Assembly: GCA_018262855.1 (NCBI GenBank)
Contig: JADFDO010000009.1
Coordinates: 1-64,000 of the forward strand
Reading direction: 5' to 3'
From: Methanolinea sp.
GTDB lineage: Archaea > Halobacteriota > Methanomicrobia > Methanomicrobiales > Methanospirillaceae
Length of the DNA: 64,000 bases
In this document: piece by piece, positions 1 through 64,000 of the stretch
Position numbering within the stretch: position 1 is the first letter of the stretch
Layout: each line of letters starts with the position of its first letter
The notes under the pieces: model-generated
Told to the model about the DNA's origin: nothing
The model's database searches: none
The model's input: the letters and a program-made list of their open reading frames with translations, nothing else
Made by a program: the position numbers and the translations under genes

Positions 1-1397
1 CCGATCGGATTCTTGGGTTTGCCGAGTGAATTCATGCATCGTCCCATGAGAGCCGCCCCCCTGGCAAGACCGTCATCCACGAACACCAGGTGGTCGTTCG
101 GGTTCTCGAAGAATTTTCTCTCAGTAATACCTTCCAGGATGTAATCAGGTTTCCGTCCTGATATCGCTGCCCTTCCCGTAAAACCGATGCTGGAGTTGGG
201 GAGTACCTGGCCCTGTTCGGCAGTCACGTCAACAAGCCGGAGTGCCATCCGGGCACACACACGATCGATTACTTCGTTGACAAGGCTCAGGCTGTGCCTC
301 GAATAGATCTCTTCCCCCAGATCCTTCAATGCAGGGAGAGTACTCCCGTTCTCTCCTGCATCGCACCCTATCAGAGCAACCCCGGATTCCTTTGCAACAT
401 CTGCATAGACGGGCACTCTCCCAAACCGCTTCCGTTCTGGGGGTACAAGGCGAATATCGATAAGCTCGTGAGCCCGGTCAACGTACTGTTTTACCAGATC
501 TTTCTGACCTTTTAACGAAAAATCACTCATTACGCTCCGGTCACCGAAGACTTCGAGAGCCGTTCCTGTTTTGGGATCCACAAGCCCTGTCCCCTTGATA
601 ATGGCATCAGGTATTGCCCCGGCGAGCCCGCAGAAATTCCCGATTGTCTTTGCAAACGGGTTGGGATCGTCCTTGCTCACGTCGCTCGTGATTCGGCCAT
701 CGAGAGTTGTCCCAAAGTCGATGGATATGCAGGGATTCCTGAAATCGACAGGGGTCCACATCGCACCTTCTTTGATCCCGGCCATCGCAAGTTCGCCCTC
801 CATCTCGTTTGCAACCATCTCAACGCCAGTGCTCCCCACTGGAGGGATAACACCCGCGACTGCCCCGATGAACACAACCTTGTCTGCATAGCTGAAAGGC
901 TGGAGTTTCTGTGCCTGGTTGGCCTTTGACATAGGGGGTGTCATCTTCCTTGGCGGCACGCCTGCGAGGAGGCAGCCGTTCGCGAGTGCCAGCACGAATT
1001 CGCCAACCTGGTCCGGCGAGTCCATTGCGGCAACAACACCGGTACTTCTCACCACGAAATCCAGGTCCTTCTTGAGGTCGAGGTGCACCTCATTGTGGCA
1101 TTCGATGAGGGTATCCCGGACAAGCTCGGTGACTGACTCCCTGGTCAGCTGGGTCCCGTCGAGTGTTTCGCCAAAGATTGCCTCTCCCGGTTTCGGTTTC
1201 CTGACATCCCTGCTCATCTTCACTGTCTTGTTGATGACGTAACTCATCCCTGTTTCAAGGTTGACACCAGTCAGGATACATTTCGTAGTGGTATTTCCCA
1301 TCTCGACGGAGGCCACGATGAAATAGGGTTTGATCTTGAATTCAGGGACGTATACACCAGGCCCGTGCGCGATTGAGGGCGGTGGAGGGCTTTCCAC
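1..1397 (-). CDS. Methanogenesis marker protein 14 (partial, 3' end outside window)
   Basis: About 465 residues are present and the reading frame runs off the left edge, so the C-terminus is missing. From the GTG at 1397 the protein has a short Pro-rich leader and then VASVEMGNTTTKCIL near residue 27, a phosphate-1-like motif of the actin/Hsp70/sugar-kinase (ASKHA) fold. A second motif, SIDFGTTLDG, lies near the middle. The sequence resembles the methanogen-restricted marker 14 family, which is related to ATP-dependent reductive activators of corrinoid proteins; its exact role is unknown. No in-frame ATG precedes the conserved motif, and an in-frame TAA lies upstream of the GTG, which supports this start. 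A TATA-like box lies about 80 bp upstream. Confidence 0.82.
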   Translation of the reverse strand, partial: MESPPPPSIAHGPGVYVPEFKIKPYFIVASVEMGNTTTKCILTGVNLETGMSYVINKTVKMSRDVRKPKPGEAIFGETLDGTQLTRESVTELVRDTLIECHNEVHLDLKKDLDFVVRSTGVVAAMDSPDQVGEFVLALANGCLLAGVPPRKMTPPMSKANQAQKLQPFSYADKVVFIGAVAGVIPPVGSTGVEMVANEMEGELAMAGIKEGAMWTPVDFRNPCISIDFGTTLDGRITSDVSKDDPNPFAKTIGNFCGLAGAIPDAIIKGTGLVDPKTGTALEVFGDRSVMSDFSLKGQKDLVKQYVDRAHELIDIRLVPPERKRFGRVPVYADVAKESGVALIGCDAGENGSTLPALKDLGEEIYSRHSLSLVNEVIDRVCARMALRLVDVTAEQGQVLPNSSIGFTGRAAISGRKPDYILEGITERKFFENPNDHLVFVDDGLARGAALMGRCMNSLGKPKNPI

Positions 1398-1471
1398 GAT
1401 ATGAGGCCGGGGCTTTAAAAAACGGTCAAAAAAGCGCGCACACATAGTATCGAATGGGCCGCTTGAGGGGC

Positions 1472-1483
1472 ATATATCTTTCG
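1472..1483 (-). promoter_or_regulatory. Probable archaeal promoter of the marker 14 gene
   Basis: Read on the minus strand, CGAAAGATATATG combines a BRE-like purine run with a TATA box. Its position predicts transcription starting near 1450, about 50 bases before the GTG start codon. Confidence 0.5.
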
Positions 1484-1572
1484 ATTTTACCCCAAACCTG
1501 TTATCCGGCCATTTTTTTCCATTCGATCAAAAAGTGTGGGGGAGTAATGGGGTGAATGTAATCCCCCGGCAT

Positions 1573-2577
1573 TCACACGCGTTCAGTGTTCCCCGCAAAG
1601 AGCGTCCTGCAGGATGGAAGAGCATACATGAGTGCCCCGAATCCGAGACACAGGGCAATAGCAAGAATCACCAGGCCCAGGAATGGGATCCGGAATGAGA
1701 GCTGGAGGACGACGAACCCCAGGAGAAAATACTGCCAATCTTTTAATGTTCTTCCGAAACGGTCCGCGAGGAACCTGCCCAGGGAAGAGGATACAAAAAG
1801 CGTCGCAAAGAGCATGCCTGCGATGAGGCCCAGGCACACACACAGGGCAATTGGGATGCCGATCACGGTGAGAGCAAGAAGTATTGTGAGGATGATACCT
1901 CCGAGGATTCCTCCTAGCCCTGCCAGTATCTTTACGAGCGGCCGTGCCCTGACCTGCTCCTCAACGAGCCTGAATGGTCCTGGCGTGAAGTGAATCATAA
2001 GGAGACCCAGTATCCCCATGCCGATTGAGAAGAGGACTGTTGCAAGGGAGAGAAATCCCAGGATCTCCGAACCAAGTGTTGACCTCTCCCGTGTGAATGA
2101 GAGATGACCTGCTTTCCCCGTGTCGGTGAATTGCTGGCTGGATACCGTGAGATTTCCCCTCACTTCACCATGGTTGGCCACCCTGCTGGCGGATACCAGT
2201 GCATCGGCACCAATAACCGTATTGCTCGTCATCTTTACATCGCCTCCATACATGAGAGCATTCCTGCCGATAGTGGAGTTTAAGGTGACCATTCCTCCAG
2301 CCAGGACCACCTTTCCACCCACTGGTGCATTGATGGTGACGGTGCCTCCGGCGGCTACCACATCCCCCTCCACCGGTGCATTCACGAGCACCTCCCCGCC
2401 TGCGACGACGAGGCTCCTGACCGGTGCATTCACGCTGAGCTGTCCTCCTATGGCAAAGACATCATCATCAACCGGCGTGTCAAAGTGAACCCGATCCCCG
2501 CTCCCGGTTACCAGGGCATGGACCATTCCTGGGAGAAGGAGGAGCATGAGGACACAGAGGAACATGCTTCTGCTCAT
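1573..2577 (-). CDS. Bactofilin-like polymer-forming exported membrane protein
   Basis: This 334-residue protein starts with a signal-peptide-like hydrophobic stretch (residues 5-22). Residues ~25-150 form a right-handed beta-helix-like repeat region with recurring units such as GGEVLVNAPVEGDVVAAGG, the pattern of bactofilin/polymer-forming domains. The C-terminal half (~175-320) has four to five hydrophobic segments, including GGILGGIILTILLALTVIGIP. The likely role is a scaffold or integrity protein with the beta-helix on the outer face of the membrane, but this is inferred from architecture only. It is transcribed alone toward the marker 14 gene, with a 175-bp gap. The fold call is firmer than any functional call. 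Confidence 0.72.
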   Translation of the reverse strand: MSRSMFLCVLMLLLLPGMVHALVTGSGDRVHFDTPVDDDVFAIGGQLSVNAPVRSLVVAGGEVLVNAPVEGDVVAAGGTVTINAPVGGKVVLAGGMVTLNSTIGRNALMYGGDVKMTSNTVIGADALVSASRVANHGEVRGNLTVSSQQFTDTGKAGHLSFTRERSTLGSEILGFLSLATVLFSIGMGILGLLMIHFTPGPFRLVEEQVRARPLVKILAGLGGILGGIILTILLALTVIGIPIALCVCLGLIAGMLFATLFVSSSLGRFLADRFGRTLKDWQYFLLGFVVLQLSFRIPFLGLVILAIALCLGFGALMYALPSCRTLFAGNTERV

Positions 2578-2681
2578 AATTACAGGATGATCGTAGACGA
2601 TGAGAAAAGTATCGGCAGGGGCCGGGGAAATTGAGTGATCGCGGGAATGGCTCTCTTCGTCGTTCCCAGGAAAAAAATGAC

Positions 2682-2691
2682 AATATTTAAA
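2682..2691 (+). promoter_or_regulatory. TATA box for the small membrane protein at 2718
   Basis: The sequence AATATTTAAA-like (aatatttaaatt) lies about 30 bases before the ATG at 2718, so the transcript would be nearly leaderless. Confidence 0.45.
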
Positions 2692-2717
2692 TTGTGATCT
2701 GCAGATATTGGCGTTAT

Positions 2718-2927
2718 ATGGAGTTACGTGACCCCAGGGGGTGGGTCTTTTATTATCTCATCTGTTTCGTTGCCCTTCTATGGGTAGGATTCCTCAGTGC
2801 CCAGGGGGTCATGATCTTTGTGAGCCTCTTTCTCACGCTCATCGTTCTTGGCTTCTCTGCAATCCTCTGCGTGATGCTGATCATGGAGTTAAGGAAGGAC
2901 AAGGAAGATGGGAAGACACACGATTGA
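2718..2927 (+). CDS. Small two-helix membrane protein
   Basis: A 69-residue protein starting MELRDPRGWVFYY, with two hydrophobic helices (about residues 9-30 and 33-55) followed by a charged tail MELRKDKEDGKTHD. I chose the ATG at 2718 because a TATA box sits about 30 bases upstream; an in-frame ATG at 2694 would add eight residues but lies inside the promoter. No family is recognised. It could be a small subunit or regulator of a membrane complex, but nothing in the neighbourhood says which. Confidence 0.6.
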   Translation: MELRDPRGWVFYYLICFVALLWVGFLSAQGVMIFVSLFLTLIVLGFSAILCVMLIMELRKDKEDGKTHD

Positions 2928-2971
2928 GAGACAAATAGTCCCTTATTATTCCCCAAATTGGAAATGTATGG

Positions 2972-2980
2972 CTTTAAATA
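2972..2980 (+). promoter_or_regulatory. TATA box for the small membrane protein at 3014
   Basis: CTTTAAATA lies about 35 bases before the ATG at 3014, giving a predicted start near 3003 and a short leader that carries the ribosome-binding site GAGGGG (about 3005-3010). Confidence 0.5.
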
Positions 2981-3013
2981 GACAGAAACGAATAATATCC
3001 CTGTGAGGGGAGC

Positions 3014-3259
3014 ATGCGGTCGAGTTCCTTCACCATCCTACTCATCACAATCCTGATGATTATCATCATTCTTGCTCTTATTGTGATAATCGGGCTTACC
3101 GTCATGCTCAACAACGGGAGCGAAGCGGATACAGGGACCGGGCCATTTATCCAGGTAATCAAGCTTATCGAGGATCAGCTCTTCACGTTCTTCGATGCAA
3201 TCCAGCAATGGTTCGAATATTTCATGAGACAGATCCAGAAGCTGGCAGAGATGCTGTGA
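3014..3259 (+). CDS. Small single-span membrane protein
   Basis: This 81-residue protein has an N-terminal anchor that is very rich in Ile and Leu (residues ~6-34), followed by an amphipathic, aromatic-rich stretch (FFDAIQQWFEYFMRQIQKLA). A good ribosome-binding site (GAGGGG) sits four bases upstream and a TATA box lies about 35 bases upstream, so it is probably a real, separately transcribed gene. I do not recognise a family. The Gln/Phe-rich C-terminal helix looks suited to helix-helix or membrane-surface interaction. Confidence 0.6.
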   Translation: MRSSSFTILLITILMIIIILALIVIIGLTVMLNNGSEADTGTGPFIQVIKLIEDQLFTFFDAIQQWFEYFMRQIQKLAEML

Positions 3260-3374
3260 AGATCACTCAAACGAATATTCTTCTTCCTTTTCACCTGTGG
3301 TTCCTCCTGTGATACTGTTATATCCCTTCATACCATTCCCCTAATGAGAACACGGTATTTTCCCGGGGATACAC

Positions 3375-3653
3375 ATGGACATGGAACAGGTAAAAGGCAG
3401 GCATCTCGGCGACATCCGGTTGTATGCCCTCTCCACGTGCGGATGGTGTGCAAAGACAAAAGATCTCCTGAACAGGTTGGGTGTCGAATATTGGTACGTC
3501 TTCGTTGACCAGCTCCCTTCTGATGAGATGGAGTCGGCACTTCGTGAAGTGGAGAAGCACAATCCAAGCGGATCATTTCCTACGCTCGTTATTAATGGTT
3601 CAAAGACCATTGTTGGCTTCAAGGAAGCAGAGATACGTGAGGCTCTCAAATGA
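3375..3653 (+). CDS. Glutaredoxin-like redox protein (CGWC active site)
   Basis: A 92-residue glutaredoxin/NrdH-type thioredoxin fold: beta-strand IRLYALST, active-site CGWC near residue 22, the cis-Pro region [10 protein letters not shown], and a C-terminal [11 protein letters not shown] helix. Such proteins pass electrons from a reductase to target disulfides. Its stop overlaps the start of the ferredoxin:thioredoxin reductase-like gene by four bases (ATGA). Translational coupling to that reductase suggests the latter is its electron donor. In methanogens, ferredoxin-driven reduction would take the place of glutathione; this pairing is inferred from position. Confidence 0.85.
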
Positions 3654-4153
3654 CCGCAGGTAACATTTCCGGCGATCTCGTACGGCAACGATTGCAAAAG
3701 ATCCGCGAAGAGGCTGAGGCGGGGGGCTATCTTCTCAACCCGGATGTGTCATTTGTTGAGAGCCTGGTCGCCGGGATTTGCGTCAATGAGGCCAGGTACG
3801 GGTACCCGGCGTGCCCATGCCGTCTCTCGATGGGAAAAAAAGAGGATGATCTCGATATCATATGCCCCTGCGATTACCGGGATCCTGACCTGAACGAGTA
3901 CGGTTCGTGTTATTGTGCGCTGTATGTATCAGGAGATGTTGTATCGGGGAAGCAGAAGATTGGATCAATCCCCGAACGGAGGCCTTCCCGGGGTGAGAGG
4001 ATGAAAAAGACCGGGGGAGTTTTTCAGGCAGGAACGCTTCCATACCCGGTATGGCGATGCAGGGTATGCGGATATCTCTGTGCCAGGGAGAATCCCCCGC
4101 TGGTCTGTCCCATCTGCAAAGTCACCCAGGACAGATTTGAGAAGTTTTTATGA
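3650..4153 (+). CDS. Ferredoxin:thioredoxin reductase catalytic chain fused to rubredoxin-like domain
   Basis: The 167-residue protein has an N-terminal FTR beta-like domain with [16 protein letters not shown], then [20 protein letters not shown], carrying the cysteines that hold the [4Fe-4S] cluster and the redox disulfide. The C-terminal ~40 residues hold a rubredoxin-type CRVCGY...CPICK pair of iron knuckles. FTR reduces disulfides using ferredoxin in two one-electron steps; the rubredoxin domain probably relays electrons within the chain. Methanogens have enzymes with this two-domain plan and lack the plant-type variable subunit. It is translationally coupled to the glutaredoxin-like gene upstream, its likely substrate. 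Confidence 0.88.
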
Positions 4154-4260
4154 TGTTTCTTCGATCGAGTCCGGGGTTTCTCTGATGCATCATGAGGGCA
4201 GGACGGAGACCATGAAGGTGTGCACACTCTAATTAAGGAGTGTTCACAGATGAGTATGGT

Positions 4261-4608
4261 ATGGCAGCGATCATCTCGATCGAAGTAGTGGGACTCAAGG
4301 ATTCTACCTGCTCTCCTTTTCCCTGCGATATGACCCGGAGCTGCGGGCTCTATGAGTGCCATCCTTCAGGGAGACTGGTTCCGGCTTTTGAAGCCCTTCA
4401 AAAGGAACTGAAAGGGCAGTTTGGTTCAGGTATTGAGATGAAACTTGTGTTGATCGATGAGGTAGTACCCGAACATATCAGGGAGATTATTGCATCCCGC
4501 TATCCTCCGATCCCATTCGTATTGATCAACGGCACGCTGGTTCCCATGGGGAGGATCTCCCTCCCATTGATACAAAAAGAGATCGAGAAAGTCCGGAATC
4601 TCAGGTGA
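4261..4608 (+). CDS. Cysteine-rich thioredoxin-fold-like protein
   Basis: A 115-residue protein with a cysteine cluster near the N-terminus (CSPFPCDMTRSCGLYEC), followed by a helix-strand pattern and a PPIPFVLINGTLVPMG segment that resembles the cis-Pro loop of thioredoxin folds. I take the ATG at 4261; a GTG at 4240 in the same frame has its purine-rich AAGGAG directly abutting it, too close to serve. It lies about 100 bp after the reductase fusion on the same strand, so it may be another client or carrier of that system. The exact family is not recognised. Its last eight bases overlap the end of the convergent carbonic anhydrase gene. Confidence 0.62.
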   Translation: MAAIISIEVVGLKDSTCSPFPCDMTRSCGLYECHPSGRLVPAFEALQKELKGQFGSGIEMKLVLIDEVVPEHIREIIASRYPPIPFVLINGTLVPMGRISLPLIQKEIEKVRNLR

Positions 4609-5182
4609 TCCTCGAGAGTTCTCCGTTCTCCAGGTTGTAATAAAGGCCATGAATCTGGATTTTTTTCTCCTTTAACGCCTCTTTTACCACGGGATACATC
4701 ATGAGATGCTCAATCTGCAGTTTCACGTTCTCCACCTCAATCATATGAGAACGCTCCTTCATCGCTGCAGGTGTTTTTGGTGTATCGATTTTTGCATCAA
4801 TCCTTCTCTTTGCCTCTACGGCATTGTTGAGCCAGAGCGGGATATAGACATCATCGGTCTCCTTGTCGAGTGCTTTGATGGCCCCGCAGTCAGAATGGCC
4901 GCAGATCACGATATCTTTTATCTTGAGGTGACGGATTGCATATTCCAGCACTGTTGCAAAGTTCCAGTCAAAGAGCGGGACAACATTTCCAATATTCCGG
5001 TGCATGAAGAGTGTTCCTGCTTTGGCTTGGGTGATATGGCCTGTCTGGAGTCTGGAGTCAGAGCATCCAATCCAGAGGACCGTCGGGCTCTGGCCCCGGG
5101 TTAGTTCCTCGTAATGTGCCTTGTTCTCTTTGAAAAAGCCTTCTCTGAATTTTTTGTTCCCTTCGAACAGATTGTCGATCAT
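4601..5182 (-). CDS. Beta-class carbonic anhydrase
   Basis: This 193-residue enzyme interconverts CO2 and bicarbonate in the cytoplasm. The zinc-site motifs are clear: WIGCSDSR (Cys ligand with the Asp-Arg dyad, near residue 40) and ICGHSDCGA (His and Cys ligands, near residue 95). Length and motif spacing fit a compact beta-class enzyme. In a CO2-using methanogen it would help supply CO2/HCO3- to methanogenesis and carboxylases. It is transcribed alone and its tail overlaps the convergent redoxin-like gene. Confidence 0.92.
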   Translation of the reverse strand: MIDNLFEGNKKFREGFFKENKAHYEELTRGQSPTVLWIGCSDSRLQTGHITQAKAGTLFMHRNIGNVVPLFDWNFATVLEYAIRHLKIKDIVICGHSDCGAIKALDKETDDVYIPLWLNNAVEAKRRIDAKIDTPKTPAAMKERSHMIEVENVKLQIEHLMMYPVVKEALKEKKIQIHGLYYNLENGELSRIT

Positions 5183-5449
5183 TGGAGGTTCACCTGTGTT
5201 CTTTTCTTCCCCCGGGTGAATATGGTTATCGGTTTTTCACCAGTCGGCCTCTCACCCGGAAACGGGAGTGATCCCTGGTGCAGGGAAGAACCACTGCTGC
5301 ATTCTCACTCTGGATGATCCAATGGAATCACTATGGGTGCGGTGACTGTGATCCATGAATCGGTGGAGAAACCCCGGATCGGGATATGGTCTTGCCAGGA
5401 AATTAAAGATTGATATTTTACTTTCCCAAGTACATGATACTCATACAGC
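5183..5449. promoter_or_regulatory. Divergent intergenic region (carbonic anhydrase / DUF1624 gene)
   Basis: This 267-bp gap holds the promoters of two divergent genes. An AT-rich stretch with TTAAAG and GATATTTTAC around 5403-5421 is a plausible TATA region for the gene at 5450. I see no open frame or repeat that looks meaningful here. Confidence 0.4.
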
Positions 5450-6244
5450 ATGGACTCCACGTACCATATCCCCTGGTTGAAGAGGAATACCAGGCCGGGA
5501 CCGCCGCGGTTCTGGGAAGTGGACTATTGCAGGGGTATTGCAGTGTTCATGATGATTCTCTTCCATACCGTCTTCGACTTAGCATACTTCGGGGTCTTTC
5601 CCATCGATGTGAATTCGGGTCCATGGAAACTCCTGGCGATCTGCACAGCCTCGCTTTTTCTGCTCCTGGTAGGAGTCTCCCTCACCCTGAGCGGGGCAAG
5701 GGCATACAGGGTGATGAACAAAAGATCGTTCCTGGTAAAATATCTCCGAAGAGGGGGTGGAATCATGGTGCTTGGTCTTCTCATCACCCTTGTTACTCTT
5801 GTCATGGCACCTGGGGAACCCATCCTCTTTGGGATTCTTCACCTGATCGGGCTTTCCGTGATGATCTCCCCGCTCTTTCTCCGCCGTCCATGGGAATGCC
5901 TCGCTGCAGCGATGGTGATAATTCCGTTGGGCTGGATAATAAGTGGTATTCCTGGCCCTTTGTGGCTTGCATGGCTGGGGGTTCATCCCCAAAATTTTGC
6001 AAGCCTTGATTATACCCCTCTGCTCCCCTGGATCGGTGTCGTATTCATCGGGGTCTTCGTCGGGCACCTCTTATATCCGGACGGGGAGAGGAGATACCAG
6101 ATGCCTGAAAACCCGGTTCCTGGAAAAAAGACAATCTCACTCATAGGAAGGCATTCGCTCGCAATCTACGTGCTGCATCAGCCGGTCCTACTCCTCATGA
6201 TCTCGATCCTGTTCTCGATCTCCGTGGTCCCCGCGGGGCTGTGA
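5450..6244 (+). CDS. DUF1624-family multi-pass membrane protein
   Basis: A 264-residue protein with about seven hydrophobic helices. It has the N-terminal signature RFWEVDYCRGIAVFMMILFH typical of DUF1624, a family related to heparan-alpha-glucosaminide N-acetyltransferase and other membrane acyltransferases. The late SLIGRHSLAIYVLHQPVLL segment is also characteristic of acyltransferase-type membrane proteins. The substrate cannot be deduced. The gene ends 11 bp from the stop of the convergent histidine kinase gene. Confidence 0.78.
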   Translation: MDSTYHIPWLKRNTRPGPPRFWEVDYCRGIAVFMMILFHTVFDLAYFGVFPIDVNSGPWKLLAICTASLFLLLVGVSLTLSGARAYRVMNKRSFLVKYLRRGGGIMVLGLLITLVTLVMAPGEPILFGILHLIGLSVMISPLFLRRPWECLAAAMVIIPLGWIISGIPGPLWLAWLGVHPQNFASLDYTPLLPWIGVVFIGVFVGHLLYPDGERRYQMPENPVPGKKTISLIGRHSLAIYVLHQPVLLLMISILFSISVVPAGL

Positions 6245-6255
6245 GGGAGGACCGT

Positions 6256-8103
6256 CTAACGGCTGGCTTTTTTCAAGGTCATCCTGAAGATCGTTCCCTG
6301 TGTATAGTCGCCCTCGACACGATCGGAGACTGTAATTGTCCCGCCGTACCGTTCAAGGAGGGTTTTGACGATATACAATCCAAGTCCTTTTCCCTCACTC
6401 TGTGGAGTGGTCTGGGAAAATCTCCTGAATATTACTCTCTTCAGGTCATCGGGTATCCCGGGGCCTGTGTCGGAAAAAATGACCTCCACGATATCGGGCG
6501 GAACCATATTGGCCTCGATTGCAATTCTGACCGCCGGTCCGCCGAATTTTATGCTGTTCCCGATAAGGTTTGTGAAGATCTCACCGAGCAATTCATCAGC
6601 CATTACCTCGATGCCATTCTCCCTGTACTCGATGTGAGCATCCGGGAAGAACCTGATCTCTTTCTGGATTGCCATATCCAGGCTGACAATTCTGAGATCG
6701 TTTTTCCTCACCTGGATCTTCCGGATCGTCTCGAGGTTCCTGATCACAGCCCTGCTCTTCTGGACCCCGTCCATCATCTTTCTGGCAGTCTCCTTTGGCT
6801 CACCTGTGAGCATGTCCATCAGGAGATCTCCATACCAGAGCGATGCGAGATTGGCATTGTTGATGTCATGCATCAGGATATCAAGGTAAAGGTTTGCCTG
6901 ATGGTTTGCCTCGTGTATCCTCTGGGTGAGGACAAGTCGTGATACTGCAGCGCCCACCTCTCGTGCGAGGAACTCTATGGTCTGGTGCTGACTTGCCGAA
7001 CACCCCCTTGCATCACCCGACAGGAAATACATCGTTCCGAGTTTCTCCTTGCCACTCTCAAGGGGAACGACAATACCTGCACAGGGACCTTCTGTCTCAC
7101 CCCCCGCATCACTTTTCCACACGAGGCTTCTCCCAGCCTCGATAGAGCGTATCAATTCAGCACAGGATCCGTCACTTGCTTTCTGAATGTGACGGAAAAG
7201 ATGTTCGTCTCCCTGGTGGTACTGAGTAGCGATCCGGTACGACCCCTCCTCGAACAGGGACACACCTCCATACCCGCAGTCAAGGTATCCCATCATGTTC
7301 GAGAGCACCCGGCCAAACATATCATCCAGTCCCTGTGCTCCGGATGCCTCCGTGATTACCCGGTTGATAATGGAGAGCTGCTGGTTCCTTGTCTGGATCT
7401 CCTCTTCCTGAACCTTTCTGGATGAGATATCAATCACGGTAAGAACCATCATCTTTCCTGGCAGGTTGGAACCCGAGATCAGTACGGGTATTCCTGACCC
7501 GTCCAGCAGGGTTATTCTACTCTCGCGCTGTGTGACAGAGATGGGATTACTTCCGCTGTGAACAAGGCTGTTCAGAAAAGGGGGGTCATCCCAGTACTTG
7601 AGAAAGCTCTCGCCAACCAAATCTCCAGGGTGACATCCAAGGAGTGTACCCCCCCGGATATTCACCTCTTCGATGATCAGGTCGGAGTTGTCGCACCTGA
7701 CAAGGAAGATTCCTGCTTCAGAGCTGTTGAAAAGCCCCCTGTACCGTGCTTCCCGCTCTTTCAGTCCCCCGGAGAGTGAAGAGATGACTACCGCGATAGC
7801 GACCAGGACATAAAAACTTGCCGTGGTGACAGCAAACGTGATATCAGGAACGCTAGGCATGCGGGAGAAATAGACAAAGAACACCTCAAGGATTCCAACT
7901 GCAACGGCGAAGAGAACTCCTTTCTTGGGAAACCAGTACGCGGCCAGAATTATCGGGAAGTAGAGGAGCAGGGGAGCAATGACGGGGATGCCGAGAAGGG
8001 TTGCAGCGATATAGCCAAGAGATGCTATCGCGGTGATTGTGACAACCAGCAGTACCTGCGTGTGTGGATTCATCGAGATCTCCGATTTTCTTCGCCCGGT
8101 CAT
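6256..8103 (-). CDS. Membrane sensor histidine kinase (TM-PAS-GAF-HATPase)
   Basis: The 615-residue protein has four to five hydrophobic helices in residues ~14-110, a PAS domain (~115-240), a GAF-like domain (~250-400), a phospho-acceptor region with LYLDILMHDINNAN (His in HDINN, ~425) and a C-terminal ATPase. That ATPase shows an N-box (FTNLIGNSIKFGG), G1 (DTGPGIPDD) and G2 (GKGLGLYIV). It would autophosphorylate and pass phosphate to a response regulator. The HDxNN acceptor motif is typical of methanogen sensor kinases of this type. The gene lies 103 bp downstream of, and on the same strand as, a REC-PAS-TPR protein that is the obvious candidate partner. Confidence 0.88.
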   Translation of the reverse strand: MTGRRKSEISMNPHTQVLLVVTITAIASLGYIAATLLGIPVIAPLLLYFPIILAAYWFPKKGVLFAVAVGILEVFFVYFSRMPSVPDITFAVTTASFYVLVAIAVVISSLSGGLKEREARYRGLFNSSEAGIFLVRCDNSDLIIEEVNIRGGTLLGCHPGDLVGESFLKYWDDPPFLNSLVHSGSNPISVTQRESRITLLDGSGIPVLISGSNLPGKMMVLTVIDISSRKVQEEEIQTRNQQLSIINRVITEASGAQGLDDMFGRVLSNMMGYLDCGYGGVSLFEEGSYRIATQYHQGDEHLFRHIQKASDGSCAELIRSIEAGRSLVWKSDAGGETEGPCAGIVVPLESGKEKLGTMYFLSGDARGCSASQHQTIEFLAREVGAAVSRLVLTQRIHEANHQANLYLDILMHDINNANLASLWYGDLLMDMLTGEPKETARKMMDGVQKSRAVIRNLETIRKIQVRKNDLRIVSLDMAIQKEIRFFPDAHIEYRENGIEVMADELLGEIFTNLIGNSIKFGGPAVRIAIEANMVPPDIVEVIFSDTGPGIPDDLKRVIFRRFSQTTPQSEGKGLGLYIVKTLLERYGGTITVSDRVEGDYTQGTIFRMTLKKASR

Positions 8104-8206
8104 CTCATCGCTCCAAGCTCATTCATGATATTGCCCTAGTTCCCTTTAAAGATAAAGTCCTTCAGCCCAATGTCATTCAGGGCAGGAATCTTGTGTATCG
8201 TGATAA

Positions 8207-9535
8207 TCACCGGGTGTATTTCTGGGGATTTAACCGCAGCAGCATTTGAGCCTTGTCAAATGAGCGCCTCGCCTCTTCATGTTTCCCCAGTTCCTTTAAG
8301 CATATACCCCGGTAATTCCAGGCATTTACATTCTCAGGATCCTTCTCAAGGACCACGTCAAAACAGGCGACAGCCTGTTCGAAGAGTGCGAAATCTTCGG
8401 TTTCCTTTCCAAGCTTCTCGAGTGTCTCACCCTTTGCATAATAGGTAGTGGTAGTTCCGTCACCCAGTTCAAGCACACGGTTAAAACACTGGAGTGCCGC
8501 TTCATACCTGCCAAGTTCGTTCAGACAGATCCCTTTCTCCCTCCAGGCATCTACATGGTTGGGGTCCATCTCGATTACGCGGTCAAAGCATGCAATAGCA
8601 TCCTGGAATTTCCCCTGCTTGTAATAGAGATCCATCCCTTTCTTGTACCAGCTCGCCGTGGATTTCCCGAAGATCCTGTCGAACATCCCTTTCTCTTTCT
8701 CTCGTGCCGCCTCGGCTTTCTGTTCGCCCTGGGCTTTCCGGATCTCAGTGATGTCACGGATAGACTCGATAGCTCCGATTACGGTCCCATTCCGGTCGGT
8801 GATAAGGGTGGCCCTTGACCAGAACACGGAAGGATCACCTCCTTTTTTCACCGCAACAGTCTCTGCAACAATTGACTGTGCATCTCTCCTGATGTTCTCA
8901 TACGAGAGTGAAAGGATTTCTTCGTCTGAACTGTTGATAAGGTTGATGAGCATGGGTCTCCTGGTCCTGAAGAAAGGAAGTGCATACTCGTATTCTCTCT
9001 TTCCTATCATATCCCGTGCCTGGACCCCTGTCAGGTCTTCCATAGCCCGGTTCCACGAGATAACCCGGCCTTCCTTGTCGATAGCAAACGTGGCATCCGG
9101 GAGATTGTTGATGATATCGACCATCGTCCGATCAGCGAGGTGAAGGGCTTCCTCGGCTTCCCTCCGGCTAATAGCCTGACGGATCATCTTGTCGAGCGCT
9201 GCAAACTGCGTCTTCGGATCATCGCCTTTCGAGAGGAAGAAATCCGCCCTGTTATTCAGTGCCTCCAGGACTACGTGCTCTCTTCCCTTGCCCGTGAAGA
9301 TGATGAACGGTGTGGCATCGCCTTCCGCCCTGAGTATCTTGAGAAACACGATCCCATCCATCATTGGCATCTCATAATCTGAAACGATTGCATCAAATGA
9401 CCGGGTCTTTATCAGTTCCAGCGCTTCGAGTGCAGACCTGCAGGTCTCGACTTTAACCTCCCCAAATCGTTCCAGAAAAAGGCGGGTCACTTCCAGGAGG
9501 GCAGGTTCATCATCGACCAGGAGCACTGAGATCAT
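8207..9535 (-). CDS. Response regulator with PAS and TPR domains
   Basis: A 442-residue protein. The receiver domain has VLLVDDEP at residues 4-11, the predicted phospho-acceptor in VSDYEMP (Asp53), and the switch Lys in FFLSKGDD. A PAS domain follows (~120-250, NNLPDATFAIDKEGRVISWN), then a charged coiled-coil linker (~255-275) and at least three TPR units (~280-430). There is no DNA-binding output domain, so signalling is probably by protein contact. I use the ATG at 9535 because the receiver fold starts there; an ATG at 9571 would add 12 unlikely residues. It precedes the histidine kinase gene on the same strand. Confidence 0.86.
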   Translation of the reverse strand: MISVLLVDDEPALLEVTRLFLERFGEVKVETCRSALEALELIKTRSFDAIVSDYEMPMMDGIVFLKILRAEGDATPFIIFTGKGREHVVLEALNNRADFFLSKGDDPKTQFAALDKMIRQAISRREAEEALHLADRTMVDIINNLPDATFAIDKEGRVISWNRAMEDLTGVQARDMIGKREYEYALPFFRTRRPMLINLINSSDEEILSLSYENIRRDAQSIVAETVAVKKGGDPSVFWSRATLITDRNGTVIGAIESIRDITEIRKAQGEQKAEAAREKEKGMFDRIFGKSTASWYKKGMDLYYKQGKFQDAIACFDRVIEMDPNHVDAWREKGICLNELGRYEAALQCFNRVLELGDGTTTTYYAKGETLEKLGKETEDFALFEQAVACFDVVLEKDPENVNAWNYRGICLKELGKHEEARRSFDKAQMLLRLNPQKYTR

Positions 9536-9676
9536 GATATCCCCGTTGATTGGTATCCTTTTCCAAGACACCCTTTTTCATTCTATTTACTTAATCCTTT
9601 CATTTTGGTCGTATTCCCTGCTTTTTCGCAAGGAGGGTAATTTTCAAAGGGGCATATGCCCGGTGGACACTCCACG

Positions 9677-11353
9677 CTAGGATATAAAGAGGGGAACATC
9701 CCTGAATGTATCTGCATCGAACATCCCCCTCTCTGTGATGCGGATGCTTGGTATGACCGTAAGGGCGAGGAACGAGAGATACATGAATGCTTCAGGGAGT
9801 GCTCCCAGACCCTCTGCCCTGCTATTCAGAGCATGCAGGCGCTCAGCGACTTCCTCAGCGGGTAGCGTGGACATGAGGCCTGCACATTCGAGCGGCAGCA
9901 GGTCAACGGACCCTGAATCCGCGACCGCCATACCTCCTCCGGCATGAATGATCGCGGCGAGGGAGTCGAGAAGTGCCTGGTCATCGGCCCCCACCGCCAC
10001 AAGGTTATGGGCATCATGCGAGACGCTCCCCGCTATAGCCCCCTTTTTGAGGCCGAAACCATGAACGAGGCCAAGGCCCTGGATGCCATTCCGGTAGCGG
10101 CTGCAGACGACGACCTTGATGATGTCCCGGTCGGTATCAGGGATTTTCGATCCATCAACGAGATATTCCTTCTTTTCGGTCAGGATCTGCTGGGGGACTA
10201 TCCCGATCACCCTTGCCATTCCTTTACCCTCGATTGCCAGGCTCTCGCGGGTGGGGATTCGGGCTTCCATGGGTGCCTTGATAATCCGGGGTGCTTCCCG
10301 GGTCCGTGGATTGATAAGCATTCCTCGCTTGAATGTTTTTTCAATGATGAATCCGTCCCCATCTCTCAGTATACAGAAGTCTGCAAGCCTGCCCGGGGCG
10401 AGTGCACCCCTGTCACGGAGGGAGAACCTGTCGGCAGCAGAGAGTGTTGCCATCCGGAGTGCCGTCTCAAGATCGAGCCCGTACTGGAGCGATTTCCGTA
10501 TGCAATCGTCTATATGGCCATCCTCAACCAGCATGTCGGCATGTCTGTCATCGGTCGCAAATGCCATCCGTGAGGCAGAACAGGCAGTCGCGAGGGGTAT
10601 GAGTGCTTTGAGGTTCTTCTCGGTCGATCCCTCCCTTGCAAAGATATACATGCCCCTGGTAAGTTTCTCTGCGGCCTCATCCCGTTCCGTGCTCTCATGA
10701 TCGCTCTCAATGCCTGCGCAGATGTATGCGTTGAGGGCGGGTCCCCTGAGTAGTGGTGCATGTCCATCAATTATCGGGAAGAGTGCGAGTTTCTCCCAGA
10801 CGCCATGGTCATGGCCAAGTACTCCCGGCACATTCATCATTTCACCAAGTCCGATCACTCCTTCCCTTCCGACGAACCTGGCAAGGTCTTTCGCAGTAAT
10901 CTCTGCCCCGCCCCTGTCAAGCGGAGTCGCGGGAACGCATGACGGCAGCATAAAAAACATGTCGACGGGAAGCCCTTCACGTTCTTCGAGCATGTACAGG
11001 AGGCCTTCCACTCCGCAGACATTTGCAATCTCGTGTGGATCGGCCACCACGGTTGTTGAACCATGCATTGCAACAACTCTCGCATATTCGGAAGGGACAA
11101 GGAGTGAACTCTCGATATGAACATGCGCATCTATGAGGCCGGGGATTACTCTCTTGCCTTTCAGATCACAGGTTTTTCTGCCCCTGTAAGAGTCTCCAAA
11201 GCCGACAATGCGGCCGTATGCCACTGCAAAGTCGGTCTCAATCCATGTGCACGTGAATGGATCAAAGAGGCATGCACCGGTAAACACAATATCTGACGGC
11301 TCTTTTCCAAGGGCTGGCCCGATCAATTTTTCGGACGATGGCGCATGGTGCAT
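9677..11353 (-). CDS. ade: Adenine deaminase
   Basis: The 558-residue amidohydrolase converts adenine to hypoxanthine and ammonia in purine salvage. It has the family start (SDIVFTGACLFDPFT), the metal-binding GLIDAHVHIESSLL near residue 72, and the conserved VVADPHEIANVCG and IGLGEMMNVPGV motifs, plus the C-terminal domain with GIQGLGLVHGFGLKKGA. Length and motif order match the bacterial/archaeal Ade family, distinct from adenosine deaminase. It is transcribed alone. Genes for PRPP synthesis and purH elsewhere in the window belong to the same metabolism but are not linked. Confidence 0.93.
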   Translation of the reverse strand: MHHAPSSEKLIGPALGKEPSDIVFTGACLFDPFTCTWIETDFAVAYGRIVGFGDSYRGRKTCDLKGKRVIPGLIDAHVHIESSLLVPSEYARVVAMHGSTTVVADPHEIANVCGVEGLLYMLEEREGLPVDMFFMLPSCVPATPLDRGGAEITAKDLARFVGREGVIGLGEMMNVPGVLGHDHGVWEKLALFPIIDGHAPLLRGPALNAYICAGIESDHESTERDEAAEKLTRGMYIFAREGSTEKNLKALIPLATACSASRMAFATDDRHADMLVEDGHIDDCIRKSLQYGLDLETALRMATLSAADRFSLRDRGALAPGRLADFCILRDGDGFIIEKTFKRGMLINPRTREAPRIIKAPMEARIPTRESLAIEGKGMARVIGIVPQQILTEKKEYLVDGSKIPDTDRDIIKVVVCSRYRNGIQGLGLVHGFGLKKGAIAGSVSHDAHNLVAVGADDQALLDSLAAIIHAGGGMAVADSGSVDLLPLECAGLMSTLPAEEVAERLHALNSRAEGLGALPEAFMYLSFLALTVIPSIRITERGMFDADTFRDVPLFIS

Positions 11354-11543
11354 GAGGGTGAATTGGCCGGAATGGCAGATGAATATTCTTGCGTACTGGA
11401 ATCCGGAAACTAGCGGGAACTTGAATGAATGCTATTGTTTTCCTATCAGGATTTATTCTGAAACAGCGTGTGAAGGCCGGAAAAAATCAGGGATGCAGTC
11501 TAAAAAAAACGATTACAATGAGACGGGATGGAATCTATAGGTA
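11354..11543. other. Intergenic region between ade and the RHH regulator
   Basis: A 190-bp region with no supported gene. It holds the promoter and leader of ade and the 3' end of the regulator transcript; no repeat was noticed. Confidence 0.4.
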
Positions 11544-11852
11544 TTACCTTTGCTCTTCCACAGCAATCTTCTGCTGGGTGGTGAGGACATCAACAAGTAG
11601 ATCTTTCATGATTTTCTTCATGAAATCCCGTCCCTCATCCGACGCCAGGAACTCATGGAGGTTTTCCTTGAACTGTCCCACATCGTCATGATTGTCAACG
11701 AAATATATTAATGCTTGGGTTATGCAATCGGAGACCGTGGAAAATTTTTTCTCCTCGTATACGAGCCTGTTCACTTTTTCGTAGATATTCGGGGGCATTT
11801 TATAGGAAACGGCAACACGTTCCCCCCGCTTGTTATTACCCCTGTCCACCAT
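11544..11852 (-). CDS. Ribbon-helix-helix (CopG/NikR-like) transcriptional regulator
   Basis: The 102-residue protein begins with a basic arm (DRGNNKRGERVAVSYKMPP) and an RHH-like fold (strand VAVSYKMP, helices IYEKVNRLVYEEKKFS and VSDCITQALIYFVDN). A longer helical C-terminal extension may drive oligomerisation or bind a ligand. It is divergent from the membrane protein gene at 12006. The intergenic space carries two copies of a palindromic site next to the other gene's TATA box. This arrangement strongly suggests that the regulator controls the divergent gene and probably itself; direct evidence of binding is lacking. Confidence 0.8.
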   Translation of the reverse strand: MVDRGNNKRGERVAVSYKMPPNIYEKVNRLVYEEKKFSTVSDCITQALIYFVDNHDDVGQFKENLHEFLASDEGRDFMKKIMKDLLVDVLTTQQKIAVEEQR

Positions 11853-11902
11853 TCTTAATGAAATGGAGTTCCTTCGTATAAAAAAGCTGCGAAAATAAAA
11901 GG

Positions 11903-11918
11903 ATTACTTATGAAATAC
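11903..11918. promoter_or_regulatory. Putative RHH operator, site 1
   Basis: ATTACTTATGAAATAC matches 15 of 16 bases of the site at 11944-11959. It lies about 50 bp upstream of the regulator's start, close to that gene's own promoter region (AT-rich TTTTTTATAC on the minus strand around 11875-11885). Confidence 0.55.
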
Positions 11919-11940
11919 CTTCAGTCCTTTGTTTTACATA

Positions 11941-11960
11941 AGTATTACATATGAAATACT
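11941..11960. promoter_or_regulatory. Putative RHH operator, site 2 (palindrome)
   Basis: AGTATTACATATGAAATACT is a 20-bp palindrome with a single mismatched base pair. It directly abuts the TATA-like TTTAAATA (11960-11967) of the rightward gene, so occupancy would be expected to interfere with TBP/TFB binding. Confidence 0.6.
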
Positions 11961-11967
11961 TTAAATA
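11959..11967 (+). promoter_or_regulatory. TATA box of the RHH-linked membrane protein gene
   Basis: CTTTAAATA predicts a transcript start near 11990, just before the ribosome-binding site GAGGAGG (11991-11997). This makes the ATG at 12006, not the one at 11967, the likely start codon. Confidence 0.5.
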
Positions 11968-12005
11968 TGAACGCCTTCAAAAGAGATGCTGAGGAGGCAC
12001 ATCTG

Positions 12006-12473
12006 ATGAATGAAATCCTGTTCTTTGGAGTCATATTCGGAGGCATTTTCTCACTTTTTTCCAGTATCATCCTGGTCCACATGGGCAGGCTGATTGACCG
12101 GTTCCCCACAGAACACGAGGAAGAGAGGGAGAGGTGCATATGGAGCCCGAGAGAGTTCACGAAGTATGCCGTGATGCTCTACTGGCCGGTCTATATCGTA
12201 GGAGCCTGGATGCTCATCCCCGGCACAAGAATCCTCACGGTCAGCGGTATTGCCACTCTCTTTGGACTGATCCTGTTCATGGTGACTGCCATCATATTCT
12301 CGATCGCAACCTACAACCTGATGCGGGCAAAGAACAAGGGAGCTCCATCCCTTATGGGAGGCCTGTTGAAGCAGGGACGGTTTTTCCGCGCTTTCCACCT
12401 TCCCGTCCAGGTCAGGAAGGAATATTCACCCAGGCAGACCAAGGTATCTCATTCCGCGACTGTCGAGGAATAG
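12006..12473 (+). CDS. Multi-pass membrane protein controlled by the divergent RHH regulator
   Basis: About 155 residues from the ATG at 12006, which has the strong ribosome-binding site GAGGAGG nine bases ahead. Three hydrophobic helices are visible: EILFFGVIFGGIFSLFSSII, YAVMLYWPVYIVGAWMLIP and SGIATLFGLILFMVTAIIF. The protein ends in a basic tail with RFFRAFHLPVQVRKEY. An in-frame ATG at 11967 overlaps the TATA box and is unlikely. No family is recognised. Paired with a dedicated DNA-binding regulator and palindromic sites, it may be a stress- or metal-responsive membrane protein, but the signal is unknown. Confidence 0.68.
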   Translation: MNEILFFGVIFGGIFSLFSSIILVHMGRLIDRFPTEHEEERERCIWSPREFTKYAVMLYWPVYIVGAWMLIPGTRILTVSGIATLFGLILFMVTAIIFSIATYNLMRAKNKGAPSLMGGLLKQGRFFRAFHLPVQVRKEYSPRQTKVSHSATVEE

Positions 12474-12554
12474 GATCATTTTTTTCATTATCACCTTTTT
12501 TCTATCTCCAAGTGGTGTGCAATACCGAGCCCTATGGATTACCGCTTTTTCCAG

Positions 12555-13200
12555 AACCAGTCCCATGGTGATAAGGCGATCCAATGCGGCGGGGCGAAGC
12601 CCCAAGAACGTCATTACGTAACGAGTTTGGTATTTCGTCGATGGGGAGGGGGAGAATCCCCCCTCCCCAGACCTCACCCCCACAACGCGATAACCTGTGA
12701 CCAGGATTTCACAGAAATAACCCAATCCAATCGGCTTCTCAGTACTGGTCCTATCGCATTTTGGGATGCCACATGCGACAGCGCGAAGCTCCAAGAGTGT
12801 TATTATGGAATGAGTTCGGTATCTTGTCGATGGCGAGATGGAGATTCACCCTCATAATCCCTCCCCCACAACGCGATAGGTTGTGGCAGGATTGCATAGA
12901 ACTCTCTCAATCTAGTCGGCTTTCAGCACTGGTCCTATCGCATTTTGGGATGCCACAGCGGCGGGGGCGACAGCCCCCAAGAGCGTCATCGTGAATTGAG
13001 TGCGGTATTTTATCGACGGGGAGGGGGAGAATCCCCCTCCCCTGATCCCTCCCCCAACAACGCGATAGCCTGTGACCAGGGTTTCACAGAAATCCCCAAA
13101 TCTAGTCAGATCTCAGCACCAGCTCTATAGCACTTAAGAAATGCCACAGCGACAGAACGAAGTCTCAAGAGGGTCATCATGGGTTGAGTGCGGTTTGATT
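12555..13200. repeat. Tandem ~185-bp structured repeat, three full copies plus one partial
   Basis: Unit boundaries are visible at about 12555, 12744, 12928 and 13118, so the period is about 184-190 bp. The best-conserved join is GGTCCTATCGCATTTTGGGA (12748 on and 12931 on), degraded in the fourth copy. Each unit contains a small hairpin (GGGGCGAAGCCCC; GGGGGCGACAGCCCCC), a conserved CAAGAGCGTCAT-like block, and a G/C-run hairpin (12643-12668; 13018-13042). It then contains CAACGCGATA and a CTGTGA...TCACAG inverted repeat. Copy 2 has degenerate G/C runs. Small open frames across it are repeated reading artefacts. The rest of the 12474-13348 gap shows nothing recognisable. The flanking genes are convergent. 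Confidence 0.8.
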
Positions 13201-13348
13201 GTAGAGTTTATAGGATGCAGTGAAGGGAAAGGAGGAGAACCTCTCTCGGATAGTAGAGCGAAGGCGCCTGCACATTCCTTCTCACATGCGCGAACTCTGT
13301 GGGGAATCCTGTAATAATAACGCGACACGGAATTCCGGATAAAAAAAG

Positions 13349-14572
13349 TTACCCCCCGAACAGTTCCCTTGACCGTTCGAGTGCTTCCACAGCAGGCAGC
13401 TTCTTCCCGGTCAGGAACTCGATACAGGCCCCGCCGCCGGTTGAGATATGGGTAAAGTCCCTGTCGATTCCCATCTTCTCCACGACCGCAGCAGTATGGC
13501 CCCCGCCAATGATGGAAAATTCGACCTTCGATGCAGCTTTCAACAATTCGTAGGTCCCCGTGGCAAAATCAGGCTCTTCAAAGACTCCTGCCGGGCCGTT
13601 GAACACGACCGTCCCGCATTTCCTGATGGCTCCCGAAAGTGTGGTGATCGAGTCAATGCCTGCATCCATGATCGGGGCATCCTTTGGGATTGCAGTAACG
13701 GGGTATTCCGCCCGCTTTCCGTTCTCCTTGACTGCGACGAATTCGGGGATAATGATCCTGTCGCTGAACGAAGAGAGGAGCTTCTTTGCCCGGGAGATCT
13801 CGCCCTCATACTTCAGTTGCTGGATCAGCTGCGAGGCGGGTTTTCCTATATCGAATCCTGCGGCTGCAAGGAATATGTTTGCGACGACACCCGTCACGAT
13901 AATCATATCAGCAGTATTCCCGTTCAGCATGTGATCTGCAACGGAGATCGAGTCGTCAACCTTGGTTCCGCCAAGCACCATGCAAACGGGCTTTGGTGAG
14001 TTCTGAAAGACTCTCGTGAGCGTCGTAACCTCTCTCTCCATCAGGAGCCCGGCAACCGATCTCATGGCCATCGGCAATCCCACCATCGTGGGCTGGGAGC
14101 GGTGAGCGGTGCCGAAGGCATCGTTCACAAAATAATCTCCCATCTGTGCGAGTTTCCTGACGAGGAAAAGTTTCTGCGCATCATCAGACTTTACTGTGAG
14201 ATTCTCTTCGGCGTTGAACCTGACATTTTCAAGGACAAGCACCTCGCCGTTCTTCATGGCACGGACCGCGTCCCGGGCACACTGTCCAAAGATATCGTCA
14301 ACATAGCGCACTTTTCTCCCGAGCAGTGCCTCAAGCCGCTCGGCATGTGCTTCCAGGGTAGTGAAGTCCTTCTTCCCGGGCCTGCTCTGGTGGGTGACAA
14401 TCACCACACGGCTCTGGGACAGGGCCTGGATGGTGGGAAGGTGCTCCCGGAAACGCTTGTCATCAAGGATGTGTTTCGTCGTTGGATCGATGGGGGAATT
14501 GAGGTCGAGGCGGAGGAGGATGGTCCTGCCCTCAGGTTTTATCTCCTTCAGGGTCCCGATGGGCACACTCAT
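13349..14572 (-). CDS. pgk: Phosphoglycerate kinase
   Basis: The 407-residue enzyme transfers phosphate between 1,3-bisphosphoglycerate and ADP. Family motifs include LLRLDLNSPID near residue 20, VIVTHQSRPG, the substrate-binding VLVLENVRFNAEEN, the DYFVNDAFGTAHRSQPT block, and a C-terminal SIIGGGHTAAVVEK nucleotide-binding loop. In methanogens it works mainly in gluconeogenesis. Its ATG lies nine bases after the atpD stop, with a strong site AAGGAGAGG immediately upstream. It therefore looks like the last gene of the ATP synthase operon. Confidence 0.95.
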   Translation of the reverse strand: MSVPIGTLKEIKPEGRTILLRLDLNSPIDPTTKHILDDKRFREHLPTIQALSQSRVVIVTHQSRPGKKDFTTLEAHAERLEALLGRKVRYVDDIFGQCARDAVRAMKNGEVLVLENVRFNAEENLTVKSDDAQKLFLVRKLAQMGDYFVNDAFGTAHRSQPTMVGLPMAMRSVAGLLMEREVTTLTRVFQNSPKPVCMVLGGTKVDDSISVADHMLNGNTADMIIVTGVVANIFLAAAGFDIGKPASQLIQQLKYEGEISRAKKLLSSFSDRIIIPEFVAVKENGKRAEYPVTAIPKDAPIMDAGIDSITTLSGAIRKCGTVVFNGPAGVFEEPDFATGTYELLKAASKVEFSIIGGGHTAAVVEKMGIDRDFTHISTGGGACIEFLTGKKLPAVEALERSRELFGG

Positions 14573-14581
14573 CCTCTCCTT

Positions 14582-15208
14582 CTACACGTTCCGGGCCTTT
14601 ATCTTCTTCAGGCGGAAGAGTTCCTCACGTTCCATCTCATCCAGCCGCATCTTGATGAAATCCCTTGCAGCGGTCAGCTCGGGGATGACCTTGAACTCGA
14701 GCGCATTGACCCGCCGCTTGGTGGATTCGATCTCGTCCAGGAGCTTCTTCATCGTGGTCTCGATCTCTGCGCTCCGGATGATCGATTCCACCAGGTCTTC
14801 AAAAGAGAGCGCTGTCTCATCGATGACCGACGTGGTCCCGAGGATCCCGTATCCACGCTCGTTTAAGCCTTTCCGGACCTTCGACGATTCGATATCCGGG
14901 ACCACGACACCCATGATGTTCTTGCTGGCAAGCTTGATGTCGGGAACCTCCTGGACTGAGAATGCCGCAGCCTTGACCCCGATTGCCCCTTCAACCGTGT
15001 TTGCCACAGCCATCATTGCCTGGGCTTTCTCATACCTGTCGAGGAGATCATCCCGGGTATCCTTTGCCTGCTCAAGCACCTTGAAGAACTCCAGGATAAG
15101 CCCGTCCCTCTTCATCTTGAGGATCTTGTATCCTCTCTCTGAAAGGGCGATCCTCTTCTTGAGGTTGATCAGCTCGGATCTGGTGGGCTTTATGTCTCGG
15201 AGTGCCAT
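14582..15208 (-). CDS. atpD: A-type ATP synthase subunit D (central stalk)
   Basis: A 208-residue, largely coiled-coil protein (helices at ~1-75 and ~135-205) that forms the rotating central shaft coupling the membrane rotor to the A3B3 head. The start ALRDIKPTRSELINLKKRI is typical of the family. It follows atpB by six bases and is followed by pgk after nine. It occupies the usual last position of the archaeal atp operon. Confidence 0.93.
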   Translation of the reverse strand: MALRDIKPTRSELINLKKRIALSERGYKILKMKRDGLILEFFKVLEQAKDTRDDLLDRYEKAQAMMAVANTVEGAIGVKAAAFSVQEVPDIKLASKNIMGVVVPDIESSKVRKGLNERGYGILGTTSVIDETALSFEDLVESIIRSAEIETTMKKLLDEIESTKRRVNALEFKVIPELTAARDFIKMRLDEMEREELFRLKKIKARNV

Positions 15209-15214
15209 GGATTC

Positions 15215-16606
15215 TTACCCCTCGGCCTTTCCAGCCTGCCTGAACTTGGGGTGGTACTTGTTGATCAGGTCGCGGTCGATACGCACCAGCTGCTCGACCG
15301 GAAGCGTCGAGAGGAGGTCCCATCCAAGGTTCAACGTATCCTCGATCGTCCGGTCCTCGGCATAGCCCTGCCTGACAAACCGGTTCTCAAAGATATCGGC
15401 AAACTCGAGGAACATCCTGTCCCGTTCGGAGAGTGCGTCTTTTCCGACAATTGCAACGAGGCCGCGGAGATCGTTTCCTTCTGCGTACCCTGCGTACATC
15501 TGGTCGGAGACCTTCTTGTGATCCTCGCGGGTGTGTCCCTTTCCAATCCCGAGGTTCATCAGTCGTGACAGGGACGGAAGCACGTTAATCGGCGGGTAGA
15601 TACCCTTCCGGTGCAGCTCCCTGCTGACCACGATCTGGCCCTCGGTGATGTACCCGGTAAGATCAGGGATTGGGTGGGTGATATCATCGCCTGGCATGGT
15701 GAGGATCGGGAACTGGGTGATCGAGCCTTTCTTGCCTTTCACAATCCCTGCACGCTCGTAGATGCCTGCGAGGTCCGTGTACATGTACCCCGGATAACCA
15801 CGTCTCCCGGGAACCTCTTCACGGGCAGCACCGATCTGTCGGAGCGCTTCGCAGTAATTGGTCATGTCCGTGAGGATCACAAGCACATGCATCCCGAGGT
15901 CGAAGGCGAGGTACTCGGCAGTAGTGAGCGCAAGCCGCGGCGTAATGATCCGTTCCACGGCAGGATCGTCCGCGAGGTTCAGGAAGACCACCGCACGCTC
16001 GAGAGCTCCCGTCCTCTCAAAGTCCTGCATGAAGTAGTTGGCTTCCTCCTTCGTGATTCCCATCGCGGCAAAGACGACTGCAAAGGCCTCCTTTGATCCG
16101 GGCACCTTGGACTGGCGTGCGATCTGGAGGGCGATCTGGTTGTGGGGAAGACCCGCACCAGAGAAGATGGGAAGTTTCTGGCCCCTGACGAGCGTGTTCG
16201 TCCCGTCGATCGTGGAGATGCCTGTCTGGATGAAGTCGTTCGGGGAGCCCCGTGCGTAAGGATTGATCGCGGCACCCGTGATGTCGAGACGCTTCTCGGG
16301 AACGATCTCGGGTCCGCCGTCGATGGGTTTCCCTCCGCCGGAGAGGATGCGGCCGAGCATGTCCCGCCCGACGGGCATCTTGATCGTCTCACCGGTGAAG
16401 CGGATCCCGCTGTCCTTACCGATCCCTGCGGTGGTCTCGAAGACCTGGACGACAACGAGTTCGTCGCTCGTATCAAGCACCTGTCCTCTCTTGATGGTGC
16501 CGTCGAATAGGACGATGTTGACCAGTTCGTTGTACCCTACGGGTTCCGTTTTCTCGACGAATACAAGGGGACCGGCTATCTGGGAGATTGTTCTGTATTC
16601 CTTCAT
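15215..16606 (-). CDS. atpB: A-type ATP synthase subunit B (non-catalytic/regulatory)
   Basis: The 463-residue subunit alternates with A in the head. It has the beta-barrel N-terminus ([20 protein letters not shown]), a P-loop position replaced by [18 protein letters not shown] (no Lys/Thr P-loop, as expected for B), and the [13 protein letters not shown] and [14 protein letters not shown] motifs. Its ATG overlaps the end of atpA by four bases. Confidence 0.96.
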
Positions 16607-18369
16607 GCTGCCGACCTCAGTGCATTGAATTCTTCGTCCAGTTCGGCCTGGATCTTGTCAAGCGCCGGCTTGTAATCCTTGATGAACTTGATCTGTGGCA
16701 GCTCGTTCTTGGATTTCACGGACACGATCTGCTGGGGGGTCACCCCGGCACTCTGTGCAGCGTACGCAAGGTCCGAATACTGGCGGATGGCTTTCATCAT
16801 GTCGTACTGCTTCTTCATGTCGCAGAAGGTGTCCACCGCATCGTACGCGTTCTGCTGGAGGAAGATCTCACGGATCATCCTGGCCACCTCGATCGTGATC
16901 TGCTCTGCTTCTGGCAACGCATCTGATCCGACGAGCTGCACAATCTCCTGGAGCTCGGCCTCTTTCTGGAGGATCTCCATTGCCCATGAACGGATGACGT
17001 TCCACTCTGGCGAGACCTCCTTGTCATACCAGTCATGGAGGCTGTCCAGGTAGAGCGAGTAGGAGTTGAGCCAGTTGATGGCCGGGAAGTGCCGCCGCTG
17101 CGAGAGCTTGGCGTCGAGGGCCCAGAAGACTTTCACGATACGGAGGGTATTCTGGGTGACCGGCTCTGAGAAGTCACCACCGGGCGGGGAGACCGCCCCA
17201 ATGACGGAGACAGATCCCATGCCCCCGCTCAGGGTCTTTACCCTCCCGGCCCTCTCATAGAATTCAGAGAGGCGGGCAGCAAGGTATGCGGGATATCCCT
17301 CTTCACCCGGCATCTCTTCGAGACGGGAGGAGATCTCACGCATTGCTTCAGCCCACCGCGAGGTGGAATCGGCCATGAGGGAGACATCATATCCCATGTC
17401 CCGGAAATACTCGGCAATGGTGATACCCGTGTACACCGATGCTTCACGGGCAGCCACGGGCATGTTGCTCGTGTTTGCGATAAGGACGGTCCGCTCCATA
17501 AGGGGTTTGCCGGTCTTCGGGTCTTCGAGTTCCGGGAACTCCGTCAGCACTTCGGTCATCTCGTTCCCGCGTTCCCCGCACCCGATATAGACCACGATCT
17601 CTGCGTCGCTCCACTTGGCGAGCTGCTGCTGGGTGACCGTCTTTCCGCTCCCGAACGGTCCCGGGATGGCTGCTGTTCCACCTTTTGCGATAGGGAACAG
17701 CCCGTCAAGAATACGCTGCCCGGTGATAAGGGGAACGGTCGGGTTCATCTTTTCGTTGACCGGTCTCGGTACCCGGACCGGCCATTTCTGCATCATGGCA
17801 AGTTCCGCCCCATTGTCGAGCGTGCAGATGATCTCATCAACCGTGAACGATCCTCCCTTGATGCTCTTCACGGTGCCGCCTTTCACATTAGGCGGAACCA
17901 TGATGCGGTGGACAATATTGGTCTCCTGCACCTCGCCGATGATGCTTCCCGGAGAAACGCGTGCACCTTCCTTCACCAGTGGCTTGAACTCCCATTTTTT
18001 GGCATGGTCAAGTCCCGGGGCAGAGACTCCCCGCTCGATGAAGTCACCCATCTTCTGGACGAGCACTGCGAGGGGTCGCTGGATGCCATCATAAATACTT
18101 GTCAGCAGCCCGGGACCGAGTTCCACCGCCAGGGACAGCCCGGTGTTGATCACCGGTTCACCAGGCCTGATACCGGCGGTATCCTCGTAGACCTGGATGA
18201 TGATGTTCTCACCCTGGATCTTGATCACTTCACCCATGAGTTCTTCCTTACCGACCTTCACCACGTCATACATGTGGGCGTTAATCCCCACGGCGGTGAC
18301 CACAGGCCCGGCGATTCTCTTGAGAACTCCTGTTGCATCACTTTTTGCTTTCTCTGTCTTCACTTCCAC
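16603..18369 (-). CDS. atpA: A-type ATP synthase subunit A (catalytic)
   Basis: The 588-residue catalytic subunit synthesises ATP from ADP and phosphate. The Walker A loop [12 protein letters not shown] lies near residue 240, with [16 protein letters not shown] after it and the [16 protein letters not shown] signature. It also has the long non-homologous insertion (about residues 110-190) that distinguishes A from F1-beta. No intein interrupts the P-loop. Its start overlaps the end of atpF by ten bases. Confidence 0.96.
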
Positions 18370-18662
18370 AGGTCAACACCCACTGAACGCTTTATCCTCT
18401 CCCTCATGGAGAGTCCTCCCTCCTCAGCCCCGATGGTGATCACCGTCGGTTTCACCGATTCCTCAAGCGTCATCTGAAGGCGACGGGGAATCTTCTTCAG
18501 GTCGCCGCTCTGCAGCACGAGGATACCCACATCCGGGTCCCCAAGAACCTTGTTGATATGCTCCACCAGCCGCTCATCGCTCTCGGCAGGGTAGGTTTTC
18601 CGGATTCCCGCGAGGCGAAAGCCAAGGATGAATTCCTGGTTTCCTATCACTGCGATCTCCAT
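18360..18662 (-). CDS. atpF: A-type ATP synthase subunit F
   Basis: A 100-residue central-stalk subunit with a Rossmann-like fold: [19 protein letters not shown] at the N-terminus and [15 protein letters not shown] in the middle. The short C-terminal helical part contacts D and the head. Start and stop codons overlap those of its neighbours in the operon. Confidence 0.92.
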
Positions 18663-19717
18663 TACATCACCAGGTATCCCCTGATTCGCTCCGGCGGGAG
18701 GTTCGATTCCTTCCCCCGCGCCAGGGCTCTCAGGTTGAAGATCTCATACTTCTTCATCTCGAGATATGCGAGAATGGGATGAATGGAGAAGGGATTCATC
18801 TTGGACATGCTCTCCATCTCCGAGAGTTGGACTTTGATAAGATCGATCTCGATCTCGCGGACAGACTTCTCTTCCCTGAGGGTCTCGAGCAATTCACGCA
18901 GGTCCCGAACCTTGACGCTCGGAATGAGTGCGTCAATAAATTCATTCCGGTCCTTGATCGCCATGATCCTCTGGATGAGTTGCGGAGAGATTGTCCCGCC
19001 AGGGACAACCGCATCACTCATCTCACCTGCAGAAGGGTCGGCACGGAACCTGAACATGTTCCGGATATTCGTGATATCGATATCCAGCGTGATGTAATCC
19101 ATGAACTGGCGTCCGCCCTTGATACCGCTCTGGGCCATGGAGATCAGGTCTGCATAGAACTGCTTGTAGAGGGCATTCTCAACCCTGGGGAGGAAATCCT
19201 CCTTGACACCGGCTTCGAACGATCTGGAGAGAAGCGGGTAGACCCCCTTTCCTTTCAAACCCTCGATGATTCGTTCAGGCGTCTGTTCCTCAATGAGTTT
19301 GTCAAGAATCTGCTTGTCAAGCTCACCTGCGGGGATGAGTACCTCCCTGATCTTTCCCGGCTTTTCCCCATGCAGTTTCCCCCGGAGGATGGTGAGGACA
19401 TTCTGGATATCCCACTTCCTTAAGTATGCCCTGGTGAGGTCTTTTAAGGACCCCGGGGTGATCTTCTGGATACTCTGGTACTCCTTCGCCAGGTTCCAGC
19501 TGAGCGCGAGCTCGATCAGATCAATTCCATGGAACGAGGGTGCGAGTTCATCGATCTCTTTTTTGTACTGGGTCTCTTCGATCGATCTTGTGATCTCTGA
19601 AAGACCCATGTTCAGCATCCGCACGTATTCTTCACGGGGAAGGAGCTTGGCTTTCCGAACCCTCATCCTGGTACAGACATAGATGTAGGGAGCCGGTCCT
19701 GCTCTCACTTCTGCCAT
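18662..19717 (-). CDS. atpC: A-type ATP synthase subunit C (rotor cap)
   Basis: The 351-residue, mostly helical, funnel-shaped subunit (homologue of V-ATPase d) sits between the c-ring and the central stalk. Typical elements are [21 protein letters not shown] at the N-terminus and [20 protein letters not shown] near residue 215. Its stop overlaps the atpF start by one base (TAATG). It lies 12 bases after atpE. Confidence 0.93.
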
Positions 19718-19729
19718 CCGAGCAACCTC

Positions 19730-20308
19730 CTACCCAAAGAGCAAGTCAGACGCATCTTTGAGTCCTGATTCCCATATCATGTCCAGGAAGGTGCGATAGC
19801 TGTAATCGAGCTGCAGGGTGCCATCCCTGCTTTCAACTATCACCCCGCCATCAATATCCAAATCCCTGCCCGCAGAAAACGTTCTGAACTCAGGTTTTTC
19901 CGCAAGAATCCTGTCCAGGATTTTCCGATCCCGCTGGTTGACGTGCGCAATCCCCTCGGGAATCTGTTTTTTTGCATCCGTCAGGAGCCGGACAATAGAA
20001 TCCTGGTGGAAACCCTCCGGCAACTCCCCAATGGACACAAGGGCTTTTTTGTATACCTGGTCGAGGAGTTCCTTCTGGGTATTCAGGATCTCCCTTTTCA
20101 CAAGGAGGTTGGCTGCCGAGCTCTCCTGGGAGAGGATATATCCCGACTGCCGTTCTGCCTCCTCATTGGCGGCCTGCTTGATCTTCCCTGCACGTTCCTG
20201 GGCAGCGGTCAGAACCCTCGAGGTCTCCTGCTGGCTCTCGCTCCTGATCCTCTGCACTTCCTGCTGACCTTTCTCGCGGATATCTGCTAGGACTGCCTCC
20301 AATCCCAT
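19730..20308 (-). CDS. atpE: A-type ATP synthase subunit E (peripheral stalk)
   Basis: The 192-residue subunit has a long N-terminal charged helix (~1-90, rich in Glu, Gln and Arg), which pairs with subunit H in the peripheral stalk. A globular C-terminal domain follows, ending in DYSYRTFLDMIWESGL. Position after atpK and before atpC is canonical. Confidence 0.92.
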   Translation of the reverse strand: MGLEAVLADIREKGQQEVQRIRSESQQETSRVLTAAQERAGKIKQAANEEAERQSGYILSQESSAANLLVKREILNTQKELLDQVYKKALVSIGELPEGFHQDSIVRLLTDAKKQIPEGIAHVNQRDRKILDRILAEKPEFRTFSAGRDLDIDGGVIVESRDGTLQLDYSYRTFLDMIWESGLKDASDLLFG

Positions 20309-20318
20309 GTTCAGCTCC

Positions 20319-20588
20319 TTAGAACAATAGCAGGAGGCCGACCACGAGACCGAAGATGACGATGGTCTCAGGAATAACCGTTAACAGGAGCACCAGTCCG
20401 AAGACATCCTTGTTCTCGGCGGTTGCGCCTACTGCGGCCGATCCGATAGCCATCTCGGCAAGACCGGTCCCAATCCCGGTAAGGCCGACAGCGATACCTG
20501 CGCCGAGTGCTTTCATCCCGAGCTGTGAAGCTTTCACCATTTCGACGGTCATTTCTGTTGCTGCTACTGCTGTTGCTGCGTCTGCCAT
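20319..20588 (-). CDS. atpK: A-type ATP synthase subunit K (c-ring proteolipid)
   Basis: An 89-residue two-helix proteolipid with a glycine-rich first hairpin (GMKALGAGIAVGLTGIGTGL) and an ion-carrying Glu in the second helix (TVIPETIVIFGLVVG). One hairpin per polypeptide means it is not a duplicated or triplicated form. Whether the ion is H+ or Na+ cannot be settled from this reading alone. Confidence 0.93.
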   Translation of the reverse strand: MADAATAVAATEMTVEMVKASQLGMKALGAGIAVGLTGIGTGLAEMAIGSAAVGATAENKDVFGLVLLLTVIPETIVIFGLVVGLLLLF

Positions 20589-20592
20589 TTTT

Positions 20593-22566
20593 TTAATCCT
20601 CCGTAAATCTCTTTTTCATCCCGAAGGGGTTGTATTTCTTGCCTCCACCTTTGTAGAACTTGGTGAAGAATTCGACATACTGTAACCTGATTGACTGGAG
20701 AGCGCCACCCAGCACCCCGAGAATGGTATTCAGGAGGTGCCCGATCACGAAGACCAGTACGCCAACGATGATGATGATCACACCCACCGCGCTCAGAGAT
20801 TCAAGCTGCGGTTCGATGATCAATCCGATGGCAATGAAGTTCACCACCATGGCAATCGCCACTGATGAAAGACCCACACCGACAAGACGGGCATAGGAGA
20901 GCACGTGGCTCAGGATGGTGGGGAGTTCGACAATCTCTAGAGCGGAATCCCTGATAATGAAGATGACACCAAGGATGATCATCACGATTCCGATGATGGA
21001 TGCAATGTTCAGTCCCACGGCAATTGGGGGAAGCCCTGTGAAATCAGGCATGAAGGGCATGGTAAATGCTGCCCAGAGCATGAACAGGATTCCCCAGAGA
21101 ACCATGATCCATCCCAGGTTGGCCATGACAGCCTTCATCCGATGGGCACCATGATCCTGCCGTGCATGGTTGATCATGCCGAGGATCCTTCCCAGGGTGA
21201 TCTGCAGGATGCCAATCCAGACCGCCATGATCATCAGGGATATCACATCAGGGCCGTGCCCCCCTGCATGGCCCCCGATGTTCAGGTGCCTGGAGAACAG
21301 GATAGGTTTCCAGGGGAGTGCAAACCCGAAGCATTCACTGTACAGGACTCCGAATACAATACTCGAGATACTGGCATTCCGAAGGACCTTGAGAAGTCTT
21401 GTACCTTCATCGCCTGTTATGATCTTCCGGAGACCGAGTGACAGGGCGAGAACAATCGCCCCATAGCCAACATCTCCAAGGATGATCCCGAAAAAGATCG
21501 GGAATATAATCGAGACCAGAAGGGTAGGATCGATCTCGGTATACTTCGGCCTCGAGTATACATCCATGAGCATCTCTGTTGGCTTTGCGAAACTGACATT
21601 GTGATATTCCGTAGGGGCAACATCCTCGACCTCGGATGGATCCATCTCATAGACGTAGACTTTTCCTCCCGTTGCGTAATGGATTCCCTGGCGGAATTTT
21701 TCCAGTTCGCTCTTCGGTACCCAGCCTTCGACGATGAAAGACTCGCCGATGGTGGCAAAGCGAAGCGGGGCTTCTGCCATCTCGACATCAGCGGTGAGAA
21801 GCTCGTTGCAGGCAAGGAACAGGCCTTTGTGCTCCTTTTTTATCTCGTCAAGACGGCGGTTGATCTCTTCGAGTTCACCCTTGACTGCCAGGAGCTGGCT
21901 CTCGTAGTACCCGATACGGTCCTTTGCAATTCCCTCTTCGTCCGGAATCGGGACTGCCTGGAACTGGGCATCGGCAAGAGCCTGCTCAGCAGTGTTTCGG
22001 TCACTGTTCGAAACGACGAGAGCGATGAGCTTCGTCTTCTTCGTTTCGGCCGTATAGATCTCATGGGGGATATCAAGGTGTAATTCCCTGGAGATATACC
22101 CTGAAAAGACAGAAAATGACCTGTACCCACGCAGGAGTTCAAGGTCGACGGGAATATCTTTGAACGGTGTTAATCCCTCGATCTTCTGTTCATACTCCTT
22201 GATCTGGGTATCGAGACGTGTTCTCCTGGCAAGAAGTTCCTCGACATCCTTCTCCAGTGCCGGCAGTTCCTTCCCGATCAATCCTTTCAGGTGTTCATTC
22301 TTCTGTTTCTCGTGTGGAATTCCCTCCTCGTCTTCACGGATCATGAACGCATTCGTGATGCCCCTGAGCCGGAGCAGTTCGCGGGAAGTCTCATTCGCCT
22401 GAGGGAGGGGGGTACCGATACGGTATCCCTCGTACTCTTTCCTGTCTTTTTCCACGAACTCCTCGATATGGAACAGGTTCTGACGGTAAATCTCCCGGAT
22501 CACCGGTTCCATCTGTGATTTGGTGGCCGCAATCAGGACACGGGTCATTCCTTCAGGGGTGAGCAT
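20593..22566 (-). CDS. atpI: A-type ATP synthase subunit I (a-like stator)
   Basis: A 657-residue protein with a soluble, coiled-coil N-terminal half (to ~330) that meets the peripheral stalks. The C-terminal half has about eight transmembrane helices forming the ion half-channels. The pore region near residue 560 includes the ALEIVELPTILSHVLSYARL segment, with the conserved Arg in SYARL. I choose the ATG at 22566 because AAGGAG lies seven bases ahead of it; it overlaps the end of atpH by 14 bases. The in-frame ATG at 22548 has no well-spaced site. Confidence 0.92.
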   Translation of the reverse strand: MLTPEGMTRVLIAATKSQMEPVIREIYRQNLFHIEEFVEKDRKEYEGYRIGTPLPQANETSRELLRLRGITNAFMIREDEEGIPHEKQKNEHLKGLIGKELPALEKDVEELLARRTRLDTQIKEYEQKIEGLTPFKDIPVDLELLRGYRSFSVFSGYISRELHLDIPHEIYTAETKKTKLIALVVSNSDRNTAEQALADAQFQAVPIPDEEGIAKDRIGYYESQLLAVKGELEEINRRLDEIKKEHKGLFLACNELLTADVEMAEAPLRFATIGESFIVEGWVPKSELEKFRQGIHYATGGKVYVYEMDPSEVEDVAPTEYHNVSFAKPTEMLMDVYSRPKYTEIDPTLLVSIIFPIFFGIILGDVGYGAIVLALSLGLRKIITGDEGTRLLKVLRNASISSIVFGVLYSECFGFALPWKPILFSRHLNIGGHAGGHGPDVISLMIMAVWIGILQITLGRILGMINHARQDHGAHRMKAVMANLGWIMVLWGILFMLWAAFTMPFMPDFTGLPPIAVGLNIASIIGIVMIILGVIFIIRDSALEIVELPTILSHVLSYARLVGVGLSSVAIAMVVNFIAIGLIIEPQLESLSAVGVIIIIVGVLVFVIGHLLNTILGVLGGALQSIRLQYVEFFTKFYKGGGKKYNPFGMKKRFTED

Positions 22567-22882
22567 GGAGCCGCTCCTTGAACCGCGACACCAGAAGGTC
22601 TGCTGCTCTCCCAAGGTTCCGTGTTCCACGCTCCTTCAGTTCCGCAGCGCGTCGTTTTCCTTCCGCAAGAATCTCGTCGTGCTTTTTCGCCGCGTTCTGT
22701 CGGGCTTCAGCCAGCCTGGCCTTCTTGTACTCTTCAGCATCATGGGTTGCTTTCATGATCAGGTTGTCAGCTTCGAGGTCGGCATTTGCAGTGCTCCGCT
22801 TCCTCTCTGCCATGGCATCGCTGATCGTCTTCTGGTACTCAGCTTCTGTTTCTTTGATGTTCTTCAAGACCTCAGTCTTCAT
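22553..22882 (-). CDS. atpH: A-type ATP synthase subunit H (peripheral stalk coiled coil)
   Basis: A 109-residue, almost wholly helical and charged protein (many Glu, Lys, Ala; e.g. NIKETEAEYQKTISDAMAER) that forms a coiled coil with subunit E. It is the first gene of the atp operon. A strong site AGGAGGG sits just before the ATG and an archaeal promoter lies about 60 bases upstream. Confidence 0.88.
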   Translation of the reverse strand: MKTEVLKNIKETEAEYQKTISDAMAERKRSTANADLEADNLIMKATHDAEEYKKARLAEARQNAAKKHDEILAEGKRRAAELKERGTRNLGRAADLLVSRFKERLHAHP

Positions 22883-22937
22883 CCAACCCTCCTCTCACGG
22901 CACTGGAATGTTAGACCGGAATTGTTCTTATATCTGT

Positions 22938-22953
22938 TGATATTTTTTTTCGC
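22938..22953 (-). promoter_or_regulatory. Probable promoter of the ATP synthase operon
   Basis: On the minus strand GCGAAAAAAAATATCA gives a BRE-like purine run and an A/T-rich TATA element, predicting transcription from about 22915-22920 and a ~35-base leader. A second TATA-like CTTTATAATAG lies about 20 bases further upstream. Confidence 0.5.
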
Positions 22954-23087
22954 CAACAAAACTATTATAAAGGGTCCCGGGAGAATCCGGGCTCAATCTC
23001 ACAGTATATTACCAGGATAACTTGCCCATTCCCTGGCAGCCTGCAGGGAATATCTGTTGGTGCTCCATTATCCCGGGTATCCGGTTT

Positions 23088-23576
23088 TCATGCGGAACTG
23101 AATTCCTGGATTGGAATGGGTATCACTGCTGTTTCCACGCTCTCCGGGATACCTGTGATCCTGATACCTGTCGGGGTGCCATGGAGGCGAATCCCGCCAA
23201 GTTCTTCCGATGAGCAGAGCAGGTGCTGTTCGGGGTGCGTACCCCTTGAGATCGTGCATGAGAGGAGAATCTCCTCCCCTGCTGAAACAACGTAACGGAG
23301 CCTCTGGGAACCCGGATGCCCGCTGGGCATTACCGTGAGCGGGATCCTGTAGGTCCTCACCAGTTCGAGCAGCATCCAGGCAGCGTTCCGGGATCCACCC
23401 TCCGGAGCAGAGACCGCGACAAGGTGGTGTGGTTCCAGGGTTTGGCAGTACTCTTCCTCGAATGTCTCGATACAGAGCGGGAAACAGGAGCCAACCGGTC
23501 CTGCAAGGAGGAACGATCTTTCGCCCTGTACGAGGAGAAGAGAATCTGCCGAAACATGGATGATTCTTTCAGACAT
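23088..23576 (-). CDS. Soluble protein of unknown function linked to a pilus-like secretion operon
   Basis: A 162-residue protein from the ATG at 23576 (another in-frame ATG at 23588 would add four residues). It has no membrane segment or signal peptide. The predicted order is strands SERIIHVSADSLLLVQG and SFLLAGPVGSC, the stretch HHLVAVSAPEGGSRNAAWML, then a beta-rich C-terminal half. It starts 18 bases after the stop of the platform-protein gene and so belongs to that operon. I do not recognise the family. Lacking any hydrophobic helix, it is not a pilin; a cytoplasmic regulator of the motor is a reasonable guess. Confidence 0.65.
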   Translation of the reverse strand: MSERIIHVSADSLLLVQGERSFLLAGPVGSCFPLCIETFEEEYCQTLEPHHLVAVSAPEGGSRNAAWMLLELVRTYRIPLTVMPSGHPGSQRLRYVVSAGEEILLSCTISRGTHPEQHLLCSSEELGGIRLHGTPTGIRITGIPESVETAVIPIPIQEFSSA

Positions 23577-23593
23577 TTCCGGCCGCACCTCCC

Positions 23594-25528
23594 TCAGATA
23601 AAAATGTTGAAGATGACCAGCGCGATGACGATCATGATACAGGAGTGCTTGACTCCTGCCTTTAACGATCCCTCCCCCATCTGGCCTGCAATAAGACCCG
23701 AGAGGAGCGCCTGGAGTACCACGGAATGGAACATCAGTCGCAGGATCGCCTTGATGCTCCCCCCGCTGACACCTGAAATAGGCGTGCCCTGGGGGATCCC
23801 GCCTGATTCGACACTCCCGAGGATCGGAATGAAATTGTTGGAGATGATCGCGACGACGAAGACGAACACCACGAATGCCAGGTAAATGATCGCGGTATAA
23901 ATGAACATGTCGGAGAGCCGCTCCCTCTTGAGAAGTTCAGACATCTTGGCATCGCTCGCTGCGATGGCAAGGACGTCACCGATGGAGCCGCTCATCTGGC
24001 TGGCTTTTGTGATCAGGGTCACTGTCCTTGCGATCAGAGGGGTCCTGATCCTGTCCTCAAACCGTATCAGGGCATCAGTGAAGCTTGCACCCCAGTCGAT
24101 GTCACGCTTGATGCGCCTGATCTCGTAGGAGAGGAGGCCGAGGTTCGTATTGACCATGATCCCGATGGCCTGGGCGATGGTAAGGCCCACCTGGTTGATC
24201 CCGGCCATCCTGTCGAGGAATTCAGGGATCAACGCCTCCATGCCCTGGATATTCCTCCGCCACATCTCGTAGAAGAAGGCGTATGGCACCATGACGATCA
24301 GGAGCGCTATCATGATGTGGTCGTCCACGATGTCGATATAGAGTTCAAGATCATGATAGTGTGGAACGACCAGGAAGAGCGCAACGAGGTAGATGATTGC
24401 CACGGGCACCGTGACATAGAGGGTGAGGTTGTAATTTTTCTGGAATGCTGCGAAGGGGTGACGAAGGAATTCCCTGAAATTCCGCACCCTGTCGTACTGT
24501 ACAAGCCTTGCAAAGAACGGCTCCTCTCCCTCCCTGTGATAGACCCGGACGTCACTGTATTCATGGAGCCATTTTGCCCGTACATACCTTTCGACGGTCT
24601 CGGTCTTGAGGGAGATGATATCGATCAGAAGGATGAACACCGCGGAACCGATCGGAAAAACGAGATACACCACCGCGGTCATCTGGAGGATTGCCACTCC
24701 GCCCATCATCCCCATCACTACCATAATGATGATCAGGAACAGCGGTCCGGCAACAAAGAGGGTCACATAGGATTCAGCTACGAGGGAGAGGAACTGGAGG
24801 AACTGTTTCTGCTCGAACCGGGCCTCTTCCTGGTAGAGCCGGACTCTCCCGGAGAGGAACCCCACGAGGTCTCCTCCGCTCTCGATCACCGAGATCATAT
24901 CCTCAAGGAATTGCTTGAGTTTCTCTGAAGGGGTTGTCTCTCTCAGGTGACGGAGCGCAGTGATCACGTCATACCCGAAAAAATCAGCATCCCTGACCAC
25001 CTGCCGGAATTCGAGTGCCACCTCCCCGTAGATGCTGGCATTCTCAGAGAGCGATCGGAAAATCGGGATCAGCTGGGCGCCTCCTTTCCGCATGGCATAC
25101 ATGTAGGCGACCGCGTTGTGGAGGGTCAGGTTGATCTTGGTAGCCCTGTTGCCCCTCTGCAAACGGGGATACCGGTATGCCAGTCTCTCGATGATGAAGG
25201 CACCCCAGAGAAATGCAATCGCTGCAATAACGAGTCTGATGATGAGAAATGCCGGCGACGTGAAATCCACATTCTGGGGAAAAGGGATGTTGAATACGTT
25301 GTAGAGGTGAAGATTCCCGGTCCGCTCGGCAGTGAAAATGAGAAGGCTTGTAATGGCGAATGCGAGTGCTGCAAACCCTATGCCGCCGAGGATCGCGACC
25401 TGGATGGACCTTGCGATATAGTGTTCGAGTGTCACCCCTGCCCTGATCGAGGTGAGATCAGACTGGAGGCTCTGGTACCGTATCGGATCACGTCTGACCC
25501 ACCTCCTGATCAGGGCATTGAACATCAT
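23594..25528 (-). CDS. Type IV pilus/archaellum-type platform membrane protein (FlaJ/TadC/GspF-like)
   Basis: The 644-residue protein has two T2SSF-like halves. The first cytoplasmic domain (~130-235) contains YMYAMRKGGAQLIPIFRSLS. Hydrophobic clusters lie at ~240-300. The second half has FYEMWRRNIQGMEALIPEFL and GLTIAQAIGIMVN, followed by C-terminal helices. Such proteins anchor the assembly ATPase at the membrane and move pilin subunits. The gene starts four bases inside the end of the ATPase gene (ATGA overlap), as in archaeal FlaI-FlaJ pairs. No archaellin or pilin gene is seen nearby. Confidence 0.87.
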   Translation of the reverse strand: MMFNALIRRWVRRDPIRYQSLQSDLTSIRAGVTLEHYIARSIQVAILGGIGFAALAFAITSLLIFTAERTGNLHLYNVFNIPFPQNVDFTSPAFLIIRLVIAAIAFLWGAFIIERLAYRYPRLQRGNRATKINLTLHNAVAYMYAMRKGGAQLIPIFRSLSENASIYGEVALEFRQVVRDADFFGYDVITALRHLRETTPSEKLKQFLEDMISVIESGGDLVGFLSGRVRLYQEEARFEQKQFLQFLSLVAESYVTLFVAGPLFLIIIMVVMGMMGGVAILQMTAVVYLVFPIGSAVFILLIDIISLKTETVERYVRAKWLHEYSDVRVYHREGEEPFFARLVQYDRVRNFREFLRHPFAAFQKNYNLTLYVTVPVAIIYLVALFLVVPHYHDLELYIDIVDDHIMIALLIVMVPYAFFYEMWRRNIQGMEALIPEFLDRMAGINQVGLTIAQAIGIMVNTNLGLLSYEIRRIKRDIDWGASFTDALIRFEDRIRTPLIARTVTLITKASQMSGSIGDVLAIAASDAKMSELLKRERLSDMFIYTAIIYLAFVVFVFVVAIISNNFIPILGSVESGGIPQGTPISGVSGGSIKAILRLMFHSVVLQALLSGLIAGQMGEGSLKAGVKHSCIMIVIALVIFNIFI

Positions 25529-27213
25529 TCAAGTACCCGGGATAGGTTCTCCAGGTTCTCTATCACGTGACGTGGATTGATGCTGTAGGCATGGAAGATT
25601 TTTGAGACCTGCTTGTAGTCGATGATCTTCTGTTTCTCCATGGCGTCGAGGATCCTCGTTCTCGTGGAAATCTCCTGTTCCAGCTGTTCCCTGCTCCACC
25701 CCCTCCGTTCGGCGATATCGGCATAAATGAACGACCTCCCCTTGTAACTGAACACATCGGTGACAGGGTCGTAATCAAATACCGTATTGACCCTCAGGTT
25801 ACCGGTCGATGGATCGATCCCGGCAATCTCGACGATCTCAAGGCAGCGCCTCACCCTTTCCGTACCCCGGTAGATCTGTGCCTGGACACTCACGATGTTC
25901 AGTGCGGTGACCATGTTCCTGGGGACGTTGAGCGGTTCATTCTCAAGCCGGTGGATGGCAGCATCCACGCTCCCTGCATGCATGGTGGAGAAGGTGGTGT
26001 GGCCGGTATTCATCGCCTGGAACAGTGTCTGGGCCTCGACACCCCTGACCTCGCCGACGAGGATATACTCAGGACGCTGGCGCATGGCAGCCCTGAGCAG
26101 GTCAAACATTGAGATAATATTCGATCCTTCGGCGACAGTCTCCCTCGTCACACTCGCAATCCAGTTCTCGTGGTAGAGCGTGATCTCCCTGGTGTCCTCG
26201 ATGCTGACCACCTTGGCCATGGGGGGGATAAAGAGAGAGACGGCATTGAGCGAGGAGGTCTTACCGGATGCCGTTCCACCGATGAAGAGGAGACTCTTGT
26301 TATTCTCGATTGCAATCCAGAAAAACGCCAGCTGTTCGGCGCTGAACGTTCCATATTCCATCAGCTCGACAGGAGAGAACGGATCCTCCCTGAATTTTCT
26401 GATCGTAAACGAGGTGCCCCTGGTGGTCACCTCTGTCCCCAGGGTGAGCTGGAGCCTCGAGCCATCGGGGAGGGTGGCATCGAGCATGGGGGTCCCGGTG
26501 GAGATATGTTTTCCTGAACGCTGTGCGAGCGAGACTGCAAGGGAGTTCAGTACCTCTGCTTCGAACATGATGTTGGTCTTGACATTCCTGTACTTGCGAT
26601 GGTACAGGAAGAGTGGAACCCGGTGGCCGTCGCAGGAGATATCCTCGAGGAATGGATCTTTCATCAGGGCATCGATCCGCCCCCATCCGATAAAGTTACG
26701 GACCAGGTAGTACTGCAGCCTGAAGAGGCTTCCCTCTTCAAGGGTGATACCATACTCATCGAGCAGGGTCCGCATCTTCTCCATCAGAAGAACACGGCGG
26801 TCTACTCCAATCTCTTCATCGGTAAGGATGAGCACCGATCTCATATCCTCGTGCAACCTTTCGAGGAGTTCGTACTCGAATTCGGAGAGACGGGGCTCGT
26901 AGAGAAGATACTCAACCTGGTTGGTCTTCTCGTTCAGTGCAATGTCGACAAGAGACCTGCCCTCCTCAACCCAGTAGCGGCTGACTTCATGGTATCCATC
27001 AGGGATCTCGGCTTCCACAAGCGGCCCGTGCGTGGGGAAATCGTATTCTGGCAGCGAAGAAGTGCTTTTCTTCCGGGTAATTACACGTGAAATCGAGAAA
27101 TCCGGGGGTGTGGTGTCTATTTCATCCTGACCTTTCACGGGCTTGAGCCGGTCAGTTATTCCCTTGAGATCCGGTACTTTTAATGGCACGAAATACCCCT
27201 GACCATGCACCAC
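25525..27213 (-). CDS. Type II/IV secretion ATPase (FlaI/PilB/GspE-like)
   Basis: A 562-residue hexameric-type motor ATPase. An extended N-terminal region (~1-190) precedes the core, which shows LFIGGTASGKTSSLN (Walker A, ~320) and the Asp box AKVVSIEDTREI. It also has PEYILVGEVRG (Walker B) and the His box MNTGHTTFSTMHAGS. ATP hydrolysis would power assembly or secretion through the platform protein encoded next. It is divergent from a pair of kaiC-like genes across a 180-bp gap, which suggests joint regulation. Confidence 0.9.
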   Translation of the reverse strand: MVHGQGYFVPLKVPDLKGITDRLKPVKGQDEIDTTPPDFSISRVITRKKSTSSLPEYDFPTHGPLVEAEIPDGYHEVSRYWVEEGRSLVDIALNEKTNQVEYLLYEPRLSEFEYELLERLHEDMRSVLILTDEEIGVDRRVLLMEKMRTLLDEYGITLEEGSLFRLQYYLVRNFIGWGRIDALMKDPFLEDISCDGHRVPLFLYHRKYRNVKTNIMFEAEVLNSLAVSLAQRSGKHISTGTPMLDATLPDGSRLQLTLGTEVTTRGTSFTIRKFREDPFSPVELMEYGTFSAEQLAFFWIAIENNKSLLFIGGTASGKTSSLNAVSLFIPPMAKVVSIEDTREITLYHENWIASVTRETVAEGSNIISMFDLLRAAMRQRPEYILVGEVRGVEAQTLFQAMNTGHTTFSTMHAGSVDAAIHRLENEPLNVPRNMVTALNIVSVQAQIYRGTERVRRCLEIVEIAGIDPSTGNLRVNTVFDYDPVTDVFSYKGRSFIYADIAERRGWSREQLEQEISTRTRILDAMEKQKIIDYKQVSKIFHAYSINPRHVIENLENLSRVLE

Positions 27214-27393
27214 GCCGTGGTCTTATGGTCTTCTATAACACTGGTATCCCCGCACACCTATATAAATCCATGATTGGCGGCGAGGAGAAATCAGACCCAC
27301 TGCAATTGCCCGGGAGTGCATTGCGTTCCGTATTTGACAGAAATCTACATGTAGCCCTGGACCCTCATGTTCATAGGATATTTGAGGTTCAGC

Positions 27394-28218
27394 ATGCATA
27401 ATACGGCGCGCCGGGCAATGCCCACCGGTATTTCATCGCTTGATCCTGTGCTTGAAGGGGGCGTCCCCCCCGGGTCGCTTGTACTCCTGCTCGGGGATAT
27501 CGGGGCCGGGAGCAGTGAATTTGTCTACAGTTCTATCATGCAGCTCTCGAAACTGGCCGACAAGCAGGCGCAGCAGAACCTCCTGCTCCCCGCCGAGATT
27601 GATTACTTCACCTTCACCAAGGGAAAGGATGATGTCCTTCATGAGATGCAACGCTCGTTCCATCCCGACCTGACCGGATCGCTCGGGGAGGTGAAGTTCA
27701 AGGACCTCTCCCAGATCTACTTTGATTCGAGTATCATCCCCCTTGAATGGTATTCGGAGAAGGACATCTTCTCAAGGCTCCAGTCAAGAGGTGATCACGG
27801 TAATATCCTTGGCAACCTGGCAGCCCAGCTCAATTCGGTCCCGAAACAAAGCCTCATCATACTCGATTCCGTCACCGACCTGGCAAGCCAGTTCAATAAA
27901 ACCGGGAAGTGGAATGATTTTGCCGCCTTTTTGCGTGGTCTGCAGCGGGTGTCAAAGGTATGGGATTCTACTGTCTACCTCCCGCTCACCAAGGGTATCC
28001 TCGAACCTGCCAGGGAACTCGAGGTTGCGGACGCCACTGATGCGGTTCTCTCCTTCAGGTGGGAGGAGACCGCCGGGGCCCGCAGGCAGCGGGTCATGTA
28101 CATCGAGAAGTTCAGGGGGCTGATGACCTATCTTGAGGAGAAAGACCTGGTGAAGTTTGCGGTCCGGATATCCTCGACAGAAGGATTCGATGTGAGCAAC
28201 ATCAGGGTGGTCATATGA
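27394..28218 (+). CDS. KaiC/RadA-like ATPase homologue with a degenerate P-loop
   Basis: A 274-residue RecA-fold protein of the KaiC/FlaH group. It has the family entry GISSLDPVLEGGVPPGSLVLL, but the P-loop reads GDIGAGSSEF: the Lys of GxxGxGK(S/T) is replaced by Ser, so ATP hydrolysis is doubtful. A Walker-B-like SLIILDSVTDLA follows near residue 160. I take the ATG at 27394, which has GAGGTT upstream; an ATG at 27367 lies too far out. It overlaps the next kaiC-like gene by four bases, so the two products are probably made together and may form a heteromer. Confidence 0.78.
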   Translation: MHNTARRAMPTGISSLDPVLEGGVPPGSLVLLLGDIGAGSSEFVYSSIMQLSKLADKQAQQNLLLPAEIDYFTFTKGKDDVLHEMQRSFHPDLTGSLGEVKFKDLSQIYFDSSIIPLEWYSEKDIFSRLQSRGDHGNILGNLAAQLNSVPKQSLIILDSVTDLASQFNKTGKWNDFAAFLRGLQRVSKVWDSTVYLPLTKGILEPARELEVADATDAVLSFRWEETAGARRQRVMYIEKFRGLMTYLEEKDLVKFAVRISSTEGFDVSNIRVVI

Positions 28219-28913
28219 GCGAGGACCGGGTGAGGATCGGCATCGAAGGCCTCGATCAGATGATGGGGGGCGGGCTGATACCTGGCAGCATCTGTGCGAT
28301 AATCGGAACCTATGGGACCGGGAAAACGACCTTTGCACTTGAGTTCATCTGGGAGGGTCTCAAGCAGGGCGAACATGTTATCTACATCAGCCTGGAAGAG
28401 CGTGAGGACCGCCTGATACGCTATATGACCGAGAAAGGATGGGATATTGCCCCCTATTCGGGGAAGGCTTTTTCAGTGCTGAAGCTTGACCCATCTGACT
28501 TCAACCTTGCCATCAACAGTATCAAGAACGAACTCCCTGCTCTCGTGAAGCAGGTTGGCGCCCAGAGGGTTGTGATTGATCCGATCTCGCTCTTCGAAGA
28601 CCTCTTTGATCGCGATTCCGACCGGAGGAGGGAGATGTTCCGGTTCGTCGATACGCTCCGGGACCAGCACTGTACGATCGTCATGACAAGCGAGACCGAC
28701 AAGGACAATCCGTTCGCAAGCCGGCACAATCTCATTGAATACCTTGCCGATACGGTGATCCTGCTCCGCTATGTAAGGCCATCAGATCTCACCGATGTGC
28801 ATCTTGCGCTGGAAGTGGTCAAGATGCGGCTCTCCTCCCACTCCCGCGAGATCAAGCCATACGAGATCCAGCAGGGACAGGTCCTGGTCTACACCGAAGC
28901 GAATGTGTTTTGA
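28215..28913 (+). CDS. KaiC-domain ATPase
   Basis: A 232-residue single KaiC domain with an intact Walker A (IIGTYGTGKTTFALEF), the downstream YISLEEREDRLIR segment with paired Glu residues, and a Walker B-like QRVVIDPISLFED. Such archaeal KaiC-like proteins act as ATP-dependent signalling or assembly factors; FlaH of the archaellum is a relative. The upstream partner has lost its P-loop Lys, so this copy probably provides the catalysis for the pair. The divergent neighbours encode a secretion ATPase and its platform. Confidence 0.85.
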   Translation: MSEDRVRIGIEGLDQMMGGGLIPGSICAIIGTYGTGKTTFALEFIWEGLKQGEHVIYISLEEREDRLIRYMTEKGWDIAPYSGKAFSVLKLDPSDFNLAINSIKNELPALVKQVGAQRVVIDPISLFEDLFDRDSDRRREMFRFVDTLRDQHCTIVMTSETDKDNPFASRHNLIEYLADTVILLRYVRPSDLTDVHLALEVVKMRLSSHSREIKPYEIQQGQVLVYTEANVF

Positions 28914-28916
28914 GGA

Positions 28917-29021
28917 GCAGCAACGGACTGAAAGTCCGGTGCTGCGGGGAAACAAGGGAGAGGGATCCGGAGAACATTAGGATTCAGGCCACGGACTGAA
29001 AGTCCGGTGCTGCGGGGAAAC
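28917..29021. repeat. Duplicated hairpin repeat downstream of the kaiC-like operon
   Basis: Two identical 31-base copies lie at 28923-28953 and 28991-29021, 37 bases apart. Each contains CGGACT-GAA-AGTCCG and then GGTGCTGCGGGGAAAC. In the first copy the flanking GCAGCA (from 28917) and TGCTGC extend this to a long stem with one mismatch. It begins four bases after the kaiC stop codon, as a terminator or 3'-end stabilising structure would. Two repeats with one spacer and no cas genes are not enough to call a CRISPR array. Confidence 0.7.
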
Positions 29022-29094
29022 TGTGTCTGAGGGATTCCTGAGAAGGGAGAGAAAATACGTGTAAATTCAGGTTTTCATACCTCATGTGCGATAA

Positions 29095-29391
29095 ACCCCG
29101 CCGCCCCCGAAAATACCGCGGGGCTGCCGCCCTCGACCCGGGGCGACCTGCGATCACCGATGATTCATCAACCCCTATTGGATTCGCCTGAAAACGTGAT
29201 AGATAATGAGAAGCGGCGGCGGTTCAAATAATATTTTCGTTGGCCTTATAAAAACGAAAAAGTAGATGATATTTACAAAACAACAAGAAAAACCACCTTG
29301 ATGGTATGGGACTATCCAAATAAATCTAAAAAATGTTGGTGGCTAGATTGCTACTATACCCATATTTTTTTGGCTAGATTGCCACAGTACT
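29095..29391. repeat. Dispersed intergenic element, copy A
   Basis: A GC-rich head (29095-29155) matches the copy at 46401-46461 in 58 of 61 bases and contains a CCCCGC...GCGGGG inverted repeat. It is followed by GGCGGCGGTTCAAATA (29215 on) and an AT-rich body. The tail has two copies of GGCTAGATTGC(T/C)AC (29341 on and 29372 on), found once in copy B. It sits between convergent genes. The remainder of the 28914-29470 gap shows no gene. Confidence 0.75.
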
Positions 29392-29470
29392 CTGATTTCC
29401 TCTTCTCGTACTCCTGAAAAATCATACGGGAGTAAAGTTGCTCCACAATGGTAGGGCAGCCTCCCCCGAT

Positions 29471-29737
29471 CTAGAACCCTTCAATCCCGATAAGGTGGAG
29501 CACTATCACGATGATGGCACCAGGGATTCCTCCCAGGATACAGAGCAGGATGTTCACGAGCGAGTAAGGGATCTCAGTTCTTCCAAGGCTCGCCATGATA
29601 TTGAACAGGTTCATGAAGAAGAGGACCAGGAGTCCCAGGATTGAGTTGATGATCAGTTTCGTGATGTCTTTTAAAAGGAAGAAGAGGGCCACTGCGATAA
29701 GGATTCCTGCGATAAGGACCGCCAAATCTATATTCAT
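29471..29737 (-). CDS. BofA-like integral membrane protein
   Basis: An 88-residue protein with two to three hydrophobic helices: LAVLIAGILIAVALFFLLKD, IINSILGLLVLFFMNLF and LVNILLCILGGIPGAIIVIV. Helix arrangement and the NSILGLLVLF...GGIPGAIIVIVLHLIGI segment match the BofA family. In Bacillus, BofA inhibits a membrane-embedded protease. Its archaeal role is unknown. It starts two bases after the tldE stop and so ends a lonB-tldD-tldE-bofA operon. This supports a function in membrane-linked proteolysis, though that link is inference. Confidence 0.75.
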   Translation of the reverse strand: MNIDLAVLIAGILIAVALFFLLKDITKLIINSILGLLVLFFMNLFNIMASLGRTEIPYSLVNILLCILGGIPGAIIVIVLHLIGIEGF

Positions 29738-29739
29738 GC

Positions 29740-31041
29740 TTAATTACCAATGATTGCAAGGTCTTTTAATCTTATCTCAGGCAGGACCATCGATCCCACG
29801 ACTCTCTCACCGGCAGAGAGGCCTCCTGTCTTCATCAGGACATCGAAAACATTGCCCGAGAGCATCGCCTTTCGTATCGGAAACTCGACATTCCCGTCCT
29901 GCATAAGGTAGGCGTTGGAGAGCTCCACTGAGAAATCCCCAGTTAAGGGATTTGCGGTGTGCGCACCCACCATGTCGTTGACATGGATTACCCGTCCCTC
30001 CATCAGGTTACCCCTCTGGCCATCGAGTGTCAGCGTGTGGGTACCTATTCCCGGGGATCCCCCGTGACCCCCCCTGACCGCACTCCCGGTGCTCTGTTTA
30101 CCGTACCTGTACGCGGTCTTGAGATCATAGGCAAATTCGCGGAGGATCCCTTGTTCAACAAAGTTGACGATCCTTGTAGGGGTTCCCTCGCCATCCCACC
30201 GGCAGCTTGAAAGGCCTCTCGGATGGAAGGGGTCATCGCGCAGGGAGAGAAGCCGGTCCATGACCTGCTGCCCCTGAAGGTTGGCGAGGCGTGAACGACC
30301 TGCGTGGACGTTCTTCCCGCTCAGGGCAGGAAGATAAACCCCTCCCAGCAGTTGTGAAAGGGCGATGGGTGAGAGGACGATATCGTACGATCCGGAAGCA
30401 ACATCTTTTCCATCAAGGGAAGAGTATGCGAGGTATGCCGCTCTCTCTCCCACCTTCCGGGGATCGATATCCATTCTCCAGGAAGCATCAAACTCGTACC
30501 CGGTTGACTGCCCGGTGATGGTCTCTATCCCGACGCTCACCATGCTCTCCATGTCACCATAATGTACTCCTCCTGTATTGGCAAGGGTCCCGGAATACCG
30601 CGAGATCTCGGCGCTCCCTGAAGTGATCTCGACCGGGTATGCCCGGGTTCCATCGACGAGATCGCCGAGGAGGGTTTTTACAGTTTCAGCGTCCGGTGTG
30701 ACACCTGGGTCATAGTTCACCGGCGTCGGATCGAATGCTGCCGGAACCGGCAGTCCCTTCCATTCCTGCGGTGTTGCGAGTGTGGCACTAGCGATCGCAG
30801 CATCAAGGCAGGCTTCCCATCGTTCAGGGTTCATGGTCGCAGAGGTCCCGATACACCCCTTGTGGATTACCCGGAGCGAGAGACCCTGCAGGTGAGTACC
30901 TGAAGCATAGTGGATCTCGTGCCGCTTTAACCGGGCTGAGACAGAATAACCGGAGAACTGGTAGGCTTCCAGTTCATCGACCCGCCGCCCGCCTTCCTTG
31001 ACAATGCGTTCAATCAGTTCCACTGCCACCCACCACCGCAT
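29740..31041 (-). CDS. tldE: TldE/PmbA-like protein (inactive partner of TldD)
   Basis: The 433-residue protein has the PmbA/TldE fold: the N-terminal GRRVDELEAYQFSGYSVSAR, a central SYDIVLSPIALSQLL region, and the C-terminal ANPLTGDFSVELSNAYLMQDG motif. It lacks the HExxxH zinc motif, as TldE does. With TldD it forms a heterodimeric peptidase that processes or degrades small peptides. The start overlaps the tldD end by 32 bases if the ATG at 31041 is used; a GTG at 31029 is an alternative. Confidence 0.9.
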   Translation of the reverse strand: MRWWVAVELIERIVKEGGRRVDELEAYQFSGYSVSARLKRHEIHYASGTHLQGLSLRVIHKGCIGTSATMNPERWEACLDAAIASATLATPQEWKGLPVPAAFDPTPVNYDPGVTPDAETVKTLLGDLVDGTRAYPVEITSGSAEISRYSGTLANTGGVHYGDMESMVSVGIETITGQSTGYEFDASWRMDIDPRKVGERAAYLAYSSLDGKDVASGSYDIVLSPIALSQLLGGVYLPALSGKNVHAGRSRLANLQGQQVMDRLLSLRDDPFHPRGLSSCRWDGEGTPTRIVNFVEQGILREFAYDLKTAYRYGKQSTGSAVRGGHGGSPGIGTHTLTLDGQRGNLMEGRVIHVNDMVGAHTANPLTGDFSVELSNAYLMQDGNVEFPIRKAMLSGNVFDVLMKTGGLSAGERVVGSMVLPEIRLKDLAIIGN

Positions 31042-32341
31042 CGATCAGAAGAACATGGGGAGCTCCGTCGCTCACGGGAACGCTCTGGCCGCCCTTGCCA
31101 CAGTATCCCTGGTGCATTTTCCTGTCCCTGGCGCAGAGAGAGATACTGTGCAGCGTCCTGAGAATCTCACCAGAGAGCGAGACATCTCTCACCATCGCCC
31201 CCCGTTCGCCATGTTCGATTGCATACCCATATTCAGCGTTGAACTGGAAGATACCCCGCCCGGGGTCCACCTGCCCTCCTCGCGAGCCCTTGAGGAGGAT
31301 CCCTGACCGGCACTCGCTGACAATTTCATCGAACGAAGAATCCCCGTTCTCGATGTAGGTATTGCTCATCCGTACCTGGGGGGGCTCCCCTGCCATTGCC
31401 CGTGCATTGCCTGCATGGCCAAAGCCCACCGCGGCAAGTGTCTCCCGGTTGTGCAGGAAGGCATTCACCTTTCCTTTCTTGATAATCTCAGTCCTTCCCA
31501 CGTGGCTTCCTTCGGCATCAAGCGGCTCGAACCCGAATTCCGGCAGTGAGGGATCGTCGACGATGGTCACAGACTCGCTCGCGATCTGCTGGCCCATTGT
31601 ATCAGCGAGTACCGACCCTCCCTCCTGGACAAGATCGGCCTCGCTTGCATGTCCTACCGCCTCGTGGGCGAAGACTCCTGCAAGCTCGGGATCCAGGATC
31701 GCGTGCATCGTTCCACCGCGTGGCGGCCGGGCGTCGAGGAGTGCAACCGCCCTCATCGCAGCTGTATTCCCGTCATCCTGGTGGTGCCGGAGGTTGAAGT
31801 CCTGGATAGCGTGATTCCTTACATACCCCATCTGCATGTCCCCCCCGCGTTCTGCGACCGCGACAATTGAGAATCCGGACCTGCAGATGGAATACGAATA
31901 CTCATCGCCGTAGAGGTTCTCGAACCTCACTTCCTCGTTCCGTTCGATGTACGACGCCCGGGTGCTCTTGATCCCATCGATACGGGCGCTCTTCTCGATC
32001 CCTGAAAGAAGATCCTGTTTCTCCTCCAGATCCACGTCCGCCGGGTCCTCTTTCATCCCGGGGACCGGGATACACCCGCCGGGAACCTTGGCAAGAAGCA
32101 CTTTTTGGTTCGTCAGGGATGCAAGGCTCCCCGCCTGTTCCAGAAGCACTTCAAAATCCCTGCCCTTGGGTCTCGAATAGGAGTCCACCGCAAGGATCCC
32201 CCAGCCCCTGGAACCAAGCACCCTGAGAATCGCCCGATCCACGTAAGAGGTGCCTGCCGATTCAACCCTTGCATTGTCTATGTCAACGTGGGTGACAGTG
32301 CCGGTGACGTGGCGAACGTCAAAATAGCGGATCTCCTCCAT
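31010..32341 (-). CDS. tldD: TldD-like metalloprotease
   Basis: From the ATG at 32341 the protein has 443 residues. It shows VFAHEAVGHASEADLV near residue 220, where HEAVGH provides the zinc ligands and catalytic Glu, plus TIVDDPSLPEFGFEPLDAEG downstream. An in-frame start at 32458 would overlap lonB by over 100 bases and add a non-conserved Pro/His-rich leader, so I reject it. It begins four bases after the lonB stop and overlaps tldE. Confidence 0.93.
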   Translation of the reverse strand: MEEIRYFDVRHVTGTVTHVDIDNARVESAGTSYVDRAILRVLGSRGWGILAVDSYSRPKGRDFEVLLEQAGSLASLTNQKVLLAKVPGGCIPVPGMKEDPADVDLEEKQDLLSGIEKSARIDGIKSTRASYIERNEEVRFENLYGDEYSYSICRSGFSIVAVAERGGDMQMGYVRNHAIQDFNLRHHQDDGNTAAMRAVALLDARPPRGGTMHAILDPELAGVFAHEAVGHASEADLVQEGGSVLADTMGQQIASESVTIVDDPSLPEFGFEPLDAEGSHVGRTEIIKKGKVNAFLHNRETLAAVGFGHAGNARAMAGEPPQVRMSNTYIENGDSSFDEIVSECRSGILLKGSRGGQVDPGRGIFQFNAEYGYAIEHGERGAMVRDVSLSGEILRTLHSISLCARDRKMHQGYCGKGGQSVPVSDGAPHVLLIDAVVGGSGTD

Positions 32342-32345
32342 AGCG

Positions 32346-34262
32346 TCACGCCGTGGAGGTGGGAATTCCGGTGCTGTCGAGGAATGGGCTGGAGGATGTG
32401 GATGCCATCTTCCGCAGTTTTGAGAGAAAACCCTCGCGGTTTTCGGGCACCAGCGCAATCTTCAGCACGTCCTCGATGTAGTCGACAGGGATGATGGTGA
32501 CAAGGGATTTATAGCGTTCCTCGATCAGGACATCGTCGATGTTCGCTCTCGGTATAAGCACGGTCTTGATCCCAGCCTTGGCTGCAGCCTCTATCTTGAA
32601 AGTGACCCCGCCCACAGGCAGGACATCTCCCCTGACGGAGAGGGATCCCGTCATCCCGATATCCTGGCGGACGGGAATACTCTCAATAGCACTGATTACC
32701 GCAGTCGCCACGCTGATAGAGGCGGAGTCTCCTTCCACCCCGCCGTAGGTCCCGATGAACTGGATATGGACATCCATGTTCTTGATGTCCTTCCCGGTGA
32801 ATTTCTTCAGGATTGCGCTCACGTTCTTGATGGATTCCTGGGCAATCTCCTTCAGCATTCCCGTGGCGATCACCGTGCCGCTCGCCCCCTGTGCGGGGGT
32901 CACTTCCGCCATGATCGGAAGGACCGAGCCTGAATCGCTACCCATCACTGCAAGACCGTTTACACGCCCTATCCTCGTCCCTTCCACAACGGTCAGTTCG
33001 TATTCCCTGCTCCGGTGGATGTATTCATCGGAGACCTGGTCCTCGATGGATCTCGCGGTCTTCTTGGCAGCGATCACGTGGTCGGCCGTTGTCACTTCGG
33101 CTCCTTCCTGCCGTGCAAGGTCACCCGCCACGCGTATGAGTCCCCCGATATCACGGAGTTTCAGGGTCAGGTGACCCTTGCGGTTGGAACGACGCCGGGC
33201 TTCACGGATGATCTCCTCCATCGCGCCCTTGTCGAAATGGGGGATCTTCCCGTCGTTTTTCACTTCCTGGGCTATGAAGCGGATGAATTTCTCCCTGTTC
33301 TCGGGGGTGTCGGGCATGCTCTCGCTCATGTAGACTTCGTATCCATATCCCCGGATACGGGAGCGGAGCGCCGGATGCATTCCCTGGATGGCATCGAGGT
33401 TTCCTGCGGCGATCATGATGAACTTGCAGGGGACCGGCTCGGTCCTGACCATGGCGCCGCTTGACCTCTCGCTCTGCCCGGTGATCGGGAATTCACCCTC
33501 CTGGAGTGCGGTGAGGAGGTTCTGCTGGGAATGGGGCGTCAGGGTGTTGATCTCGTCGATGAAGAGGACACCCTTGTGGGAACGGTGGATGGCCCCTGCT
33601 TCCACACGATCATGGCTCGGGGTCTCGAGCCCCCCGCTCTGGAACGGATCGTGCCTGACATCGCCGAGAAGCGCCCCGGCATGGGATCCCGTGGCATCGA
33701 TGAAGGGAGCAACGGTTGTAGTATCGTTTGAAACGAGGAGCTTCGGGACCATGGACTCCTCGCGAGGAGTGGCATACCGGAGGGCCATGAAGATAAACGC
33801 TGCAGCGATGACTCCCATGAGCCACTGGTAGGTGATAAAGGCGTACCCGATGATGCCGATCATGAGCAGCATCACGAGGGTGTTCCGGAGCTGGATCTTT
33901 TTCCGGGCTTCTGCCTTGTGAGCAGCGACGATCTGCTTTCCCCGTCCTGCGGGGACCGTCCTTACGATGGGATTATTCTGGTCATCGGAGTTCGGGTACA
34001 CCAGGATGTCCTGCATCTCTTCCTTGGGGAGGAGTTCTGCCATGGCCTTTGCCAGCATGGATTTCCCGGTCCCCGGGCTTCCAATCATCATTACATGACG
34101 CCTCTGCGTAGCGGCTTTCCTGATGACCTCTACAGCATGTTCCTGGCCGATTACCTGGTCGATGAGGGACGGGGGCACTTCCACCTGAGAAGAATTTTCC
34201 ATAGAAACTTCGACGGGGATCTCCTCGTCCTGGCCTTCTTCGACTCTCTGATCGGATTCCAT
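32346..34262 (-). CDS. lonB: Archaeal Lon protease LonB (membrane-anchored)
   Basis: A 638-residue ATP-dependent protease. Walker A is [20 protein letters not shown] (~55-75). Two transmembrane helices interrupt the AAA+ domain (~125-165, [16 protein letters not shown] and [12 protein letters not shown]), as in archaeal LonB. Walker B is [11 protein letters not shown]. The protease domain has the Ser in [12 protein letters not shown] and the Lys in [15 protein letters not shown]. It degrades misfolded and regulated proteins at the inner face of the membrane. It heads a tight operon with tldD, tldE and a BofA-like gene. Confidence 0.95.
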
Positions 34263-34346
34263 GCGAAAAATGACCTCTTCTCCGTATGAGATAGAGATAT
34301 AATTTATTCCTGCTCGTTTAAGTACTTTCAGCCTGAGGTAGAGGAT

Positions 34347-35189
34347 ATGTTGGTTGTGAGCACGGAATATTCACAAATACTGGCTGCACACGTCGCACAC
34401 GCAATGGATTGCCAACTGGGCGGGGTCCGTTTTACCCGTTTTCCCGATGGCGAGCATTACCTTCGAATGGATACACCGCACGAGGAGATGGTGGTGGTCG
34501 GCAGCGTTCCTGATTCGGATGCAATGATCCAGCTCCTCCTCCTCATAGATGCCTGCGAAGGGTCTGAATGTACCCTTGTGGTTCCCTACCTTGGATATGC
34601 AAGGCAGGACAAGAAGTTCAATGCCGGCGAGCCACTCAGCGCACGGGCGATTGCGAGGGCGCTCTCAACCGGTGTATCGCGGATTTTTACCGTGAACGTG
34701 CATGACAAGGCGGTGCTTTCACATTTCAAGGTCCCTGCCCGGGATATCAGCCTTGCGGGGGAGATTGGCCGATACCTGTCACTCCAGCCACTTGAAGATC
34801 CTCTCATCCTGGCACCTGACGATGGAGCAGCAGCGTTTGCTTCCCAGGTCGCAGCAACTTGTGGCTGGCAGCACGATCACCTCGAGAAGGTCCGCATCTC
34901 GGGTGACGAAGTCCGGATCGAGCCGAAGAACATTGAGGCAAAAGATCGTGATGTGGTGATCGTTGACGATATCATATCCACAGGAGGCACCCTTGCCACA
35001 TCCTCAGCGATGCTTCATGCCCAGGGGGCGAGGAGTCTTTCCTCAGTGTGCGTGCATGGCGTCCTTGCAGAGGGAGCGTACATCCGCCTCCTTGCCAAGG
35101 GCATCCGTGAAGTGACATGCAGCGATACCCTTGAGCGGGCCTGCAGTCGCTATACCGCAGGCAATGCCATCGCCGAAGCCCTCCGGTGA
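34347..35189 (+). CDS. prs: Ribose-phosphate pyrophosphokinase
   Basis: The 280-residue enzyme makes PRPP from ribose 5-phosphate and ATP for nucleotide, His and Trp synthesis. Motifs include [30 protein letters not shown] and the PRPP-binding loop [15 protein letters not shown]. At 280 residues it is shorter than bacterial enzymes, as is usual for archaea. It is divergent from lonB. A Nob1 gene and a PRTase-type regulator follow on the same strand. Confidence 0.95.
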
Positions 35190-35229
35190 TGCTGGCGATC
35201 GAATGGACTGCCATATGAGGTGACCTGAA

Positions 35230-35685
35230 ATGCAAAGGGTTCTTGACGCGACGGCATTTTTCCTCGAGATTCCCCTTGAAGGCGAGCTCTTTACCACCCC
35301 GCTCGTGGTGGATGAACTCGCCGATACCAGGTCACGATGCAGGTTTGAAGCCCTTTCTGCATCCGGACTGCGGGTTCTGTGTCCGGGTCGCGAGTCGCTT
35401 CACAGGGTTGACGAGGCGTCGGAAGTGAGCGGCGATAGCGAAGTCCTCTCACCGGCAGACAGGGAACTTCTTGCCCTCGCCCTTGAGATCTCAGCAGAGG
35501 TGATCTCGGATGACTTTGCACTCCAGAACGTGGCGCATCACCTCGGTATCCCCGTATGTCCCCTGCAACAGAGGAAGGCGAGGAAAAGGAAATGGAGATT
35601 CCGGTGCCCAGGATGCGGGAGATATGGAGATAGTATGGTTCAATGTCCGGTCTGCGGAGCCATGCCAAAAAGAACCATTAAGTAG
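35230..35685 (+). CDS. nob1: NOB1-type ribosome maturation endonuclease (PIN + zinc ribbon)
   Basis: The 151-residue protein has an N-terminal PIN domain with acidic residues at VLDATAFF, VVDELAD, LSPADRELLALALE and VISDDFALQNVA. A C-terminal zinc ribbon follows, RCPGCGRYGDSMVQCPVCG. NOB1 cuts at the 3' end of the small-subunit rRNA precursor. Length and domain order match archaeal NOB1. It lies 40 bases after prs. Confidence 0.92.
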   Translation: MQRVLDATAFFLEIPLEGELFTTPLVVDELADTRSRCRFEALSASGLRVLCPGRESLHRVDEASEVSGDSEVLSPADRELLALALEISAEVISDDFALQNVAHHLGIPVCPLQQRKARKRKWRFRCPGCGRYGDSMVQCPVCGAMPKRTIK

Positions 35686-35706
35686 ATACATGCACACTTC
35701 TTGACC

Positions 35707-36327
35707 ATGTCGTCGCTCGACGAGCTGATCCAGAAAGCCAGAATGCTCCTCTCGGAAGGTCACAGCCCCGGGCAGATCGCCGATGAACTCTCTCTCTCTA
35801 TGGAGACCGTGACCTGGCTTCTCACCCAGCAGAAGGGATCTGCAATCCCGAAGGATGTGCATATCGACTGGACTGCGGTCAGCGGCCAGGGCCCACTCCT
35901 CGACGGAATGGCGATGATGCTTCTCAAGCGGTATTATGCCGCTCTTGATGAGGGTGAAAAGGATGAGGGATACTCAGAGCGGTTCCCGACGCTCGCGGTG
36001 GGAATTTCGATCTCCGGTATTCCGCTTGCCACCTTGATTGCTGCAGAGGAGGATATCAAACTCGCCATCTACCACCCGGCAAAACACAGTACCCAGGATC
36101 CCCCCGTCGGATCGATCAGCGGGAATTTTGCATCGGTGTCAGGCGAGCGGTGCATCATCATCGATGATGTCATCACGTCAGGAAATACCATGCAGGACGT
36201 GGTGAAGTACCTGCGTCGTCACGGTGCGATGCCTATCGCAATATGGGTGATCTTTGATAAGCGCGGGCTTCGGGATGTTGATGGCGTTCCCGTCTATTCC
36301 CTCTTCAGGATATCCCGCATTGACTGA
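35707..36327 (+). CDS. gfcR: GfcR-type PRTase-domain transcriptional regulator (PyrE-like)
   Basis: A 206-residue protein with an N-terminal helix-turn-helix ([20 protein letters not shown] and [10 protein letters not shown]) and a type I phosphoribosyltransferase domain that carries the PRPP loop [16 protein letters not shown]. Haloarchaeal homologues regulate glycolytic genes; others are annotated as orotate PRTase-like. The combination argues for a regulator that senses PRPP or a sugar phosphate. I use the ATG at 35707; a TTG at 35701 would add two residues. Its position after prs fits a PRPP link. Confidence 0.85.
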
Positions 36328-36363
36328 AAAATTCACCTGAATTTTTTTGAAAAATAGATTAAT

Positions 36364-36372
36364 TTATATAGA
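36364..36372 (+). promoter_or_regulatory. TATA box of the thermosome gene
   Basis: TTTATATAG lies about 40 bases before the ATG at 36411, and GGAGGAA (36399-36405) is the ribosome-binding site. The element and its flank (TTTATATAGAAGT) closely resemble the one before grpE (TTTATATAGAACT). Confidence 0.6.
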
Positions 36373-36410
36373 AGTTTAATTCCATCTTTTACAGCATCGG
36401 AGGAATCGCT

Positions 36411-38024
36411 ATGCTTGGTGGACAACCGATTATCATTCTTAAAGAGAACGTGGAGCGAAACAGGGGTCTTGAAGCCCAGCGCTCGAATATTGCGGCTGCA
36501 AAGGCCATTGCCAGTGCGGTCCGGACGACCCTTGGACCCCGGGGCATGGACAAGATGCTCGTCGAAGGAACAGGCGATGTGACCATCACCAATGATGGGG
36601 CGACCATCCTCCAGGATATCTCAGTGGTGCACCCTGGCGCCAAGATGGTCATCGAGGTTGCCAAAGCCCAGGACGAGGAAGTCGGGGATGGCACAACCAC
36701 CGCTGTTGTTCTTGTCGGGTCGTTCATGGAGAAAGCCGAACAACTGATCGAGCGGAAGATTCACCCCACCGTGATCGCAGAGGGTTACAGGCTTGGTATG
36801 AAAAAAGCCCTTGAGATCCTTGATGATCTCTCCATATCAATCGATTCCTATGACAGGGAGAGCCTGATCAAGATCGCAGATACTGCAATGACGGGGAAGT
36901 CGATCGAATCAGTGAAACACAAGCTGAATGAAATTGCGGTCGACGCGGTGATGGCAATCTCGGAGAAGGAAGGCAGGAAGGTCACCGCAGACGAAGACAA
37001 CGTCCTGATCAAGAAGCAGTCGGGCGAGACCATGGATGATGCCGAACTTGTACGTGGCGTCGTCATCGACAAGACCCGGATCACCGAGGACATGCCCCGC
37101 AAGGTCAAGGACGCACGAGTCGCGCTCGTTGCAAGTCCGATGGAGATCAAGAAGACCCAGGTCAAACAGAAGATCCACATCAGTTCGAGCGAGATGGTCA
37201 GTGCCTTCTCGGAACAGGAGAGACAGGCCCTGAAGCAGTTCGCCGACAAGGTCATCGAGAGCGGTGCAAACGTTCTACTCTGCCAGAAAGGCCTTGCGGA
37301 TGCAGTCTCATTCTACCTCGCAAAGGGTGGAGTGCTCGCAGTCGAGGACGTCCCCGAGAAAGATATGAAGTTTGCCGCAAAGGCACTCAATGCCCAGATT
37401 GCCAACAAGGTGGATGAACTCTCACCTGAGATGCTGGGCAGGGCCGAGATGGTTGAGCAGCTGGAGGACGCAGATTTCGTCAAGATCTCCGGATGCAAAA
37501 ACCCAAAGACCGTGACCATCCTCCTGCGGGGATCCACTGAATATCTCCTGGACGAGCTCGAGCGGGCAGTTGTCGACGGAACCCGTGTCGTCATGGATGC
37601 GATGGAAGACCGGAAACTCGTGGTCGGCGGCGGAGCAGTCGAGACCGAGATCCTCATGAAAGTCCGCGACTACGCCGAGCATGTCGGTGGTCGCGTCCAG
37701 CTTGCCATCGAGGCCTATGCCAATGCGTTTGAAGTAATCCCTGTGACCCTTGCCGAGAATTCAGGATACAATCCTGTCGACAAGCTGGTCGACCTCAAGA
37801 ATGCTCATGCAAAAGGCCAGAAGTACGCCGGGCTGAATGTCTACAACGGAAAAATCATCGACATGAAAAAGGAAGGCGTGATCGAACCCCAGCGCTCGAA
37901 GCGCCAGGCCATCCAGAGTGCGACCGAAGCAGCCGTTATGCTCATCCGTGTCGATGACATGATGGTAACCCGAGAGGGTGGTGCCCCGGGCGGAGCCCCC
38001 ATGGGCATGCCCCCGATGGGCTAA
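36411..38024 (+). CDS. thsA: Thermosome (group II chaperonin) subunit
   Basis: A 537-residue ATP-dependent chaperonin subunit. The ATPase motifs are [15 protein letters not shown] near residue 40, ITNDGATIL, and [14 protein letters not shown] near residue 90. The C-terminal tail [15 protein letters not shown] is the usual Gly/Met-rich tail projecting into the cavity. It forms eight-membered double rings that fold proteins. The gene is monocistronic, and a T-rich run (around 38035-38045) after the stop probably terminates it. Confidence 0.97.
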
Positions 38025-38451
38025 ATACCACGCAATTTTTTCGTTTATTTCAGGGATTCTTCTTTTCCCTGGATTATGACAGAACGGCACCTCCTGCCCG
38101 AAAACGCTTCTTTATGGTCCCGATAGAAAGCGCCCCCGGCAGGATCTCTTCCAGGATCGGTTGCATTACCCCCTCTTATCGCCTGCCTGGTACAGGCACA
38201 ATAAAGAGCACTTTTTTTACCTGATTTAACCCGGAATTTTAAGAAAATATTCGATTTCATCAGTATTTTCCGTAAGGGTGAGCGGTATTTCCCATGGAGC
38301 CACCGTTCCTGGATGAAACACTGCCAAACGGAGAGCGTACAGGGGTTCTTTTGGGGTAAGTCAGGATTATAGGGGGCTCACAGAGCCTCACCAGGGATGA
38401 TCCCGGCATACCTGGATACCCCCCATGAAAGGGATGTTCCTCATTTTTCGA

Positions 38452-38493
38452 ATGAACATCACTTCGTGATTTTTATACTGTATACTCGACTCT
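38452..38493. repeat. Short hairpin repeat, copy 1
   Basis: The sequence ATGAACATCAC-TTC-GTGAT followed by TTTTATACTGTATAC. Relative to copies 2-4, the stem reads ATCAC/GTGAT where they read ATCGC/GCGAT, so a base-pair change has been compensated. It lies 64 bases before copy 2 in the thermosome/ubiquitin-like gap. The remaining part of 38025-38595 shows no gene. Confidence 0.6.
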
Positions 38494-38515
38494 ACGGTGT
38501 TCATCAGAAGTTTAT

Positions 38516-38553
38516 ATGAAACTCGCATCCGCGATTTTCATTCTGTATACGTG
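38516..38553. repeat. Short hairpin repeat, copy 2
   Basis: ATGAAACTCGC-ATC-CGCG then ATTTTCATTCTGTATAC, matching the 3' block of copy 3 almost exactly. Confidence 0.65.
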
Positions 38554-38595
38554 ATCTCCCGAGGGGAAACATGGGGTTTTCTTCGAATGCCCGGC

Positions 38596-38805
38596 TCATC
38601 CCCTTGAGCAGGTCGAGAGAATCTCCACCTCGTCCTCTTCAATCGGTTTGTCCTGTGGGAGACTCACTCCCCTGAAAAGAATGAGCACGGTATCCGGGAT
38701 AACCCCGAGCGAGAGGAGCGCCTCTTCGTACGTGGAACCTTCAGGACCTTCATAGTCCACGACTTCCCCACCGGGGACCATGAGAAATGTGCATTTCACT
38801 CCCAT
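38596..38805 (-). CDS. Ubiquitin-like (MoaD/ThiS/SAMP-type) small protein
   Basis: The 69-residue protein has the beta-grasp pattern: strands KCTFLMVPGGEVVDYEG, helix TYEEALLSLG, VLILFRGVSLPQDKPIEEDE, final strand VEILSTCSRG. Family members carry sulfur for cofactor or tRNA modification or are attached to proteins. The C-terminus is Arg-Gly, not the usual Gly-Gly that is adenylated by the E1-like enzyme. The TATA-like GATATTTTTC on the minus strand at 38831-38840 is its probable promoter. Confidence 0.8.
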   Translation of the reverse strand: MGVKCTFLMVPGGEVVDYEGPEGSTYEEALLSLGVIPDTVLILFRGVSLPQDKPIEEDEVEILSTCSRG

Positions 38806-38848
38806 TCGATAGGATTATACGAACGCGAAAGAAAAATATCTAACCCGT

Positions 38849-38933
38849 GCCGAGGTAGTCTAGCCCGGAAAGGCGGTAGCCTCGAAAGCTACTGGCGCTC
38901 GCCGCCTCGGGAGTTCAACTCTCCCCCTCGGCG
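38849..38933 (+). tRNA. tRNA-Ser (anticodon CGA)
   Basis: An 85-base class II tRNA. The acceptor arms GCCGAGG and CCTCGGC pair, with discriminator G at 38933. The anticodon stem GTAGC/GCTAC encloses loop CTCGAAA, giving anticodon CGA. A long variable arm (TGGCGCTCGCCG region) and a T-arm GGGAG-TTCAACT-CTCCC follow. No CCA is encoded and there is no intron. GATTATAC at 38813-38820 is a plausible promoter. Confidence 0.95.
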
Positions 38934-39079
38934 TATTTTGATTGAATTTTAAAAAAATTCGTGAGTTCTTCTGTTTTCCATTAGCCCTAAGCTTCGATAA
39001 TAAAGCATCTCGAATTCCAATTCCTCCAAGGGACAAGTCCATTTTTTTTTTACGTTTTCCAATTTCTTACTATTCCCCC

Positions 39080-39190
39080 TTTGGGGCACATTGGGGCACT
39101 TCGCACCCATTTTCGGAAACTTTTTCCTATAATTTTTTTTCGCGAAGAGTTTTACAAAAATACCTTCCATGTGCCCCAAAGTGCCCCTAA
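39080..39190. repeat. Imperfect inverted repeat in an AT-rich region after tRNA-Ser
   Basis: The arm at 39080-39101 is itself a doublet (GGGGCACATT, GGGGCACTT), and 39169-39190 is its inverted copy, matching at about 19 of 22 positions. The ~67 bases between are strongly A/T-rich. The whole gap 38934-39321 (388 bp) is richer in A and T than its surroundings, with homopolymer runs. I find no convincing gene in it. Confidence 0.6.
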
Positions 39191-39321
39191 ACCAGCTGTG
39201 ATCCTGATGTCCCTTTACTGGCAGGTACATTTTCTATGTACCAATTTCCAATTTTTTTTCTGTTTAAAAAAGAAGAGGACAAAAACGAAATAGAATAATC
39301 CTGTGCATAAGACAACCCCCC

Positions 39322-39792
39322 CTATTTATTCTCCTCTTCATGGGAACATATGTACATCATCCTTCTGATCTCCCGCATGCACGGATTCATTGATTCGAGA
39401 CAGGCTCGCCGGGCTTCAACAAATGCTTCAGCCCCGGATGCATCGACGGACTTTACAGGGATGGATTGGGAGATTACATACCGGATGAATGTATTGTCAA
39501 GATCCCAGAGGTCGAGAATCGGCACATAGCGTTCATAGGTTCCTGCACAGGTAACCCGGAAAAGGGTTCCGGGCTCCGAACCTGCAATGAAATGGGAAGG
39601 TCCGGGCGATATTTTCAGGAATGCAATCCCCCGATCTCCCGGCAGGGAATCGACATGCAGAGCTCCCGCAAGGATTTCATCCGGGATGCCGTCCGGGAAC
39701 GCATCGCATTCCGGAATTTCCTTCTCTGGATGGAGATGCGCACAGACCTTGCAGAGAGGAGGTAGCCTGTCCGGACTCGGCTCGTAGGTCAT
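39322..39792 (-). CDS. Conserved-looking protein with N-terminal Cys motif, function unknown
   Basis: A 156-residue soluble protein. The N-terminus LCKVCAHLHPEKEIPECDAF has a CxxC and a further Cys with His, suggesting a metal site or thiol cluster, then FPDGIPDEILAGALHVDSLP. More Cys residues occur late (RRACLESMNPCMREI and MMYICSHEE). This N-terminal pattern (C-x2-C ... C-D-AFP-x-GIP-x-EI) is shared by small uncharacterised prokaryotic proteins as far as I recall. It lies alone between the tRNA gene region and a sensory lipoprotein. Confidence 0.65.
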   Translation of the reverse strand: MTYEPSPDRLPPLCKVCAHLHPEKEIPECDAFPDGIPDEILAGALHVDSLPGDRGIAFLKISPGPSHFIAGSEPGTLFRVTCAGTYERYVPILDLWDLDNTFIRYVISQSIPVKSVDASGAEAFVEARRACLESMNPCMREIRRMMYICSHEEENK

Positions 39793-39979
39793 GCTGATCG
39801 ATCATGGTTAACAACGATCTGAACCAAAAAGGTTGGGATCGGGAAGGTTCCCTATCCCATTGAGTGCATCGTCCGTATTTACGGGGCCGTTGCAGGGAAG
39901 CAGGGTCCAGCGCTCCCTGCCTCCTTTTTCCCCGAATTGTATGCTCTCTTGAATCCTGGATGACCTCCTGGCACCATCC

Positions 39980-40948
39980 TCACGCCCGGAGCACCCTCGG
40001 CCCTGGTTCGATGTAGTTTCCGGCACCGATCATCCATGTCCCGTCGATATCTGTCACGTAGCTGATCTTCAGGTCAGTCCTGTTCGTGAACGGATTGACA
40101 GAGTAATAATCGGTGATTCCCCCGCCGTTCTTCGCGATGGTGAGGAAATCCCTGACATGGTGGTTGCCGACCGGATCGGTCACATTCAACCTGTTCGCCC
40201 CTATCTGGTCAGGCGTATAAGGCCAGGAGAGTACCGTCCCGTTGTAGTCGTAGGAGAAGATATAGAGATCCCCTTTCACAAAAGAACCATTGAGATTATT
40301 GAATTCGGCGACAGCCCTCTCCCGGCCATGCGTCTGGGCATAGACTTTTGCATCGTCGACAAGTTCGAGGAGATCCATGTCAACAAGGCGCTCTTCGGAC
40401 GTATACACCCCGGCCCCGATCCAGTACGTGTCATCAACCGGGCGGACATAGCTGATCTTGAGCGTGCTCTGCTGGTCGCCGGCAGGATACGGGTAGCGGT
40501 AGAGGATATACCCGCCTCCTGCTTTTGCCAGCTGGATCTCGATCTCGGTATACAATTTTCCTGAAGCGTCCTTTAAGGGAAGGAAGTTGGAACCTACCAT
40601 GGCCGGTTGGAATGGCAGGGCGAGTGCGGTTCCCTGGTAATCGAGCGCGTACACATAGACATCGCCGGTCACAAACGGACCTGTTGCATTGTTGAATTCG
40701 GCGATAGCCTTCTCTTTCCCGTTCTCCTGTGCCCATGCTGCAGCCTGGTCCACATATTCCTTGATCTCAAGTGCGGTTGAGGGGTAGGACTGGGCAGGGG
40801 AGGCTGCTGGCGGGGTCGTCGCAAGGGATACTTCTGTGGTTACCCCGGGTGTGGGAACACCGGGTCCCTGTGAAGAGGATGTATCCATGCAGCCGGTAAA
40901 AATGACAAGAAGAATGAATGGTATGATGAGAGGCAGTCTGTAGTCCAT
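39980..40948 (-). CDS. Lipoprotein with two tandem Cache-like sensor domains
   Basis: From the ATG at 40948 (an in-frame ATG at 40966 is an alternative) the 322-residue protein has a lipoprotein signal with FTGC and a Thr/Pro/Ser-rich linker. Two similar ~120-residue modules follow: KEYVDQAAAWAQENGKEKAI...LKISYVRPVDDTYWIGAGVY and DDAKVYAQTHGRERAV...LKISYVTDIDGTWMIGAGNY. This is the sCache_2 pattern, extracellular ligand binding. There is no transmembrane signalling domain in the same protein, so it may act with a separate receptor or as a binding protein. Confidence 0.82.
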   Translation of the reverse strand: MDYRLPLIIPFILLVIFTGCMDTSSSQGPGVPTPGVTTEVSLATTPPAASPAQSYPSTALEIKEYVDQAAAWAQENGKEKAIAEFNNATGPFVTGDVYVYALDYQGTALALPFQPAMVGSNFLPLKDASGKLYTEIEIQLAKAGGGYILYRYPYPAGDQQSTLKISYVRPVDDTYWIGAGVYTSEERLVDMDLLELVDDAKVYAQTHGRERAVAEFNNLNGSFVKGDLYIFSYDYNGTVLSWPYTPDQIGANRLNVTDPVGNHHVRDFLTIAKNGGGITDYYSVNPFTNRTDLKISYVTDIDGTWMIGAGNYIEPGPRVLRA

Positions 40949-41073
40949 AATCAGGATCTGATTCATGAACTGTATTAATTACTGCACATTGCCAGTGACG
41001 CTCACGATCGGGTTTTCCTGTCTGACAACACTCCCTCAGAAGCCTCTTATAATTTCATGATGAAGCACTACAC

Positions 41074-41571
41074 ATGAAGGCAATCGCTGTTTTTGTAATC
41101 TGTGCATTCGTGGGACTCATGGTCCTCGGCGCAGGATGTACCCAGCCAGCCACCGGACCGCAAACATCTGCTCCAACACCAACCCCCACCACTTCACCTG
41201 CCGAACCGACCGGCCAGCAGACAGTGACAACTCCGGCAGTCACCCCGACCCTTGGATACATCGCAGGTCCCATACCCTCGCAATACGAAGTCATCGTCGA
41301 GGTTGATCGGAACCGCGTCGCAACAAATCCGCTCATTACCGCCACATTCCGAGGCGGAAAGGGGATTAACTTCATCTCTACGATGGAAGTGGTGGTCAGC
41401 CGCTCCGACGGGCAGGTCATCTCAAAGATCCAGGAGAAACCCCAGGTGAACTCGAAAGTCGAGATTATGGGAACTCAGGGGACCGACCGGGTGGAGATCT
41501 TTGTGACCCTTGTCAATGGCGAAAGGTACAGGATCTATGACCAGTCCCTTGCGTTCAGGTCATATAACTGA
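41074..41571 (+). CDS. Secreted lipoprotein of unknown function
   Basis: A 165-residue protein with a signal peptide and lipobox LMVLGAGCTQ (Cys ~23), a Thr/Pro/Gln-rich linker (~25-65), and a beta-rich domain (YEVIVEVDRNRVATNPLITA ... VEIFVTLVNGERYRIYDQSL). The fold resembles small Ig-like or beta-sandwich domains of methanogen surface proteins. It is divergent from the Cache lipoprotein gene across ~125 bp, so the two may share regulation. Confidence 0.75.
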   Translation: MKAIAVFVICAFVGLMVLGAGCTQPATGPQTSAPTPTPTTSPAEPTGQQTVTTPAVTPTLGYIAGPIPSQYEVIVEVDRNRVATNPLITATFRGGKGINFISTMEVVVSRSDGQVISKIQEKPQVNSKVEIMGTQGTDRVEIFVTLVNGERYRIYDQSLAFRSYN

Positions 41572-41583
41572 TATCTTTTTTTC

Positions 41584-41620
41584 TATGAAAATCGCTCCGC
41601 GATTTTCATTCTGTATGCCT
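41584..41620. repeat. Short hairpin repeat, copy 3
   Basis: A perfect nine-base stem, GAAAATCGC and GCGATTTTC around TCC, followed by ATTCTGTATGCCTGTGT. It starts 13 bases after the stop of the lipoprotein gene, as a terminator might. AATCATGTAATTTT follows about 20 bases later and recurs after copy 4. Confidence 0.7.
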
Positions 41621-41789
41621 GTGTCCCAGGTTGGAAAATCATGTAATTTTGGGTAAAGTATTCACGTTGCCCCTAACTTTTTTTCGATTTGTAGTAATAC
41701 TCCTAGTATATTGAGACAGGTCTCCTTTTCAGTTTTATGTGTATCGTTTGATAATTCCGTGTTTTAAAGCCAAAATGCCTATTTTTTGC

Positions 41790-41823
41790 ACCGCCGCCGG
41801 GGCCCCCTTCGGGGGCGGCGGGG
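41790..41823. repeat. GC-rich hairpin in a convergent gap
   Basis: CCGCCGCCGGGG and CCCCC-TTC-GGGGG with GCGGCGGGG form a strong stem-loop set in A/T-rich sequence. The CCGCCG start is shared with the heads of the dispersed elements at 29095 and 46401. The gap 41572-42181 holds this, two hairpin repeats and no supported gene. Confidence 0.6.
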
Positions 41824-41962
41824 TCAATCGCATATCAGATGTAGAGCCCAGAGCCTGCACTTTTTTCACCTGGATTTTTGTGATTGAAATTTTTCAAATG
41901 TATTGTCGTAATTTGTTTGTAGGATTGGGGGTAAAAATAATATTTTACACCAATTTTTTCAT

Positions 41963-41999
41963 ATGAAAATCGCTCCGCAATTTTCATTGTGTATACATG
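41963..41999. repeat. Short hairpin repeat, copy 4
   Basis: ATGAAAATCGCTCCGC then AATTTTCATTGTGTATACAT. It is nearly identical to copy 3, with one stem mismatch (C opposite A), and AATCATGTAGTTTT follows as after copy 3. Confidence 0.68.
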
Positions 42000-42181
42000 T
42001 GTGTCGAAGGGGAATCATTCGGGAATCATGTAGTTTTTTATAAGGATTCAGATCCCGGTTCTCTTCAGGTGAAGCAGGTTTTCCAGTCAGGAGAGAGTCA
42101 GGCTCTCTTTTCTGGAGAGAAATGCTGAGTTCCCTGACTCGTGTGCATGCCACTCATGAAGAAACCTATAGTGTTCGAAAA

Positions 42182-42613
42182 TTATCTCCTTCTATTCCTG
42201 ATCCCCTGACCCTCAAACGTCGCAACCAGGGTATTGTCATGAAATACATGGACCGTATAGGTGGAATAATGACCTGGCTCTCCCACGCACTGTGCGACAG
42301 CGGTAAGGGTGCCTTTCGCAGGCGAGAGGTAGTTGATCTGGGCTGAGAGTGCAACCTCCTCTGTAAGGCCAAGGTTTGCCGCGATACCGAATGCCTGGTC
42401 TGCAAGGGAAAAAATTGCACCGCCGTGGGCATGCATGTGCTGGTTCCGCTTCCCTGTAACATTCATCACTACCTTCGCATATCCAGGGCGGGCTTCGACG
42501 ATTTCCATCTCAAGGAGGCGGGCAAATTCGGAATCGTTGAACTGCCTTATCCGGGATATTTGCTGATCAGCCGGAAGTTCCGTGGTACAAGAGTCTCCGT
42601 GATCGTCGGTCAT
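42182..42613 (-). CDS. PaaI-like hotdog-fold thioesterase
   Basis: A 143-residue protein with the hotdog signature HMHAHGGAIFSLADQAFG near residue 60, strand ALSAQINYLSPAKG and YTVHVFHDNTLVATFEGQG. The family cleaves acyl- or aryl-CoA thioesters. Length matches PaaI-type enzymes. It is the first gene after the repeat-bearing gap, on the same strand as the glycan genes upstream. It lies 25 bases after the glycosyltransferase stop, so co-transcription with that operon is possible. Confidence 0.85.
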   Translation of the reverse strand: MTDDHGDSCTTELPADQQISRIRQFNDSEFARLLEMEIVEARPGYAKVVMNVTGKRNQHMHAHGGAIFSLADQAFGIAANLGLTEEVALSAQINYLSPAKGTLTAVAQCVGEPGHYSTYTVHVFHDNTLVATFEGQGIRNRRR

Positions 42614-42638
42614 ACCCTATCTCCTGTTCCAGGATGAA

Positions 42639-43358
42639 TCACTTCTTCTCATCCTGCTTGTATTCACGCTGGGTATATTGGTGCTTCTCTGAAGAGCCCC
42701 CATGTGCCACGATATACAGCCACTCGTACAGTGACTTCAGCGTCCCGAACTGCTCATACCTGCGCATGGAGAACCCGACCCTCATCCTGCTGTCAAAGAG
42801 CACCCTTCCCAGGTCTTTCATCCTCCTTGCAATCTCGAGGTCGTCGCCGGCATCGATGCACCGGTACATTCCTGCCTTTAAAAATGCCTCCCTCCGGAAC
42901 GCGGTGTTGCACCCGAGCGTATAATAGAGGGTCCGCGTGTAGTACCCGAGCCTGGCAAAATGGTTCGCAAGTCCAAGTGAGATATGGTTCTTGAGAGTCT
43001 TTTCAATCGGGTCGACGGGGCCAAAGAGCTGCACGGCTTCGGGATGCCGTTCAAAGTCGTCGAGAATGACCTCGAGCCAGTTGGGAGGGATGATACAGTC
43101 AGCATCGGTGGTTGCCAGAACCGGGCTCTGTGCACGCATCGCGCCGTCATTCCGGGCTCCTCCCACCTTCCTGCTGGTCTGGATAAACACGAGATCGGCA
43201 CGCGGCCCGGCAAGTTCCCTGGTGGAATCCTTCGATCCTCCGTCCACCACGATGATCTCATACTCATTCCGAGGAATGGTCTGGCGGTTCAGCGACTCAA
43301 GGCATGCAACGATATTTGCTTCCTCGTTAAACGAGGGGATCACGACGGAAATCTTCAT
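42639..43358 (-). CDS. Family 2 glycosyltransferase
   Basis: From the ATG at 43358 the 239-residue GT-A enzyme reads KISVVIPSFNEEANIVACLE, VVDGGSKDSTRELAGP, and the metal-binding TTDADCIIPPNW. A late CIDAGDDLEIARRMKDLG provides the acceptor-side acidic motif, followed by a conserved-looking C-terminal region. A start at 43574 would run deep into the neighbouring gene and is rejected. It overlaps that gene by four bases. It would transfer a sugar to a lipid or surface glycan. Confidence 0.9.
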   Translation of the reverse strand: MKISVVIPSFNEEANIVACLESLNRQTIPRNEYEIIVVDGGSKDSTRELAGPRADLVFIQTSRKVGGARNDGAMRAQSPVLATTDADCIIPPNWLEVILDDFERHPEAVQLFGPVDPIEKTLKNHISLGLANHFARLGYYTRTLYYTLGCNTAFRREAFLKAGMYRCIDAGDDLEIARRMKDLGRVLFDSRMRVGFSMRRYEQFGTLKSLYEWLYIVAHGGSSEKHQYTQREYKQDEKK

Positions 43359-44329
43359 TCTGTCAGCTCCCTGTAGAGTTTCACATGAAGCGAGGCGATG
43401 TCTTTCAGATCGAACTGCGATGAGAAATCCCTCGCCCCTGCGGCACAGTGCGTGAGCGCGGGACGGTCTTCTATTCTGGCCATCGCATCCTCTAGTGCTG
43501 AGAAATAAAGGATTGTGTCGCCGTAAATGTCGTGGAACTCGGGGATGTCCCTCGCAATCACAGGGAGGCTGCACGAGAGGGCTTCAAGGATGACCAGCCC
43601 GAACGTCTCCGCATAGGAGGGCATCAGGAAGATATCCGCGGCACTGTAGGGCTTGATGATATCGTTCATGTACCCGGGAAAGAGCACATTGTCCCTGCAC
43701 TGCATCTTCAGCTGCTTGATCTTCCCGTAATCCTTCGAGAGCGCCATGTAGGGAGAGCCCCCGATCCAGATGAACTTCTTATCAGGGTATTCCTGGGAAA
43801 GGGCCAGGAAATCATAGAGACCTTTCCGTGGCGTCTGCTGTGCCACGGTAAGCACCACGTCCTGGTCGTCCGGGATACCATATTCCTCCCGAAACGCAGC
43901 CCGCTTCTCGTCGTCCCTCCGGAAAAAATCCCTGTTCACTCCGTTCGGGATAAGGGTGACCGGCATTTCGGGGACCATGGCGGTGACTTCCTCGTGGCAT
44001 GGCCGGGAAATCGTGATGATATGGTCGTACTTCCGGTATATTTTTGGATACCTCTTGTTGATCGCCCGGGCGAGGGCAATGTTGCCCATGTTGATCCGGG
44101 GAGTGGAGTGCGCAGTGAGCACCTTTTTTCCCTTTGCCATCCGGCGGTTGAGTGCTGCAATCGGGCCGAAGGTATGGTAATGAACGATATCCGCGTGATT
44201 CGCGTATTTTTTCCAGGAAACCTCGATTCCCGGTTCCAGCTGGAGCTGCCGGTACAGTGTCTTCGCAACAGTCGCACACCCGATGTAGCGGAGGAAGAGC
44301 AGGTCTTCCACGAAAAAATTGACCTTCAT
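43355..44329 (-). CDS. Family 4-type (GT-B) glycosyltransferase
   Basis: From the ATG at 44329 the 324-residue protein reads KVNFFVEDLLFLRYIGCATV. It then has HADIVHYHTFGPIAALNRRM, LIPNGVNRDFF, VLTVAQQTPRKGLYDFL, and the C-terminal nucleotide-sugar motif MPSYAETFGLVILEAL. The overlap with the upstream FAD enzyme stop (ATGA) supports this start over one at 44368. It works in the same pathway as its GT2 neighbour. Confidence 0.9.
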   Translation of the reverse strand: MKVNFFVEDLLFLRYIGCATVAKTLYRQLQLEPGIEVSWKKYANHADIVHYHTFGPIAALNRRMAKGKKVLTAHSTPRINMGNIALARAINKRYPKIYRKYDHIITISRPCHEEVTAMVPEMPVTLIPNGVNRDFFRRDDEKRAAFREEYGIPDDQDVVLTVAQQTPRKGLYDFLALSQEYPDKKFIWIGGSPYMALSKDYGKIKQLKMQCRDNVLFPGYMNDIIKPYSAADIFLMPSYAETFGLVILEALSCSLPVIARDIPEFHDIYGDTILYFSALEDAMARIEDRPALTHCAAGARDFSSQFDLKDIASLHVKLYRELTE

Positions 44330-45636
44330 TCCCACCCCTTTGCGCATTCCATTGCATTGCGTATGCATCCGTCCATATTCAGGTACTCAAACCTTGAGAA
44401 CCGGCCCTCAAGGGTGATCCCCCGGGATTTGAAATATTCCCTTATAATCCGGATATTCTCGAGATACCCAAGGTCATAAACAACATAGGCAAATTTTTGC
44501 CGATCGACTGCAGTGTGAACTACCTGATCCGGCGTGATGAATCCCATCTCCCCGAGCGATCGCACAGTATGGTTGATCAGTTCCTCGTCGGTCATGCGGG
44601 AGACGGCATCCCCTTCGTTATAGGTGATCTCGGCAAGGATACCGGCATGATTTCCCGGTGCCACGTGGCTGCTGAAATTTGATGGGAATGAGATGCGGTT
44701 CGCAAGGCCCTGGTTGGGGTCAGGGATGTAGAGCCAGGAGATATCGGGGACTATCCCACGGATTCCCATTTGGATGCATGCAACAGAATTATAACGGAGC
44801 GCCTGTACCGCATTTTTCACCTCATCGGGGATATCATGGAGGCACGTGACGAGGTGCTGGAGCGGGATGGTGCTTATGACCCGGTCGCCAGAAATGGTCC
44901 TCGTACCATCGCTTACCTCCCAGTGACCATCCCTGAACACGATGGAACGGACAGGAAACCCGGTGAAAATCGCGTCCTCGAGGCCATCTGCGATCGATGT
45001 CACAAGAGCTTCTATGCCCCCCTCAACAGGGTACGAGAAGATAGACTGGTGGGTATACCCCTCCGTCTCGATGCCTATTGCAGACTTGATCACGTCCTCG
45101 ACAGGCGGCCTTGGCACCCGTCCTTCCATCCAGTGTGCCGACATCAGGTGGGCGGGATAATTCCAGATCTTCTCGTTGTAAGGTATCATGTAGAGTTCGG
45201 CGATCCCTCTCCCGAACGTGGCAAAGATCCATTCACGGAAATTTTTCGGGGGTGGTATCTCCCCTTTCTCGGCCTTCACATAGGTCCTGATGAATTCATT
45301 GATACAGAAATAGAGATCCTCTTTCGGAAGTGCGGCAAGGCCGTTCTCAAACGGGTATTTCACAAGGATATTCCGGTAGAGTATCTTCGTGTTCCTCGAT
45401 CGTGTATCCCGGTTGGAACCGAGCACTCCATGCATGAATTCAAGCACTTCCTTGTCCCGGGAGAATATGATATGTGAACCGCCTGTATCGAAGGTGAAAC
45501 CATGATCGGTCCGGGACCGGCAGAGTCCGCCTATTCTTGACTCTGCCTCGAGCACGAGAACCTCATGTCCCTTCTCACGCAGCAGGCGGGCAAGCGTGAT
45601 TCCGGTCAATCCCCCTCCCAGGATGAGTGTTCGCAC
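44326..45636 (-). CDS. FAD-dependent amine oxidase/UDP-galactopyranose-mutase-like protein
   Basis: A 436-residue flavoprotein with the dinucleotide motif RTLILGGGLTGITLARLLRE, EAESRIGGLCRS, and DTGGSHIIFSRD. A mutase-like central segment PYNEKIWNYPAHLMSAHW follows. The two glycosyltransferase genes follow with ATGA overlaps, so it probably modifies a nucleotide sugar or glycan in that pathway. The exact reaction is not determinable; protoporphyrinogen-oxidase-like annotation is a common alternative. Confidence 0.84.
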   Translation of the reverse strand: MRTLILGGGLTGITLARLLREKGHEVLVLEAESRIGGLCRSRTDHGFTFDTGGSHIIFSRDKEVLEFMHGVLGSNRDTRSRNTKILYRNILVKYPFENGLAALPKEDLYFCINEFIRTYVKAEKGEIPPPKNFREWIFATFGRGIAELYMIPYNEKIWNYPAHLMSAHWMEGRVPRPPVEDVIKSAIGIETEGYTHQSIFSYPVEGGIEALVTSIADGLEDAIFTGFPVRSIVFRDGHWEVSDGTRTISGDRVISTIPLQHLVTCLHDIPDEVKNAVQALRYNSVACIQMGIRGIVPDISWLYIPDPNQGLANRISFPSNFSSHVAPGNHAGILAEITYNEGDAVSRMTDEELINHTVRSLGEMGFITPDQVVHTAVDRQKFAYVVYDLGYLENIRIIREYFKSRGITLEGRFSRFEYLNMDGCIRNAMECAKGWE

Positions 45637-45747
45637 GATCCATATATTTCGCGGCAGGGGTAATATGGTTGACCATGCAGAGGTTTAGTCTTCCGCGCCT
45701 ATTTATGGCAGATCGGGGGTATATACGAAACGAGTGGAGATAGAGCA

Positions 45748-46200
45748 GTGTCCTTGAGCGAATATTCAAAAAAGAGGGATTTTACAAAGACTCCTGAACC
45801 CCACGGGGACGCTGTGCAGGGACAGGAGGTCCCGGTCTTTGTTGTCCAGGAGCATCATTCGAGCCACCACCATTTCGATCTCAGGCTGGAGCATGAGGGG
45901 GTGCTTGTGTCATGGGCCGTGCCAAAGGGAATCCCGGAATTGCCGGGGAAAAAGCACCTGGCAGTGAGAACCGAGGATCATCCGCTGGCGTATGCGGTGT
46001 TCGAAGGGGCTATCCCTGAAGGAGAGTACGGTGCAGGACAGGTGAAGATCTGGGACCGCGGAACCTTTTCCCCCATAGCATGGGGAGAGGACAGGATCGA
46101 GTTCACACTCCAGGGGGAACGCCTCCAGGGAAGATATCTCCTTGTCAGGTTTAAAAAAGCAGGAGAGCAGGAATGGCTGATCTTGAAAGCAAAGGACTGA
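45748..46200 (+). CDS. Stand-alone LigD-type 3'-phosphoesterase domain protein
   Basis: A 150-residue protein homologous to the PE domain of bacterial DNA ligase D: VFVVQEHHSSHHHFDLRLEH (metal-binding His cluster), VLVSWAVPKGIP, HLAVRTEDHPLAYAVFEG, and IPEGEYGAGQVKIWDRG. PE domains trim 3'-phosphate or ribonucleotide ends before ligation. No ligase, polymerase or Ku gene is adjacent. GTG is the start, with GGAGAT six bases upstream. The divergent neighbour is the FAD enzyme gene. Confidence 0.9.
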   Translation: MSLSEYSKKRDFTKTPEPHGDAVQGQEVPVFVVQEHHSSHHHFDLRLEHEGVLVSWAVPKGIPELPGKKHLAVRTEDHPLAYAVFEGAIPEGEYGAGQVKIWDRGTFSPIAWGEDRIEFTLQGERLQGRYLLVRFKKAGEQEWLILKAKD

Positions 46201-46400
46201 TAACCGGGATATACCTGATGGGTGGGGATAACCACTGCACATGTTCTCATTGGATTCTTGCGAAAAAAAGTGACGTCTATTGTGTCATTGTTACCACCAA
46301 TCTCACGGACAAGTCACGAAGAAAAAAAAGAAGAAAAACACAGTACTAAAATTATTGAAAAGAAGTGCAGGTTCTGGATTTCATTTCGGATCTGCGATTG

Positions 46401-46665
46401 ACCCCGCCGCCCCCGAAAATACCGCGGGGCTTCCGCCCTCGGCCCGGGGCGACCTGCGGTCGTCGCTAAATCTTCAGTAATTGTTGAAAAATTCTGGTAG
46501 GAGTGATGAGATGGAGCACGGCGGCGATTCAAATACTATTTTTTTCATTTCCCTATTAAAACCAAAAAAGATCTGAAATTCAAAAAAAACAGTTGAACAA
46601 ACCTCGATAACTGGTATTATCACACAATTCGCTTAAAATTTAGTTGGCTAGATTGTCACTGTACC
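46401..46665. repeat. Dispersed intergenic element, copy B
   Basis: The head at 46401-46461 matches copy A (29095-29155) in 58 of 61 bases. It is followed by CACGGCGGCGATTCAAATA, an A/T-rich body, and a tail TTGGCTAGATTGTCACTGTACC (46644-46665, interrupting the 20-base limit here as TTGGCTAGATTGTCACTG then TACC). It lies between convergent genes, ending 21 bases before the ilvN stop. Nothing else is recognised in 46201-46685. Confidence 0.75.
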
Positions 46666-46685
46666 CCGAAAAAAGTAAATTGCTC

Positions 46686-47189
46686 CTATTTGGAGCTCTT
46701 CACTGTTTTTGCCCCGCGTAGGATTGCAATCCTTCCCGTCCGGACAAGCTCCTTGACCCCGTATTGGCGGAGAAGTTTCTCAAGGGCATCGATCTTCTCG
46801 GTATCGCCTGCAACAGAGAGGACCACGGTTTTTGTACCGACATCGATGATATGGGCCCGGAAGATGCTTGCAATCTGCATGATCTCGGCCCTGCTGCTCC
46901 CGGGATCGGCATTGACCTTGATGAGTGCAAGTTCGCGCTCCACGCGGTCGTTCTCGGTGATATCCGAGACCTTGATCACATCGATAAGCTTGTTCAGCTG
47001 CTTGATCACCTGCTCGATCTGGGCATCGTCACCGATACAGACGATGGTGATGCGGCTTGTCCCAGATTCCTCGCAGGTTCCGACCGCAAGGCTCTCGATA
47101 TTGAAACCGCGTCTCGAGAAGAGGCCCGTCACCCGCGAGAGGACGCCGGGCTTGTTTTCGACGAGCACGCTCAAGGTGTGCGGCTTCAT
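46686..47189 (-). CDS. ilvN: Acetolactate synthase small (regulatory) subunit
   Basis: The 167-residue subunit has an N-terminal ACT domain, [20 protein letters not shown] with [12 protein letters not shown], and a C-terminal ALS_ss domain ([18 protein letters not shown]-like region). It activates the large subunit and gives feedback sensitivity to valine-type effectors. Its ATG overlaps the ilvB stop by four bases. Confidence 0.94.
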
Positions 47190-48862
47190 TCGGTGTACCC
47201 CCCGATCATCTCGTTGATGGCAGCTCCCGCCGGGACCATCGGGAAGACGTTCTCTTCCCGCTCCACCCTGAAGTCCAGGACGAAGGGGCCGTCGGTCTCG
47301 ATTGCTGTCTTCAAGGCAGATCTGACATCACCGCAGTCCTCCACCCTGATTCCATCGATTCCATATGCATTGGCGATCTTCACGAAGTCGACCGGTGGGA
47401 GTTCGGTGTAGGAATACCTGCGGTCATAGAAGAGCTCCTGCCATTGCCGCACCATCCCAAGGAACCTGTTGTTCAGGATTGCCACCTTCACGGGGATCTG
47501 GTAATGGGACACCGTTCCCAGTTCCTGGATGTTCATCTGGAAACTCCCGTCCCCGGCAATGTCAAATACGACCTGGTCAGGACGGGCGAAATGGGCTCCC
47601 ATTGCAGCCGGGAATCCGTACCCCATGGTACCGAGCCCACCGGACGTGATCCAGCTCCTCGGATGGCGGAAACAGAAGTACTGGGCCGTCCACATCTGGT
47701 TCTGCCCGACTTCGCTCACAATAACACCCTCGCCGTCAAGCAGTTCGGAGAGCTGCTCGATGACGAACTGGGGACGCAACATCCCGTCCTGTGGATATTT
47801 CATGGGGTACTTCTCTTTCCAGGAATGTATGCGGGATTGCCATTGCTGGTAGGTCTTCTTCTTCTGGATCTTCGCAAGCATATCCTGGAGGACTGATTTC
47901 GAGTCTCCCACTATAGGGACATCCACCCTCTTGTTCTTCCCAATCTCTGCCGGATCGATATCGACATGGATGATCCGGGCCTGTGATGCGAACGTATCAA
48001 GCTTCCCAGTGACCCGGTCGTCGAACCTGACCCCTATTGAGATGAGGAGATCAGACTCGGTCACCGCATAGTTGGCAAACCGGGTCCCGTGCATCCCGAG
48101 CATCCCCAGGTTGAGGGGATGGTCGCACGGGATTGCCCCAAGCCCCATGAGGGTTGTTGTCACAGGGATTCCCAGCATCTCGGCGAGCCTGACCAGCTCT
48201 TCTGAAGCATTCGAGGCTATCACTCCTCCGCCTATGTAGAAGAGCGGCCTTTCTGCCTCCATGATCATCTCGATCGCCTTGTCGATCTGCCGCGAATGAC
48301 CCTTGTAGGTCGGCTGGTATCCGCGGAGGTTCACCTCGTCATTTTCGGGGAATTCGTAACTAATCTCCTTTGTGCTGACATCCTTGGGAAGGTCTATGAG
48401 GACAGGTCCCTGCCTTCCGGTGCGGGAGATGTAGAATGCCTCGCGTATAACGTGGCCAAGGTCCTCGGTCCTCTTCACGAGGTAGTTGTGCTTGGTGACG
48501 GGCAGCGTAATCCCGGTGATATCAGATTCCTGGAAAGCGTCGTTTCCGAGCAGGCTTGTGGGGACCTGCCCGGTGAGTGCGACAATCGGGACGGAATCCA
48601 TGTATGCTGTTGCGATTCCAGTCACGAGATTGCATGCACCCGGACCGGAGGTGGCAAGGCATACGCCGACCCTGCCGCTGGCACGGGCAAACCCGTCAGC
48701 GGCATGGGCAGCTGCCTGTTCATGCCGTACGAGGATGTGCCGCAATGACGAATTGTAGAGTTCATCATAGATCGGCAACACTACACCGCCGGGGTAGCCG
48801 AATATTGTCTCCACCCCTTCGCGTTGCAGCCCTTCAATGAGTATTTTTGCTCCGGTCTTCAT
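47186..48862 (-). CDS. ilvB: Acetolactate synthase large subunit
   Basis: A 558-residue thiamine-diphosphate enzyme joining two pyruvates (or pyruvate and 2-oxobutyrate). It has [18 protein letters not shown] with the nearby catalytic Glu region [16 protein letters not shown], a central FAD-type domain, and the ThDP motif [19 protein letters not shown] with [12 protein letters not shown]. It follows the citramalate/isopropylmalate synthase-like gene, overlapping by 29 bases, and precedes ilvN, forming an isoleucine/valine/leucine operon. Confidence 0.95.
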
Positions 48863-50349
48863 TCTCTTCCCTCAATAGTCTGTTCATGCCGGCGATCACC
48901 GCTTCGACGCTTGCCATGATGATGTCCGTGCGGGCGCCGCGAGACGTAATTATCTTTCCGTCTTTACTTAATCTTACCGTCACGTCCACAAGGGCGTCCG
49001 TTCCGCCGTGGATAGCGTCGACATGGTATTCTTCAAGGTGGATATCTGCGACCGCTGCGACCGATCGCCTGAGGGCTTCCATGGCTGCATCGACAGGTCC
49101 AGTACCTGTCGATGCACCTGTCACCTCCTCGCCCTTCACCACAAGAGTAACTGATGCGGTGGGAATCACGTTGCTCCCGCTGACGACGGTAAACTGCTTC
49201 ATTTTCAGGACCGGGCGGCACTCGATGGCCATTACAGCCTCCGCGACCGCGATGAGATCGGTATCGGTGATGCGTGCGCCCTGGTCCCCAAGAGCCTTGA
49301 TCCTCTTCAGTATCTCCTTCAGCTGGTTCTCGTCTGGATGGTAATGCATCTCTGCGAGTGCAGCTTCCACAGAGGCTGATCCCGAATGCTTGCCCAGCAT
49401 GATTCGCCGCTTTCTCCCGACCCTCTCCGGTGGCACCGGCTCGTACGTGCTCGGTTCACGGAGAACCCCGTGGGCATGGATGCCGCTCTCGTGGGTGAAT
49501 GCCATCTCTCCTACGATGGCCTTGTTCGTGGGAAGGGGGATGTCGGTCATCCGTGATACCAGCGAAGCGAGGTGATACAACTCCTCGGTCTTTATACCGG
49601 TCCGGTACTGGTAGAGGAGCTCGAGGGCCATCACCAGTTCCTCAAGAGGGGTATTTCCCGCCCTCTCGCCGATCCCGTTGACCGTGACGTGCGCACACGA
49701 TGCGCCTGCCCGGAGCGCAGCAACAGTATTGGCCATTGCCATCCCGAGATCATCGTGGCAGTGGATGCTCAATGGTGCAATGCAGAGTCCGGGGATAACC
49801 TCCGCCACCCTGTCCGGTGTCAGCAGGCCGACCGTGTCACAGAAACACAGCCGGTCGGCTCCTCTCTCAAGGCCGCCGGTGTAGATCTCGCGGATAAAAT
49901 CCGGGTCCGCCCGGGAGGCATCCTCGCCGGAAAGTTCGACGATCAGCCCTCTCTCCTTTGCATAGGTCACCGCGGAAAACGCCATCTCGCAGATCTGCGG
50001 CCGGGTCTTTCGCATCTTTTTCTGGATGTGCAGGTCGCTTACAGGGATTACAAGGTGCACAGAATCTGCGCCATAGTCAGCGGCATAATCGATGTCCTGG
50101 GAGACAGCCCGCACATAGGTGCAGATCTCTGAACTGAGTCCTGCATTGGAGATAAGGCGTAGTGCTTCCCTTTCACCGTCGGATGCGGCAACCGAGCCCG
50201 CCTCGATGACATGGACACCAATGGCTGCAAGGTTCGACGCAATTTCAAGTTTCTGCGCAGGATTCAGCGAGACCCCAGGGGTCTGCTCCCCATCCCGCAG
50301 GGTGGTGTCAAAAAACCGGATCTTACCGGGGAATAAAACGATCTGTCAT
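48834..50349 (-). CDS. (R)-citramalate/2-isopropylmalate synthase family, apparent N-terminal frameshift
   Basis: About 504 residues if a frameshift is corrected. The enzyme condenses acetyl-CoA with pyruvate or 2-oxoisovalerate at the start of the Ile or Leu pathway. Motifs: [58 protein letters not shown] and [10 protein letters not shown], then a LeuA-type regulatory domain. The conserved N-terminal frame has no usable start. An in-frame stop lies upstream and the first GTG (50114) falls after the catalytic DTTLRDGEQ. An ATG at 50349 gives MTDRFIPR then TAA at 50323-50325. Removing one base of GGGG (50328-50331) would read [20 protein letters not shown]. Substrate is uncertain: CimA-like or LeuA-like. 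Confidence 0.85.
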
Positions 50350-50475
50350 GGAAATACCATCACTGCGTATAATGTTATGCCCGCAGCTATAAAAACCACA
50401 TGATTTTCCTGGCGGGACACATGCAGATACGATGAAGGTAGTGAAACCATTTTCATCTGTAGTAAAAAAAGGGGT

Positions 50476-51324
50476 TCAGGGTTGGGAGATTGAGTCCGGT
50501 TGCGGTGTATCCTGTGACGAATCATAGAGGATACAGATGTATCTGTGCATAAATACCATGATAAATGGTGAAATGAGGATCTGGATGATTGCGCCAATGT
50601 AGGGAATAATGCTTAAGATTACCTGAACAACTGCAACTATCACCACAACAATGATCAGTGCCAGGATGTAGGATCCCCATCCAATTTTTCTGATAGTAGC
50701 CAGAATCGCACTGAAATTGAAGGCTTCTCCGATCTTTCCAGTCCGGGCAAACCGGACAACCCCGACGACTGCAAGGAGCCAGAGGATTATTGCTACGATG
50801 ACTGCAATCAGGATGCCGGCAATCACACCTCCGAGGATGGGCATCAGGCTCGGCATGAGTGCTTCAAAGTCAGGTTCGCCCGGCATGGACATAAGGATCG
50901 GTAACGCGCTGAGGAGTGCGGCTCCTGCAGTGACTGCAAGGATGATCAGCACGGGGATGAGATAGATAACTTCTATGACGAGAAGCTTGATCCCATCAAC
51001 AAACATCCTGCCAAAACCGGTGACTTCGGGGAGTGGGACTTCGCCCCTGAGGATCCTGAGCAGGTACCCCATGGAAAAGGCACCAAGTATGATGGCTATC
51101 ACGAATGCAATGACAAACCCGATGATCAACGTCGCGATGAGCGATCCTGGCATGTCCGCTCCAGTATTCGCCATCAATGAGGGTAGCATGAGTAAAATTA
51201 ATAGAATGAATGGAATCACTGGAAGGAGGGTCAACACTATCAGCATGATCCAGGTCTTCAGATTTTTCGTAAGTCCATCCTTGGCGTATTCAAATGAATC
51301 ACTAATCATTGTTCCATAATCCAT
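50476..51324 (-). CDS. DUF4013-family membrane protein, copy 1
   Basis: A 282-residue protein with about six hydrophobic segments. The start MDYGTMISDSFEYAKDGL and the late VRFARTGKIGEAFNFSAIL and IGWGSYILALI blocks are shared with the neighbouring paralogue at 51409. These are features of DUF4013, an uncharacterised euryarchaeal membrane family. The ATG at 51324 has GTGAT upstream; a start at 51333 would add three residues. Copy 1 has an extra ~45-residue segment with a hydrophobic helix that is absent from copy 2. Confidence 0.8.
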   Translation of the reverse strand: MDYGTMISDSFEYAKDGLTKNLKTWIMLIVLTLLPVIPFILLILLMLPSLMANTGADMPGSLIATLIIGFVIAFVIAIILGAFSMGYLLRILRGEVPLPEVTGFGRMFVDGIKLLVIEVIYLIPVLIILAVTAGAALLSALPILMSMPGEPDFEALMPSLMPILGGVIAGILIAVIVAIILWLLAVVGVVRFARTGKIGEAFNFSAILATIRKIGWGSYILALIIVVVIVAVVQVILSIIPYIGAIIQILISPFIMVFMHRYICILYDSSQDTPQPDSISQP

Positions 51325-51408
51325 ACGAATCACTGATACTGATTCAATCTCGGAAAATAAAAAAGGGATCTGCCGTGTGTGAGAACGAACCTGGAAAAAA
51401 GGTAGAGA

Positions 51409-52122
51409 TCAGGCTGGTGGAACCTGGACAGAGGTTTCTCCTGAAGATTCGTACACCATGCAGATATACCTGGCTTCAAAGAGAATCAGGAATGGGAGAA
51501 GTATTATCCAGATGATCCAGCCGACATAAGGAATCCCTGCGATAAGGTTGAGGATGAACCAGATGATCCCAGCGATGATGAAAAGGATGATAAGGGCAAG
51601 GATGTAGCTCCCCCACCCAATTTTCCCGATCGTTTCAACGATTGCACCAAAATTGAATGCCTCACCAAACTTCCCAGTCCTTGCCATTCGGACAAACCCG
51701 ATAGTCGAGAAGAGTGAGATGATAATTGCGATGATGAATGCAATCAGCAGACCGACCATGAATGCCATCATGATGGGCATCAGCGCATCGATATTGGTCG
51801 TAAAATAGTCGGGATTCCCGCTGAGTGCTGCATCCCGGATTGCAGAGAAGAACGCGAATCCTCCGAATATCAGGATGATGAGGATAACCGGTATCGCGTA
51901 AATGATTGCCGCGACCAGGAGTTTAAGACCGTCGATGAACAGTGTTCCCCACTGTTCCGGTTCGGGGGCGGGCTTCTTACCCCGCCAGATCTCCATCGTG
52001 TACCCCATCATCAGCGGGAATATGATCGTGGCGATGATAAGCAGGATCCACCGTTTCCAGTGACCCACAAGGCCATCCTTTGCATATCCCAATGAATCTC
52101 CCAGCATGTTGCCATAATCCAT
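51409..52122 (-). CDS. DUF4013-family membrane protein, copy 2
   Basis: A 237-residue paralogue of the downstream gene, starting MDYGNMLGDSLGYAKDGL with the same VRMARTGKFGEAFNFGAIV and IGWGSYILALII blocks. The site GGTGAT lies six bases before the ATG at 52122. The pair probably arose by tandem duplication and then lost or gained a helical segment. Function is unknown for the family. Confidence 0.8.
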   Translation of the reverse strand: MDYGNMLGDSLGYAKDGLVGHWKRWILLIIATIIFPLMMGYTMEIWRGKKPAPEPEQWGTLFIDGLKLLVAAIIYAIPVILIILIFGGFAFFSAIRDAALSGNPDYFTTNIDALMPIMMAFMVGLLIAFIIAIIISLFSTIGFVRMARTGKFGEAFNFGAIVETIGKIGWGSYILALIILFIIAGIIWFILNLIAGIPYVGWIIWIILLPFLILFEARYICMVYESSGETSVQVPPA

Positions 52123-52202
52123 ACGAATCACCACTCTTTACAGATCAGGTGCCATCAGTTTCAATTTAAAGGTATCTTCGAAAAATGGGTGTATGATCCT
52201 TA

Positions 52203-53687
52203 TTAATGCCTGAAATGGCGGATTCCCGTGAAGACCATGGCCACATTCAGCCGGTTTGCGGCTTCGATGACCTCTTTGTCACGGATTGATCCGCCGGGTT
52301 GCACCAGTGCGGTCGCACCTGCAGCAGCTGCCACTTCGAGTGTATCAGGGAATGGAAGAAACGCATCGGAGGCCACCGCCGATCCCGCAAGCGGGAACCT
52401 TGACTTTTCAATGGCAATCTTGGCGGCATCCACACGGCTCATCTGCCCGGCGCCAATCCCGAGTGTGCGCGTGGAATCAGCAAACACGATGGCATTGCTT
52501 CTCGTGTGGGCACATACTTTGCAGGCGAATTTCATCGCCTTCATCTCAGCGGGTGTCGCATCCCGGTCGGTGACGACCTCCCAGTGCTCCTTGTATGAGG
52601 GAGTATGCTGGACAAGAACACCTCCATCGATTGTGCGGAGTTCCCAGCCTCCCGCGGGGGCTGGCAGGTTGAGTACACGCAGGTTCTCCTTTTTCTCAAA
52701 CATTTTCAGGGCGTTGGAAGAGAATGAAGGCGCGGCTATGACCTCGACGAATGTGCCTGCAATCTCCTCTGCGACGTGGCGATCCACCTCCCTGTTCAGT
52801 GCCACCACCGAACCATAGGCGGACACCGGATCAACGTCCCGGCCTTTGACGTATGCATCAAGAAGAGTGTCTCCGATGGCGACACCGCAGGGATTGTTAT
52901 GCTTGACGATGACTGCAGCAGGATCAGAGAATTCGCGGATGAGCCCTGCCGCTGCGGAGAGATCCAGGTAATTATTGTAGGACATCTGCTTTCCCTGCAG
53001 GGGTTCTTCACCTGCAATACCCGACATCCCGTACACCGCACCCCTCTGGTGGGGATTTTCACCGTACCTGAGGGTTCTCCCGTTCCGGAACTGGATGGTG
53101 AAGACAGGTGGGAAACCAGTATCGAGACTGTGGAGGTAATTGCTGATCGCCGCATCGTATGAGGCAGTCAGGGCAAATGCACGTCTTGCCAGCATCAGAC
53201 GTTCTTCAGGAGTGAATCCCCCGTTCTTCAGCGCTTCCCTGACAAGGGGGTAGTCACCTGGATCGGTGATCACCGCGACATCCCGGTAATTTTTTGCCGC
53301 GGCCCTGATCATTGCAGGGCCACCTATGTCGATGTATTCTACAAGTGTTGAGAGCGGAAGGTCTTTTCCTGCCATCTCTTCGAAGGGGTACAGGTTTACC
53401 ACCAGGAGATCGATAGGGTGGATCCCTTCTTCGTCCATCACCCTGTCGTCGATTCCCCTCCGCCCGAGGAGTCCGCCGTGGATGCGGGGGTGCAGGGTCT
53501 TCACGCGCCCATCCATCATCTCGGCCGAACCGGTATATTCAGACACTTCCGTAAACGGGATTGCTGCCTTCATGAGGGCAGCACCCGTTCCTCCCGAACT
53601 GAGCAGGCGCACCCCGTGACGGTGCAGTTCGCCTGCAAGATCCGCGATGCCCTCCTTGTTCCACACCGAGAGCAATGCCCACTTCAT
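52203..53687 (-). CDS. purH: Bifunctional AICAR formyltransferase/IMP cyclohydrolase
   Basis: A 494-residue enzyme catalysing the last two steps of IMP synthesis. The N-terminal IMP cyclohydrolase part has KWALLSVWNKEGIADLA, LLSSGGTGAALMKA, EMMDGRVKTLHPRIHGGLLG. The C-terminal formyltransferase part has RYGENPHQRGAVYG and AVIVKHNNPCGVAIG. This is the bacterial-type bifunctional enzyme, whereas many archaea use PurP and PurO instead. I use the ATG at 53687; a GTG at 53693 is possible. TTAAATC about 25 bases upstream suggests a leaderless transcript. Confidence 0.95.
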   Translation of the reverse strand: MKWALLSVWNKEGIADLAGELHRHGVRLLSSGGTGAALMKAAIPFTEVSEYTGSAEMMDGRVKTLHPRIHGGLLGRRGIDDRVMDEEGIHPIDLLVVNLYPFEEMAGKDLPLSTLVEYIDIGGPAMIRAAAKNYRDVAVITDPGDYPLVREALKNGGFTPEERLMLARRAFALTASYDAAISNYLHSLDTGFPPVFTIQFRNGRTLRYGENPHQRGAVYGMSGIAGEEPLQGKQMSYNNYLDLSAAAGLIREFSDPAAVIVKHNNPCGVAIGDTLLDAYVKGRDVDPVSAYGSVVALNREVDRHVAEEIAGTFVEVIAAPSFSSNALKMFEKKENLRVLNLPAPAGGWELRTIDGGVLVQHTPSYKEHWEVVTDRDATPAEMKAMKFACKVCAHTRSNAIVFADSTRTLGIGAGQMSRVDAAKIAIEKSRFPLAGSAVASDAFLPFPDTLEVAAAAGATALVQPGGSIRDKEVIEAANRLNVAMVFTGIRHFRH

Positions 53688-53803
53688 ACTCACCTATGGG
53701 AGATCAAGATTTAAGAGCGTGATGCCCGGACTCATGCAACGGGTTACCAGGGCAGGATTCCCGCGGAGGCAACTGGTCAATCATTATCACTTTGAGGCGG
53801 GAT

Positions 53804-55153
53804 ATGTCTATCAGGATGAGAGAACCCCCTGTCAAGAAGATCCTCTACTGGTGCGGGAAGTGCAATGTCCCCCTCCTCGGAAAAACCTGTGGCTGCGGGA
53901 GTGAAGGGCATGCCATCCCGCTTCTTCAGCCATATGACATAAGGCCTGCCCTCCAGAGCGATCATCGCCTCATTGCCCGGTTACTGGAGGAGCGGCATGG
54001 AATCGCGAAGCTGCCATCGGTCCTTCTCCTCAATAAAACAGGGGGGATGGACAGGAAAGACCTTGTCATCGCCAACGGAGGTCGCTTTGGCTGGCTCTCT
54101 TTTGATCCCGTGCACCGTTCTTATGAATTTGAACTCTCCTTCGAAGCTCTGCCTTCAATGCTCCCTTTCATTACAAAGAATATTCTTGAACTGGGATATC
54201 TCCGGGGAGCCGAAGAAGATGTGCTCCAGAGACGAAGAATCGGGGGAAAAAAGTATCCGGCAACCCGGAAAATCCCGGACGGAGGGGTTGTACTCAGGTG
54301 GAACGGTCATGGTGGAGTCGGAGTTTCCACTGACGGGAATGTAAAAGTGAAGGAAGTGGGAAATGTCTCTCCTGTGGTATTGCCCGATCCAGGATGGGAG
54401 GACGTCATAACCCGGAACCGGCAGCACCTGAAGAATTTGGAGCGGAATGCTGTCCGCTTCATCAGGCAGCAGGCTGAAAAAGCACATTGCGTCAATATTT
54501 CGTTTTCAGGCGGGAAGGACAGCACTGCCGTGAGAGAACTTGCCAGGAGAGCGGGATTCGAAGACACATACTATGTAGACACGGGAATGGAATTTCCGGA
54601 AACCCTGGAATTTGTACGGGCTCATCCTGTCAAGACAATCCTTCACGGCGGAGATTTCTGGCGCGAGGTGAACCGGCATGGTCCACCCACGAAGGATGAT
54701 CGATGGTGCTGCGAGCACCTGAAGCTCTCGCCGGTAAAAAAGTGGCTTTCAGGGAAGGGGGAGTGCATGACGATCCAGGGCAACCGCTGGTGCGAATCAT
54801 TTGCCCGGGCAGGTCTTGCGCCTGCATCGAAGAACCCGTATAATCCCGCCCAGACCAATATCTCTCCTATCAGGAACTGGCGTGCACTGGAAGTCTTCCT
54901 GTATATATGGTGGCGAAAACTCCCCGTAAACCCCCTCTATGAAAGGGGGCTTGAGAGGGTGGGATGCTGGATGTGTCCTGCGATGCTCGAGAGCGAATTC
55001 GAGTATGTAGAGAGAGCACACCCCGAACTCTACCGGGAATGGGTTGCCTTCCTGAAAGAATGGATCAGAAAGAGAGGAGGGGACCCGGAATCTGTCACGA
55101 GCGGTGCGTGGCGGTGGAAGACTCTGCCACCCAAAATGCGCGGGAAAAAGTAG
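53804..55153 (+). CDS. PAPS reductase-family protein with zinc-ribbon and PUA-like N-terminal domains
   Basis: A 449-residue protein from the ATG at 53804 (GAGGCGG just ahead). It opens with a zinc-ribbon-like YWCGKCNVPLLGKTCGCG and a PUA-like region (~65-185). The PP-loop adenylation domain follows, with NISFSGGKDSTAVRELA near residue 237. Further Cys residues are WCCEHLK and VGCWMCPAML. PAPS/APS reductases act in sulfate assimilation. The PUA-like domain and CxxC pairs suggest an RNA- or sulfur-transfer enzyme is possible (thiolation-type PP-loop). Substrate is open. Confidence 0.84.
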   Translation: MSIRMREPPVKKILYWCGKCNVPLLGKTCGCGSEGHAIPLLQPYDIRPALQSDHRLIARLLEERHGIAKLPSVLLLNKTGGMDRKDLVIANGGRFGWLSFDPVHRSYEFELSFEALPSMLPFITKNILELGYLRGAEEDVLQRRRIGGKKYPATRKIPDGGVVLRWNGHGGVGVSTDGNVKVKEVGNVSPVVLPDPGWEDVITRNRQHLKNLERNAVRFIRQQAEKAHCVNISFSGGKDSTAVRELARRAGFEDTYYVDTGMEFPETLEFVRAHPVKTILHGGDFWREVNRHGPPTKDDRWCCEHLKLSPVKKWLSGKGECMTIQGNRWCESFARAGLAPASKNPYNPAQTNISPIRNWRALEVFLYIWWRKLPVNPLYERGLERVGCWMCPAMLESEFEYVERAHPELYREWVAFLKEWIRKRGGDPESVTSGAWRWKTLPPKMRGKK

Positions 55154-55248
55154 TGAGAACACCCCTCTCTCCCGGTGGTACCAATCGGACCTTGAACGTT
55201 GCGCAATTTTCACATAAAACCCTGGTACAGGCCTTTCAAGATAAATAA

Positions 55249-55257
55249 TTTTATATA
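55249..55257 (+). promoter_or_regulatory. TATA box of the grpE-dnaK-dnaJ operon
   Basis: TTTTATATAG, about 35 bases before the grpE ATG. With its 3' flank it closely resembles the thermosome promoter. Confidence 0.58.
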
Positions 55258-55289
55258 GAACTACAATGCAATAGATAAATGATAGCGCT

Positions 55290-55817
55290 ATGGCCGAATC
55301 CAGAGAGGAGGAAAATTTTGACTCTGATGAAAAAAAGGAGCAAAAATCTCAAGCAGATTTAAATGAGCCTTCTTCCGGTCTGGAAGAGTTACAGAAGAAG
55401 TATGACGAGCTGAATGATCGGTTCATCAGGCTTGCAGCGGACTTTGAGAATTACAGGAAAAGGTCGGACCGGGATGTCGAGAACCGGGTGAAGTTTGCCA
55501 TAGAGGGATTTGCAGTGGAACTCCTTGAAGTGGTGGACAATTTCGACCGGGCCCTCTCTGCAGACCCTGGTTCTGCACGCGAAGGTCTCGAACAGATCCA
55601 CAAGCAGTTCCGGACAATCATGGAACGTCACGGTATCTGCCCCATCGAGGCCACCGGAAAAAAATTCGATCCAGGTGAACACGAGGCGGTGTACTGTGAA
55701 CCTTCCGATCAGGAGGAGGGAACGGTTCTCAAAGAGATCTGCTGTGGCTTCCGGATGCACGACAAGGTTATACGATATGCAAAAGTGGCTGTTTCGAAAG
55801 GAAAGGAGACTGAGTAA
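55290..55817 (+). CDS. grpE: GrpE nucleotide exchange factor
   Basis: A 175-residue cochaperone. A charged, disordered N-terminus (~1-35) precedes a long coiled coil with [20 protein letters not shown] and the beta-wing domain with [24 protein letters not shown]. It releases ADP from DnaK. It is the first gene of a grpE-dnaK-dnaJ operon and is followed by dnaK after two bases. Confidence 0.94.
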
Positions 55818-55819
55818 AC

Positions 55820-57676
55820 ATGGCAAAAGAGAAGATACTTGGCATTGATCTGGGGACCACGTTTTCCTGCATGGCCATCATGGAGGCCGGCAAACCCATC
55901 GTGATCCCCAATGCAGAGGGACAGAGGACCACCCCTTCGGTGGTTGCATTCACGAAAGACGGTGAACGCCTGGTCGGGAGCCTCGCGAAGAGGCAGGCCG
56001 TCACCAATCCGACCCGGACCATTCAATCCATCAAACGAAAGATGGGCACCACCGAGAAGGTGAAGATCGACGATAAAAGCTACACTCCCCAGGAGATATC
56101 AGCGATGATCCTCCAGAAGATGAAGACGGATGCGGAGGCATACCTTGGGGAGAAGATCTCAAAGGCGGTCATCACCACTCCGGCATATTTCAATGATGCC
56201 CAGCGGCAGGCCACCAAGGATGCGGGCCGGATCGCAGGCCTTGAGGTGTTGAGGATCATCAATGAACCAACGGCCAGTGCGCTCGCCTATGGTATCGACA
56301 AGGAACAGGACGCGACCGTGCTCGTCTATGATCTCGGCGGGGGAACATTCGATGTGTCAATTCTTACCCTCGGAGACGGGGTATTCGAGGTGAAGGCCAC
56401 ATCGGGGAACAACCACCTTGGAGGCGACGACTTTGACAGCCGGATTGTCGACTATCTTGTGGATGAGTTCAAAAAGAAGGAAGGTATCAACCTTCGATCC
56501 GATCCCATTGCATCCCAGCGCCTGCGCGATGCAGCGGAGAATGCCAAGATCGAGCTCTCCCAGAAGATGAAGACAAATATCAACCTCCCGTACATCACCA
56601 CAGGACCGAGCGGTCCCCTCTTCCTCGATATCGATCTCACCCGTGCAAAGCTCGAGCAGTTGATCGGGGATCTCGTAGAGTCGACGGTGATGCCGGTCAA
56701 GCAGGCATTGGGCGACGCAAAGCTTACGCCTGACCAGATTGACCATGTCCTTCTCGTGGGAGGATCGACACGGGTGCCTCTCGTCCAGGAGACTGTCAGG
56801 AAGATCCTCGGCAAAGAACCCGACAAGGGTATCAATCCCGACGAGTGTGTCGGTCTCGGTGCTGCGATCCAGGGGGCGGTCCTCTCAGGAGAGACAAAGG
56901 ATATCGTGCTTCTGGATGTCACTCCGCTCACGCTTGGGATCGAGACCCTTGGGGGCATTTCGACCAAGTTGATCGAGAGAAATACGACCATTCCTACCAG
57001 GAAAAGCCAGATATTCTCCACCGCGGCGGATGGCCAGACGAGCGTTGAGATCCACGTTGTCCAGGGAGAGCGTGCGCTCGCGAAGGATAACTTCACGCTG
57101 GGCAGGTTCCAGCTGACCGGAATACCCCCGGCACCCCGCGGCATACCTCAGATCGAGGTCACGTTCGATATCGATGCCAACGGTATCATCCATGTTTCTG
57201 CAAAAGACCTCGGGACAGGGAACGAGCAGGCCATCACCATCAAGGGTGACCGGAAACTCACCGAGGATGACATCAAGAGGATGACCGAGGATGCGAAGAA
57301 GTTCGAGGCAGAAGACGCAAAGAAGAAGGAAGAGATCGAACTTCGGAACGGTGCCGATATCGCAATCTTCTCTGCCGAAAAGATGCTGAAAGAGCAGGCA
57401 GCAAATATCGAACCGGCTGACAAGGAAAAAGTGGAGGCAGGAGTCAGCGAGCTTCGGAAAGCCCTCGAGGCAGACAACAGCGATGAGATCAAGGCCAAGG
57501 TGGAGAGTCTCACCGAAGCGGTCTACTCAATCACCACCAAGATCTACCAGAAAGTCCAGGCGGAGAGGCAGGCAAAGGAAGCACAGGCCGGGGAGGCGGG
57601 TGCAGGAACGGGCAATTCAACACAGGAAAAGGATGAGAACGTCGTCGATGCCGATTATAAGGTAAAAGACGAGTGA
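55820..57676 (+). CDS. dnaK: Hsp70 chaperone DnaK
   Basis: The 618-residue chaperone has the ATPase signatures [29 protein letters not shown] and [16 protein letters not shown] substrate-binding domain follows (from [17 protein letters not shown]) and a helical lid. The C-terminus ends in [12 protein letters not shown], matching the bacterial DnaK acidic tail. Archaeal copies are thought to have been acquired from bacteria. Confidence 0.97.
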
Positions 57677-57681
57677 GCCCG

Positions 57682-58815
57682 ATGGCGGCGGGTGATTACT
57701 ACGAGATCCTGGGTATTCCCAGGAATGCGGACGAGAAGGAGATCAAGAAAGCCTACCGTAACCTGGCCCGGAAGTATCACCCCGATGTCTGCAAGGAACA
57801 CGGCGCAGAGGAGAAATTCAAGACGATCAACGAGGCGTACAGCGTGCTCTCGGACTCGCAGAAGCGTGCCCAGTACGACCACATGGGTCACGAGACCTTT
57901 ACGAGCGCTTCGAAGGGATCTTACAGCGGAGCCGGCGGTTTCCACGGTGGGGGATTCAGCGCCGATTTCAGCGGATTCGGGGACATCTTCGATTTCTTTG
58001 GCGGCGGATTCTCGGGATCAAGGCAGAGTGGTCCCCAGGAAGGTTCCGATCTCCTGATGAAGATGCAGGTGACCCTCGAGGATGTGGTATTTGGTGCTGA
58101 CCGTGAGATCGAGGTGAACCATACCGAAGCCTGCAGCCACTGCAATGGTACCGGGAGTGAGAACAAGAAACTTGTGAACTGTCCGAGGTGCCAGGGTTCC
58201 GGCCAGATGCGGCAGATGAGCCAGACAATCTTCGGCCAGTTTGTTCGCATGAGCACCTGTACTGAATGCCATGGGCGCGGGCGTATCCCTGAAAAACGAT
58301 GCACCGAATGCCGCGGCTCCGGGCATACCCAGGTTCACAGGAAAGTGACCGTCCATATTCCTGCCGGTATCGACAGCGGGATGCGACTGCGCATGGAAGG
58401 GTATGGTGAGGCGGGGGACTACGGTGCACCAAACGGCGATCTCTTCATAGAGATCTATGTGCGTCCCCATGCAGGGTTCAAGAGGATTGGGGACAACCTC
58501 GAGACCGATGTGGAAATAAGCCCCGCACAGGCCGTGGTAGGGTCGGTCGTGAACGTGGAAACCATCGAGAAAAAAACCGTGGAACTGACGATACCCGCTG
58601 GGATCCAGCACAATACCGCATTGAAGATCCCGGGCGAGGGAGTGAGGCGCCGGGGCAAACCCGGGGATCTCCTGGTTCGCGTCAAAGTCGTCATTCCTAA
58701 GCAACTGAAGCAGGAGATAAAAGGCCTCTACGAGAAGATCCTTGAGCTGGAAGGTCACCACATGGCCGATTCAAAAAAGGGCGGCATCTTCTCGGGTTTT
58801 ATGGGGAAGAAATAG
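57682..58815 (+). CDS. dnaJ: DnaJ cochaperone (type I Hsp40)
   Basis: A 377-residue protein with the J-domain ([20 protein letters not shown] and the HPD motif in [10 protein letters not shown]), a Gly/Phe-rich region, and four CxxCxGxG-type zinc repeats (e.g. [38 protein letters not shown]). The C-terminal substrate-binding domain follows. It stimulates DnaK ATPase. I use the ATG at 57682; a GTG at 57673 overlapping the dnaK stop is an alternative. Confidence 0.96.
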
Positions 58816-58923
58816 GATATTCCCTCGCCCTCTACTCTTTCACCCGATACCTTCTGGAAAACCGTGTTCTCCTGAATCCTGCTGCCCCTTTGTTTCTTGG
58901 GGTAGCAAGTCAACAATATATTC

Positions 58924-59898
58924 GTGCGTCTTCTGGTGGAACTCGCCGGAGATCATCCGGAACTCCCGTATGCAGAGCTTGACCTCCTCGGACACATCCT
59001 CGAGAGGAATGTCCAGGTTGGGGTGGTGGATTGTACGCAGCCGGATGATATACCGAGGCTTGCCCTTGCCCATTCAGCCATGGAATACCTGGGTTCGTGC
59101 GAGGCGGAAAACGATGCAGTGAAAAAGATGATCAGGGATCTTTCGATCTCCACCCCGCATCAGTTCGCTGTCAGGGTGAAAAAGATCTTCGGCAGTACGA
59201 TGGAGACCTCTGAACCGGACCTGGAGAGAATGATAGGTGCGGGAATTTGTGGAAAAGTCAACCTTCAGAACCCTGTTGAGGAGTTCCGTGCAGTGATCGC
59301 AGGGTCGCGGTGCTACTTTGGGAAAGTGATCTGGAGAAGCGATCCACGCCGCTTCGCAGATCGCAGGCCTGGAGATAGGCCCTTTTTTCACCCGGGTGTC
59401 ATGATGCCAAGGATGGTCCGGGCACTCATGAATATATCGTGTGCGAGATATGGGGAGTTCCTCCTTGATCCGTTCTGTGGAACCGGTGGCATGGTGATGG
59501 AGGCCAATCTCATGGGGATCCATGCAGTGGGATCAGACACGGATACTTTCATGGTCAGGGGCAGCAGGCTGAATGTCAAGGGAGGAGAGATCCTGCAGGC
59601 CGACGCATGCTGCCTCCCGTTTCCCACCGCATCCTTTGATGCAGTGGTCACCGATCTCCCTTACGGGCAGTCTGTCTCTATCAGGGCAGAAAGCCTTGAC
59701 ACGCTGTACCGGACTGCGCTTCTGGAGATCGCACGGGTGCTGAAACCACGCCGCAGGGCAGTCCTCGTCACACACAGGGATATACGGGCCCAGGCAGCCA
59801 GTGTTCTGGAGATTGCCGGGTGCTATTCACAGAGGGTCCACAAGAGCCTCACACGACATATCCTCGTGCTCGAAAAGAACCGGTCTTTTCGATCTTGA
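58924..59898 (+). CDS. trmG10: tRNA (guanine(10)-N2)-methyltransferase
   Basis: A 324-residue enzyme with a THUMP-like N-terminal region (to ~160, including HQFAVRVKKIFGS) and a Rossmann methyltransferase. The latter has motif I LLDPFCGTGGMVMEAN near residue 180 and the catalytic VTDLPYGQSVS motif (D/N-x-P-Y type). It methylates G10 in tRNA. The start codon is GTG. The gap after dnaJ is 108 bp. Confidence 0.9.
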   Translation: MRLLVELAGDHPELPYAELDLLGHILERNVQVGVVDCTQPDDIPRLALAHSAMEYLGSCEAENDAVKKMIRDLSISTPHQFAVRVKKIFGSTMETSEPDLERMIGAGICGKVNLQNPVEEFRAVIAGSRCYFGKVIWRSDPRRFADRRPGDRPFFHPGVMMPRMVRALMNISCARYGEFLLDPFCGTGGMVMEANLMGIHAVGSDTDTFMVRGSRLNVKGGEILQADACCLPFPTASFDAVVTDLPYGQSVSIRAESLDTLYRTALLEIARVLKPRRRAVLVTHRDIRAQAASVLEIAGCYSQRVHKSLTRHILVLEKNRSFRS

Positions 59899-59968
59899 TA
59901 CACACTGGCTCTCCCATGAGACGTAAAAAATTCCTAAATAGTTGAAAAAAACAAGGGTACATTGAGCA

Positions 59969-60736
59969 ATGCCGGATATGAGCAAGGGTTCCAGCGGGAA
60001 GATCCTGACCTGCTTCAGGACTGAGAAGGGAATCCGTGACCGGAACGAGGATGCATGTGGTGTTTTTTCACTCGGATCCGGAGAGGGTTCCCTGTATCTG
60101 CTCGCGGTCGCTGATGGCCTTGGAGGGCACCCGGCGGGTGAAGTGGCAAGTGCGCTTGCAATCAGAGCGCTGCACCAGGCCGTCTCGACAGGGATGAACA
60201 CCCTCCCTGATCTCAAACAGTCTTCCCTCGAAACCATACTCGCTGCCGGATTCTCAAAGGCGAACTGGGATGTCATCAACCATGCATCCGGAAATCCACG
60301 GTGTCTTGGGATGGGAACCACGCTCGTTGCAGCTCTCATAAATCAGGAAGGAGAGGGAATTTTGGGGAATGTAGGCGACAGCCGGGCTTACCTTTTCTCC
60401 AAAGGGCCGGAGCGGATCACGCGTGATCATTCAAGGGTCCAGGAGATGGTAGATGCAGGAATTCTCTCTCCTGATGAGGCCGTGTCCCACCCGATGAGGC
60501 ATATTGTCACGAGGATCATTGGAAGGCCGGGGGATCTCCCGGATTTTTATCATTTCTCCATGGAGGATGGAACACTCGTTCTCTGTTCGGATGGCCTCCT
60601 TGATGGCATGGATGACCGGGAGCTTGGAACATTTGCGAGAAGGCTTCATATCAAAGGTCTCTGTGAAAGCCTCGTGGAATATGCTCGGACACGAAGCAGG
60701 GACAATATTACGGTCGTGGCAGCAGTCAGGGAATGA
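59969..60736 (+). CDS. PP2C-family protein phosphatase
   Basis: A 255-residue metal-dependent Ser/Thr phosphatase. The metal- and phosphate-binding motifs are GIRDRNEDACG near residue 20, LAVADGLGGHPAGE, GNVGDSRAYLF, LCSDGLLDGM and RSRDNITVV. The short, single-domain form resembles bacterial Stp-type enzymes. The matching kinase is not seen in the window. Confidence 0.93.
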   Translation: MPDMSKGSSGKILTCFRTEKGIRDRNEDACGVFSLGSGEGSLYLLAVADGLGGHPAGEVASALAIRALHQAVSTGMNTLPDLKQSSLETILAAGFSKANWDVINHASGNPRCLGMGTTLVAALINQEGEGILGNVGDSRAYLFSKGPERITRDHSRVQEMVDAGILSPDEAVSHPMRHIVTRIIGRPGDLPDFYHFSMEDGTLVLCSDGLLDGMDDRELGTFARRLHIKGLCESLVEYARTRSRDNITVVAAVRE

Positions 60737-60778
60737 TCGGGTTTTTCCTTCCGATGCCTTGTTACAGATAAAAAGGAA

Positions 60779-61495
60779 TTATTTCTTGGATCCCGGGGCG
60801 GCAGTCACAATCTGGACTGCTTCCACCATCTCCGGGAGCATCTCGACCGGGAATCCCATCACCATCTCCCCGTCCTCAATCCCGGAAAACTTCCGGGAGC
60901 CGTCACACCCGAGAGAGTAATTCGCCCTGCCGGTCAGGTAGGTCTGGGCACACGCATCTGCGCACACCGACTGGATGCCGGAAAACTCTGACGTAATCCT
61001 GCCACCCATCCTGTAGAGTGTTGCCTGGGCCAGTTTCAGCATCACTCTTGCAGGTGCGACGATGATGATCACGTGTGGTGAGAACTGTGCTTTTTCCAGC
61101 GGCGCATAGAGTGTGGCAAAGGTCGCGCCGGACTCAACATGAGGGATGCGATCGATGGTCCGCTTGCACGAGGCGGTGCTCTCAAACTTTCCCAGTTTGT
61201 AGTAGAAATGCCCGTTCTTCAGGGTCTCCGTGATAGGCCGGAGGCCGAGTGCCCATGCACCGCCCATACATTCGTGGTTCTCGACAGTGGAGTAGAACAC
61301 CTTGCCGTCTCTCCGTGCCATGTTCACCATCTGGCAGTGCCGGACGGTTCCGCTCAGGTGCTCCATACCATCGGGAATATCTTCTTTTCCCGTTGCCAGC
61401 CTGACTGCGACGGGGGAAAATGCAAGGCCCAGAGCCTTTTTCAGGCTCGCAGATGCCTCGCCATAATCAATCCTCTTCTTGATGGTCTCATCCAT
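60779..61495 (-). CDS. DUF169-family protein
   Basis: A 238-residue protein with the DUF169 pattern: GLAFSPVAVRLATGKEDIP, CQMVNMARRDGKVFY, ENHECMGGAWALGLRP, and PHVIIIVAPARVMLKLAQ. Cys residues occur at several positions (CKRTIDR, VCADACAQTYL, LGCDGSRKF), so a metal or cofactor role is possible. The family is common in methanogens and anaerobes and has no established function. It is convergent with the PP2C gene. Confidence 0.82.
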   Translation of the reverse strand: MDETIKKRIDYGEASASLKKALGLAFSPVAVRLATGKEDIPDGMEHLSGTVRHCQMVNMARRDGKVFYSTVENHECMGGAWALGLRPITETLKNGHFYYKLGKFESTASCKRTIDRIPHVESGATFATLYAPLEKAQFSPHVIIIVAPARVMLKLAQATLYRMGGRITSEFSGIQSVCADACAQTYLTGRANYSLGCDGSRKFSGIEDGEMVMGFPVEMLPEMVEAVQIVTAAPGSKK

Positions 61496-61572
61496 GCATG
61501 CATCACTTCCGATATGGCATTTAGATGCTCGGGCTCAAAAGAGATAAAACTGCTCATATGAGTAAAAACGCA

Positions 61573-62388
61573 TTATAACCGGCGTAATTTATGATCGACC
61601 TTTCTGAAGAAATTTTTGTGGGCATCGACAAAGAGGGCAGGCCGGGACGCCCTGGAAATCGTGATATTCGCCTCGTTTCCGAGTTCAATCGACTTCTGCC
61701 CATCGATCACGAGCGTTGCTGGTTTTGCGCTCTCGAGCCGCACCTCGACACTGCGCTCGTTGCTGATCAGGTGCGGGCGCGATGAGAGCATGTAGGGGGC
61801 CAGGGGGACAAGCAGGAATCCCTCGATACGTGGGTCTACGATGGGCCCTCCAGCGCTCATCGCGTAGGCGGTGGACCCTGTCGGGGTGCTCATGAGGAGT
61901 CCGTCCGCACGGAACCGTTCTGCAGGGATCCCATCGACAACCACGACGAATCGCAGCATCTTTGCCGGGCGGCTTGTGACAATCAAAGCTTCGTTCAAGG
62001 CCTGCCCAAGTGTCTCGCCTCCGCGTGCAAGGGAGATGCGCATCCGTGGCTCGATGGCAAATCCAGGCCGGAGAGTCTTGATAAACTCCCCTGCTTCGTC
62101 TGGTTCAAGATCGGCTAAAAAACCTACCTCGCCCCAGTTGATTCCGAGGACCGGGATCTGCTTCTCCATGTGCTGGACAGTATGGAGTATGGTTCCGTCC
62201 CCCCCAACCACCACAATAAGGTCTGACAGTGTGTCCCATGACCACGAAGGATGCTCGCCAATGGCTTTCGCAGTTGCGGGTTCGTATGAGACCTGGTGGT
62301 CGTCCTTTTTGAGGGATTCACCGAGGTCTCGTGTGAATGCAAGGGCTTTCTGATCGTCAATCCGCGAAACCAGCACGATCTTCATCAT
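61573..62388 (-). CDS. nadK: NAD kinase
   Basis: The 271-residue enzyme makes NADP from NAD and ATP. Motifs: [13 protein letters not shown] near residue 60, [11 protein letters not shown], the [19 protein letters not shown] block, and a C-terminal [12 protein letters not shown]. It follows an inositol monophosphatase-like gene by six bases in the same operon. In some methanogens the two activities are fused as NAD kinase/NADP phosphatase. Confidence 0.94.
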
Positions 62389-62394
62389 ATCCTC

Positions 62395-63171
62395 CTATCT
62401 CAGGTATTCAATTACCTTATGGTGCAGGATACCGTTGGTGGCGACCATGCACCTCCCGATAGTAACCTCGTCGGGGAAATGGATTGGCATGCCTTCGAGG
62501 TCGCTGACCATCCCCCCGGCCTCGGTGCAGATGAGCATACCTGCTGCTGCATCAGTGACCCTCAATGTGCCACGGATATCGATAAACCCATCTATGCGGC
62601 CGCATCCGATGTACGAGAGTTCAAGTGCAGAAGCACCGAAGAGACGCCATCGGCGTATCTTCTGTCCGAGATGCATCACCCTTCGGGGGTCAAATTTTCT
62701 CCCGTAGATGCTCATGGCACTCTCGTTGAGGTTCGAAATTTTTGATGCAGTCACCGGGCGGTCATCGAGCCAGGCCCCCTTCCCGCGTATTGCGGTGAAG
62801 GTCTCACCGCTGGCAAGATCACGGACAAAACCCTGGAGAACGACACCTTCCTCGGCATATGCGAGGGAAAGGGCATAGAAGGGTATTCCGGCAACGGCAT
62901 TGTAGGTCCCGTCGATCGGATCCAAAAATATGGTCCCGGCCTTGCCGGGAAATTCGACTTTTCCTGCCTCTTCGGAAATCAGGGTCCTGCAGAGCGGATG
63001 ATCCTCAAGGAATGCAAGGATGCAATCCTCAGCCACCTGGTCGATCTCTTTGGTGGGGGTACGATCGGCACCTATCCGTATGGTTCTGCCAGCCTTCTCT
63101 GTACCAACCATGTCACGAATTGCGTCCTGCACATCGCGGGCAAGGATTGAACACGCGTCTAAAAACTCCAT
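62395..63171 (-). CDS. IMPase/FBPase-family phosphatase
   Basis: The 258-residue Mg-dependent phosphatase has motif RTLISEEAGKVEF near residue 80, the metal-binding TIFLDPIDGTYNAVAG, and a late RVTDAAAGMLICTEAGG. Archaeal family members act on inositol phosphate, fructose 1,6-bisphosphate or NADP. The close pairing with nadK suggests NADP phosphatase as a candidate role. Confidence 0.9.
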   Translation of the reverse strand: MEFLDACSILARDVQDAIRDMVGTEKAGRTIRIGADRTPTKEIDQVAEDCILAFLEDHPLCRTLISEEAGKVEFPGKAGTIFLDPIDGTYNAVAGIPFYALSLAYAEEGVVLQGFVRDLASGETFTAIRGKGAWLDDRPVTASKISNLNESAMSIYGRKFDPRRVMHLGQKIRRWRLFGASALELSYIGCGRIDGFIDIRGTLRVTDAAAGMLICTEAGGMVSDLEGMPIHFPDEVTIGRCMVATNGILHHKVIEYLR

Positions 63172-63212
63172 GGTGCCAGATCCGACGGATTCTACAGGAG
63201 TATTTATCTGGT

Positions 63213-63220
63213 GATATAAA
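63213..63220 (+). promoter_or_regulatory. TATA box of the aIF5A gene
   Basis: GATATAAA lies about 40 bases before the ATG at 63259, in the gap shared with the divergent IMPase-like gene. Confidence 0.5.
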
Positions 63221-63258
63221 GATACATGTTACTGCGTTTTCACGCGGGTGTGAACCTA

Positions 63259-63642
63259 ATGAAGGAACAGACAGAGGTAGGGAAGCTGAAAGAGGGACGG
63301 TACATGGTCATCGATGATGAACCATGCAAAATACTGGGTATCTCCGTCTCAAAACCAGGAAAACACGGAGCTGCAAAGGCCAGGATCGATGCAATGGGTC
63401 TCTTTGACGGGGTCAAGCGCTCCATTGTCCAGCCTGTCTCTGCAAAGACCTATGTCCCGGTCGTTGAGAGGAAGAGCGGGCAGGTCATCACCATCAGCGG
63501 GACAACTGTCACCCTCATGGATATGAAAGAGTATAACAATTTCGAGATCGAGGTCCCCGCTGACAAGATCGACCAGGTGGAAGTGGGTAAAGAGATCCAG
63601 TACATGGAAGCCCTCGGGAAGAGGAAACTCGACCTGGATTGA
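63259..63642 (+). CDS. eif5A: Translation factor aIF5A
   Basis: A 127-residue factor with the hypusination loop KPGKHGAAKARI near residue 35; the Lys in PGKHG is modified by deoxyhypusine synthase. A C-terminal OB-fold follows (TVTLMDMKEYNNFEIEVPAD). It promotes peptide bond formation at Pro-rich stretches. I use the ATG at 63259; the frame could be extended to 63226, but the sequence before 63259 is not conserved-looking. Confidence 0.95.
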   Translation: MKEQTEVGKLKEGRYMVIDDEPCKILGISVSKPGKHGAAKARIDAMGLFDGVKRSIVQPVSAKTYVPVVERKSGQVITISGTTVTLMDMKEYNNFEIEVPADKIDQVEVGKEIQYMEALGKRKLDLD

Positions 63643-63898
63643 TCCTTCATCAGGAATCCCGCCAGTCATTTTTTTTCTTTTTTCCCGACAACATGGGATA
63701 TTTTTCAAAATAACCAGGAATAACGGTCGCCTTCTCCTCTCCATCGAGTCATACCTGTTGTTTTATTTCTGGGAAGGTTCCCAAAAGTCCAGGTAGTTTA
63801 CAAGGTAGGACTGGAAAATAACCCGATACTCTGAAAAGCTATCGAAGCCCGCCAATCCCGCATTTCCACCCGGTGAATATGAAAAGAGCATCACCATG

Positions 63899-64000
63899 TT
63901 AATATTTTCCAAGATACTGCTCGGGGACTTTGATCTCCATGGTGTAGGAGTTGATCATGTGAGTATGGATTACAAAGTAGTAGGATCGCTTGGAAGTAGA
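63899..64000 (-). CDS. C-terminal end of an unidentified gene (partial)
   Basis: The last 33 codons of a leftward gene that enters from the right edge read STSKRSYYFVIHTHMINS, YTMEIKVPEQYLGKY, then TAA at 63899-63901. Codon use looks coding, but too little is present to name it. The convergent gap before it (63643-63898) has T-rich terminator-like runs near 63670-63685 and no other feature. Confidence 0.4.
   Translation of the reverse strand, partial: STSKRSYYFVIHTHMINSYTMEIKVPEQYLGKY

Follow-up and report, generated by a model that had tools for sequence, protein, structure and literature searches.

What is a tandem array of hairpin-bearing units doing between two convergent genes of a Methanolinea genome? 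The array lies in a stretch of 64 kb (hereafter the window) from a contig of this 2.29-Mb genome, and a previous reading of the sequence alone had described tandem copies, the last of them partial, with a period of 184-190 bp, proposing a non-coding RNA array, a nucleoid or replication-related site, or a decayed mobile element. Tandem Repeats Finder detects one array in the window (12600-13194, period 186, 3.2 copies, score 539), and profile searches, which give a full extent of 12552 to ~13250 and unit starts (Table 1) spaced by 188, 184 and 190 bp, bear out both the period and the partial last copy. The array fills the gap between genes ending at 12473 (+) and 13349 (-), and its units are non-coding, as had been supposed. 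T-rich stretches at both gene ends fall outside the array, which is therefore probably outside both transcripts. The membrane-protein-like ORF is present in 35 of 81 Methanoregulaceae genomes and adjoins pgk where the junction was read; another short ORF, at 11544-11852 (-) and ribbon-helix-helix-like by eye, has the same place in the congener G011 (L047 1232-1540).

Table 1. Features of the array and of its two neighbouring genes; positions are those of the window.
Feature	Position	Strand	Description	Basis
Unit 1	12552-12704	+	5' module 12552-12636, 3' module 12641-12703	nhmmer/CM matches
Unit 1 hairpins	12591-12603, 12643-12668	+	both intact; outer 5' arm degenerate	
Unit 2	12740-12890	+	5' module 12740-12823, 3' module 12830-12886	profile matches, fold
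Unit 3	12924-13079	+	best preserved	CM 134.8 bits, E 6.9e-32 genome-wide
Unit 4	13114-~13250	+	partial, decayed; recognisable 5' module 13114-13199	profile matches, fold
CTATCGC arm, unit 3	12935-12941	+	partner is 13062-13068	sequence
GCGATAG arm, unit 3	13062-13068	+		sequence
5'-core hairpin, unit 3	12963-12978	+	GGGGGC-GACA-GCCCCC, then AAGAGCGTC	sequence, fold
3' module, unit 3	13018-13055	-	GGGGG-A-GGG-ATCA-GGGG-A-GGGGG-ATTCT-CCCCCTCCCC	rPQS layout (PMC8044849)
CTGTGA/TCACAG inverted repeat, unit 3 inter-unit stretch	13070-13089	+	also 12695-12714, unit 1	sequence
Small membrane-protein-like ORF	11967-12473	+	convergent with pgk; same neighbour in other species of the genus	
Phosphoglycerate-kinase-like gene (pgk)	13349-14572	-	named from reading its sequence, without family search	

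Copies 1 and 3 keep both G/C hairpins intact, the one in the 5' core reading GGGGC/GCCCC and GGGGGC/GCCCCC and the other GGGGAGGGGG/CCCCC(C)TCCCC; this complementarity and the decay of copy 2 had been noticed correctly, and copy 4 has decayed too. Unit 2 retains its outer arms, with both GC hairpins decayed. The CTGTGA/TCACAG inverted repeat, which had been attributed to every copy, is confined to copies 1 and 3; the rest of the family does not conserve it.

The unit measures about 150-180 nt and is an alternation of two modules: (i) a 5' core, whose short form is TATCGC..GGGG.TGCCACAGCGGC plus the hairpin GGGGC-GAA-GCCCC and AAGAGCGTC, and whose full form is CAGCACTGGCCC-TATCGC-..-GGGGATGCCACAGCGGC-GGGGC-GAA-GCCCC-AAGARCGTC..GAGTGCGG; (ii) a 3' module made of a GC hairpin and a C-run ending in GCGATAG, in full GGAGGGGGA-GAA-TCCCCCTCC-GGACC-CCCCC-GATA-YGCGATAG-CCTGTGGGCAGGGTT. 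Conserved across the family are TATCGC...GCGATA, the two GC hairpins, the C-run and AAGARCGTC. TATCGC is complementary to GCGATAG, and the complementarity runs on into GGGG/CCCC, so each arm within an array could pair with an upstream or a downstream partner. Where a single element has a detectable partner, the order is most often 3'-5', the arms enclosing a variable loop of ~45 nt, with good pairing in L041, L049, L070, L076 and L087; the 5'-3' order is also present (L068, L071, L075), the modules occur separately as well, and for many single cores of other genera a significant partner was found on neither side. In some copies the modules are separated by one more small hairpin. GUGAUGA...CUGA might have been read as a box C/D or kink-turn motif, an idea dropped because the variants do not have both boxes together. 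In one unit at the pgk junction of G011 (L094 2205-2439; L047 2396-2630) an unrelated GC-palindromic stretch is nested inside the 3' hairpin.

The array is not private to this locus. BLASTN of the array against its own genome, which had been proposed as a check, finds three more loci, two of them arrays and one shorter; a family profile built from 26 units (A1, R1) gives 14 matches there at E<=1, the weakest not convincing. At E<=0.001, 60 of 199 Methanomicrobiales genomes are positive and belong to families f1, f2, f3, f4 and f5; the two matches in f2 are single and weak (2.8e-4, 4.8e-4), thus four families are well supported. Most sequenced species of the genus (Methanolinea/Methanoregulaceae) carry the element, which is more divergent across the families of the order. 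Of 247 genomes drawn from the phylum, 21 were positive, all of them in Methanomicrobiales, and no match lay outside that order. Copy number is strongly variable: 14-31 in several congeners, 39 in G024, at least 104 in G193 (Methanoregula sp. UBA154), and zero both in G016 and in G006, a 99% complete genome of the same genus. A replication or nucleoid site would accordingly be non-essential, since some near-complete relatives have zero copies.

None of the 43 clusters mapped in the genus overlaps a called gene, and the 38 gaps with both neighbours callable comprise 20 convergent, 12 co-directional and 6 divergent ones; the convergent share (20/38, against 6 of the 22 window gaps >100 nt; binomial p ~8e-4) is indicative only, the gene calls being crude and some clusters orthologous. 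The orientation of the units relative to the genes is unconstrained. The junction between the membrane-protein gene and pgk carries arrays in G000, G011, G008 and G004, a decayed one in G002, a single 3'-5' element in G012 and none in G007 and G006; ndk and other junctions likewise carry arrays at the same place in several species. The nearest relative is a unit of the same array for 35 of 74 units, which indicates local amplification and homogenisation. Only direct tandem arrays are found in the genus of the window; in G024 the core forms inverted clusters (+ - + - +), BIME-like, and in G193 it forms part of mosaics that include a different GC palindrome. This second palindrome (GCCGCCGCCCCCGACGGGGCGCCCCCGCGGC-like) stands beside the core at L071, L072, L085 and the G193/G024 loci (L144-L173), giving BIME-like mosaics in Methanoregula-type genomes. 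At L046/L049 the elements and the compared flanking translations are identical in G008 and G011, other loci shared by the two being clearly different; a contig may have been cross-binned between the metagenome assemblies.

One part of the unit has already been described. The rPQS of Methanomicrobiaceae, published in 2021, is a G/C motif of ~42 nt that, according to PMC8044849, is intergenic, lies tail-to-tail in about half of the cases without strand preference, and shows hairpin/triplex/G4 equilibria in vitro. It is the reverse complement of the 3' module, with two G-runs, 3-5 nt, a G4-A-G5 hairpin and a complementary C-tract, and our element resembles it also in being intergenic, about half between convergent genes, and confined to methanogens of Methanomicrobiales. 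The spacing of its four G-runs (1 nt, 3-5 nt, single A) is found on the minus strand of unit 3 (13055-13018); in unit 1 the second G-run is only GG. We located the published motifs in genus g21, which we take to be Methanoculleus from the loop sequences GCA, ACC, ACA and CTGAC, matching the Methanoculleus set of PMC8044849. There, GATA/GATG, typically as GGCGATA, comes within 30 nt after 47 of 52 rPQS, and TATCGCC precedes many of them; this shared GCGATA arm after the C-run makes the published motif and the 3' module the same thing. The rPQS is therefore a portion of a larger palindromic unit. The 5' core, the TATCGC/GCGATA arms, the unit of ~150-180 nt, the tandem arrays and the Methanoregulaceae copies do not appear in the accessible text of PMC8044849, and no other paper on the unit came up in our search of the literature on REP-like repeats, MITEs and tandem repeats in these archaea. 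The larger unit and its arrays, of which we found no report, extend the 42-nt motif and are not a new class of system.

Among the closest known systems are also the bacterial REP/BIME repeats (PMC2817692, PMC3733652), which are short, palindromic, many-copy and extragenic, lie mostly downstream of genes, form mosaic clusters of alternating orientation in some genomes and are patchy between relatives. The palindromic, extragenic, many-copy character holds here too (0/43 gene overlaps, at least 104 copies in G193 and 14, at a loose threshold, in the genome of the window), as do the placement mostly downstream of genes and the patchiness between relatives. This element, however, is archaeal, has two or three hairpins and fixed-period direct tandem arrays, and its units are several times longer than the 20-40 bp of bacterial REPs. 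Bacterial REPs are mobilised by the Y1/RAYT transposase (PMC2817692); unlike the GTAG REPs that go with RAYTs, this element lacks the GTAG tag, and Y1_Tnp (PF01797) had no match in the genome of the window or in the ten other congeneric genomes that were searched, which leaves REP-style mobilisation hypothetical for it. REPs tagged with CGTC also lack a dedicated transposase; they are defined by a CGTC adjoining an 8-9-bp stem that starts with AT, a 4-5-nt loop and a CCA tail (PMC3733652). Our element falls outside that definition, its CGTC lying ~5 nt after the GGGGC/GCCCC stem; after the CGTC there is at most a variable stem of 4-5 bp, not conserved in other genera. Prokaryotic satellites, as described in the available part of PMC6749651, are similar in being archaeal non-coding tandem repeats with long units, and Methanoculleus marisnigri is listed there as satellite-rich; their families are usually species-specific, whereas this element is order-wide, with arrays at orthologous positions. 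A CRISPR was rejected, since the units differ from each other by 20-30% and, within the window array, the sequences between units are homologous too.

The array is best explained as, and in our judgement likely to be, a member, amplified locally into a small satellite, of a Methanomicrobiales-specific family of non-coding palindromic intergenic repeats that is REP/BIME-like and has no Y1 transposase. A non-autonomous palindromic element would have spread to intergenic sites by some enzyme other than Y1/RAYT; an inserted unit with its flanking sequence would have been amplified in tandem by slippage or unequal crossing-over via the long repeats, and the copies that last would be mainly those between transcription units, where an insertion does no harm. 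Instead of a series of RNA genes, the array probably represents a feature at the DNA level, hairpin-, triplex- or G4-capable. Of the three interpretations in the sequence-only reading, it is the mobile element or DNA site that fits best, and the non-coding RNA array is disfavoured.

Orthologous arrays at the same junctions across species could, against the REP/BIME-like explanation, reflect selection for function. The strongest alternative, although a rather unlikely one, is in fact a selected DNA element between convergent genes, acting as a topological insulator, a transcription roadblock, or a G4/triplex switch that limits head-on transcription. The enrichment in convergent gaps, the persistence of arrays at shared junctions across several species, the T-runs near both gene ends that flank the window array as well as its G011 orthologue, and the in vitro equilibria reported in PMC8044849 all agree with it; however, 18 of the 38 classified clusters are not convergent, the same junction is empty in G007 and G006, G006 and G016 are without any copy, and tolerance alone also predicts the convergent preference. 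Less likely again is that an order-specific chromosomal element with alternative hairpin/triplex/G4 folds has been kept since the Methanomicrobiales ancestor to serve as insulator or roadblock where transcription units converge, its dose being set by the number of tandem copies.

A structured non-coding RNA array, in which each unit would be transcribed into a closed multi-branch fold and the tandem copies would raise dosage, is in our view improbable. Compared with shuffled sequences, the predicted fold of unit 3 is much more stable and that of unit 1 somewhat more so (z-scores for copies 1-4, as single-strand DNA: -2.2, -1.6, -3.7 and +1.7), many other copies have low predicted energies, computed without a shuffle control, and the blocks AAGARCGTC and GAGTGCGG are conserved and unpaired. 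Moreover, outer stems are compensated between distant genera, for example CTATCCTGAC/GTCAGGATAG in G185, and a hand-picked cross-genus swap of the arms favours their own partners (81 vs 51, 0/20000). Against this, the covariation score on the genus alignment, a check that had been called for, was no better than that of shuffled columns (103/500), and an anchor-defined arm swap gave a negative outcome for genus g21 (own 67, permuted 73.6); covariation of the stems is thus unproven, and we base no claim of it on the hand-picked swap. RNA stems should leave more G-U than A-C mismatches, and this excess is absent, which argues against RNA: with mismatches scored symmetrically, and copies of one array not being independent, the stems hold 26 A-C vs 24 G-T (14 vs 12 in the best-scoring copies), and 29 tRNAs of the same genome, taken as control, have 0 A-C vs 14 G-T. 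A TATA-like sequence stands within 100 nt upstream of 2 of 31 arrays, vs 8 of 32 genes and 4% of random pieces, in what is a weak test; many copies are decayed and close relatives have zero copies. Rfam gave no family above the gathering score and nothing meaningful at relaxed thresholds. The mismatch balance, the covariation within shuffles and the few TATA-like sequences together favour a DNA-level repeat.

A classical MITE, that is a non-autonomous derivative of a DDE transposon with TATCGC/GCGATA inverted repeats as its ends, is very improbable: terminal inverted repeats around ~130 nt, at least 104 dispersed copies in one genome and variable presence would suit it, but no parent element was found, nor, among genomes as divergent as those available, a target duplication, both module orders (3-5, 5-3) and separate modules occur, and MITEs seldom form direct tandem arrays. 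A neutral tandem duplication of otherwise unique sequence, with which the decay of units 2 and 4 would agree, is excluded by homologous units at three more loci of the same genome and across the order.

The REP/BIME-like repeat family remains the preferred explanation, and the analysis places a published G-quadruplex motif within a much larger palindromic unit, present in at least four methanogen families and forming tandem arrays in this genus. Structural studies of the rPQS motif gain the correct full-length object, and, with an archaeal case of REP-like repeats that lack the usual transposase, what spreads them becomes testable.
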